In this document: one piece after another, positions 1 through 35,625 of the stretch
Position numbering within the stretch: position 1 is the stretch's first letter
Layout of the letters: each line of letters opens with the position of its first letter
NCBI GenBank assembly: GCA_019694895.1
Contig: JAIBBA010000016.1
Location: 1 to 35,625 of the forward strand
DNA: 35,625 nt
Direction of reading: 5' to 3'
DNA from: Chitinophagales bacterium
GTDB taxonomy: Bacteria > Bacteroidota > Bacteroidia > Chitinophagales > BACL12
Translations under genes and position numbers: made by a program
The notes under the pieces: generated by a model
The model's database searches: none
What the model saw: only the letters and a program-made list of their open reading frames with translations
What the model was told of the DNA's origin: nothing

Positions 1-100
1 ATTTGTTTCGATTGTTGTAGAGTGAGGTTTTCGGTATTTGATATTCAATTGTTCTATTCATAACACTAAGCGCTTAAAGGTTAAACTTTTACTGCCGAAG
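1..100. repeat. Truncated left-edge copy of the cassette interior
   Basis: Bases 1-100 match 159-258 with one mismatch that I can see (ttctattcat against ttcttttcat). The copied stretch is the part of the GxxExxY cassette that follows its left inverted repeat, including the 3' end of the gene. At base 101 the match stops and the sequence runs straight into the left inverted repeat of the next cassette. This is the remnant of a fourth array member that extends beyond the window. Confidence 0.9.
58..100 (-). pseudogene. C-terminal remnant of a second GxxExxY gene
   Basis: On the minus strand this stretch encodes FGSKSLTFKRLVL followed by TGA, identical to the C-terminus of the intact gene at 216-599. 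The upstream part of the gene is missing: base 101 onward is the inverted repeat of the next cassette. It is a 13-codon fragment left by recombination or deletion within the array, not an expressed gene. Confidence 0.8.
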
Positions 101-215
101 ATGTCTGAATCACGGATTAGACGGATTAATGGATTTCACGGATTAATGCATTACATGGATTTGTTTCGATTGTTGTAGAGTGAGGTTTTCGGTATTTGAT
201 ATTCAATTGTTCTTT

Positions 216-599
216 TCATAACACTAAGCGCTTAAAGGTTAAACTTTTACTGCCGAAGTTGATGAGTAGTCCTACTTCTAGTTTGTAGGCCTTAAGGTAG
301 TTTAGGGCTTGAGCTAGATGCACATCTTCTAGCTGAATAATTGCTTTGAGTTCAACCAAGATTTTGCCCTCAACCACAAAATCAGCCCTGCGTGTGCCTA
401 TGGGAACTTCCAATTCCTTGTAATAAATATCCTGTTCAATCTCTCTGGCAAATTCCAATCCCGCTTTGCGCATTTCATACGCTAAAGCCCTTTGGTAAAT
501 GACCTCTTGAAAGCCGTTGCCCAAGAATTTATGCACTTCAAACGAAGCACCAATGATTTTCTCCGAAATGTCCTTATACCTCAATTCTCCAATCATCAT
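216..599 (-). CDS. GxxExxY family protein (PD-(D/E)XK nuclease fold)
   Basis: A protein of 127 residues. The family signature is seen as GFQEVIY near residues 29-35. A RADFVVEGKILVELKA stretch near residues 71-86 supplies the D...ExK pattern of the PD-(D/E)XK fold, and the conserved tail FGSKSLTFKRLVL closes the protein. The length is normal and the gene looks intact. Two adjacent ATGs open it (599 and 596). The biochemical role of the family is not settled; nuclease activity is inferred from the fold. It is the sole gene of an inverted-repeat-bounded cassette. The upstream 82 bp are very AT-rich and hold only a poor -7 match (TTTATTTG). Confidence 0.9.
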   Translation of the reverse strand: MMIGELRYKDISEKIIGASFEVHKFLGNGFQEVIYQRALAYEMRKAGLEFAREIEQDIYYKELEVPIGTRRADFVVEGKILVELKAIIQLEDVHLAQALNYLKAYKLEVGLLINFGSKSLTFKRLVL

Positions 600-681
600 G
601 CAAATAAAATTTAAATATAATTTATTTACTAAATAATTTCATATTCAATATAAATCTGCAAGTATACATACAATTAGTCTT

Positions 682-744
682 AAAAAATCCGTCTAATCTT
701 TAAATCTGTGTAATCTCTAAATCCTTGTAATCCGTGATTCAGAC
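682..744. repeat. 17-bp tandem units ending in the inverted repeat (2 units)
   Basis: After aaaaaatccgtc come two 17-bp units (taatctYtaaatcYNtg) and then taatccgtgattcagac, which is also 17 nt and is the terminal inverted repeat. The terminal repeat therefore looks like the last member of the tandem series. The same block has four units in cassette B (to 1148) and three in cassette C (to 1536). Confidence 0.8.
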
Positions 745-871
745 AATAATAGCCCATTATTTTTGTGTTCGTGTGTTCATGTGCCCATGTGTTCTTGAGC
801 GCAAGCAGGAGTGTTTTTTCGCTCCGGTTTTCAAGTGAGATACTCGGAATCCGGTCATTGCTTTTAAGGTT

Positions 872-1148
872 GTCTGAATCACGGATTGGACGGATTAATG
901 GATTTCACGGATTTAAGAATTTATAGGGGAGCGGTCTAAGCATTCAGACCTTCGCGCACTAATGGATTATTCAAGTGCTGTTAATGTGCAATTTATTGTA
1001 TGTCTTCTCAATAAAAATAATTTTCATTAGAAATCCACCTCTAATTGGTTAAAAAAATCCGTCTAATCTCTAAATCTGTATAATCTCTAAATCTGTATAA
1101 TCTTTAAATCTGCATAATCTTTAAATCTGTGTAATCCGTGATTCAGAC
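872..1148. mobile_element. Non-coding inverted-repeat cassette B
   Basis: It is bounded by 16-bp inverted repeats, GTCTGAATCACGGATT at 872-887 and its complement at 1133-1148. The inside holds no convincing ORF. It includes a small hairpin (ggtct...agacc) and four 17-bp units before the right end. It has the appearance of a miniature, non-autonomous derivative of cassette A; that relationship is inference. Confidence 0.6.
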
Positions 1149-1276
1149 AATAATTGCACATTATTTATTTTGTTCGTGTGTTCATATGCGCATGTGATCT
1201 TGAGCGCAAGCAGGAGTGTTTTTTCGCTCCGGTTTTCAAGTGAGATACTTAGAAGCCGGCCATTGCTTTTAAAGAT

Positions 1277-1536
1277 GTCTGAATCACGGATTGGACGGAT
1301 TAATGGATTTCACGGATTTAAGAATTTATAGGGGAGCGGTCTAAGCATTCAGACCTTCGCGCACTAATGAATTATTCAAATGATGTTAATGTGCAATTTT
1401 TTGCATGTCTTCTCAATAAAAATAATTTTCATTAGAAATCCACCTCTAATTAGTTAAAAAAATCCGTCTAATCTCTAAATCTGTATAATCTTTAAATCTG
1501 TGTAATCTCTAAATCTGTGTAATCCGTGATTCAGAC
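1277..1536. mobile_element. Non-coding inverted-repeat cassette C
   Basis: It has the same ends as cassette B (1277-1292 and 1521-1536) and nearly the same interior, with three 17-bp units instead of four. The 12 bases after its right end still resemble those after cassette B, then similarity stops, which marks the edge of the array. From 1546 to the gene at 1780 I see no feature with confidence. Confidence 0.6.
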
Positions 1537-1779
1537 AACAATTGCACACGGATTTTTTAATCAGACTCTAATTTAATTTAGTGATGCCATACATTACTTC
1601 CTATAACTTGACGTGCTTAAACCTTCCCGACCTAGCGAATTTCACTATCGAATTGACAAATTTGTTAGTTGCCATCGCCCTATATTTCCACACCTTCCGG
1701 TCCTTCTCGCGAATTCCCGTAATCTCTCCATATTGTATTTGTAAACCATTTTTACTAATTTTATATAAAATTCAATCAC

Positions 1780-2610
1780 ATGAACACATTCGACCGCATG
1801 GGCAATGGCTGGAAAATCTCGATGGCAGGGTTTTCGGTAATTCGCAAAAACAAACAATTATTAGTTTTTCCAATCCTTTCAGGAGCGGTAATGTTATTGA
1901 TCATCGCCACTTTTATATTCGCAATGTTGGGTTCCGATTTCGGGCAAGTACAACACCTGCTCGACAATGGTAATCCAATGCGATATTTTATTTTGTTTGT
2001 TTATTACCTCATTAGCTATTTTGTAGTTGTGTTCTTCAACATGGCATTAATTCACTGTGCCCGCCTTTATTTTCAAGGTAAGACACCAACAATTTCCGAT
2101 GGACTTAATTTCAGCATGAGCCGCATAGGGGTGATTTTTTCTTGGGCCTTGGTAGCGGCGACGGTTGGTTTGATTTTGCGATCAATTCAGGAAAAGGTAG
2201 GCATAGTAGGTAAGATAATTACCGGTCTTGTTGGCCTTGTATGGAGTGTTGCTACATTTTTTGTGGTCCCGGTACTGGCATATGAAAATTTGCGCCCTAT
2301 TGATGCAGTAAAGCGTTCTGCTCAAATTATGCGCGAAAAATGGGGTGAAAGCATTGGTGCCGGTTTTAGTTTACTTGTATTTAATCTTCTCGGCTTATTA
2401 TTGGTAGCTGTACCTTTATTCTTTATCGGCTCGCTAATAAGCACACTTGCTTCCATGATACTCGCTTTTCTTGGTGTTCTAATTGTTACCACAATAAGTA
2501 GCGCTGCACAAACAATTTTTATCAGCGCCGCTTATTTAAAAATCAACAATGAAGAGATAGAAGGCTTTGATGATGATACGATTGACGGATTGTTTTACCG
2601 CAAGGACTAA
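1780..2610 (+). CDS. DUF6159-type multi-pass membrane protein
   Basis: A protein of 276 residues. The opening (WKISMAGFSVIRKNKQLLVFPILSG) followed by several hydrophobic segments matches what I recall of the DUF6159 family. Segments lie near residues 31-50, 67-90, 112-130, 145-165, 195-225 and 228-250. The motif YENLRPIDAVKRSAQIMREKWGE between the fourth and fifth segments resembles the amphipathic stretch of glycerophosphodiester-phosphodiesterase-associated membrane domains. The function is unknown. The stop overlaps the start of the next gene by one base, so the two are probably co-translated. No strong promoter match is visible upstream. Confidence 0.8.
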   Translation: MNTFDRMGNGWKISMAGFSVIRKNKQLLVFPILSGAVMLLIIATFIFAMLGSDFGQVQHLLDNGNPMRYFILFVYYLISYFVVVFFNMALIHCARLYFQGKTPTISDGLNFSMSRIGVIFSWALVAATVGLILRSIQEKVGIVGKIITGLVGLVWSVATFFVVPVLAYENLRPIDAVKRSAQIMREKWGESIGAGFSLLVFNLLGLLLVAVPLFFIGSLISTLASMILAFLGVLIVTTISSAAQTIFISAAYLKINNEEIEGFDDDTIDGLFYRKD

Positions 2611-3167
2611 TGGAAACACCAATTCAATCTATTCCTCCAATAGATCGTTTTGAACCCGGCTCGTTTTCCACAACGAAGTCAAGGCCCTTTCCACCGCATG
2701 TTTTTGTGGTGGTCTTTATTATTGTAGTTGGAATGTTCCTCAATATGACTAGCCCGATACCGGCGCTTTTACTTGCAATGGTAGATTTCGGATTATTATC
2801 TATGCGATCGGGTGTAGAGGTGTTGATTAATGCAAAATCATACAGTGATTTTACCAGCATCTATGGGATTAAATTCGGTAAATGGAAATCTTTAGGTGAA
2901 TATGATTTCATACTGATTACCCGCATTAATAAACGTAGAAACGCAATGATGAATATAGCGTATGGCGTTTCTTATGGTGATGTTTTCTTCGATATGGATT
3001 TGATTACAAAAGGTGATAGAGACGTGTTGTTAAATCGCTTGGGCGAAAGAGAAATTGTAATTGATAAGGCAATCCAAATTGGTCAATATTTCGATTTACG
3101 TGTTGTGGAAAGAGTGGATGGAGATTATCAGGTAGTTTTTGAACCGGAAAAGAAGGTGGTCAAATAA
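2610..3167 (+). CDS. Hypothetical membrane-anchored protein
   Basis: A protein of 185 residues. I do not recognise a family. The N-terminus is cytosolic-looking and proline-rich. A hydrophobic hairpin follows at about residues 29-65, then a soluble C-terminal part of about 120 residues rich in beta-type sequence. The shape, a two-helix anchor plus a small globular domain, resembles PH-like or YdbT-like membrane proteins, but I see no diagnostic motif. It starts within the stop codon of the DUF6159-type gene (TAATG), so a shared transcript and linked function are likely. Confidence 0.7.
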   Translation: METPIQSIPPIDRFEPGSFSTTKSRPFPPHVFVVVFIIVVGMFLNMTSPIPALLLAMVDFGLLSMRSGVEVLINAKSYSDFTSIYGIKFGKWKSLGEYDFILITRINKRRNAMMNIAYGVSYGDVFFDMDLITKGDRDVLLNRLGEREIVIDKAIQIGQYFDLRVVERVDGDYQVVFEPEKKVVK

Positions 3168-3256
3168 TGCAAAATTTTATGACAGCTGAAACAAAACGCA
3201 GTTTAATTTTTTCTGTTCTGCCAAAATTCGCATACACTATATATTGCCATCACTTT

Positions 3257-4708
3257 TTATTTCTTTCTCTCCATCTCAGAAATACTGTTTCCTAAAGTTC
3301 CTTTGATTAACCCTCGGCAATTCTTGCTACCGCAATGGCATTCAAACGGTTCCATGTGCTCATCTAAAAATGTAGCGTAATCAAGTGTAAGTTCTTCACC
3401 ACATGAAATATTGCGCAGTGCTACAACATCCAAACCATCGTATGCCGTAGATGGCTCGCAGCTGTGATTTTGTGGCGCCCAGGCATTGGGGTCATTATCC
3501 CACAATAAAAACACTTCATTGCTTATCGGATAGGCATATCTCCTAAAAACTAATTGCATGTCTTCAGGCCAATGTGTTTCTACGTGTCGCCGTGTGGTGA
3601 TGCGCTGTGATGCTTCTTCACCATGAAAAATCACTTCGCCCTTCTCAATATCACGTGTCGCATAAATACCATATCCTGTGCGCGCATTTCCTTTTAAACA
3701 AAATGGTTTATGTGTTCGACGATAACGCGCCATCCCTTCATCAATAATAGCACGTAAAAAACCTTCCTGTCCAATACCGTCTTCGCGCAAAATATAATCT
3801 GCTGATCCCTCATATCCGTCGCTATAAAAAACGGAACAGGTGAAATTGATCTCCAAAAAATAAAGGTCGCCTTTATCATCCATTCTGAAATCTAATCGGG
3901 CGTAACCAACTCCGTTGAAGCCTGTAAATATTAAGCGAGTGGCGTCTTGCAACTTTTTAATGATAGCAGCATCCGTGACAGGTATATTGGCGTTAGGATG
4001 TAATTCTGATGTCTTCAGCGCATAGGTTTTGAAAGCAAATCCTTCGGGAAAAATATACTCTATGGGTTGTAAAACCTTTGCAGCGCCATTTTCATCGGGT
4101 GAGGCTATTACCAGTGCTGTAAACTCTCTGCCGGCAATATATTCTTCCACCAACAAAGGACCGTATTCTTCAATAATTGATTCGGCCTTTTTCTTTAATG
4201 CTGTTACATCATGCACCAGTGACTTTTCATCAACCCCCAAACTATCTCCTGCTTTTGATGGTTTTACAAATAAAGGAAACTGAAGTTGTGATGCAATGGA
4301 ATCTATCTCATCAAGGTTTTGTAATAATACAAATGCTGGCGTTTTTACACCGCATGTAAATGCTACATATTTCATTAACTCCTTGGTAGGATCGTAGAGT
4401 AATGATGAAGGTCCGGTAAAAGGCAAGCCCAGCAATTCCATGCAATAAATCACATCAATTGACGGAATACTCCAATCTAAATAACCTTCACACAGGTTTA
4501 CATAAATATCGTAGCCCTTTTTCTTAAGTTCACGTAACTGCTTGTAGGTAGTAAGCTTATTTAAAAAAACGTGATCTACAATTGCATTTGGCAATAGCGG
4601 TTGAAGATTGCGAGGGGGATCGTAGTATTGATAATCTACATCGCTGGTTGAATAATCCGGTTGCAAAACACATACTTTGAATGGCGCTACACTGCTCATG
4701 AAATTCAA
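3257..4708 (-). CDS. ATP-grasp ligase fused to a SET-domain methyltransferase
   Basis: A protein of 483 residues with two domains. Residues 10-330 form a D-Ala-D-Ala-ligase-like ATP-grasp: K149-P150 with the flexible loop SKAGDSLG, VEEY at 187-190, RLDFRMD at 271-277 and the metal-binding LEIN at 285-288. Residues 335-466 form a SET domain: TGYGIYATRDIEKGE, NHSCEPS at 414-420, EELTLDY at 438-444, and a post-SET zinc motif CHCGSKNC (C457, C459, C464). Both active sites look intact. An ATP-grasp would form an amide or peptide bond, and SET proteins methylate lysine amines using S-adenosylmethionine. The real substrates are unknown. It is the second gene of an operon, 33 bp after an ATP-grasp gene. 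Codon 1 or codon 4 could be the start. Confidence 0.85.
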   Translation of the reverse strand: MNFMSSVAPFKVCVLQPDYSTSDVDYQYYDPPRNLQPLLPNAIVDHVFLNKLTTYKQLRELKKKGYDIYVNLCEGYLDWSIPSIDVIYCMELLGLPFTGPSSLLYDPTKELMKYVAFTCGVKTPAFVLLQNLDEIDSIASQLQFPLFVKPSKAGDSLGVDEKSLVHDVTALKKKAESIIEEYGPLLVEEYIAGREFTALVIASPDENGAAKVLQPIEYIFPEGFAFKTYALKTSELHPNANIPVTDAAIIKKLQDATRLIFTGFNGVGYARLDFRMDDKGDLYFLEINFTCSVFYSDGYEGSADYILREDGIGQEGFLRAIIDEGMARYRRTHKPFCLKGNARTGYGIYATRDIEKGEVIFHGEEASQRITTRRHVETHWPEDMQLVFRRYAYPISNEVFLLWDNDPNAWAPQNHSCEPSTAYDGLDVVALRNISCGEELTLDYATFLDEHMEPFECHCGSKNCRGLIKGTLGNSISEMERKK

Positions 4709-4741
4709 CCGATTTATAATGATGCTTATTTATTGATTTTT

Positions 4742-5929
4742 TTATGCTTCGCGATATGACTTCTGCAATTTTCTAACGCGATTCTTTTTCATCCAACGAT
4801 ATGTGGCATCATTGATGATCTCAACTACCATTTGAGCAAATGATTTATTACTCATGCGCAAAATCGCACCAATGGAAGTATAATCTTCATCCTCACTTAA
4901 ACCGCATTGTGCGTTCACTTCCAGCACGCCAATTTCACCGGTATGCTTGTCCATGCGCAGGTCTACCCGCGTATAACCCTTGCCGCCAACCGATACATAG
5001 GCATCCCAACTGATGCGTTTCAATTTACTGATGAGCGAACGTGCCGGTAAGGTGTAATTATAGAAATTATCGTTTTCCGGCATGGGTGTTTCGTCTTCAT
5101 ATATTTCCCATAGCCTGTCGAAAGAGAGAAATTTTTCCTTATCTGGGAGCGATGGATGAAATACGCGTTCAACCGGTGTATAAATCACACAATTTCGTGG
5201 TTGGTCAGAAGCGCCAATGATCATGGTGGTGTATTCCGGCCCATTGATATATTGCTCAACAACAATGCCTCCGGCCGATAATTGCCATCCGCGATAGCCA
5301 TCAAATATTTTATTGATTTGCTCTTTCAACTCTGTTTCATTCTCTACCACATTTTTTACATTCAATCCCATGCTCCCGCCAGAAACTGCTGGCTTTACGA
5401 TCAGCGGAGATCCTAATCGCTGAAATATGCCGCTGATGTCCTGATTGCGATCTGTTACCGCTTCCCATTTGGCAGTAGGCACTCCTGCAAGATCAAACGC
5501 CTCCTTCATGGTGATTTTGGAAGTCGTAATATCGTAGAAATATGCATCGGCGCCGGTATAAATGAGTTTGTGCTTTTCTAATGCATGCACCACCGATACG
5601 CCCGGTGCACCATTTACTTCATCGCCATCACAAATATTAAACACTACCGGAAATGATAAACCCGCATTTCTCTCCGCTGCAATATCGGCAATCACATTTT
5701 GGTAATTACCCATATTCACCGGCTGCCATTGCCATTGAATTTGCAACTGTCTAAAAGTCTTCGTGTATTCTTCTATACTTTGGGTGAAATCATAATAGTA
5801 ATCCAGGTTAGGATCTGATGTTTCAAGTTGCGGTGCCAAAACCCAAACTTTTAGTTGGTCTAAGGGTAGGGCATCATGTAGTAAAAATCGGGGGTCGGCG
5901 GTCGGGGCCAACTGTTGCTCCTGCTCCAT
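4742..5929 (-). CDS. ATP-grasp ligase (D-Ala-D-Ala ligase-like)
   Basis: A protein of 395 residues. The N-terminal preATP-grasp domain is followed by the ATP-grasp core: IVKPAVSGGSMG at 177-188, VVEQYI at 223-228, NGPEYTT at 229-235, RVDLRMD at 321-327 and VLEVNAQCG at 335-343. All nucleotide and magnesium ligands seem present. It is unlikely to be the housekeeping Ddl, because there is no cell-wall gene context, it has a long insert near 255-300, and it is paired with a second ATP-grasp protein fused to SET. The pair suggests stepwise ligation of two units onto one acceptor, then N-methylation; this is inference. It is the first gene of the operon, with a good promoter 27 bp upstream of the ATG. 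Confidence 0.85.
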   Translation of the reverse strand: MEQEQQLAPTADPRFLLHDALPLDQLKVWVLAPQLETSDPNLDYYYDFTQSIEEYTKTFRQLQIQWQWQPVNMGNYQNVIADIAAERNAGLSFPVVFNICDGDEVNGAPGVSVVHALEKHKLIYTGADAYFYDITTSKITMKEAFDLAGVPTAKWEAVTDRNQDISGIFQRLGSPLIVKPAVSGGSMGLNVKNVVENETELKEQINKIFDGYRGWQLSAGGIVVEQYINGPEYTTMIIGASDQPRNCVIYTPVERVFHPSLPDKEKFLSFDRLWEIYEDETPMPENDNFYNYTLPARSLISKLKRISWDAYVSVGGKGYTRVDLRMDKHTGEIGVLEVNAQCGLSEDEDYTSIGAILRMSNKSFAQMVVEIINDATYRWMKKNRVRKLQKSYREA

Positions 5930-5955
5930 GCAGTGGGGTAATGTTTTGGTTGATA

Positions 5956-5985
5956 TAAAGATACATTAAGTATGTATCCATGCAA
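5956..5985 (-). promoter_or_regulatory. Promoter of the ATP-grasp operon
   Basis: On the minus strand TTG (plus 5983-5985), 19 bp, then TATCTTTA (plus 5956-5963). This fits the Bacteroidota pattern TTG-N19-21-TAnnTTTG with one mismatch. It would start transcription near 5949, leaving a leader of about 20 nt before the ATG at 5929. Confidence 0.6.
5960..5978. promoter_or_regulatory. Candidate operator: GATACAT-N5-ATGTATC
   Basis: A perfect 7-bp inverted repeat with a 5-bp centre. It lies between the -33 and -7 elements of the ATP-grasp operon promoter and overlaps the -7 box, so a bound protein would block or remodel polymerase. The half-site differs from the TAAAGTA half-site before the Rrf2 gene, so which factor binds is open. 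Confidence 0.5.
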
Positions 5986-6002
5986 GATTATTGAGGTGGA
6001 TA

Positions 6003-6074
6003 ATGAAAAATATCCGACTACTAAATTTGGATGGCTTGCTTACCTTTGCCGTTGGCTTTTGGACTATAACCTGA
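6003..6074 (+). CDS. Possible 23-codon small ORF
   Basis: ATG at 6003 to TGA at 6074 encodes MKNIRLLNLDGLLTFAVGFW plus ITI-like last residues (three: T, I, T). A purine-rich GAGGTGG lies three bases before the ATG, and strong Shine-Dalgarno-like sequences are otherwise rare in this window. It lies in the divergent gap between the ATP-grasp operon and the Rrf2 gene. It could be a leader peptide, a tiny membrane peptide or chance. No homology is claimed. Confidence 0.15.
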   Translation: MKNIRLLNLDGLLTFAVGFWTIT

Positions 6075-6080
6075 TTTTTT

Positions 6081-6092
6081 GCCAAACTTGGC
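6081..6092. promoter_or_regulatory. 12-bp palindrome GCCAA-AC-TTGGC
   Basis: A perfect 5-bp inverted repeat with a 2-bp centre, in the 320-bp gap between the ATP-grasp operon and the Rrf2 gene. The loop is too short for an RNA hairpin, so a DNA-binding site is the more natural reading. It could also be chance. Confidence 0.2.
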
Positions 6093-6147
6093 TATGTGTT
6101 AGTATAATTGTTTAATTATCAATGCATTATAAAGCGATTTGCAAAAA

Positions 6148-6167
6148 TAAAGTAAGCGAATACTTTA
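6148..6167. promoter_or_regulatory. Candidate Rrf2 operator: TAAAGTA-N6-TACTTTA
   Basis: A perfect 7-bp inverted repeat with a 6-bp centre, ending 16 bp before the -7 box of the Rrf2-family gene. It therefore covers the position where the -33 element should be. Rrf2 proteins commonly repress their own promoter from dyads of about this size, so autoregulation is the simplest reading. Confidence 0.5.
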
Positions 6168-6183
6168 ATTATACTACAATCCA

Positions 6184-6191
6184 TATCTTTG
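6184..6191 (+). promoter_or_regulatory. -7 box TATCTTTG of the Rrf2-family gene
   Basis: A perfect TAnnTTTG match 58 bp before the ATG at 6250. No TTG lies at the expected -33 position, which is instead covered by the 7-bp-arm dyad. Confidence 0.5.
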
Positions 6192-6249
6192 GTTTAAATA
6201 ATGTATCGGGTGCTTCTAAGGTCACAAACATCTTATAAAAGTTTATGCA

Positions 6250-6681
6250 ATGCTGAGTGTATCATGTAAGGCAGCAATTAAAGCAGTAGTATTTCTGGGT
6301 GTTCAACATCAATCTAGCGAACGATACAGTATTGGAGAAATTGCTGCGGAAATAAATGAGAATAGTCATACCGTAGGCAAGCTGTTGCAAAAACTCACGC
6401 ATGCCGGCATCATCAACAGCATCAAAGGTCCGCACGGAGGATTTTATATCAGCGAACAACAAAGGCATAAACACGTTATCGATATAGTAGAAGCTATTGA
6501 TGGAAAGGAAGTTTTTTTAGAATGCGGATTAGGATTTAATAAATGTTCAGATTCGAAACCTTGTCCTTTTCATAACGACTTCAAGAAAGTGCGTGATCTG
6601 TTCACAGAAATGTGTCGCAAGAAAAAAATATGTGAACTCGACGAATCGGTAATTCGAGGAAATGCTTATTTGAGGGGATAA
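6250..6681 (+). CDS. Rrf2-family transcriptional regulator
   Basis: A protein of 143 residues, the normal Rrf2 length. The N-terminal winged helix-turn-helix (about 5-70) has the typical VGKLLQKLTHAGIINSIKGPHGGF segment, split here as helix (43-57) and wing (58-65). The cluster-binding loop carries C92, C99 and C105 (spacing C-x6-C-x5-C) in the ECGLG...CPFH context, so an iron-sulfur cluster is likely and the protein may sense redox state, iron or nitric oxide. C122 and C128 are extra. It is divergent from the ATP-grasp operon and followed by a separately promoted kinase gene. The upstream dyad suggests autoregulation. The target genes are unknown. Confidence 0.92.
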   Translation: MLSVSCKAAIKAVVFLGVQHQSSERYSIGEIAAEINENSHTVGKLLQKLTHAGIINSIKGPHGGFYISEQQRHKHVIDIVEAIDGKEVFLECGLGFNKCSDSKPCPFHNDFKKVRDLFTEMCRKKKICELDESVIRGNAYLRG

Positions 6682-6753
6682 CATGTTTAATGTGTAGATC
6701 ACAGTTGCTTCTATTCTGCAAAAGATTTTATATTATCTTTATAGTGCATACCA

Positions 6754-6761
6754 TACTTTTG
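6754..6761 (+). promoter_or_regulatory. -7 box TACTTTTG of the sensor kinase gene
   Basis: A perfect TAnnTTTG match 17 bp before the kinase ATG at 6779, giving a very short leader. No clear -33 TTG is visible. Confidence 0.45.
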
Positions 6762-6778
6762 ATCGATTCTGCACATCG

Positions 6779-7858
6779 ATGAAGCATTTCAGCACACGAA
6801 AACTTCCTATCCTTGCACAATATGCCATTTGCATAGGTGTGGTGATTCTCATTGCCGCAATTTGTTTCAGCTTTACAGGTATTGTCGGCTATCGGGTAAT
6901 TGCACTGGTTTTGCTCATGGTGGTGAGCTTCCTGGCCATGTTGTTCGAAGTATATCCTGTGCTGGTAGCCGCAATTCTGAGTGCAGTTATATGGAACTTC
7001 ATGTTCATTCCACCTATTTACACATTTCACATCGACAATACAGAAGATGTGTTGATGTTTCTGTTATATTTTATCATCGCCTCCGTAAATGCAGTGCTTA
7101 CCATCAAAATCAGGGAAGCTGAAACAAAGGCACGTGATAAGGAAGAAAAAGAAAATACCATCAAGCTTTATAACACATTATTAAATTCTTTATCTCATGA
7201 ATTGCGCACGCCAATTTCGGCAATATTAGGGGCAGTAGATACCTTACAGGAAAAAGATTCAAATCTCAGTGAACAAAATAAATCTGTTTTATTGAGTGAA
7301 ATAGATACTGCAGGCATGCGCTTAAATAGGCAGGTAGATAATTTATTAAACATGAGCCGACTGGAAAGTGGTATGCTCATGCCGAAATACGACTGGTGTG
7401 ATTTACAAGAACTTGTTTACACAGTCATCCAAAAACTGGAACCCGGTTACACTCAGCATATTGTTGTGCATGCAGAAGACGATCTTCCTTTATTCAAATT
7501 TGATGGCGGATTAATGGAACAGGTATTGTATAATATTATTCATAATGCCATTCAATATACACCGCCTTCCACAACTATTACGGTCAAGCTTGCGCATTCA
7601 GACAACGGTTTCAATATTACTATTGCAGATGACGGTCCGGGATTTCCAAAGGAGTTAATCCAACGCGCTTTCGACAAATTTTACCGCATGCCGGTTTCCC
7701 GCACCGGTGGCAGTGGATTGGGATTGTCTATCGTAAAAGGATTTGTTGAAGCACATAAAGGAAATATTACCTTGCATAATGTTGATTCAGGAGGTTCTTG
7801 TTTCGAAATTTACATTCCTGCGGAAACTTCATATATCTCAAATTTGAAAAATGAGTAA
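6779..7858 (+). CDS. KdpD-like sensor histidine kinase, short form
   Basis: A protein of 359 residues. Residues 11-110 form a four-helix DUF4118 membrane domain with the KdpD signature WNFMFIPPIYTFHI at 72-85. A dimerisation domain follows with the phosphoacceptor H140 in SLSHELRTP. The ATPase domain has an N box (NIIHNAIQYTPP), DDGPGFP and SGLGLSIVKGF. It lacks the large cytosolic KdpD and Usp domains that precede DUF4118 in classical KdpD, so it matches only the C-terminal half of that protein. It overlaps the response regulator gene by 8 bp. The neighbouring kup gene supports a role in potassium or osmotic sensing. No kdpFABC genes are in the window. Confidence 0.9.
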   Translation: MKHFSTRKLPILAQYAICIGVVILIAAICFSFTGIVGYRVIALVLLMVVSFLAMLFEVYPVLVAAILSAVIWNFMFIPPIYTFHIDNTEDVLMFLLYFIIASVNAVLTIKIREAETKARDKEEKENTIKLYNTLLNSLSHELRTPISAILGAVDTLQEKDSNLSEQNKSVLLSEIDTAGMRLNRQVDNLLNMSRLESGMLMPKYDWCDLQELVYTVIQKLEPGYTQHIVVHAEDDLPLFKFDGGLMEQVLYNIIHNAIQYTPPSTTITVKLAHSDNGFNITIADDGPGFPKELIQRAFDKFYRMPVSRTGGSGLGLSIVKGFVEAHKGNITLHNVDSGGSCFEIYIPAETSYISNLKNE

Positions 7859-8528
7859 GGCTGAAATTTTGATCATCGATGATGAACCGCAGATCCGAAA
7901 ACTGCTCGAGATCACACTTGAAAGTCATGAGTATAAAGTATGGCTGGCAACTACAGGTCGCGAAGGTATTGTGATGGCTGCCAACCATCCGCCTGAATTA
8001 ATATTGCTCGATATCGGTTTGCCTGATATGAACGGTCATGAGGTGTTGCAGGACCTCAGAAAATGGTATAATAAAGCCATCATCATTTTATCTGTGCTGG
8101 ATGGCGAAGAAGATATTGTAAGAGCTTTGGACAATGGTGCAACAGATTATCTCACCAAACCATTTCGCACAGCAGAATTATTGGCACGCATTCGCTCCGC
8201 CATTCGTCGAAACCAACAAGAACCCCTGGCAACAATAATTACAATAGGAGATCTTGCTATCGACCTTCCGGGTCGCACAGTCAGATTGAACGGCGAAACG
8301 GTCAAGCTTACATCCACAGAATTTAATATGCTGGCATTGATGGCAAAAAATGAAGGTCGCGTACTTACGCATCAGTTCATTTTAAAGGAGATCTGGGGAG
8401 TAGGTTACCAGTCTGAAACGCAATACCTGCGCGTGTTTGTGGCTTCCTTGCGAAAGAAAATAGAGCAAAATCCAAATCAACCTACCCATATTATCACTGA
8501 AAGTGGGGTAGGTTATCGATTTATGTGA
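7851..8528 (+). CDS. KdpE-like OmpR-family response regulator
   Basis: A protein of 225 residues. The receiver domain (1-120) has acidic residues D10 and D11, the phosphoacceptor D54 in LLDIGLPD, and the TKPF lysine near 105. The C-terminal winged helix (about 130-225) has the KdpE/OmpR pattern ending in THIITESGVGYRFM. Its start lies inside the kinase gene, so the pair is translationally coupled. The best candidate target is the next gene, kup, which has an 11-bp-spaced direct repeat in its upstream region. The assignment to KdpE rather than another OmpR member rests on similarity of the termini and on context. Confidence 0.9.
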   Translation: MSKAEILIIDDEPQIRKLLEITLESHEYKVWLATTGREGIVMAANHPPELILLDIGLPDMNGHEVLQDLRKWYNKAIIILSVLDGEEDIVRALDNGATDYLTKPFRTAELLARIRSAIRRNQQEPLATIITIGDLAIDLPGRTVRLNGETVKLTSTEFNMLALMAKNEGRVLTHQFILKEIWGVGYQSETQYLRVFVASLRKKIEQNPNQPTHIITESGVGYRFM

Positions 8529-8540
8529 GTCAGGCACATC

Positions 8541-8560
8541 TTTATATAATCTTTATATAA
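8541..8560 (+). promoter_or_regulatory. Direct repeat TTTATATAA with 11-bp spacing, candidate KdpE-type operator
   Basis: TTTATATAA occurs at 8541-8549 and 8552-8560, one helical turn apart. It lies between the response regulator stop and the kup start. OmpR-family regulators typically bind as head-to-tail dimers to direct repeats with 11-bp period. The same bases also form a 9-bp inverted repeat (ctttatata/tatataaag at 8540-8562), so an AT-rich hairpin is an alternative. Confidence 0.45.
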
Positions 8561-8625
8561 AGGAAGATTCATTTTACTTTTTACCAATACCTCGCATGCC
8601 AACTTTGCGTTGAGAATTTTTGTGC

Positions 8626-10590
8626 ATGAAGAAGGTATTTGAGTCAGCGCATAGTCGCGTATCGGCAGCAACTTTATTGGTGGCATTGGGAATTATCTAT
8701 GGTGATATTGGAACCAGCCCTTTATATGTTGTAAAAGCAGTTGTAGGAGAGCGACCGGTTACTGAAATGTTGGTGTATGGCGCTGTTTCCTGCGTCTTCT
8801 GGACCATCACTTTTCAAACCACTTTCAAATATATTTATCTGACATTGCGAGCCGATAACCGCGGTGAAGGCGGTATCTTCTCGTTGTATGCACTTGTAAG
8901 ACGCTATGGTAAATATTTGATCATCCCTACCATTATTGGCGCATCCGCATTGTTGGCTGATGGCATCATCACCCCGCCAATTTCAGTTGCATCCGCCGTA
9001 GAAGGTCTGTCGAATATTAATGGACTTGATAATATTCCTACAATGCCAATTGTAATTGTGATTATTTCCATTTTATTTATTGTACAACGATTTGGCACAC
9101 AGATAGTAGGAAGAATGTTCGGTCCCGCCATGCTTACCTGGTTTTCGATGTTGTTTATTCTTGGAATCTTGCAAGTGATACAGCATCCCGATATCATCAA
9201 AGCCTTGAATCCCTATTATGCTTATGCATTCTTGACGCAATATCCCGGTGGATTTGCGTTGTTAGGGGGCGTATTCCTCGCAACAACAGGTGCCGAAGCA
9301 TTGTATTCTGATCTTGGTCACTGTGGGAAGAAAAATATTCGCATTACCTGGGTATTTGTAAAAACATGTTTGATCACCAATTATATGGGACAGGCGGCAT
9401 GGTTGATGAACAGCAGGTATGATAGTTTTTTGGGAAGCGAAAATCCGTTCTTCATGATCATGCCGGAATGGTTTTTATTACCGGGGGTGCTCATTGCAAC
9501 TATGGCAGCAATCATTGCATCACAAGCTCTCATCAGCGGTAGTTATACCTTGATAAACGAGGCTATGAACCTTAACTTCTGGCCACGAATCGCTGTAAGG
9601 CAACCTTCGGATACTAAAGGTCAGATTTATATTCCCAGCGTAAATATCATGCTTTGGATAGGATGCGTGCTTGTGGTATTGCATTTCAAAACATCATCGC
9701 ATATGGAAGCAGCATACGGACTTGCTATTACCATTACCATGATGGTTACAACTTATCTGTTGTCTTATTACCTGGCATTTAAATTGAGATGGCCGAAATT
9801 GCTCATCGGATTGCTGGTTACTTTATTTGCCTCTATTGAAATTTCATTCTTTATCGCGAACATTCGCAAATTCCCTGAGGGAGGTTATATCACTATTATG
9901 GTGAGTTCGATATTCATTCTCATCATGTACACCATTTATAAAGGAAGGAAAATCAGTAACAGATTCACCAAGTTTGTCGACTTGGGTAAATATGCTCAGC
10001 AAATCAAACGCTTGAGTGAAGATGATGAAGTGCCACGTTTCTCTACACATTTGGTTTATCTTACAAAAGCAAATTATCGTCACGAGATTGAAGAGAAAAT
10101 TATCAAGTCTATCTTTTCCAAAAAACCTAAACGAGCCGATGTCTATTGGTTTCTGCACATTCACCGCACTGAGGCGCCTTACACCTTATCATACAATGTA
10201 TCGGAGTTGATAGAAGACAAAGTGATAAAGGTAAATATACATGTAGGATTCAGGATTCAACCTCGAACTGAATTATATTTTAAACTCATTGTTCAGGCGC
10301 TCATAGACAATAAAGAACTCAATCTTCATCTGCGTGATGATGGTTCGACAAAGTATAATTATGAACCGGATTTCAAGTTCGTGGTGATAGAAAAATTCTT
10401 GTCTGTAGAAAATGAATTTTCGCTGAACGAAGGCCTCCTGTTGAATGGGTATTTCTTCCTCAAACAACTTGGTCAAAGTGATGAAAAAGCATTTGGCCTC
10501 GATAAGAGTGATGTCGTAATTGAAGATGTTCCCTTGGTGTATCAACCTGTGAATCAAGTGCAGTTGACACGCCTTGATAATAACGCTTAA
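8626..10590 (+). CDS. kup: Kup-family potassium uptake transporter
   Basis: A protein of 654 residues from the ATG at 8626; an upstream in-frame TTG at 8620 is less likely. About 12 membrane segments fill residues 10-435, beginning with the family motif ALGIIYGDIGTSPLY. Further Kup marks are RADNRGEGGIFSLYAL, ALLADGIITPPISVASAVEG and LATTGAEALYSDLGHCG. A cytosolic C-terminal domain of about 200 residues follows. Kup proteins take up K+ with protons. The 97-bp gap before it contains a candidate operator, and CAACTTTG (8600-8607) is a one-mismatch -7 box. It is full length. Confidence 0.95.
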   Translation: MKKVFESAHSRVSAATLLVALGIIYGDIGTSPLYVVKAVVGERPVTEMLVYGAVSCVFWTITFQTTFKYIYLTLRADNRGEGGIFSLYALVRRYGKYLIIPTIIGASALLADGIITPPISVASAVEGLSNINGLDNIPTMPIVIVIISILFIVQRFGTQIVGRMFGPAMLTWFSMLFILGILQVIQHPDIIKALNPYYAYAFLTQYPGGFALLGGVFLATTGAEALYSDLGHCGKKNIRITWVFVKTCLITNYMGQAAWLMNSRYDSFLGSENPFFMIMPEWFLLPGVLIATMAAIIASQALISGSYTLINEAMNLNFWPRIAVRQPSDTKGQIYIPSVNIMLWIGCVLVVLHFKTSSHMEAAYGLAITITMMVTTYLLSYYLAFKLRWPKLLIGLLVTLFASIEISFFIANIRKFPEGGYITIMVSSIFILIMYTIYKGRKISNRFTKFVDLGKYAQQIKRLSEDDEVPRFSTHLVYLTKANYRHEIEEKIIKSIFSKKPKRADVYWFLHIHRTEAPYTLSYNVSELIEDKVIKVNIHVGFRIQPRTELYFKLIVQALIDNKELNLHLRDDGSTKYNYEPDFKFVVIEKFLSVENEFSLNEGLLLNGYFFLKQLGQSDEKAFGLDKSDVVIEDVPLVYQPVNQVQLTRLDNNA

Positions 10591-10600
10591 AGTTTCATAT

Positions 10601-10891
10601 ATGTCTGATACTTCATTGGCATTTATGCATGCACTGGCTGAAAATCATGGTCGAGATGTGTCAATTTCGTTGCTCGACGGCACCGTACATAGTGGAGAAA
10701 TTGTTGGGTATTTCAAGGGCGACGGCGTTATTGGCACTTCTTACATTTATAAATGGCATTTGCTTCCTAAAGGGGTTGATAATCCCACAGGCTTGGATTT
10801 CTGGGGCGTGCCTGCAGGTGAATATATTCTACATAAACATATTGAAAAGGTGGTATTTCTGTCAGACGGTTTTACGCTGATAATGAAATAA
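10601..10891 (+). CDS. Small hypothetical protein, possibly Sm-like
   Basis: A protein of 96 residues from the ATG at 10601; an in-frame TTG at 10574 lies inside kup. I do not recognise the family. The pattern of short strands, RDVSISLLDGTVHSGEIVGY followed by an acidic-glycine turn and a C-terminal HIEKVVFLSDGFTLI, resembles an Sm/LSm-type small beta barrel. This is a weak structural guess. It starts 10 bp after the kup stop, so it is probably on the kup transcript. No signal peptide or membrane segment is present, so it is likely cytosolic. Confidence 0.6.
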   Translation: MSDTSLAFMHALAENHGRDVSISLLDGTVHSGEIVGYFKGDGVIGTSYIYKWHLLPKGVDNPTGLDFWGVPAGEYILHKHIEKVVFLSDGFTLIMK

Positions 10892-10906
10892 CAATGTCTG
10901 CCTTAC

Positions 10907-10937
10907 TTGTAGGGACAACGGCAAAATTGTATTTTAG
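10907..10937 (+). promoter_or_regulatory. Promoter of xseA
   Basis: TTG at 10907-10909, 20 bp, then TATTTTAG at 10930-10937, one mismatch from TAnnTTTG. It ends 8 bp before the xseA ATG. Confidence 0.45.
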
Positions 10938-10945
10938 TCGCCCGC

Positions 10946-12286
10946 ATGTCTGAACAATCCGGCACTAAAAAAATATTCTCTCTTTCGGAAGTAGCGCGCA
11001 GTATTGAAAAAACACTGAGCGAACGCTATTCTTCTGCTTTCTGGGTGACGGCGGAAATGAATAAGCTCAATCTTTATAAGCACTCAGGTCATTGTTATCC
11101 TGAACTGGTAGAAAAAAAAGACGGGAAAATTGTAGCACAGTTTAAATCGACTTTATGGAGGGCTGATTATCTGCGTATTAATGCAGTATTTCAGGATGTG
11201 CTGAAAGAGCCTTTAAAAGATGGCATTAAAATTTTATTCCTCGCACGTATCACCTTCGATGCTGCTCACGGATTGTCGCTGTCGATTATTGATATCGACC
11301 CCAACTATACCTTGGGCGATCTGGAACGTGAAAAGTTGGAAACCATTGCCAAATTAAAAGCGGAAGACCTTTATATCAAAAATAAGCAATTACCCCTTCC
11401 GCAACTGCCTCAACGCATTGCCATCATCAGCGTTGAAACGAGTAAAGGTTATGTCGATTTTCTGAAAGTGATTGAACAAAATCCATGGGGATATAAATTC
11501 TTTCACATGTTGTTTCCCTCTTTATTGCAGGGCGACAAGGCCATAGACAGCATTATTCAGCAGTTAATGCTCATAGAAAAGGTTAAACATCATTTTGATA
11601 TCATCGCCATTATCAGAGGTGGTGGAGGTGATGTGGGGCTTTCCTGTTATAATAACTTCCGACTTGCATCTGCAATTGCTAATAGTTCATTGCCGGTACT
11701 CACGGGAATTGGGCACGCAACAAATGAAACTGTTTGTGAAATGATTGCCCATTATAATGCAATAACACCGACTAAACTTGGAGAATTTATTTTACAGCAG
11801 TTCCACAATTTTTCTGTTCCTGTAAATGATGCGAAGAAATTTATTGCAGACAAGGCACTGCGCATCTTGATGGAAGAGCGCACGCATTTGAAATCGGAAG
11901 TGAAATTATTTCGGTCTATGACAGAGAACCTCTTACTTCGACACAATAATGATGTGCAAAGTAATATTAAACTTATACGGCAAGTCATGAATTTTCGACT
12001 GCGGTCTGAAAAAAGTAATATCGACTATCTGAAACAACAAATACACATGCGATCGGCGGCGTTTGTGCTGGAGAGAAATCGCGAATTAGTGGGCATTGAA
12101 CGAAATGTTATCAATATGAGCCCGGCCCTGGTTTTGAAACGCGGATACACAATAACTTTGCATAAAGGAGCGGTGATCAAAAGCTTTGAAGAACTTCAAC
12201 AGGGAGATGCAATTGAAACTATTACTTCAGAAGGTGTGATCAATAGTGCAATAACTTCAATAAAAAAGAATAACAATGCAGGATAA
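10946..12286 (+). CDS. xseA: Exodeoxyribonuclease VII large subunit
   Basis: A protein of 446 residues. The N-terminal OB fold (about 10-115) binds single-stranded DNA. The catalytic domain carries RIAIISVETSKGYVDFL, the glycine motif IIRGGGGDVGLSCYNN, and TGIGHATNETVCE with ITPTKLGEF. A coiled-coil region follows, and the C-terminal segment SPALVLKRGYTITL is typical of XseA. With XseB it degrades single-stranded DNA in both directions and acts in repair. It overlaps xseB by 11 bp. The family RGGGS motif reads RGGGGD here, a small variation. Confidence 0.95.
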   Translation: MSEQSGTKKIFSLSEVARSIEKTLSERYSSAFWVTAEMNKLNLYKHSGHCYPELVEKKDGKIVAQFKSTLWRADYLRINAVFQDVLKEPLKDGIKILFLARITFDAAHGLSLSIIDIDPNYTLGDLEREKLETIAKLKAEDLYIKNKQLPLPQLPQRIAIISVETSKGYVDFLKVIEQNPWGYKFFHMLFPSLLQGDKAIDSIIQQLMLIEKVKHHFDIIAIIRGGGGDVGLSCYNNFRLASAIANSSLPVLTGIGHATNETVCEMIAHYNAITPTKLGEFILQQFHNFSVPVNDAKKFIADKALRILMEERTHLKSEVKLFRSMTENLLLRHNNDVQSNIKLIRQVMNFRLRSEKSNIDYLKQQIHMRSAAFVLERNRELVGIERNVINMSPALVLKRGYTITLHKGAVIKSFEELQQGDAIETITSEGVINSAITSIKKNNNAG

Positions 12287-12479
12287 AATAGGATATAGCG
12301 AGGCATTTGATGAACTGCAAAAGATTGTGGCTGAGATTGAGCTGGGAGAAATTTCGGTTGATGAGCTTTCTGCCAAGGTAAAGCGCGCATCTGAGTTGAT
12401 TCGAATTTGCAAAGCGAAACTCACTTCCACAGAAGAGGAAGTAGATAAAATTCTCAAAGAATTACTCGATGGCGAATAG
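12276..12479 (+). CDS. xseB: Exodeoxyribonuclease VII small subunit
   Basis: A protein of 67 residues, the usual size. It is all-helical, with the family pattern YSEAFDELQKIVAEIELGE followed by SVDELSAKVKRASELIRICKAKL. It binds the coiled coil of XseA in several copies and keeps the enzyme active. The start lies inside the xseA end, so translation is coupled. Confidence 0.95.
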   Translation: MQDKIGYSEAFDELQKIVAEIELGEISVDELSAKVKRASELIRICKAKLTSTEEEVDKILKELLDGE

Positions 12480-12541
12480 TAAGTGTATAAATAGTCAATT
12501 TTTGATACAATATTTTCCCGGTTAATACGTCTACAGCAATT

Positions 12542-13465
12542 ATGCAAACGATAATAGGTTCAGGAGGCGCTATTGGCGTGCCTTTGGCGAAGGAGCTTTC
12601 AGTGTATACCAAAGACATTCGCCTGGTTAGCAGAAACCCTAAAAAAGTAAATGAAACCGATCAGCTACATCCTTGCGATCTGAAAGATTTTTCATCCATT
12701 GATGCTGCGATCGCCGGCAGCGATATTGTATATGTAACCGTTGGATTTGAGTATAATATAAAAGTTTGGCAAGCGGTGTGGCCACCGTTCATGCGCGCGG
12801 TTGTTGATGCTTGTATTAAACATAAAGCCAAGCTGGTTTTTTTCGATAATATCTACAGTTATGACCCCAAAGCGGTTGGCATGCTTACAGAGGATGCGCC
12901 GTTAAATCCGATGACTAAAAAGGGTCGTGTAAGGAAATCGCTTGTAGATATGATTAACAAGGAAGTGTCAGCAGGAAATCTTACCGCCATGATTGTTCGG
13001 GCCGCCGATTTTTATGGCCCTGCAGTGAATACCAGTATACTCATTGAAATGGCTGCAAAACCCATGAAGGCGGGCAAAACGGCAAATGCGATGGGCAATA
13101 TCGATAAGATTCACACCTATACTTACACTCCTGATGCCGGAAAAGCTACAGCCATTTTAGGCAATACACCGGATGCATATAATCAGGTGTGGCATTTGCC
13201 TACAACAAAGGAGAAACTCACTACGCGTCAATGGATGGAAATGGCGGCAAAGGAAATTGGTGTACAACCAAAAATCAGAGTTGCGCCAATGTGGATGCTG
13301 AAATTAATGGGATGGTTTGTACCGGTAATGCGGGAGTTTCCTGAGATGATGTATCAGTTTGACAACGATTACATTTTCGACAGCACGAAATTCGAAAAGC
13401 GCTTCGGTATCACTGCAACAAAACCCGAAACTGGCATTAAAGAAATGGTGGCAGCGATGAATTAA
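12542..13465 (+). CDS. NAD(P)-binding Rossmann-fold epimerase/dehydratase-like protein
   Basis: A protein of 307 residues of the extended or atypical short-chain dehydrogenase type. The nucleotide-binding motif IIGSGGAIGVPLAKEL sits at the very N-terminus (residues 4-19), with only a short first strand. KLVFFDNIYSYDP marks the middle strand and VRAADFYGP the substrate loop. The usual catalytic YxxxK is not evident: a Y lies in NIYSYD, but the expected lysine spacing is not seen. Activity as a true epimerase is therefore uncertain. It stands alone 62 bp after xseB. The substrate is unknown. Confidence 0.8.
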   Translation: MQTIIGSGGAIGVPLAKELSVYTKDIRLVSRNPKKVNETDQLHPCDLKDFSSIDAAIAGSDIVYVTVGFEYNIKVWQAVWPPFMRAVVDACIKHKAKLVFFDNIYSYDPKAVGMLTEDAPLNPMTKKGRVRKSLVDMINKEVSAGNLTAMIVRAADFYGPAVNTSILIEMAAKPMKAGKTANAMGNIDKIHTYTYTPDAGKATAILGNTPDAYNQVWHLPTTKEKLTTRQWMEMAAKEIGVQPKIRVAPMWMLKLMGWFVPVMREFPEMMYQFDNDYIFDSTKFEKRFGITATKPETGIKEMVAAMN

Positions 13466-13503
13466 TTATTTGTCACAACGAAAGTAGTGTTAATACATAA
13501 GCA

Positions 13504-14727
13504 TCACTCCAAATCACTGCTCAACTTGTAGCGACAAATGCGATCATTGCCCTTGTCGGCAACATAAACTACTTTGCGGAGATAGGCTACTCCACTGGGG
13601 TCAATAAGATTGAAAGGACCACTGCCAACACCACCGAAACTGGCAATAATCTGCTTCGTATTTGGTGAGCCTGCAGGTGGATTTACACCTTCATACCCTT
13701 TTCTCGTAAATTGATATAAAGAATCTGTTCCCGCATCGGTAATGAATATATAGCCCGTAAAATCAGGTGCGATATAAATATCGGTGGGCTGAATAAAACG
13801 ATCGGGTTCGTATAAAAATCTGTCGGCTTTAGTATAATCAAATACTGTCAACAATGCATTTTCGCCATAAATAATGCCTGCCTCAGGGTCAACGGTTTGT
13901 GTAATCCAAAGTCCTTTATAGGGTGCTGACGGCTGATCAAGACAAATCATGAATTCAGCGGAACCTGAAATTCCTGAAAGGCTTTGCGGTGGTGCTGCGA
14001 AAGTCGCAATTCCTGAAATATCCCATACGCTTTTTAAATTACCTGTTACCGGTGATAATCCATTTGCATAACTGGTATTATTGCCATTTTCATCGTAAAT
14101 GAGCATAGCATTATCTGCACGTGCAATACCACTCACATCGTTGCGAGGTCCTTTGCGTGTTACATATAAAGTATTGTCGGCCAATGTGGCTAAACCTGTA
14201 AATTCCACAGCCTCGTCGTCTGCACCCCTGAATGCCGTGATGTTTCTCGATGCATCACAAAATGGATGTATCAGGGTATCAATGATTTCAACATTTCCAT
14301 ATGACGTTCCTGTTAAATGATAAACAGCTGCAAGGTTTTCCATCACACCATCGCCATCAACATCATAATCTACGCGACCGGCAACATAAGTATGTAAACG
14401 CCTGTCTTGTGTAACATCAGTTGCGCCCGGTATGGCAATTGTTTGAAATACGGTTCCGGTTTGATCGAGTATTTTTAATCCTTCGGCATCTACTACATAA
14501 ATCATTTCATCATACCCGCAAAAAATATCATGAGGCTCAATAAAATCTGTCCAGAAGGGTAATACCGGAACATAGCCAACTTCATCTTGTACTAATTCAG
14601 GATCAATAGCTCCTTCCTCAAAAATTTCATCTACCACAGCATCTTCTCGTGTGCCGAATAAAAAGTCGCAACTGTTTAAGCCGGTAAAAATTACTGCTGA
14701 TAATATGATAATATTAATGCGACGCAT
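13504..14727 (-). CDS. Beta-propeller (NHL-like) lipoprotein
   Basis: From the ATG at 14727 it has 407 residues. A longer reading frame extends upstream to 14781 but overlaps the previous gene, so the shorter start is preferred. It opens with MRRINIIILSAVIFTGLNSC, a lipoprotein signal with lipobox LNSC. The rest contains repeated blade-like stretches such as YDEMIYVVDAEGLKIL, TGYIFITDAGTDSLYQF and VAYLRKVVYVADKGNDRIC, typical of NHL-type propellers. It is probably anchored to the outer membrane. It begins one base after the stop of the PorV/PorQ-family gene, implying coupled translation and perhaps a complex. Confidence 0.8.
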   Translation of the reverse strand: MRRINIIILSAVIFTGLNSCDFLFGTREDAVVDEIFEEGAIDPELVQDEVGYVPVLPFWTDFIEPHDIFCGYDEMIYVVDAEGLKILDQTGTVFQTIAIPGATDVTQDRRLHTYVAGRVDYDVDGDGVMENLAAVYHLTGTSYGNVEIIDTLIHPFCDASRNITAFRGADDEAVEFTGLATLADNTLYVTRKGPRNDVSGIARADNAMLIYDENGNNTSYANGLSPVTGNLKSVWDISGIATFAAPPQSLSGISGSAEFMICLDQPSAPYKGLWITQTVDPEAGIIYGENALLTVFDYTKADRFLYEPDRFIQPTDIYIAPDFTGYIFITDAGTDSLYQFTRKGYEGVNPPAGSPNTKQIIASFGGVGSGPFNLIDPSGVAYLRKVVYVADKGNDRICRYKLSSDLE

Positions 14728-14728
14728 A

Positions 14729-15760
14729 TTAATGTGTGGCTGTAGATTTTTTATGGATACCGTTAGGTAATGTATAAGCAATTCCTATTTTATTAATCAT
14801 GCCCAATACGGCATCATAATTAAATCCATAATCGAATTTAATAGTGCCATAATTCCTATGCAAATATGTTCCGAATCCAAATGCGGGCAACGCGCTGCGA
14901 TCTGTGGCGAATGTGTATCCGGTGCGTGCATAAAACAATTGCTTCCAGCTATATTCCAAACCTAAACTATAAGTTTCGTTATTGTCGGTTGGGTGATTGA
15001 GCTGAAAGGCAGTAGTGAGTATATGCTTTTCATTTTTAATTGCGTCCCAGGCAAATCCCAATCTGAAAACTGTCGGCACGGCAATCTCGGTGAAATCTGT
15101 TGCTTGTATACTATCACTGAGTGTAACGACAGCGATTTCACCTCCCGGCTGTGTATTAAATCCGAAATTAGTAATGGCTACGGCAAAGCGTGTATTTTGT
15201 ACACCGATATCATATTGAAATCCAAAATCAAAAACAATATTCTGATTGTGCACGGAGGCAAGGTCTTCACGCACATACTTTGCTGTTATACCTAAGCTGA
15301 ACATATCGGTTAGCTCTCTTGCAAGTGATATGCCAAGCCCTAAGTCAGTTGCGCGAAATGTCTGTCCGTTGCCAAAGGGCAAAAATTCGGTGGTAACATC
15401 CATTTCACCGGCATCGAAATACTGCATACTCACACCTATTAAGGTATTGTCATCAATCCTATAGCTTACGCCTCCAAAATTCATGCTTGTTCCCGCTGCA
15501 TAATCGGTATACTGAACGCCAAAATGCAATCGGTTGCTATCCAGTTGGGTGAGTCCGGCGGCATTCCAGTACAGGGATGAAACATCATCCACCACAGCCA
15601 GAAAAGCTTCGCTCATGCCCGCCGAACGTCCGTCCGGAGCTATTTTGAGGAATTGCCAGCCGGTAGTAGCCGTGCGCGAATCGCCGTAGGATGGCAATAT
15701 CTGTGCCCCGACCGGTTGGAGGCCCCAAAGCAGTGATACCATCAACAATAGCTTGCGCAT
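14729..15760 (-). CDS. PorV/PorQ-family (UPF0164) outer membrane protein
   Basis: A protein of 343 residues. A signal peptide ends near GAQ at 18-20. The conserved family start KIAPDGRSAGMSEAFLAVVDDVSSLYWNAAGL (seen in pieces near residues 40-70) and the repeated amphipathic strands mark a beta barrel. PorV carries substrates in type IX secretion and PorQ-like paralogues have related outer-membrane roles; which one this is cannot be told. A perfect -7 box lies 8 bp before the ATG. It is the first gene of a pair with the propeller lipoprotein. Confidence 0.88.
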   Translation of the reverse strand: MRKLLLMVSLLWGLQPVGAQILPSYGDSRTATTGWQFLKIAPDGRSAGMSEAFLAVVDDVSSLYWNAAGLTQLDSNRLHFGVQYTDYAAGTSMNFGGVSYRIDDNTLIGVSMQYFDAGEMDVTTEFLPFGNGQTFRATDLGLGISLARELTDMFSLGITAKYVREDLASVHNQNIVFDFGFQYDIGVQNTRFAVAITNFGFNTQPGGEIAVVTLSDSIQATDFTEIAVPTVFRLGFAWDAIKNEKHILTTAFQLNHPTDNNETYSLGLEYSWKQLFYARTGYTFATDRSALPAFGFGTYLHRNYGTIKFDYGFNYDAVLGMINKIGIAYTLPNGIHKKSTATH

Positions 15761-15767
15761 AGCGGGG

Positions 15768-15775
15768 CAAAGATA
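15768..15775 (-). promoter_or_regulatory. -7 box TATCTTTG of the PorV/PorQ-family gene
   Basis: On the minus strand this is a perfect TAnnTTTG, only 7 bp before the ATG at 15760, so the transcript would be nearly leaderless. No clear -33 TTG is visible. Confidence 0.45.
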
Positions 15776-15854
15776 ATAAAAGGCTTAGGGAGACCGATAT
15801 AGCCTAAAACAGGTTTGTTTTGGAGCCCGGAGGTGGTCAATTGTCAGAAGGGAT

Positions 15855-15889
15855 AAAAAAAGCGAAACACATTACGCGTTTCGCTTTTA
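15855..15889 (-). terminator. Intrinsic terminator of the SusC/SusD operon
   Basis: Read on the minus strand, AAAGCGAAAC, a 9-nt loop, then GTTTCGCTTT form a perfect 10-bp stem followed by more T residues. It lies 24 bp after the SusD stop. The A-rich other side means it could also terminate weakly in the opposite direction. Confidence 0.85.
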
Positions 15890-15912
15890 CACAAAATGGA
15901 AAGAGCTACATA

Positions 15913-17316
15913 CTAATATCCGGGGTTTTGCACCATTGCCGGATTTGCATTGATTTCATATAATGGAATCGGCATTAATCTCCTATAATCTGAAATCGGA
16001 ATAAATAATGCATCTGATGGAAACTGCGGTCCCCGATTGATATCCAAACCCAGGCGATTGAGATCAAAAACGCGATTGCCTTCAAAAGCGAGTTCTTTCC
16101 TCCTTTCATTGGTAATATCATTCAACAGCGTTTCACCTGACGATGTATATCCCTCAAATGAAGGTTCTCGTTGTTGGGCAATAGCATTCAAATATGTTAG
16201 CGCATTGCCTTCATCACCTAAATGATAATAAGCCTCGGCAAGAATTAAATATACCTCAGCGAGACGAATAATTTTTATGTCGTCATAATCAGAAGTATTG
16301 GAAGAATTGGGATATTTATTTACACGAACAATGGGTTCACCGCTTAATTCAGCTTCAAACATTAATTGTTTGCGTACATCGGCATCAGAGTAACTATTGT
16401 AGAAATTCGAATCAACAAGCGCATCGCCATAAACAGCATCATCATACATAGCGGCAAGTGAGTTGAATCCATTGTTGACAGCAATATCCATGCGCAACTC
16501 GAAAAGTGTTTCCGATAATTCTGATGGTCCTGGATCTGCCCAGAACGAAACAAAGTCAGCAGAATCGACCAGTGAATAACCGCCATTATTAATCAAATCA
16601 AGTGACTGCGTCTTTGCATTTTCCCAGTCTCCCATGTATTGATAAACTTTTGCCAACAAACCAACAGCAACATATTTACTGATGTATTCAGAATTTTTTT
16701 CTTCTGTCATTAAACTGATGGCCGTAGTGAGATCACTTACTGCTTGTGCATATACTTCGCCAACCGTATTTCTCGCAGGCTTAATTTCCGGTTGATAGGT
16801 AAGCACGATCGGCACGCCGGCACTATTTATATTATCGGCATTGTACGGCTTTGCAAAAATGCGTACCAGATCAAAATACATCATACCTCGCGCAGCATAA
16901 GCCTCGCCACGCATTTGGTTAACATTTGCATTGGCGGGTAGATCAGCACTAATTACTTGATTGGCATTTAGAATTGCATAGTATGCCGATGACCAGACGC
17001 CGTCTACATCGCCATTGTCATCAAAAATGGCATAAGTATTAAACGGAATATACCTGCCCGTATTAGCAGAGCTGATATACACATTATCGGCAAGCAGATC
17101 GCCCATTATCGGCACGGTTCTGCCATAAAGCCCTGATCCAAGCATATTGCTGTAAACGCCATTCAGCGCAGCCTGCATATCATCTTCTGTAAGCAGGGCG
17201 TCATCAAACGGAATGGCATCGTATGGCACTTTGTCTAAAAATTCATCTTTACATGACGATAGCAAAGTGATCAGTGCTACGCCACAAATTCCTATGATAG
17301 ATGTTAGATTTTTCAT
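15913..17316 (-). CDS. SusD/RagB-family nutrient-binding lipoprotein
   Basis: A protein of 467 residues. The lipoprotein signal ends at LLSSC (residues 18-22), followed by the acidic KDEFLDK. The SusD pattern is clear: ALNGVYSNMLGSG near 51, TPR-like helices such as YAARGMMYFDLVRIF, and the C-terminal block IKIIRLAEVYLILAEAYYHLGD with NERRKELAFEGNRVFDLNRLG. SusD proteins cap a SusC channel and bind glycans or other ligands. It lies 26 bp after susC. No glycoside hydrolase or other enzyme is adjacent, so the ligand cannot be inferred. Confidence 0.95.
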   Translation of the reverse strand: MKNLTSIIGICGVALITLLSSCKDEFLDKVPYDAIPFDDALLTEDDMQAALNGVYSNMLGSGLYGRTVPIMGDLLADNVYISSANTGRYIPFNTYAIFDDNGDVDGVWSSAYYAILNANQVISADLPANANVNQMRGEAYAARGMMYFDLVRIFAKPYNADNINSAGVPIVLTYQPEIKPARNTVGEVYAQAVSDLTTAISLMTEEKNSEYISKYVAVGLLAKVYQYMGDWENAKTQSLDLINNGGYSLVDSADFVSFWADPGPSELSETLFELRMDIAVNNGFNSLAAMYDDAVYGDALVDSNFYNSYSDADVRKQLMFEAELSGEPIVRVNKYPNSSNTSDYDDIKIIRLAEVYLILAEAYYHLGDEGNALTYLNAIAQQREPSFEGYTSSGETLLNDITNERRKELAFEGNRVFDLNRLGLDINRGPQFPSDALFIPISDYRRLMPIPLYEINANPAMVQNPGY

Positions 17317-17342
17317 TGTAGTAAATTTTTTCTCGTTGACAA

Positions 17343-20300
17343 TTAGAATCCAAGTGTTATTCCTCCGATCATCGATTTCATAACAGGCAAATTAAGATCG
17401 CCGTATCCATAACTCACATCCGGATCAAATGGAAGATCTTTGTCTTTTGTCCACGTATATAAATTAGTGCCTCTAACATAAACACGAATACTGTTCATGC
17501 GCAATTTGGTGGCGAGGTTTGCCGGAATATCATAGGATAAAGTAACATCGCGAAGCCTCACATAATCGCCATCATATAAGAATCGTGTTGATGTGGAATT
17601 GGAGCCCGATTTATTGTAATAAACATACTTCGGCACATCTGTCTCGTCGCCGGGTTGCTGCCAGCTGTCAAGCAGTGTGTTGTATTGGTTATACTGCGGA
17701 TTGGCGCCATCACTCTGAAAAAATCCACCCCAGATATCATATATCTGATTGCCTGTGACATAATTTATTTGTGCCGAAAGGGTGATGCCTTTCCATGAAA
17801 CACTGTTATTCAATCCACCGAAAAATTTTGGTTGCGCATTTCCTGCTATTGCATTTTTAGCTTCAGCAACATCGGTAGTTGTCTCAGTCATTGTTGAATC
17901 TGTATACCACATCGCATCGCCGGTTTGCGCATCCACTCCGGCATACAGCGGAATATAGAATGTGCCGTAACTTTCTCCTTCGCGGTAGAGATATAATGCA
18001 GCAGTATATACATTATTGTAACCGGAAATAAATTGCTGATGATTATACAATTCCGTGATTTCATTTTTATTGGTTGAGAAATTAGCTTCAATATGCCAGC
18101 TTACAGAACGATGCCTCAGAATATCTGCACCCAATTCTATTTCTATCCCTTTATTAATCATAGCGCCAAGATTCTGCAGCTGTGTAGAGAATCCTGATGT
18201 TTGTGATACAGGTACATTCAATAATAAATCGGTAGTTGTTCGGGTGTAATAATCGGCTTTTAAATCAAAGCGATCTTTAAAGAACGATGCATCAATACCA
18301 ACATTGAAAGGCTTGTTCTTTTCCCATGTTAAGTCATAGTTTCCTGTGCTTACCGGTGCGCTTGAAGGAACACCATTATAGCTACCGGTATATAAATAAT
18401 TTGCCTGTGCATCATAATTGCCGATATCGGAATTGCCATTAACACCATAGGAAGCACGCAAACGCAAAGCGCTCACCATTCCTCCGCCTTTAAAGAAATC
18501 TTCCTGGTCGATATTCCATGAACCGCCAACAGAATAGAAAATGCCATAACGATTATTAATACCAAAACGCGATGAGCCATCTCTGCGAACACTTACACTC
18601 AGCAAATATTTATCATTGTATTTGAATTGCGTATTCGCAAAAAATGATTCAAAGGTGTATTCATAAATATTGCTGAAAACATCTCCCGGAGTTGCTGCCG
18701 CAGAAAGCACCATAATGTCGAGGTTTGGAGGCAGACTCTGACCAAATGCATATATGGTATTTTGTTTCGACGATTGCGCTTCGTGGCCAAGCGTGATATC
18801 CATAGCCAGCCTGTTTGACATCAGCATGCGATTGTATTTTGCAAGGTTAGTCCATACCCAATTTGTAATATCGGTATATGCAGATGAAGCCCATCCGTCA
18901 AGCGCAACACCATCGCCATAAAAGGGATTTGCATATTGAAATTCATCCGTATAATTCTGATCAAGACTGAGTTGGGTTGATAGGGTTAATCCTTTTATTA
19001 TTTCATAATCAGCCCCGAAACCACCAATGATCTTTTTATTATTGTAATAATTCGTATCCATTGATGCGATAGCCAAGGGATTAAATGTGGCAAGTTCATT
19101 ATTATTAAGATTGAAACCACCTGAAGTATCATACGGACTATAAGTGGGCACCAGTAAATATCCGCTGATAATAGGCGCTCTGAAATACCCGCTGCCATAA
19201 GGTGTATTCTGATGTGAACGCGACAAAAGAATATTGGTTTTAAATTTCAAACGCGATGAAGCTGCGTGTTCCATATTTAATGAACCCGACAATCGATTGA
19301 ATTTAGAATCAATGGTATTGCCTTCCTGATTGAAATAACCGAATGAGGTATAGAATTTTGTTTTTTCATCGCCACCGCGCACAGAGAAGTTGGTGGAATT
19401 CTGCATACCATTTTGTGTCACTTCGTCGAGCCAGTTAGTATTTACGCCATCATAGGCATGTAAATCTTCCAGAATATTGTTCTGTTTCACTTCGCCAAAG
19501 CCGGCATTGTTCATTCCGATAATGGTGAGATCAATAAATTCATCTGCCGTTAGTGGTCGAACGTTGCTATTGAAGGCAAGTGTATTAAATCCATAATCGC
19601 TGTTTAATTCGAATTTTGTTTTACCTGCTTTTCCTTTTTTTGTAGAGATGATGATTACACCATTCGCAGCGCGTGATCCGTAAATCGCGGTAGCTGCGGC
19701 ATCTTTTAATACGCTTACACTTTCTATGTCATTCGGATTTATTCCCGCTAATCCGTTTGATGTCCATGTAATATTATAGCCGAAGCCAACAACGCCGCTG
19801 TTAATGGGAATGCCATCCACCACAAATAATGGTGTCGATCCTGCGGTGATGGAGCCTACACCTCGCAAGTGAATATTTATTTCACCTCCGGGCTGACCGC
19901 TATAAGTATTTACTTGAAGTCCGGCAACTTGACCTTGCAAAATCTGATCAACAGAAGCCATGGGTATCTCTTTCAATTTTTTTGACGACACTTTGCTCAC
20001 AGATCCTGATTGATTGCGCTGAGATGATTCGCCATAGGCCATTACAACAACCTCACTGAGCATCTTCGCCTCCGGTTGCATGGATACCGTCCAATTCGTT
20101 GTTCCCGAAACAGCTAGTAAAACAGGTTGATATCCGATGAAGTTAAATGTCAGCGTGTCGCCCGATTTAGCTTCAATGGAAAACTTTCCGTATTCATCTG
20201 AAACGGTTCCGCTTTGAGTGTTTTTAATGAGGATGGAAACAGCGGGAAGTGGCTGTCCCGATTGCTGATCAACAGTAGTTCCTGTAATCGTGCGCACCTG

Positions 20301-20372
20301 ACCGAAGGCTATCGAAAAATGAAATAGCACAATGCTGCAGATGCACAAACGCAAAATGGTGTGTCTGTACAT
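17343..20372 (-). CDS. SusC/RagA-family TonB-dependent transporter
   Basis: A protein of 1009 residues. A signal peptide ends at about residue 24 (IAFGQ). A carboxypeptidase-regulatory-like domain follows (ITGTTVDQQSGQPLPAVSI). The plug domain has IPMASVDQILQGQVAGLQV, LRGVGSI, FVVDGIPI and SVLKDAAATAIYGSRAANGVI. A 22-stranded barrel ends with GITLGF. It imports a ligand with energy from TonB. It is slightly short but full length for the family. It is the first gene of the susCD pair. Upstream, a 6-bp-arm inverted repeat at 20398-20415 is the only notable element. Confidence 0.97.
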   Translation of the reverse strand: MYRHTILRLCICSIVLFHFSIAFGQVRTITGTTVDQQSGQPLPAVSILIKNTQSGTVSDEYGKFSIEAKSGDTLTFNFIGYQPVLLAVSGTTNWTVSMQPEAKMLSEVVVMAYGESSQRNQSGSVSKVSSKKLKEIPMASVDQILQGQVAGLQVNTYSGQPGGEINIHLRGVGSITAGSTPLFVVDGIPINSGVVGFGYNITWTSNGLAGINPNDIESVSVLKDAAATAIYGSRAANGVIIISTKKGKAGKTKFELNSDYGFNTLAFNSNVRPLTADEFIDLTIIGMNNAGFGEVKQNNILEDLHAYDGVNTNWLDEVTQNGMQNSTNFSVRGGDEKTKFYTSFGYFNQEGNTIDSKFNRLSGSLNMEHAASSRLKFKTNILLSRSHQNTPYGSGYFRAPIISGYLLVPTYSPYDTSGGFNLNNNELATFNPLAIASMDTNYYNNKKIIGGFGADYEIIKGLTLSTQLSLDQNYTDEFQYANPFYGDGVALDGWASSAYTDITNWVWTNLAKYNRMLMSNRLAMDITLGHEAQSSKQNTIYAFGQSLPPNLDIMVLSAAATPGDVFSNIYEYTFESFFANTQFKYNDKYLLSVSVRRDGSSRFGINNRYGIFYSVGGSWNIDQEDFFKGGGMVSALRLRASYGVNGNSDIGNYDAQANYLYTGSYNGVPSSAPVSTGNYDLTWEKNKPFNVGIDASFFKDRFDLKADYYTRTTTDLLLNVPVSQTSGFSTQLQNLGAMINKGIEIELGADILRHRSVSWHIEANFSTNKNEITELYNHQQFISGYNNVYTAALYLYREGESYGTFYIPLYAGVDAQTGDAMWYTDSTMTETTTDVAEAKNAIAGNAQPKFFGGLNNSVSWKGITLSAQINYVTGNQIYDIWGGFFQSDGANPQYNQYNTLLDSWQQPGDETDVPKYVYYNKSGSNSTSTRFLYDGDYVRLRDVTLSYDIPANLATKLRMNSIRVYVRGTNLYTWTKDKDLPFDPDVSYGYGDLNLPVMKSMIGGITLGF

Positions 20373-20397
20373 AGTAATTAGGTTTAGTCTTAAATGC

Positions 20398-20415
20398 CGG
20401 TGAGAGGAGTCACCG
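20398..20415. promoter_or_regulatory. Inverted repeat CGGTGA-N6-TCACCG upstream of susC
   Basis: Perfect 6-bp arms with a 6-bp centre, 26 bp upstream of the susC ATG and about 97 bp before the O-methyltransferase ATG. It could be an operator or a 5'-UTR hairpin in the susC mRNA. No TAnnTTTG box is seen for susC. Confidence 0.35.
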
Positions 20416-20511
20416 ATACTAAGATACTTATAATGCCAAATACATTGTCACATATATATAATACTTGCAATGTGTGATGAAAATCTGACATTTGAACTAT
20501 TACTTTGTACT

Positions 20512-21153
20512 ATGCCAGAAATACTTCCGGAAGCTTTAGAACGCTACGTAGCAGAGCACAGCACACCTGAATCTGATGTGCTTTCTGCATTGAACCGACA
20601 AACTTACCTAAAGGTCATGATGCCTCAAATGTTGAGTGGTCATGTACAGGGTAGGGTGTTGAGTATGCTCAGTCACATGATAAAACCAAAGCGCATTCTT
20701 GAGATCGGCACATTTACCGGATATAGTGCACTGTGTCTTGCGGAGGGATTGCAGGAAGGTGGTAAGCTGACAACCATCGATATCAATGAAGAACTTACAC
20801 CCATGGTAAAGCAAGCAATAGAAAATGCCGGCATGCAAAATAAAATCGATGTGGTGGTAGGCAATGCATTGCAGATAATCCCTACATTAAATGAAACATT
20901 TGATATAGTGTTTATTGATGCCGATAAACAGAATTACCAAAAATATTTTGATCTCGTAATAAATAAAGTTCCCGTTGGCGGATGGATACTTGCCGATAAT
21001 GTGTTGTGGAGTGGAAGGGTAATTGAACAGAAGCACGATAAAGATACCGCGGCTATTCATGCATTCAACCAATATGTAAGCACACATCCCCGGGTAGACC
21101 AGGTGATTTTCGCGGTGAGGGATGGGATTAGTGTTTGCAGGCGAGTGGGTTGA
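20512..21153 (+). CDS. Class I SAM-dependent O-methyltransferase
   Basis: From the ATG at 20512 it has 213 residues and begins MPEILPEALERYVAEHSTP, as is usual for this family. An earlier in-frame ATG at 20470 would add 14 residues not expected in the family. The SAM-binding motif is RILEIGTFTGYSAL, followed by TIDINEE, FIDADKQNY and GGWILADNVLWSG, the pattern of caffeoyl-CoA/catechol O-methyltransferases (PF01596). Metal-dependent methylation of a catechol-like substrate is expected. It stands alone, divergent from susC. TTACTTTG just upstream is a weak -7 candidate. Confidence 0.92.
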   Translation: MPEILPEALERYVAEHSTPESDVLSALNRQTYLKVMMPQMLSGHVQGRVLSMLSHMIKPKRILEIGTFTGYSALCLAEGLQEGGKLTTIDINEELTPMVKQAIENAGMQNKIDVVVGNALQIIPTLNETFDIVFIDADKQNYQKYFDLVINKVPVGGWILADNVLWSGRVIEQKHDKDTAAIHAFNQYVSTHPRVDQVIFAVRDGISVCRRVG

Positions 21154-21271
21154 TGGGGATTTTCATGTGGATGGGGTTCGTCATCGTGAATCGTGAGTCG
21201 TGAACCAGCCTCGCCGGCTAGGCGGGTCGTGAGTGAGGTGCGGAGGTTGTATCAGCGGATGAAATTTTCTA

Positions 21272-21319
21272 CATTCACCACTCACCACTCACCACTCGCC
21301 ACTCACCACTCACCCACTG
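21272..21319. repeat. Short tandem series of the type (CACCACT)n
   Basis: Repeats of seven bases, caccactcaccactcacc, with variants cgccact and cacccact. A similar C- and A-rich series (cactcatccactcacccact) occurs at 35070-35130, next to the other large repeat block. Confidence 0.75.
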
Positions 21320-21351
21320 CCAGTGCCGCATGATTTCATCGTCATGACACG

Positions 21352-21660
21352 TAAATCATCCCTCCAACTCCAAAAACTCCGCTAACTCCGCCAACTCCGC
21401 GATTAAATTTCAGTAGGTCATGATACATGAATTATCCCTCCAACTCCGCGATTAAATTTCAGTAGGTCATGATACATGAATTATCCCTCCAACTCCGCGA
21501 TTAAATTTCAGTAAGTCATGACACATGAATTATCCCTCCAACTCTGCCAACTCCGCCAACTCCGCGATTAAATTTCAGTAGATCATGATACATGAATTAT
21601 CCCTCCAACTCCTCCAACTCTGCCAACTCCGCCAACTCCGCGATTAAATTTCAGTAAGTC
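21352..21660. repeat. Nested minisatellite: 49-bp unit with a variable 9-bp core
   Basis: The anchor gcgattaaatttcagta begins at 21399, 21448, 21497, 21564 and 21640. The distances are 49, 49, 67 and 76 bp, that is 49 plus 0, 0, 18 and 27. The extra length is whole 9-bp units of the form ccaactccg or ccaactctg. The other part of the unit is a constant (g)tcatgatacatgaattatccct. The array therefore varies at two levels. Confidence 0.9.
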
Positions 21661-21740
21661 GCGAATGTTTTTCGCATCTAATATCAACGCATTAACCATT
21701 CCCACATAGAGCGCATCCACATCCCGCCCCAGCTGTACAT

Positions 21741-21789
21741 GCACACTTGCATACTTTCACACTTTCACACTTGCACACTTGCACACTTG
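21741..21789. repeat. 8-bp tandem repeat (TTKCACAC)n
   Basis: Two tttcacac units run into two ttgcacac units, with degenerate copies on the left. It is short and imperfect. Confidence 0.7.
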
Positions 21790-21864
21790 AAAAACCAGCT
21801 CCCTGATACTAACCATCAACCTTTATGAAGAAAGATTTTTTACGATTTTTAACGGCAAAATAAT

Positions 21865-21872
21865 TAGATTTG
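21865..21872 (+). promoter_or_regulatory. -7 box TAGATTTG of the WG-repeat gene
   Basis: A perfect TAnnTTTG match 49 bp before the ATG at 21922. No TTG at -33; a T-rich run lies there. Confidence 0.4.
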
Positions 21873-21921
21873 GTAGGATTATTGCTGCTAAGTTGCTTAA
21901 ATAAATCCCACTTCATCGCCC

Positions 21922-23049
21922 ATGTTCAAATCAATCATAATCGCAATTCTCCTCCTCCCAACCATTTCATTTGCTCAGTTCTCTTTCTTCGGCGATACCG
22001 AGCCAACCGGTGAGCCGGAGATGCATTATTACAAGTTCTATGATGGGATCCAAATGATAGAATTTGATTACCTAACTGCTTACCACAAGCGTGTAAACTA
22101 TCTGGAGCAAGCGAAGCCAAGGGCTTTGACATGGGAGATGGTGCTAGGGCCGCCGCATCCGAATGTATATCTGTTTAGAAATGAGAACGGTGATATCATA
22201 AAGCAATATGGTAGCGTGGATGTATCTAAGCTGCTTACCGTTGAAGAATCAAAGAAAATAGCCGAATCGCACAATTCCTTATTTGCGAAGCTGGGATCTG
22301 TGGTTGGGTTTTCACAGATCAGTACACGTTATTTCCCCTACTATTTAATTGGCAGCGTTTCCAATAACTCCGAAAGTGCCTTGGGATTGATAGATAGTTT
22401 CGGCAATGTTGTTTTACAACCGGAATATATGGTTATTTGGCAGCATGGCGACATGTTTATAACCAGAACCGATTCGATCAATGAATTGAGAGACAAGGAT
22501 CTCAACATTAGATTCATCAGCAACATGTATGATCTGCAGCCATCTTATAATCATTACGGATTTGCTGATATCAGGTTGAACGATAGATGGGGGTTAATGG
22601 ATGCTACCGGGAAAATAGTAGTTCCCTGCAAATACAACATGTTAGTTGATGCATTTAACGAATATGGTCTGGCACAGGTAAGCAATGTCAATGGTATTGG
22701 TTATGTAGACTCAACCGGAGAGGAGGTAATCAAGTGTAAATATCAAAGCGTCGGCGAATTCAGAGAAGGCTTATTGGACGCACGCTACAACGATAAATGG
22801 GGTTATATCGATACAAAGGGAAATACAATCATCCCACATAAATACGACATCGGTATTTGGTTCGAGGATGGCCTGGCGCGTGTAGCAAAGCGAGAAGGAA
22901 GTCAATACTATTTCGGTTATATTGACAAAGAGGGAAATGAGGTGATACCACTCATATATTCTAACGCAAAAGATTTTGAAAATGGTGTTGCTGAAGTAAT
23001 GATCGATGGTAAATGGGTTAGGATAGATAAAAAGGGAAATCGAATTTGA
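21922..23049 (+). CDS. Secreted WG-repeat protein
   Basis: A protein of 375 residues with a signal peptide (MFKSIIIAILLLPTISFAQ). From residue 150 on it contains about six WG-type repeats with the pattern WGxxDxxGxxVxPxxY: LGLIDSFGNVVLQPEY, WGLMDATGKIVVPCKY, IGYVDSTGEEVIKCKY, WGYIDTKGNTIIPHKY, FGYIDKEGNEVIPLIY and a final partial one. Repeats of this type form beta-rich scaffolds of unknown role. The N-terminal 150 residues are unlike anything I recognise. The gene follows the repeat-rich interval and is the first of three secreted or membrane proteins on this strand. Confidence 0.88.
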   Translation: MFKSIIIAILLLPTISFAQFSFFGDTEPTGEPEMHYYKFYDGIQMIEFDYLTAYHKRVNYLEQAKPRALTWEMVLGPPHPNVYLFRNENGDIIKQYGSVDVSKLLTVEESKKIAESHNSLFAKLGSVVGFSQISTRYFPYYLIGSVSNNSESALGLIDSFGNVVLQPEYMVIWQHGDMFITRTDSINELRDKDLNIRFISNMYDLQPSYNHYGFADIRLNDRWGLMDATGKIVVPCKYNMLVDAFNEYGLAQVSNVNGIGYVDSTGEEVIKCKYQSVGEFREGLLDARYNDKWGYIDTKGNTIIPHKYDIGIWFEDGLARVAKREGSQYYFGYIDKEGNEVIPLIYSNAKDFENGVAEVMIDGKWVRIDKKGNRI

Positions 23050-23101
23050 TTGTTGTATCAATTCCCATTTTCGACACTAGCCAATTTCTTTAATTTGAAC
23101 A

Positions 23102-23133
23102 TTTGCATTAAATAATCAAGTTTGCTACTTTTA
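23102..23133 (+). promoter_or_regulatory. Promoter of the secreted protein gene at 23139
   Basis: TTTG at 23102-23105, 20 bp, then TACTTTTA at 23126-23133, one mismatch from the -7 consensus. It ends 5 bp before the ATG. Confidence 0.5.
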
Positions 23134-23138
23134 GTGAT

Positions 23139-24179
23139 ATGAAAATCCTTGGGATCTTTTTGTTATTCATATTGATTACAGCCTCACTAACTAAAACAAC
23201 AGGTCAAATTTCCTATTTTCAATATAATACGATCAGACACAACGACTTTTCATTCCCAATTTTTAATCGAACCGAGGATTCGACAACTACGCTCAAAATA
23301 AATCAACTGCTTCAACTCTCAGAACTTGATTTATTGTACGGATACCAGAAGAATAATCTTTTCGAAGCTGTTAGTGTCGATCCGGGAACAATATATGGTG
23401 GTAAGGTAAGAATGGCTTATCAAATATTTTCAAACACCGATAAGGTGTTGTCTGTGAAGTTTGATAACTCAAGTTGTGGTGCCACTTGCGCCTATTGGGT
23501 TAGATATTACAATTTCAATGCCGGTAATGGTGACTTGATTCAACTCAAAGATTGCTTTACGGTTGATGGGTTTGTCAGCTTTAATAAACACGTAGTTAAT
23601 AAAAGAACGGCTAAGTTTAAAAAGGAGTTAAAAAAAGTGAATCCTGAATTTCGAGATGACCTAAATGATGTATTCGGACGCTTTGATCAAGATGATTTGA
23701 CTGATTATTATATTAAAGATTCAATGATTGTGATCGATGGTGAGAATAGCTTATTTAAGAACCAGAAAGGTTTCAACCTTGATATGTACACCAAATTTTA
23801 TCTTTCTGAATTTAAGGATTATTTGAATGACTTTGGAAGAGCTGTATTTGGGATCACAGATGATAGTATGTCAGGTTATCGGAGCTCCGCATTACCTCAA
23901 TTGTTTGAAGGTGCCATAGATACCTCACTTCAAATAATTCTCGTACTTAATTATGACTATGAGAATAAAATGAGGGGAGTTTATGCATATAAGAAGTATG
24001 GTCGTGGTATCTTCATTGATGGGGAGTTAAATAATGACACCTTAACACTAATTGAATACAACGATGATTTTGACATTAATGGGCATATTGATGCCAGGTA
24101 TGATGGATTCTCAATAGACGGTACTTGGAGTAATAAGGATGAAACAAAAATGTTGACAATAATTGCAAAACGAAGGTAG
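23139..24179 (+). CDS. Hypothetical secreted protein
   Basis: A protein of 346 residues with a signal peptide ending near TTGQ (residues 19-23). The middle part (about 110-175), with YYNFNAGNGDLIQLKDCF, resembles the fold seen in DUF3298/RsiV-like domains, which read 'strand, turn, G-x-x-x-L-x-D'. The last 80 residues, with GVYAYKKYGRGIFIDGEL, LTLIEY and GTWSN, match a common small barrel motif of Bacteroidota exported proteins. Both resemblances are weak. It has two paired cysteines at SSCGATC. The function is unknown. It sits between a WG-repeat protein and a CHAP hydrolase. Confidence 0.75.
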   Translation: MKILGIFLLFILITASLTKTTGQISYFQYNTIRHNDFSFPIFNRTEDSTTTLKINQLLQLSELDLLYGYQKNNLFEAVSVDPGTIYGGKVRMAYQIFSNTDKVLSVKFDNSSCGATCAYWVRYYNFNAGNGDLIQLKDCFTVDGFVSFNKHVVNKRTAKFKKELKKVNPEFRDDLNDVFGRFDQDDLTDYYIKDSMIVIDGENSLFKNQKGFNLDMYTKFYLSEFKDYLNDFGRAVFGITDDSMSGYRSSALPQLFEGAIDTSLQIILVLNYDYENKMRGVYAYKKYGRGIFIDGELNNDTLTLIEYNDDFDINGHIDARYDGFSIDGTWSNKDETKMLTIIAKRR

Positions 24180-24315
24180 TGGGTTAGGAAACCACATCTG
24201 ATCTTGGCTTCGATTATATTTATTAATTCAACAAATATGATTAACTGTAAATTTCTTTTTTTAAATATTGATAATTATTAATATTGGTAAAAAAAATCGA
24301 AGTAGCTTGATTAGC

Positions 24316-24906
24316 ATGAGAGGTTTATTATTTTCTATATTGCTGTTACTTATTTCCGCACTTGTGTTTTTTCAATTAAACGAAAAATATACATGGCGAC
24401 CATTTATTACTAAAGGCAAAAAGATTGATAGCTTCAATGGCGTTTATGTTTATTTTAATGGAGATGTTTCACATGTTGAAGGAAGAAATCTTAGCCCTGA
24501 TGGCTATAATTTTGGGTTGAAATTTCAATGTGTCGAGTTTGTTAAACGATATTATTACGATGCACTACATTTTAAAATGCCCGACACTTATGGCAATGCG
24601 GTTGATTTTTTCAACCCTGTCGTGAGCGACGGAAAACTGAATAGCGCTCGTGGATTATTGCAATATTCCAATGGCAGCAACAGTAAACCGGCCATAGATG
24701 ATATTCTTGTTTTCGACGTGTCTTCATCAAATCCTTATGGTCACGTCGCTATTATTTCGGATGTTACTGAACATGGCATCGAGATCATACAGCAAAACCC
24801 GGGCAGGTTTGTCAAATCACGGGTGAATTATGACTTGATTCATCAAGGTAATAAGTGGATTATCGACAATAAAAAAGTGCTGGGTTGGCTGCGAGTTCCT
24901 AACTGA
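24316..24906 (+). CDS. CHAP-domain cysteine peptidase/amidase, membrane-anchored
   Basis: From the ATG at 24316 it has 196 residues; an upstream TTG at 24268 would add 16. One hydrophobic segment (3-20) acts as signal anchor. The CHAP domain carries C72 in [12 protein letters not shown]143 in [11 protein letters not shown], and E156/N161 in IEIIQQNPG as the third catalytic position. CHAP enzymes cut peptidoglycan cross-bridges or glutathionylspermidine. With no binding domain, cell-wall peptide cleavage in the periplasm is the likely role. The gene and its leader are very AT-rich. No promoter match is clear. Confidence 0.85.
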
Positions 24907-24977
24907 ATGCCTTATTCGGTCGATCCGCTTACTTCCGCTTGATCGCCACTCTTCTCCAAATTTCAGATATTTGCAAT

Positions 24978-25457
24978 ATGGCAGAGCAGCATGGTTTTTG
25001 GCACAAGTACCGTTCTACCATTGTATATGGTATCAGCCTGGCTTTGCTCATGTTCCTGCTTAAGTGGCTCGAGCTGCGTTTCATAATTTATGATCACAGC
25101 TTTGAAATTTATGTCGGATTTATTGCCTTCATTTTCACGGGATTGGGTATCTGGCTGGCACTCAAACTGTCGAAACCCAAGGTGGAAACCATTATTATAG
25201 AAAAGCAGGTGATTATTAATGCCGATGTCGATTTTACACCCAATGCTGCACTTATCAGCCAATTGGATATCAGCTCAAGAGAAATGGATGTGCTCAATCT
25301 GATGGCTAAGGGACACAGCAATGCCGAGATTGCACGCGAATTGTTTATTTCCCTCAGCACAGTTAAGACACATACCGGAAACTTGTTTGTCAAACTGGAT
25401 GTCAAGCGCCGAACACAGGCTATTGAGAAGGCAAAACGACTTCAAATCATCCCATAA
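24978..25457 (+). CDS. Membrane-anchored LuxR-type transcriptional regulator
   Basis: From the ATG at 24978 it has 159 residues; a TTG at 24939 would extend it by 13. Two hydrophobic segments (about 15-35 and 43-63) are followed by a short linker. The C-terminal LuxR helix-turn-helix (about 95-155) has [35 protein letters not shown] and [14 protein letters not shown]. There is no receiver domain, so it is not phosphorylated in the usual way. It is likely a membrane-tethered sensor regulator. The next gene is DUF4199, a pairing I recall as common in Bacteroidota; the target is not known. Confidence 0.88.
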
Positions 25458-25563
25458 TTACCATACTTTAGTAGGAATCGGCACTATTTCAGGCAAAAAT
25501 GGCCGAAAGTATGACCGGAAAAATACCCTGCAACGCCACATTTGCGGCATAAAATAAACTCAA

Positions 25564-26112
25564 ATGAAAAAGAACATCCTTACCTACGGCCTCATCTCAG
25601 GAACCATCGTTTCTGCAATCATGCTGTTTTCTATGAATTATTTCAGTCACTGTGAAGGCACTGTAGACTATACCACCAGCATGCTCATCGGCTATGCCTC
25701 GATGTTGCTTTCATTCTCGTTGGTATTTGTAGGTGTAAAGAACTATCGCGATAAATTCAACGGCGGATTCATCACCTTCGGTAAAGCCTTCCAAATTGCT
25801 ATTCTCATGGTGCTTATTGCCTCTACCATGTATGTGATTTCATGGGTGATTGATTACTTCTTCTTCATGCCCGACTTTATGGATAAATACGCCGAAACGA
25901 TGATTCAAAATCTCAAAGATAGTGGCGCCAGTGCTGCAGAGGTCGAGGCCAAAACAAAAGAAATGGCCGTATTTGCGGAGCGATATAAAAACCCATTGTT
26001 CACTGCTATGATGACCTATATGGAGATACTGCCTATCGGAATTGTTGTTGCTTTAATCACTTCTCTGATACTCCGTAAAAAACCGAGTCAGCCTGCAATA
26101 GACACCATGTAA
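25564..26112 (+). CDS. DUF4199-domain membrane protein
   Basis: A protein of 182 residues. Four membrane segments (about 8-26, 40-60, 77-100, 145-168) and a charged loop (FMPDFMDKYAETMIQNLKD...) are typical of DUF4199. The function is unknown. It lies 106 bp after the LuxR-type regulator and ends at a strong terminator. Between the two genes CATACTTT (25462-25469) and AAAGTATG (25506-25513) form an 8-bp inverted repeat, possibly a binding site for the upstream regulator. CACATTTG is a weak -7 candidate. Confidence 0.88.
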   Translation: MKKNILTYGLISGTIVSAIMLFSMNYFSHCEGTVDYTTSMLIGYASMLLSFSLVFVGVKNYRDKFNGGFITFGKAFQIAILMVLIASTMYVISWVIDYFFFMPDFMDKYAETMIQNLKDSGASAAEVEAKTKEMAVFAERYKNPLFTAMMTYMEILPIGIVVALITSLILRKKPSQPAIDTM

Positions 26113-26129
26113 TCTTGTTTTTATCGGCT

Positions 26130-26189
26130 AAAAGCGCGAGGTATGCATGCAGTGTCGGCACTGTTTATGCATTTCTTCGCGCCTTTTTT
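26130..26189 (+). terminator. Intrinsic terminator after the DUF4199 gene
   Basis: A long interrupted hairpin (aaaagcgcga ... tcgcgcctttttt) with an inner part ATGCAT-G-CAGTG-tcgg-CACTG-TTT-ATGCAT. It ends in six T residues and lies 18 bp after the stop. Confidence 0.85.
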
Positions 26190-26320
26190 ATGCTCATTGT
26201 ATGTTCTCAAAATTGGATTCTGCCCTTCATTTTAGTGGAAAACACATGCAAGGCACGGTTTTGGGGTGAGATAATTTTACATTGGTGCATTACGTTTGGT
26301 AAAGGCGCCTTTGAAAACCT

Positions 26321-27763
26321 ATGTCGAGTATGAAAAGAAGCAGCACAACCATGTTCATTCTGCTCTGCTCCATCAGCCTGTTGGCCGGTCAGCCCAATCA
26401 ACAGGTGTTGGACTATATAGAGCAGTACAAGGCCATTGCCGTGCAGGAAATGATTGAGTATAAAATTCCTGCCAGTATCACCATGGCTCAAGGTATCCTG
26501 GAAAGCGGCGCAGGAAATAGTGAACTCGCAAAAGAATCAAATAACCATTTTGGTATTAAATGTCATACCGACTGGACCGGCGACAAAGTGTATTACGATG
26601 ACGATGAAAAAGGCGAGTGCTTTCGCAAATATGATGAAGTGGCGCAATCGTACCGCGATCATAGTATTTTTCTCAGCACCAAACCGCGATATGCTTCCTT
26701 GTTTGAATTAGATGCTGATGATTATAAGGGTTGGGCGAAAGGATTGAAAGCTGCCGGTTATGCCACTAATCCTAAATATGCCGATTTGCTCATTAACCTC
26801 ATTGAGGAATATCAATTGCAGGAGTTGGATAAAATGACAATGGCTGATATCAAAAAATCAAACAAAAAGGATGATCACAAAAAGGACGATGTTAAAAAAG
26901 ATGATGTAAAGAAAGATGATAAAAACATTGCAAAGAATGATGAGCAACAGGACGTGAAGGAGGAGAAAACAACCAAGAAGTTTACCTGGGGCGGATATGA
27001 TGCTGATGTATATTATTTTAATCGCATACCAACCGTTACCGTTAAACAAGGTGAAACACCGGAATCACTCGCCCAAAAACATCATGTAAAAATCAGCCTG
27101 CTGCGCGATTATAACGATATCGAAGATGGTAAACCACTCGACGTTGGCGAGAAGTGCTATCTGCAACCAAAACGAAAAAAAGGTCATGATAAATATCATA
27201 CCGTTGTAGCAGGAGAAACCATGTGGACGATTTCCCGCGATGAAGGTGTGCGATTGGCATATTTATATAAATATAATGATATCGAGCAGGGACAAGAACC
27301 TGCAGTTGGCGAGGAAGTATATCTGCGATTTAAACGACATGATGTCATGAAGTTGGCAACGGTTACAAATAAGCAGGAAGTGAAATCAACACCCGAAAAA
27401 ATAATTCCTAAACCGGAAAAAGAAAAGTCTGCTGTTGAACAATCGCCTGTAAAAGAAACCTATCAAGACACCAACAATGATATTTATATCGATTTTGAAG
27501 AGGAAAAACCGGCGCCGGTGGAAGCAAAACCGGAAATAAAAACCACCTCAACGCAAGAAATCAATTCGCCAAAAACAATAACTGCTGAACCTGTTCAACA
27601 AGATGCCATTTTAGTTGAGCAATATCATATCGTGCAACCAAAAGAAACACTTTATGCTATTTCCAAATTATATGGCGTAACGGTAGAACAGATTCAGCAA
27701 TGGAATAAATTGAGTGATAATAATATCCGCATCGGTCAACAATTAATTGTCGGATATAAATGA
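26321..27763 (+). CDS. Glucosaminidase with three LysM domains
   Basis: A protein of 480 residues; codon 4 (26330) may be the true start, as it opens a normal signal peptide (MKRSSTTMFILLCSISLLAG). Residues 30-170 form a FlgJ/LytD-type N-acetylglucosaminidase domain with E61 in GILESGAGNSELA as catalytic acid. A lysine- and aspartate-rich linker (about 178-220, repeated KKDDV) follows. LysM domains lie at about 237-284, 291-338 and 431-479. It cuts and binds peptidoglycan, probably during growth or division. It overlaps hpt by 4 bp (ATGA), an odd partner by function. Confidence 0.93.
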   Translation: MSSMKRSSTTMFILLCSISLLAGQPNQQVLDYIEQYKAIAVQEMIEYKIPASITMAQGILESGAGNSELAKESNNHFGIKCHTDWTGDKVYYDDDEKGECFRKYDEVAQSYRDHSIFLSTKPRYASLFELDADDYKGWAKGLKAAGYATNPKYADLLINLIEEYQLQELDKMTMADIKKSNKKDDHKKDDVKKDDVKKDDKNIAKNDEQQDVKEEKTTKKFTWGGYDADVYYFNRIPTVTVKQGETPESLAQKHHVKISLLRDYNDIEDGKPLDVGEKCYLQPKRKKGHDKYHTVVAGETMWTISRDEGVRLAYLYKYNDIEQGQEPAVGEEVYLRFKRHDVMKLATVTNKQEVKSTPEKIIPKPEKEKSAVEQSPVKETYQDTNNDIYIDFEEEKPAPVEAKPEIKTTSTQEINSPKTITAEPVQQDAILVEQYHIVQPKETLYAISKLYGVTVEQIQQWNKLSDNNIRIGQQLIVGYK

Positions 27764-28287
27764 TAACCCTCCACAACCTGCAATTCGAACCCTTCATTGA
27801 TCAGGCGGAAATAAAATCGCGGATTGCGGAAATGGGGCATTCCCTTTCAAATAAATACATTGGAAAAGAACCTGTATTTGTAATTGTAATGAAGGGTGCT
27901 TTTATGTTTGCCGCCGATTTATTGCAACAATTTCATGGAAACTGTACCTTGCATTTCACCAAAGTGCAATCTTATGTCGGCACTAAAGCCGGAGAAATAA
28001 CGCAATTCTCAGGTCTTCCTGAAGGCCTGGAGGGAAAAGATGTGGTGATTATTGAAGATATTATCGACTCCGGAAATACCGTTGCATTTTTATTAGAACA
28101 GCTTAAGCATGTTCCTCTCAATTCCTTATTTACCATTGCACTTTTGCAGAAAGATATTCCGCGCAACACATTTCAATCCGCCGACCTTATCGGATTTATC
28201 ATTCCCGATAAATTTGTGGTAGGCTATGGATTAGATTATAACGAGTTGGGTAGAAATTTGCCTGCAATTTATCAGGCAATAACCTAA
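27760..28287 (+). CDS. hpt: Hypoxanthine phosphoribosyltransferase
   Basis: A protein of 175 residues. The phosphoribosyltransferase signs are the MKG turn at 44-46, VQSYVGT at 69-75, the PRPP loop VVIIEDIIDSGNT at 95-107, and VVGYGLDYNELGRNLP near the end. It makes IMP or GMP from free bases and PRPP in purine salvage. It starts inside the glucosaminidase stop (ATGA). The adenylate kinase gene 1.6 kb further on is also in nucleotide metabolism. Confidence 0.95.
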   Translation: MITLHNLQFEPFIDQAEIKSRIAEMGHSLSNKYIGKEPVFVIVMKGAFMFAADLLQQFHGNCTLHFTKVQSYVGTKAGEITQFSGLPEGLEGKDVVIIEDIIDSGNTVAFLLEQLKHVPLNSLFTIALLQKDIPRNTFQSADLIGFIIPDKFVVGYGLDYNELGRNLPAIYQAIT

Positions 28288-28293
28288 GCAATG

Positions 28294-29043
28294 TTACTTT
28301 GAGGAATTTGATTTTCCTCGCAAGGCGTTGCCTACTTTCACAACAGCTTTTTGTCGTGAATGATTGTTGTTCCAGGCAATAACATCGATGATCGTTTTCA
28401 AAAAAACGAACAAAGTGCCATAACCAATACTCGCTGCATGCGGATGATCGGGAAATAATTTCTGACTTGTAAACATGGCCAGGAATGTTCCGCCAACAAT
28501 TACCACATGCATAACTAAAACCCTGGCATCAAAAGGTGAAGCTAATTCTGCTATAGTTGTTTCTTTGTATTGTTCGGTTTGTATCCAGGTGATGTATTCT
28601 ATCAGGTGTAATGCAACAAACCCAATGAAACTCCAGAACACCCATTTGTCTGTAAAGGTCAGCGCCATTGCAAATGAAGTTGCATCTTCCTGAACGGCAG
28701 TCATAATGCCGACAAACACAACAATAAACAGTAAATAAAATAACATCATTCCGGAGCGAATGAAGAAATATTGTATCCGCATTCCTCTTCGATTATTCAC
28801 TTGCTCATAGGTGAGCATTTTACCATTGTAGGTAACATTAGGATCGGGCTCGGAAGGTTTGGAAGCCCATCCCATTTTCTGCCAGCGAAATATGCTGATG
28901 ATTACCGTTTCCCACCAATACAAATAAAATAAAGCGAAAAAACTTACATCATAATAGATTATCCCAACCAAAGGAATAACATTGGCAAGTATCAATGCCG
29001 GAAGTATCGGACCGCTGCGCTCTCTGGGATCAAATATGGGCAT
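28294..29043 (-). CDS. DUF6498-type multi-pass membrane protein
   Basis: A protein of 249 residues. The early pattern ILANVIPLVGIIYYDVSFFALFYLYWWETVIISIF matches, as I recall, the DUF6498 family. About six membrane segments follow. The function is unknown. It converges with hpt, leaving six bases between the stops, and lies 4 bp after the small exported protein, so it is in an operon with it. A hairpin GAGGAA-N7-TTCCTC (28301-28319) lies in the 3' end of the gene without a T tract. Confidence 0.8.
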   Translation of the reverse strand: MPIFDPRERSGPILPALILANVIPLVGIIYYDVSFFALFYLYWWETVIISIFRWQKMGWASKPSEPDPNVTYNGKMLTYEQVNNRRGMRIQYFFIRSGMMLFYLLFIVVFVGIMTAVQEDATSFAMALTFTDKWVFWSFIGFVALHLIEYITWIQTEQYKETTIAELASPFDARVLVMHVVIVGGTFLAMFTSQKLFPDHPHAASIGYGTLFVFLKTIIDVIAWNNNHSRQKAVVKVGNALRGKSNSSK

Positions 29044-29047
29044 GATG

Positions 29048-29470
29048 CTATTGTTTTGATGCCAGATTTAGAAGATACTTATAGCCCTCGTTGGTCAGAT
29101 TCTTTGTCTGCCACATTTGATTGTACATATAACCAACCTGTTTGCAATCTTCCGATAAACTGAATTCCATACTGGTGGAGTTTTTCTGTCCGGAAGGTGT
29201 ATTTGTTTCCAGGAAGAAAACAATCTTACCATCGTACTTGCAATTCAGAATTGGCGTTGATTTATTATCGACAAAATCGCCGAAATTTTTTATTTCTGAC
29301 TTATCAGTGATATCTATATAAGTATCCTGATGATCGCCATTGTAGAATACGATTTGAATCTTTTCAGTGTTTTTCACTAATTCCGTTATTTCGGTCACTT
29401 CATTGCAACGCATGAATGTGAGTGTAATAAACACCAAAAATGCACCTAAAATGAAATTGAAGAGTTTCAT
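29048..29470 (-). CDS. Small exported protein, possible lipoprotein
   Basis: A protein of 140 residues. A hydrophobic N-terminus (KLFNFILGAFLVFITLTF) ends at FMRC, which could be a lipobox but has a methionine and arginine at positions where small residues are usual. I do not recognise the rest; it has an alternating strand pattern and two further cysteines. It lies between the nucleotidyltransferase-like gene and the DUF6498-type gene on the minus strand. Confidence 0.65.
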   Translation of the reverse strand: MKLFNFILGAFLVFITLTFMRCNEVTEITELVKNTEKIQIVFYNGDHQDTYIDITDKSEIKNFGDFVDNKSTPILNCKYDGKIVFFLETNTPSGQKNSTSMEFSLSEDCKQVGYMYNQMWQTKNLTNEGYKYLLNLASKQ

Positions 29471-29479
29471 CAGTGATTA

Positions 29480-29507
29480 AAAATACATCATCTTGTTCAG
29501 ATGTATT
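29480..29507 (-). terminator. Candidate terminator after the nucleotidyltransferase-like gene
   Basis: On the minus strand AATACATC, a 10-nt loop and GATGTATT form an 8-bp stem followed by TTT. It overlaps the 3' end of the gene and lies 10 bp before the next start, so it may only attenuate. Confidence 0.45.
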
Positions 29508-29787
29508 GTATTTCCTTTCTGAACAAGTTGTAATACGACTTTTCAATGCCGTTACGCGTAACTAAATCCACCTTATGATGAATTAATGTTTCCAGTTCAT
29601 CGCCCAGGTCAATAATCTCTATACCAATAGGTTTCTTGAAATCGACGATGATTTCAACGGCCATACCACCCGAAAAATCATCTTGTAACACAGCTCCAAA
29701 CACGCCAATGCTGCTCAAACTGTATTTTGATACCAGATATGGTTTATTTTTTGAAAGGATGTCTTTTATCGATTCAGCTGCCTGCAT
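29497..29787 (-). CDS. MNT-type nucleotidyltransferase-fold protein, degenerate
   Basis: A protein of 96 residues with the fold of minimal nucleotidyltransferases (MntA-like antitoxins). The helix-strand start leads into SSIGVFGAVLQDDFSGGM, and the third acid is kept as VDLVT (D74). But the normal GSxxRG and SDxDLLV motifs read GAVLQD and MAVEIIV, so the first two catalytic acids appear to be lost. It is probably inactive as an enzyme. No HEPN partner is adjacent. A perfect -7 box lies 5 bp before the ATG, so the mRNA is nearly leaderless. Confidence 0.75.
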   Translation of the reverse strand: MQAAESIKDILSKNKPYLVSKYSLSSIGVFGAVLQDDFSGGMAVEIIVDFKKPIGIEIIDLGDELETLIHHKVDLVTRNGIEKSYYNLFRKEIQYI

Positions 29788-29791
29788 AGCT

Positions 29792-29799
29792 CAAAGGTA
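29792..29799 (-). promoter_or_regulatory. -7 box TACCTTTG of the nucleotidyltransferase-like gene
   Basis: A perfect TAnnTTTG on the minus strand, back-to-back with the adk promoter. Transcription would begin at or very near the ATG. Confidence 0.45.
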
Positions 29800-29834
29800 A
29801 TCATTCCGCCACACGGAATTACCTATAACAACCG

Positions 29835-29842
29835 TATCTTTG
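29835..29842 (+). promoter_or_regulatory. -7 box TATCTTTG of adk
   Basis: A perfect TAnnTTTG match 21 bp before the adk ATG at 29864. No clear -33 TTG. Confidence 0.5.
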
Positions 29843-29863
29843 CCGCCTAAGTTCACACCGACT

Positions 29864-30463
29864 ATGATCAATCTCATCTTATTCGGCCCTCCGGGAAGCG
29901 GTAAAGGCACACAGGCAGAGCATTTGAAGGAACATTTTCAACTCCTCCATATTTCTACCGGCGACCTGCTGCGCAATGAGATTGCCAATGGCACTAAGCT
30001 GGGTATGGAAGCCAAACAATTTATGGATGCCGGCCAATTAGTTCCGGACGAAGTGGTGATAGGCATGCTTGGCGGCGCAGTTGACCAATCCAGGAGCATG
30101 GGAAAACGAGGCATCATTTTCGACGGATTTCCCCGCACAACCGCACAGGCACTGGCTTTGGAGCATTTGCTTGCCGACAAAGGAACGGCAGTTAGTGTGG
30201 TGCTTAGCCTGGTGGTTGAGGAAGAGGAACTTACGCAACGCATCCTCAAACGTGGACTTACCAGTGGTCGCTCCGATGATAATGACATCGATACCATACG
30301 CCGTCGCGTGCAGGAATATCGCACAAAAACAGAGCCGGTTGCAGGTTTCTATAAGGATCGCGATTTGCTTGTTGAAATCGAAGGCGTAGGCGCTATCGAA
30401 CAAATCACGCAAGCATTGATGAATGCCGTTAATGCTTATTCATCCAAACATTCCGACGGTTAA
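29864..30463 (+). CDS. adk: Adenylate kinase
   Basis: From the ATG at 29864 it has 199 residues; an earlier TTG at 29840 lies in the -7 box and is rejected. The P-loop is GPPGSGKGTQ (8-17), followed by LLHISTGDLLRNEI, IFDGFPRTTAQA and the short LID form RGLTSGRSDDNDIDTIRRRVQEY. It interconverts AMP and ATP with ADP. The short LID without zinc cysteines fits the Bacteroidota. It is followed by obgE after 121 bp, a common neighbour order. Confidence 0.96.
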   Translation: MINLILFGPPGSGKGTQAEHLKEHFQLLHISTGDLLRNEIANGTKLGMEAKQFMDAGQLVPDEVVIGMLGGAVDQSRSMGKRGIIFDGFPRTTAQALALEHLLADKGTAVSVVLSLVVEEEELTQRILKRGLTSGRSDDNDIDTIRRRVQEYRTKTEPVAGFYKDRDLLVEIEGVGAIEQITQALMNAVNAYSSKHSDG

Positions 30464-30584
30464 TGTATCCGAAAGCAGATTTGCTGATGGCTGCTAATGC
30501 ATAGCCGAAGGGTGAATCTAGCAGGATATACCACATTACTTTTCGCCCAAAGCCTTTTAGGTCAAGGGTTTTGCAATAAATTAC

Positions 30585-31577
30585 ATGGAAAATAAAAACT
30601 TTGTCGATTACGTAAAGATCCACTGCAAAAGCGGGAAAGGCGGCGCCGGTTCAGTGCACTTCCACCGCGATAAGCACACGATTAAGGGTGGTCCCGATGG
30701 CGGCGATGGCGGTAGAGGCGGACATATCATTTTACGCGGCAATGCCCAATTGTGGACCCTATTGCACCTGAAATACCGCAAACACGTGATTGCCGGCGAC
30801 GGGGCTTACGGCGTTGGACAGTTGCGCAAGGGTGCCGATGGAGAGGATATTGTGCTGGAAGTACCACTTGGAACAGTAGCCAAAGATTTTGAAACGGATG
30901 AAGTTGAGCTGGAGATTGTAGAAGATGGTCAGGAGGTGATTTGGGTACCCGGAGGCAGAGGCGGACTCGGCAACAACCATTTTAAGTCGCCAACACGACA
31001 AACCCCTCAATTTGCACAACCGGGAGAACCTGCCATAGAAGCATGGAAAATCCTTGAGCTGAAAGTGCTTGCCGATGTGGGTTTGGTAGGATTTCCCAAT
31101 GCCGGAAAATCTACCTTGCTGAGCGTTGTCAGTGCCGCAAAACCTGAAATCGCCAATTATCCATTTACAACCCTCGTGCCAAATCTCGGAATGGTGGCCT
31201 ATCGTGATCACAGAAGCTTCATCATGGCCGATATTCCCGGAATCATAGAAGGTGCCAGTGAGGGTAGGGGATTGGGAATTCGTTTCCTCAAACATATAGA
31301 ACGCAATTCGCTGCTGCTGTTTATGATCAGTTGCGATGAAAAAAATATTGCGGATACTTATAAGATTCTTGTCAACGAACTGAAAAAATATAACAAGGAA
31401 CTACTCACCAAAAAACGCATCCTCGCCATTACCAAAAGCGATTTAATTGATGATGAACTGGAAGCAATGTTGAAAAAAGAATTGCCCAAAAAAGTACCTG
31501 TGATTTTCATTTCATCACATACCCAAAAAAATATCGACAAACTGAAAGATATGATTTGGAAGGAACTTAATGATTGA
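30585..31577 (+). CDS. obgE: Obg-family GTPase
   Basis: A protein of 330 residues. The glycine-rich Obg fold fills 1-158 (for example [16 protein letters not shown]). The GTPase domain has G1 GFPNAGKST (169-177), G2 TT at 195-196, G3 DIPG (216-219), G4 TKSD (283-286) and G5 ISSHT. It lacks the extra C-terminal OCT domain, as is common outside Firmicutes. Obg proteins act in 50S ribosome assembly and stress control. It is intact and probably shares regulation with adk. Confidence 0.96.
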
Positions 31578-31610
31578 GTTGTGGTTTGTTGACAAGAATA
31601 TTAAACTCTC

Positions 31611-32498
31611 ATGAAATATTCTACTAATAATTGGTTGCTGCTGATCGGACTTAGTGTGATCTGGGGCTTTTCATTCATATTTATGAAATATGGATTGAAA
31701 ACATTCACATGGGACCAGGTAGCGGCGCTGCGTATTTCTTTCTCATTTGTGTTCACTCTTCCGCTGTTTATTTATCACTTCAATAAAATTAAGCGTGCAG
31801 AAATAAAGTATTACTGTGCTGTAGGATTCTTTGGCAGCGGGCTTCCTGCTTTCTGTTTTACTTTCGCTCAAACACATATCGCCAGCGGTATCACGGGTGT
31901 GCTCAATTCGCTGACACCTGTATTTACATTTGTGATCGGCGTGTTGTTATTCGGCATGCGTTTCGAGCGAATGAAGTTTTATGGTTTGTTGATAGCGCTT
32001 ACCGGAGCGATATTATTGGTGGTGTTTGATAAAACAGAAGGTGGCGAAAGTAATTTGTTGTATGCCTTGCCATTATTTCTCGCGACAATGAGTTATGCGA
32101 TGAGCGCGAATATTGTAAAAAAATATTTGCAAACAGCGCATCCGCTCGCATTGGGTGCTGTAGGGTTTATGTTCATCGGCATTCCTGCAATGAGTTATTT
32201 GTTCAGCACTGATTTTGTGGACCGCGCATCGATGGAAACATTTGCTATTAGCTTTTCCAGTGTGATGGCATTGTCATTTTTTGGAACCGTGCTTGCGTCA
32301 TTAGGATATTACATGTTGATCCAAAAAACGGACCCGATCTTTGGCAGTCTGGTTGCCTATTTAATTCCCATCGTAGCCATCATCGCCGGCGCAGCGGATG
32401 GCGAAACGCTCAAAGCCTATCATCTTGCAGGCATGGCGTTTATTTTACTTGGAATTTGGGTGATTAATCGAAGGAGTGCTTCGAAAGCAACGGCTTAA
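31611..32498 (+). CDS. EamA/DMT-family transporter
   Basis: A protein of 295 residues with ten membrane segments arranged as two EamA repeats of five (about 8-140 and 150-287). Markers are LLLIGLSVIWGFSFIFMKYGL, ASGITGVLNSLTPVF and FGSLVAYLIPIVAIIAG. It probably exports a metabolite such as an amino acid; the substrate is unknown. It lies 33 bp after obgE, so readthrough is likely. Confidence 0.9.
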   Translation: MKYSTNNWLLLIGLSVIWGFSFIFMKYGLKTFTWDQVAALRISFSFVFTLPLFIYHFNKIKRAEIKYYCAVGFFGSGLPAFCFTFAQTHIASGITGVLNSLTPVFTFVIGVLLFGMRFERMKFYGLLIALTGAILLVVFDKTEGGESNLLYALPLFLATMSYAMSANIVKKYLQTAHPLALGAVGFMFIGIPAMSYLFSTDFVDRASMETFAISFSSVMALSFFGTVLASLGYYMLIQKTDPIFGSLVAYLIPIVAIIAGAADGETLKAYHLAGMAFILLGIWVINRRSASKATA

Positions 32499-32585
32499 CT
32501 CATTGACCCTCTTTGGTTTAATTCAAAGGATGGTATGAGATAATTCGAGTATTCATCTTTTTAGTATTTTTATAAAAAATAGCCA

Positions 32586-34742
32586 ATGAAAATTAATTTA
32601 CATATTTCTATTGCGTCGTGTACTAAGCGGATTTTTCTTGTTGGGTTTTGTTCGTTGTTCTCAATAATACCCGCGAATGCTCAGGCGCCTGAAATTGAAT
32701 GGCAGAACACGATTGGCGGAAGTTTAGCGGATAACCTTTATTCTGTTTCACAGACATTTGACGGTGGATATATTTTAGGCGGAAATTCTTATTCAAGTAT
32801 ATCCGGGGATAAAACAGAGAATAGCCATGGGAGCTCGGATTACTGGATAATTAAACTCAATGCAACAGGAGAAATTGAGTGGCAAAAGACAATTGGTGGT
32901 GCCGGTGGTGATTTTCTAAAATGTGTTGCTCAAACTCTTGAAGGCGGATATATTGTTGGAGGATATTCTAACTCAAATATTAGTGGCGATAAAACAGAAA
33001 ATTGCCTTGGCTATGACGACTATTGGATAATTAAATTAAATACTGATGGTGAGATTGAATGGCAGAACACAATTGGAGCCAGCAATGATGATGACTTTAG
33101 AACACTTATTCAAACGGATGATGGTGGATATTTTGTAGGTGGGGTTTCATTTTCCAATGTAAACGGTGATAAAACAGAACATACCAACGGTTTTATGGAT
33201 TATTGGGTACTAAAGCTCAACAGTCTCGGTTCTGTTGAGTGGCAGAATACGATTGGAGCGGCTGGTACAGATGTGCTTGAATCAGTTACCCAATCTGCAG
33301 ATGGAGGTTATTTAGTTGGCGGATATTCGTTTTCCGGAGCCTCAGGCGATAAGAGCGAAAATAACGTTGGTGGCAACGACCTATGGCTTGTTAAATTAAA
33401 TTCGCTGGGAGAAATTGAATGGGAGAATACGATTGGGGGTAACCTAGATGACAAACTTCAAAGTGTGAATGTTACATCGGACAGTGGGTACATTATTGGA
33501 GCGCAATCCACTTCAACTATTTCTGGAGATAAGACCGAAGATAGCATCGGGTATTCTGATTATTGGATTATTAAGCTTAATTCATTTGGAATTATTGAAT
33601 GGCAAAATACAATTGGTGGGACGGAATCTGAAAACATTGGATCAGTTTTTCAGACGAGCGATGGCGGTTATTTTATTGGCGGCTACTCAAAATCTGATAT
33701 TTCTGGTGATAAAACAGAAATTGGATATGGATCAGATGACTTTTGGTTGGCAAAAACTAATAATGTTGGAATGATAGAATGGGATTTTAATATTGGTGGT
33801 AACTCCAGTGATATCCTCCGATGCGCCATTCAAACAGCGGACGGAGGGTTTATTGTTGGAGGCTATTCAAGCTCACCAATTTCTGGTAATAAAACTGAAA
33901 ATAGTTTTGGTATAACTAATGATTATTGGGTTGTAAAACTAGCCGGCCCTGCATGTACACCTGCTCCGGAAATGTGTAACCTAATTGATGACGACTGCGA
34001 CGGTCTCATTGACGAAGGTGCATCTCCAGCAATTTCTATTTCAGCCGGAGGTGCAACAACTTTCTGCCAAGGTAGTAATGTCATTCTTACTGCAACGCAC
34101 ACCGGTACCGGATTGCAATGGAAGAAAAATGGAACAACAATTCCCGGTGCAACCGGAGTTACATATGCTGCAACAAAAACAGGTATTTATACTTGTGAAT
34201 CAAGTAATGCTTGCGGAGCAACTTTATCTGCATCGATCAGTGTAACAGCAAATAAAAATCCCCCTGCAAGTATAACAGCCGGCGGCCCAACCAGCTTTTG
34301 CGCAGGCGGCAGTGTTGTATTGACAGCTAATGCAGGCGGAGGATTGAGTTATCAATGGTATAAGGGGGCAACACCGATCGCAGGTGCCACTAATATTGCA
34401 TATACTGCTTCAACAGCAGGTAATTATAAATGTAGGGTAACAAAGACAGCTACAGGCTGCTTCAAGAACAGCAATGCGATCATGGTGAGTATTGTATGCA
34501 GGGGTGGAGAAAATGAAACTCCTTCTCAAATCCTTTATGCTTATCCCAACCCTGCAACAACTCAGTTAAATATCACCTGCTCTGCAAATATTAATACCGC
34601 ACAACTCTATAACGGGCTGGGTCAGCTGATCATGGAAATTTCTGTATCAGACGGATATGCAGAAGCAGACATTAGCACATTGACGGCAGGTATGTATCTC
34701 ATCCGCGCAGGCGGTGAAGTGGCGCAGTGGGTGAAGCAATAA
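32586..34742 (+). CDS. Type IX-secreted repeat protein with Ig-like domains
   Basis: A protein of 718 residues. A signal peptide ends near NAQ (31-33). Seven repeats of exactly 60 residues fill 36-455, each with the form (E)IEWQNTIGG...SVxQTxDGGYxxGGYSxS.ISGDKTENxxGxxDYWIIKLN. A MopE-like calcium motif follows (CNLIDDDCDGLIDEGA, 464-479), then two Ig-like domains (about 483-556 and 561-637) and a type IX sorting domain (YAYPNPATTQLNI... to the end). It is likely exported to the cell surface or medium. The function is unknown; adhesion or matrix binding is a guess. Confidence 0.92.
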   Translation: MKINLHISIASCTKRIFLVGFCSLFSIIPANAQAPEIEWQNTIGGSLADNLYSVSQTFDGGYILGGNSYSSISGDKTENSHGSSDYWIIKLNATGEIEWQKTIGGAGGDFLKCVAQTLEGGYIVGGYSNSNISGDKTENCLGYDDYWIIKLNTDGEIEWQNTIGASNDDDFRTLIQTDDGGYFVGGVSFSNVNGDKTEHTNGFMDYWVLKLNSLGSVEWQNTIGAAGTDVLESVTQSADGGYLVGGYSFSGASGDKSENNVGGNDLWLVKLNSLGEIEWENTIGGNLDDKLQSVNVTSDSGYIIGAQSTSTISGDKTEDSIGYSDYWIIKLNSFGIIEWQNTIGGTESENIGSVFQTSDGGYFIGGYSKSDISGDKTEIGYGSDDFWLAKTNNVGMIEWDFNIGGNSSDILRCAIQTADGGFIVGGYSSSPISGNKTENSFGITNDYWVVKLAGPACTPAPEMCNLIDDDCDGLIDEGASPAISISAGGATTFCQGSNVILTATHTGTGLQWKKNGTTIPGATGVTYAATKTGIYTCESSNACGATLSASISVTANKNPPASITAGGPTSFCAGGSVVLTANAGGGLSYQWYKGATPIAGATNIAYTASTAGNYKCRVTKTATGCFKNSNAIMVSIVCRGGENETPSQILYAYPNPATTQLNITCSANINTAQLYNGLGQLIMEISVSDGYAEADISTLTAGMYLIRAGGEVAQWVKQ
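32691..33950 (+). repeat. Seven 180-bp coding repeats
   Basis: The repeats start at residues 36, 96, 156, 216, 276, 336 and 396, so the DNA period is 180 bp with no insertion until a one-codon insertion near the end of the last. Nucleotide identity between copies is partial, so this is not a fresh duplication. Confidence 0.85.
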
Positions 34743-34841
34743 TTTCCGGAATTTGATTTGGCCTATTCGCGTTTGATTTTGCTGATACTTCTTACTAATT
34801 GAAGGTTGAGACCTGGAAGTTGCGGTTGCTCTTCACTCATT

Positions 34842-35030
34842 GGGGTTCAATCGCGGAGTTTGCGGAGTTAGAGGAGTTTCATAGATATGTTTCAGCCCAC
34901 CCATTAGCCGGGGTTCAATCGCGGAGTTTGCGGAGTTAGCGGAGTTTCATAGATATGTCTCAGCCCACCCATTAGCCGGGTTTCAATCGCGGAGTTAGCG
35001 GAGTTTCGCAGATGTGTCTCCATCTACCTT
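34842..35030. repeat. 68-bp tandem repeat sharing the 9-bp core
   Basis: ttcaatcgcggag has its C at 34848, 34916 and 34984, an exact 68-bp period. Each unit has a (gcggagttN) series and then a gtttcagcccacccattagccgg tail. The third unit has one 9-bp core fewer. The core is the reverse complement of the 9-bp core in the 21352-21660 array. The rest of the 34743-35115 gap shows no gene. Confidence 0.88.
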
Positions 35031-35069
35031 CGGCAATGCAGAGTATGTTCAAAACACACAACACGAATT

Positions 35070-35130
35070 CACTACTCATCCACTCATCCACTCACCCACT
35101 CACCCACTGACCCCCTCACCTACTCACCAT
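35070..35130. repeat. Short CACTCACCCACT-type series
   Basis: Imperfect 8-bp repeats (cactcatc, cactcacc) run into the 3' end of the RidA-family gene. It resembles the series at 21272-21319. Confidence 0.6.
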
Positions 35131-35583
35131 CGCACTTATCTCCACCCTCGCATTCTTCGGTAACCCAACAACCGCAACCGTTTCCCTTGCAGGTGGGTAT
35201 TCCTGAAAATATTCGCCATAAACAGCATTTACTGCGGCAAAATCATTCATATCGCGGAGAAAAATGGTGCATTTCAGCACATTACCCATGGTGGAACCCG
35301 ATTGTTCAACAATGGCTTTGAGATTTTCCATTACTTGACGGGTTTCAACCGCAATATCTCCACCGGTATACATCTCGCCGTTTGCAGGATTGATGGCTAT
35401 TTGGCCGCTGATAAATACAAATCCACCGGCCTCGGTAGCCTGACTATAAGGACCTATCGGAGCAGGGGCGTTGGGGGTATAAATGACGTTTTTCATTGCC
35501 GATCTTGAATTTGAACAAGAGGCAAAAGTAAGCATTGATGCGATTACGGCATAGAATGCAACTACTGTGCGGGTTTGAGGCAT
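35116..35583 (-). CDS. RidA-family protein with a lipoprotein-like leader
   Basis: A protein of 155 residues. From M30 onward it is a normal RidA (YjgF/UK114) domain of 126 residues: MKNVIYTPNAPAPIGPYSQA, FISGQIAINP, VLKCTIFLRDMNDFAAVN and PPARETVAVVGLPKNARVEI, which includes the substrate-binding arginine. RidA deaminates reactive enamines and imines in the cytosol. The first 29 residues (a charged start, VVAFYAVIASMLTFASC) look like a lipoprotein signal, which would place it outside the cytosol. A TACTTTTG -7 box 28 bp before M30 makes a cytosolic start at 35496 possible too. Both forms might be made. Confidence 0.85.
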   Translation of the reverse strand: MPQTRTVVAFYAVIASMLTFASCSNSRSAMKNVIYTPNAPAPIGPYSQATEAGGFVFISGQIAINPANGEMYTGGDIAVETRQVMENLKAIVEQSGSTMGNVLKCTIFLRDMNDFAAVNAVYGEYFQEYPPARETVAVVGLPKNARVEISAMVSR

Positions 35584-35625
35584 CTAATGAGTGTTTGGAA
35601 GTTCCAAAAGAGAGCTGTAAATTTA

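Follow-up and report, generated by a model that had tools for sequence, protein, structure and literature searches.

Which product can a bacterium make with two adjacent ATP-grasp enzymes, when one of them carries a SET methyltransferase domain at its end? The question is raised by a pair of genes in a 35,625-nucleotide stretch of DNA from a Chitinophagales bacterium (contig JAIBBA010000016.1), called here the window. A first-pass annotation had described two enzymes resembling D-Ala-D-Ala ligase (Ddl), the second fused to SET, in a tight pair, and had read two ligations and an N-methylation as signs of a made-to-order small peptide or of a peptide tag on a protein. The description of the genes held, and the dedicated small peptide stands as the interpretation that we favor. 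The N-methylation could not be maintained as established, the nearest solved SET relative, BurB, being a methionine S-methyltransferase.

The gene pair in the window and its conservation

Gene A (4742–5929, minus strand, ATG start) encodes a stand-alone ATP-grasp amino-acid ligase of Ddl fold with 395 residues, assigned from Pfam, AlphaFold and Foldseek. Gene B (3257–4708, minus strand) encodes 483 residues, in which Pfam and alignment recognize an ATP-grasp ligase joined to a C-terminal SET methyltransferase. The listed start of B is a TTG; an in-frame ATG nine bases on (4699), which fits the orthologues better in the alignment, is the likelier one. The spacing from A to B is 33 nt, or 42 nt with the ATG start. 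Both proteins match the Pfam family Dala_Dala_lig_C (PF07478; gathering cut-off 24 bits), A with 62.3 bits (5.7e-17) and B with 70.5 bits (1.8e-19). All the best Foldseek matches of their AlphaFold models (pLDDT 87.2 and pTM 0.88 for A, 86.1 and 0.78 for B) are Ddl-type structures. With profile, fold and ATP/Mg ligands all satisfied, A and B belong to the Ddl-fold group of the ATP-grasp superfamily.

The ATP-grasp part of B occupies about residues 1–330 (3719–4708, minus strand), as delimited by Pfam, alignment and tree, and the SET and post-SET part about residues 333–475 (3284–3712, minus strand), as delimited by Pfam, PDB match and alignment. The Pfam SET match has 42 bits (1.3e-10; gathering cut-off 22.4 bits) over residues 345–444 and is followed by the post-SET motif CxCxxxxC, whose zinc cysteines C457, C459 and C464 (3317–3340, minus strand) go together with C417 of the NHSC motif. 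By profile, NH motif, catalytic Tyr and post-SET Cys, the C-terminal domain is a SET (class V) methyltransferase, for which methyl transfer is predicted.

A pattern scan of genome contigs gave 63 loci with B orthologues of 57–70% amino-acid identity, mostly from Chitinophagaceae and also from Saprospiraceae and one Gemmatimonadetes bin, the occurrence of B beyond Bacteroidota being taken from this one scan; most of the loci compared are metagenome bins. In every orthologous locus that could be scored (62 of 62), B is immediately preceded by A in the same orientation, a pairing well above chance. The open reading frames of A and B frequently overlap in these loci by 4–32 nt, which suggests translational coupling. 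An alignment of 29 diverse B proteins shows no variation at K149, E188, R271, D273, E286 and N288 of the ATP-grasp part or at N414, H415, C417, Y444, C457, C459 and C464 of the SET part, so the zinc motif is indeed as intact as had been proposed. Residues K179, E225, R321, D323, E337, N339 and G343 of A are likewise invariant over 21 orthologues; catalytic residues are thus retained in the homologues of both enzymes. Compared with the same-genus relative, dN is 0.16 for A and 0.27 for B, and dS is saturated or near 2 for the two genes; against its nearest relative, B has a dN/dS of about 0.13, at a dS of 2.15 that is near saturation. Such low dN at such dS points to purifying selection on A, on B and on both halves of B. 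The protein distance matrices of A and B are correlated with r = 0.92.

The next gene upstream of A, divergent from it (6250–6681, plus strand), encodes an Rrf2-family regulator containing a cluster of cysteines (CGLGFNKCSDSKPC), and the same divergent arrangement of Rrf2 and A is present in the same-genus relative (L121:8273-8746). This regulator may control the pair, for example via redox or iron-sulfur status.

Partner genes in relatives

From the window, the pair had been noted to lack an adjacent transporter or other tailoring gene. This remains correct there, and no transporter gene was found to adjoin the pair elsewhere in the same genus, but it does not extend to the relatives. When the pair was searched across genomes and its neighbors were listed, a stand-alone SET protein (S), a gene with a transporter domain or a full ABC exporter, and a further SET protein (S2) emerged as partners. 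S, of about 165 residues, adjoins the pair in about 15 Chitinophagales and Saprospirales loci, mostly directly upstream of A. In 10 of 53 loci B is immediately followed by a transmembrane protein of the ABC_membrane_3 family (PF13748), which is seen in some Chitinophagales; it has no ATPase domain, and a close orthologue is present in only 3 of the 17 B-positive genomes of the sample described below.

A second B subfamily, with 38–41% identity, occurs in two other families and in Chlorobium-like genomes, the latter assigned via their BChl A antenna protein. The Chlorobium-like loci with sufficient sequence have the order S, B, ABC exporter and S2, with three SETs in all, S2 being the third SET protein; the exporter combines transmembrane with ATPase domains, and the flanking genes vary from locus to locus. 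No orthologue of A was found in the Chlorobium-like genomes, where, with the limit applied, B itself was the sole match. Since A is missing from these operons, two ligations are not a constant feature. B is the constant element, and A, S, S2 and the exporter are lineage-dependent partners.

Other neighbors are of a different kind. The penicillin-amidase, sugar-hydrolase, HAD-like and TMEM164-family genes of Sediminibacterium-type loci are missing in other lineages, so we discard them as pathway members and attribute them to ordinary synteny of close relatives. In one locus (L127:4541-8372, minus strand), genes for an N-formylglutamate amidohydrolase, a MATCAP/QEGLA protein and a glutathione-synthetase-like ATP-grasp protein follow an ATP-grasp-SET gene immediately, across a gap of 441 nt. 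Against plasmids, the B query returned only ATP-grasp matches without SET, namely Van ligases and rhizobial ATP-grasp proteins. A Thioflavicoccus mobilis plasmid (L165:4485-8831) has a Ddl-like ATP-grasp gene after genes for diaminobutyrate and 2,3-diaminopropionate synthesis, a set that suggests a Dap-containing dipeptide.

The association of S with B was counted in an even set of 396 Bacteroidota genomes, with S called at E <= 1e-15. B is present in 17 of them, S in 15 and both in 14; that is, S accompanies B in 14 of 17 genomes and occurs in 1 of the 379 B-negative ones (Fisher p = 4.8e-22). Relatedness inflates the genome count, and the fairer count is therefore that by genus, which gives S in 6 of 9 B-positive versus 1 of 163 B-negative genera (p = 1.8e-8). 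Physical linkage is not the cause of the co-occurrence in all cases, since S is distant from A-B in genome G346, and since three separate contigs of G265 carry S-A, B and the transporter protein, respectively; S is unlinked to the pair in several further genomes. S gave no match in the window's genus, nor in G264 and G394, and genome G045 has S-type SET proteins without B, so the association, though strong, has exceptions. In G045, ATP-grasp, acetyltransferase-like, dehydrogenase-like and S-type SET genes lie within 8 kb (L135:6651-14246, minus strand), with no ATP-grasp-SET fusion.

The remark that SET domains are uncommon in bacteria was borne out for the window's genome, in which the S query matches nothing but the SET domain of B, and not for the relatives, in which stand-alone SET proteins are numerous. 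At L142:6343-7340 (plus strand), an ATP-pyrophosphatase-like gene with a GGIDSTAA motif is overlapped at its end, by 4 bases, by the start of a stand-alone SET gene, possibly another small-molecule context for SET.

The SET domain and the proposed pathway

SET domains are best known as histone methyltransferases, and most SET enzymes act on proteins. Among solved structures, BurB (7.7e-12) comes closest to the B SET domain, followed by KMT2D and KMT2A, and BurB is also the best PDB match of S (5.8e-11). This enzyme of Burkholderia thailandensis is a SET methionine S-methyltransferase that converts free methionine into S-methylmethionine, an intermediate towards the osmolyte DMSP (PMC12542666). 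BurB contacts its methionine via main-chain atoms (PMC12542666), so the sequence of the B SET domain cannot decide for or against methionine as its substrate. The active-site Tyr motif is DYA(S/T) in B and BurB and DYxF in the KMT2 enzymes; the Phe/Tyr switch position has a small residue in the former and Phe in the latter, which hints at a roomier pocket in B. Both B and BurB also have the post-SET pattern FxCxCGxxxC. BurB, however, is a stand-alone enzyme that feeds DMSP synthesis with BurI, BurD and BurE, whereas the SET domain of B is fused to a ligase. No such set of decarboxylase, aminotransferase and aldehyde dehydrogenase was recognized near the inspected orthologues, most neighbors being judged from sequence starts.

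We think it somewhat probable that a dedicated pathway for a small methylated, peptide-like metabolite has its core in A and B, as ligase and ligase-methyltransferase, respectively. Each ATP-grasp enzyme would activate a carboxylate as acyl phosphate and couple it to a small amine or to an amino acid. With SAM as donor, the SET domain of B, together with S and S2 where present, would methylate a side chain of either a free amino acid or the short product; this product would exit through the ABC exporter in the lineages that carry one. As the window's genus has neither stand-alone SET genes nor a transporter gene next to A-B, the pair would rely there on a single SET, and its product may remain intracellular or exit otherwise. 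It is from the intact ligases, the SET domains and the exporter that we infer a methylated, exported short peptide. The A-B pairing, the invariant catalytic residues, the S-A-B order in many relatives, the co-occurrence of S, the exporter operons, the likeness to BurB, the departure from Ddl in motifs and tree, the missing precursor reading frame and the correlated distances of A and B count for such a pathway; pocket residues that do not reveal the substrate, the mostly protein-directed action of SET enzymes and the patchy distribution of S, A and the ATPase-less transporter protein count against it. More tentatively, and with doubt slightly outweighing confidence, the loci could represent a class of ribosome-free and carrier-free peptide pathways common to Chitinophagales, Saprospirales, green sulfur bacteria and the Gemmatimonadetes bin, in which SET domains (one in the ligase and up to two beside it) serve as tailoring modules and the product is exported. 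Iyer and colleagues reportedly described in 2009, for amidoligase gene neighborhoods, conserved ATP-grasp clusters with predicted small peptides, which the A-B loci would resemble. The L-amino-acid ligase BacD is also an ATP-grasp enzyme, with amino-acid joining as predicted for A, and a weak PDB match of A (6.5e-4), but the sequence match of A to BacD and other ATP-grasp dipeptide synthetases is far below that to Ddl, and we know of no SET partner for these ligases.

Another use of the same chemistry would be protein modification, in which a protein receives one or more amino acids from the ligases, in the manner of tubulin tyrosine ligase-like enzymes or RimK, and SET methylates either that protein or the residue attached to it. 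Besides the preference of SET domains for protein lysines and the resemblance of B-SET to KMT2 enzymes, it has a precedent in TTLL12, a eukaryotic protein with SET-like and ATP-grasp (TTL) domains in one chain and the only other combination of this kind in the literature searched (PMC3520985). The ATP-grasp domain of TTLL12 is nevertheless of the TTL family, whereas that of B is Ddl-like (PMC3520985). B is also placed beside MATCAP and N-formylglutamate amidohydrolase genes in one genome. We nonetheless consider protein modification unlikely: no conserved candidate target gene lies next to the operon, the closest solved SET relative works on free methionine, and an ABC exporter with up to three SETs per operon fits a small product better.

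The fate of the BurB product, which leads to DMSP, brings to mind a compatible solute, that is, a charge-neutral, betaine-like methylated dipeptide (e.g., with trimethyl-lysine or S-methylmethionine) kept intracellular against osmotic or other stress. The lack of transporter genes in the window's genus and the frequency of orthologues in Chitinophagaceae and Chlorobium-like bacteria would suit this role, which we regard as quite improbable, because the Chlorobium-like operons carry an export-type ABC transporter and the loci share no osmotic-stress genes; the KdpD-like kinase and K+ transporter adjoining A in the window are not seen at the same-genus copy.

Distance from D-Ala-D-Ala ligase and meaning of the pair

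The Ddl fold of both ligases could also be read as a sign of cell-wall modification, with alternative D-Ala-D-X ligases and a methyltransferase acting on peptidoglycan precursors. Against the NCBIfam Ddl models, however, A scores 89 bits for a cut-off of 243 and B 80 bits for a cut-off of 246, so both miss by a wide margin. The D-Ala-binding motifs established for E. coli DdlB (GGxxxE, GSS, KY and PG-S) are replaced in A and B in the alignment with the genome's own Ddl (L003) and other Ddl, although the ATP and Mg residues are retained. At the position of the GGxxxE loop there is a segment with a conserved YYD in A and YD in B, and GSS gives way to GGS in A and to GDS in most B; the omega-loop KY is missing from both, and the PG-S loop position reads QCGLSEDEDYTSIG in A and TCSVFYxxGYEGSAD in B. 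In the maximum-likelihood tree, A forms one clade (100/99) and B another (99/97), which are sisters, with Ddl apart (100/100). Moreover, a canonical Ddl with the D-Ala motifs is encoded elsewhere in the same genome (contig C168).

On cut-offs, motifs, tree and separate Ddl together we reject a cell-wall ligase identity; judged by them, A and B are not Ddl, and behind the Ddl-like fold the substrates are probably other than D-Ala. With Ddl and Van ligases they have the fold and the ATP/Mg-binding residues in common, and they differ from them in lacking the D-Ala motifs, in the fusion of B to SET and in their separate clade. No mur, van or racemase genes were recognized beside the orthologues, whose neighbors do not point to a known pathway such as cell-wall synthesis, and cell-wall modification is thus very improbable. 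Beyond the A/B group, the ATP-grasp relative that the tree places closest is a protein of Myxobacteria (L096-L112), of at least about 730 residues, which has two Ddl-fold ATP-grasp domains in tandem but lacks SET.

Graspetide-type clusters contain ATP-grasp enzymes and methyltransferases too, but maturation of a ribosomal peptide is hardly credible here, as the ligases fall in the Ddl-fold group and a search of 27 loci found no conserved precursor reading frame over the 700 nt upstream and the 600 nt downstream (all the recurring small ones lie inside known genes), which agrees with the earlier statement that no precursor gene is nearby.

We return, then, to A and B as the core of a pathway for a small methylated peptide. 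If this is true, it would be the second documented setting, after BurB, of SET domains acting on small molecules and the first case known to us of a SET domain covalently joined to an amino-acid ligase; no earlier description of a bacterial ATP-grasp-SET fusion appeared in the literature searched, which lies mostly outside subscription journals. It would also give a genetic handle on a methylated peptide, through the cultured carrier Ferruginibacter paludis CECT 8366 (L040) and the four-gene Chlorobium-like operons. Furthermore, it would be a warning that, among bacterial SET proteins, an annotation as protein-lysine methyltransferase may conceal a metabolic enzyme.
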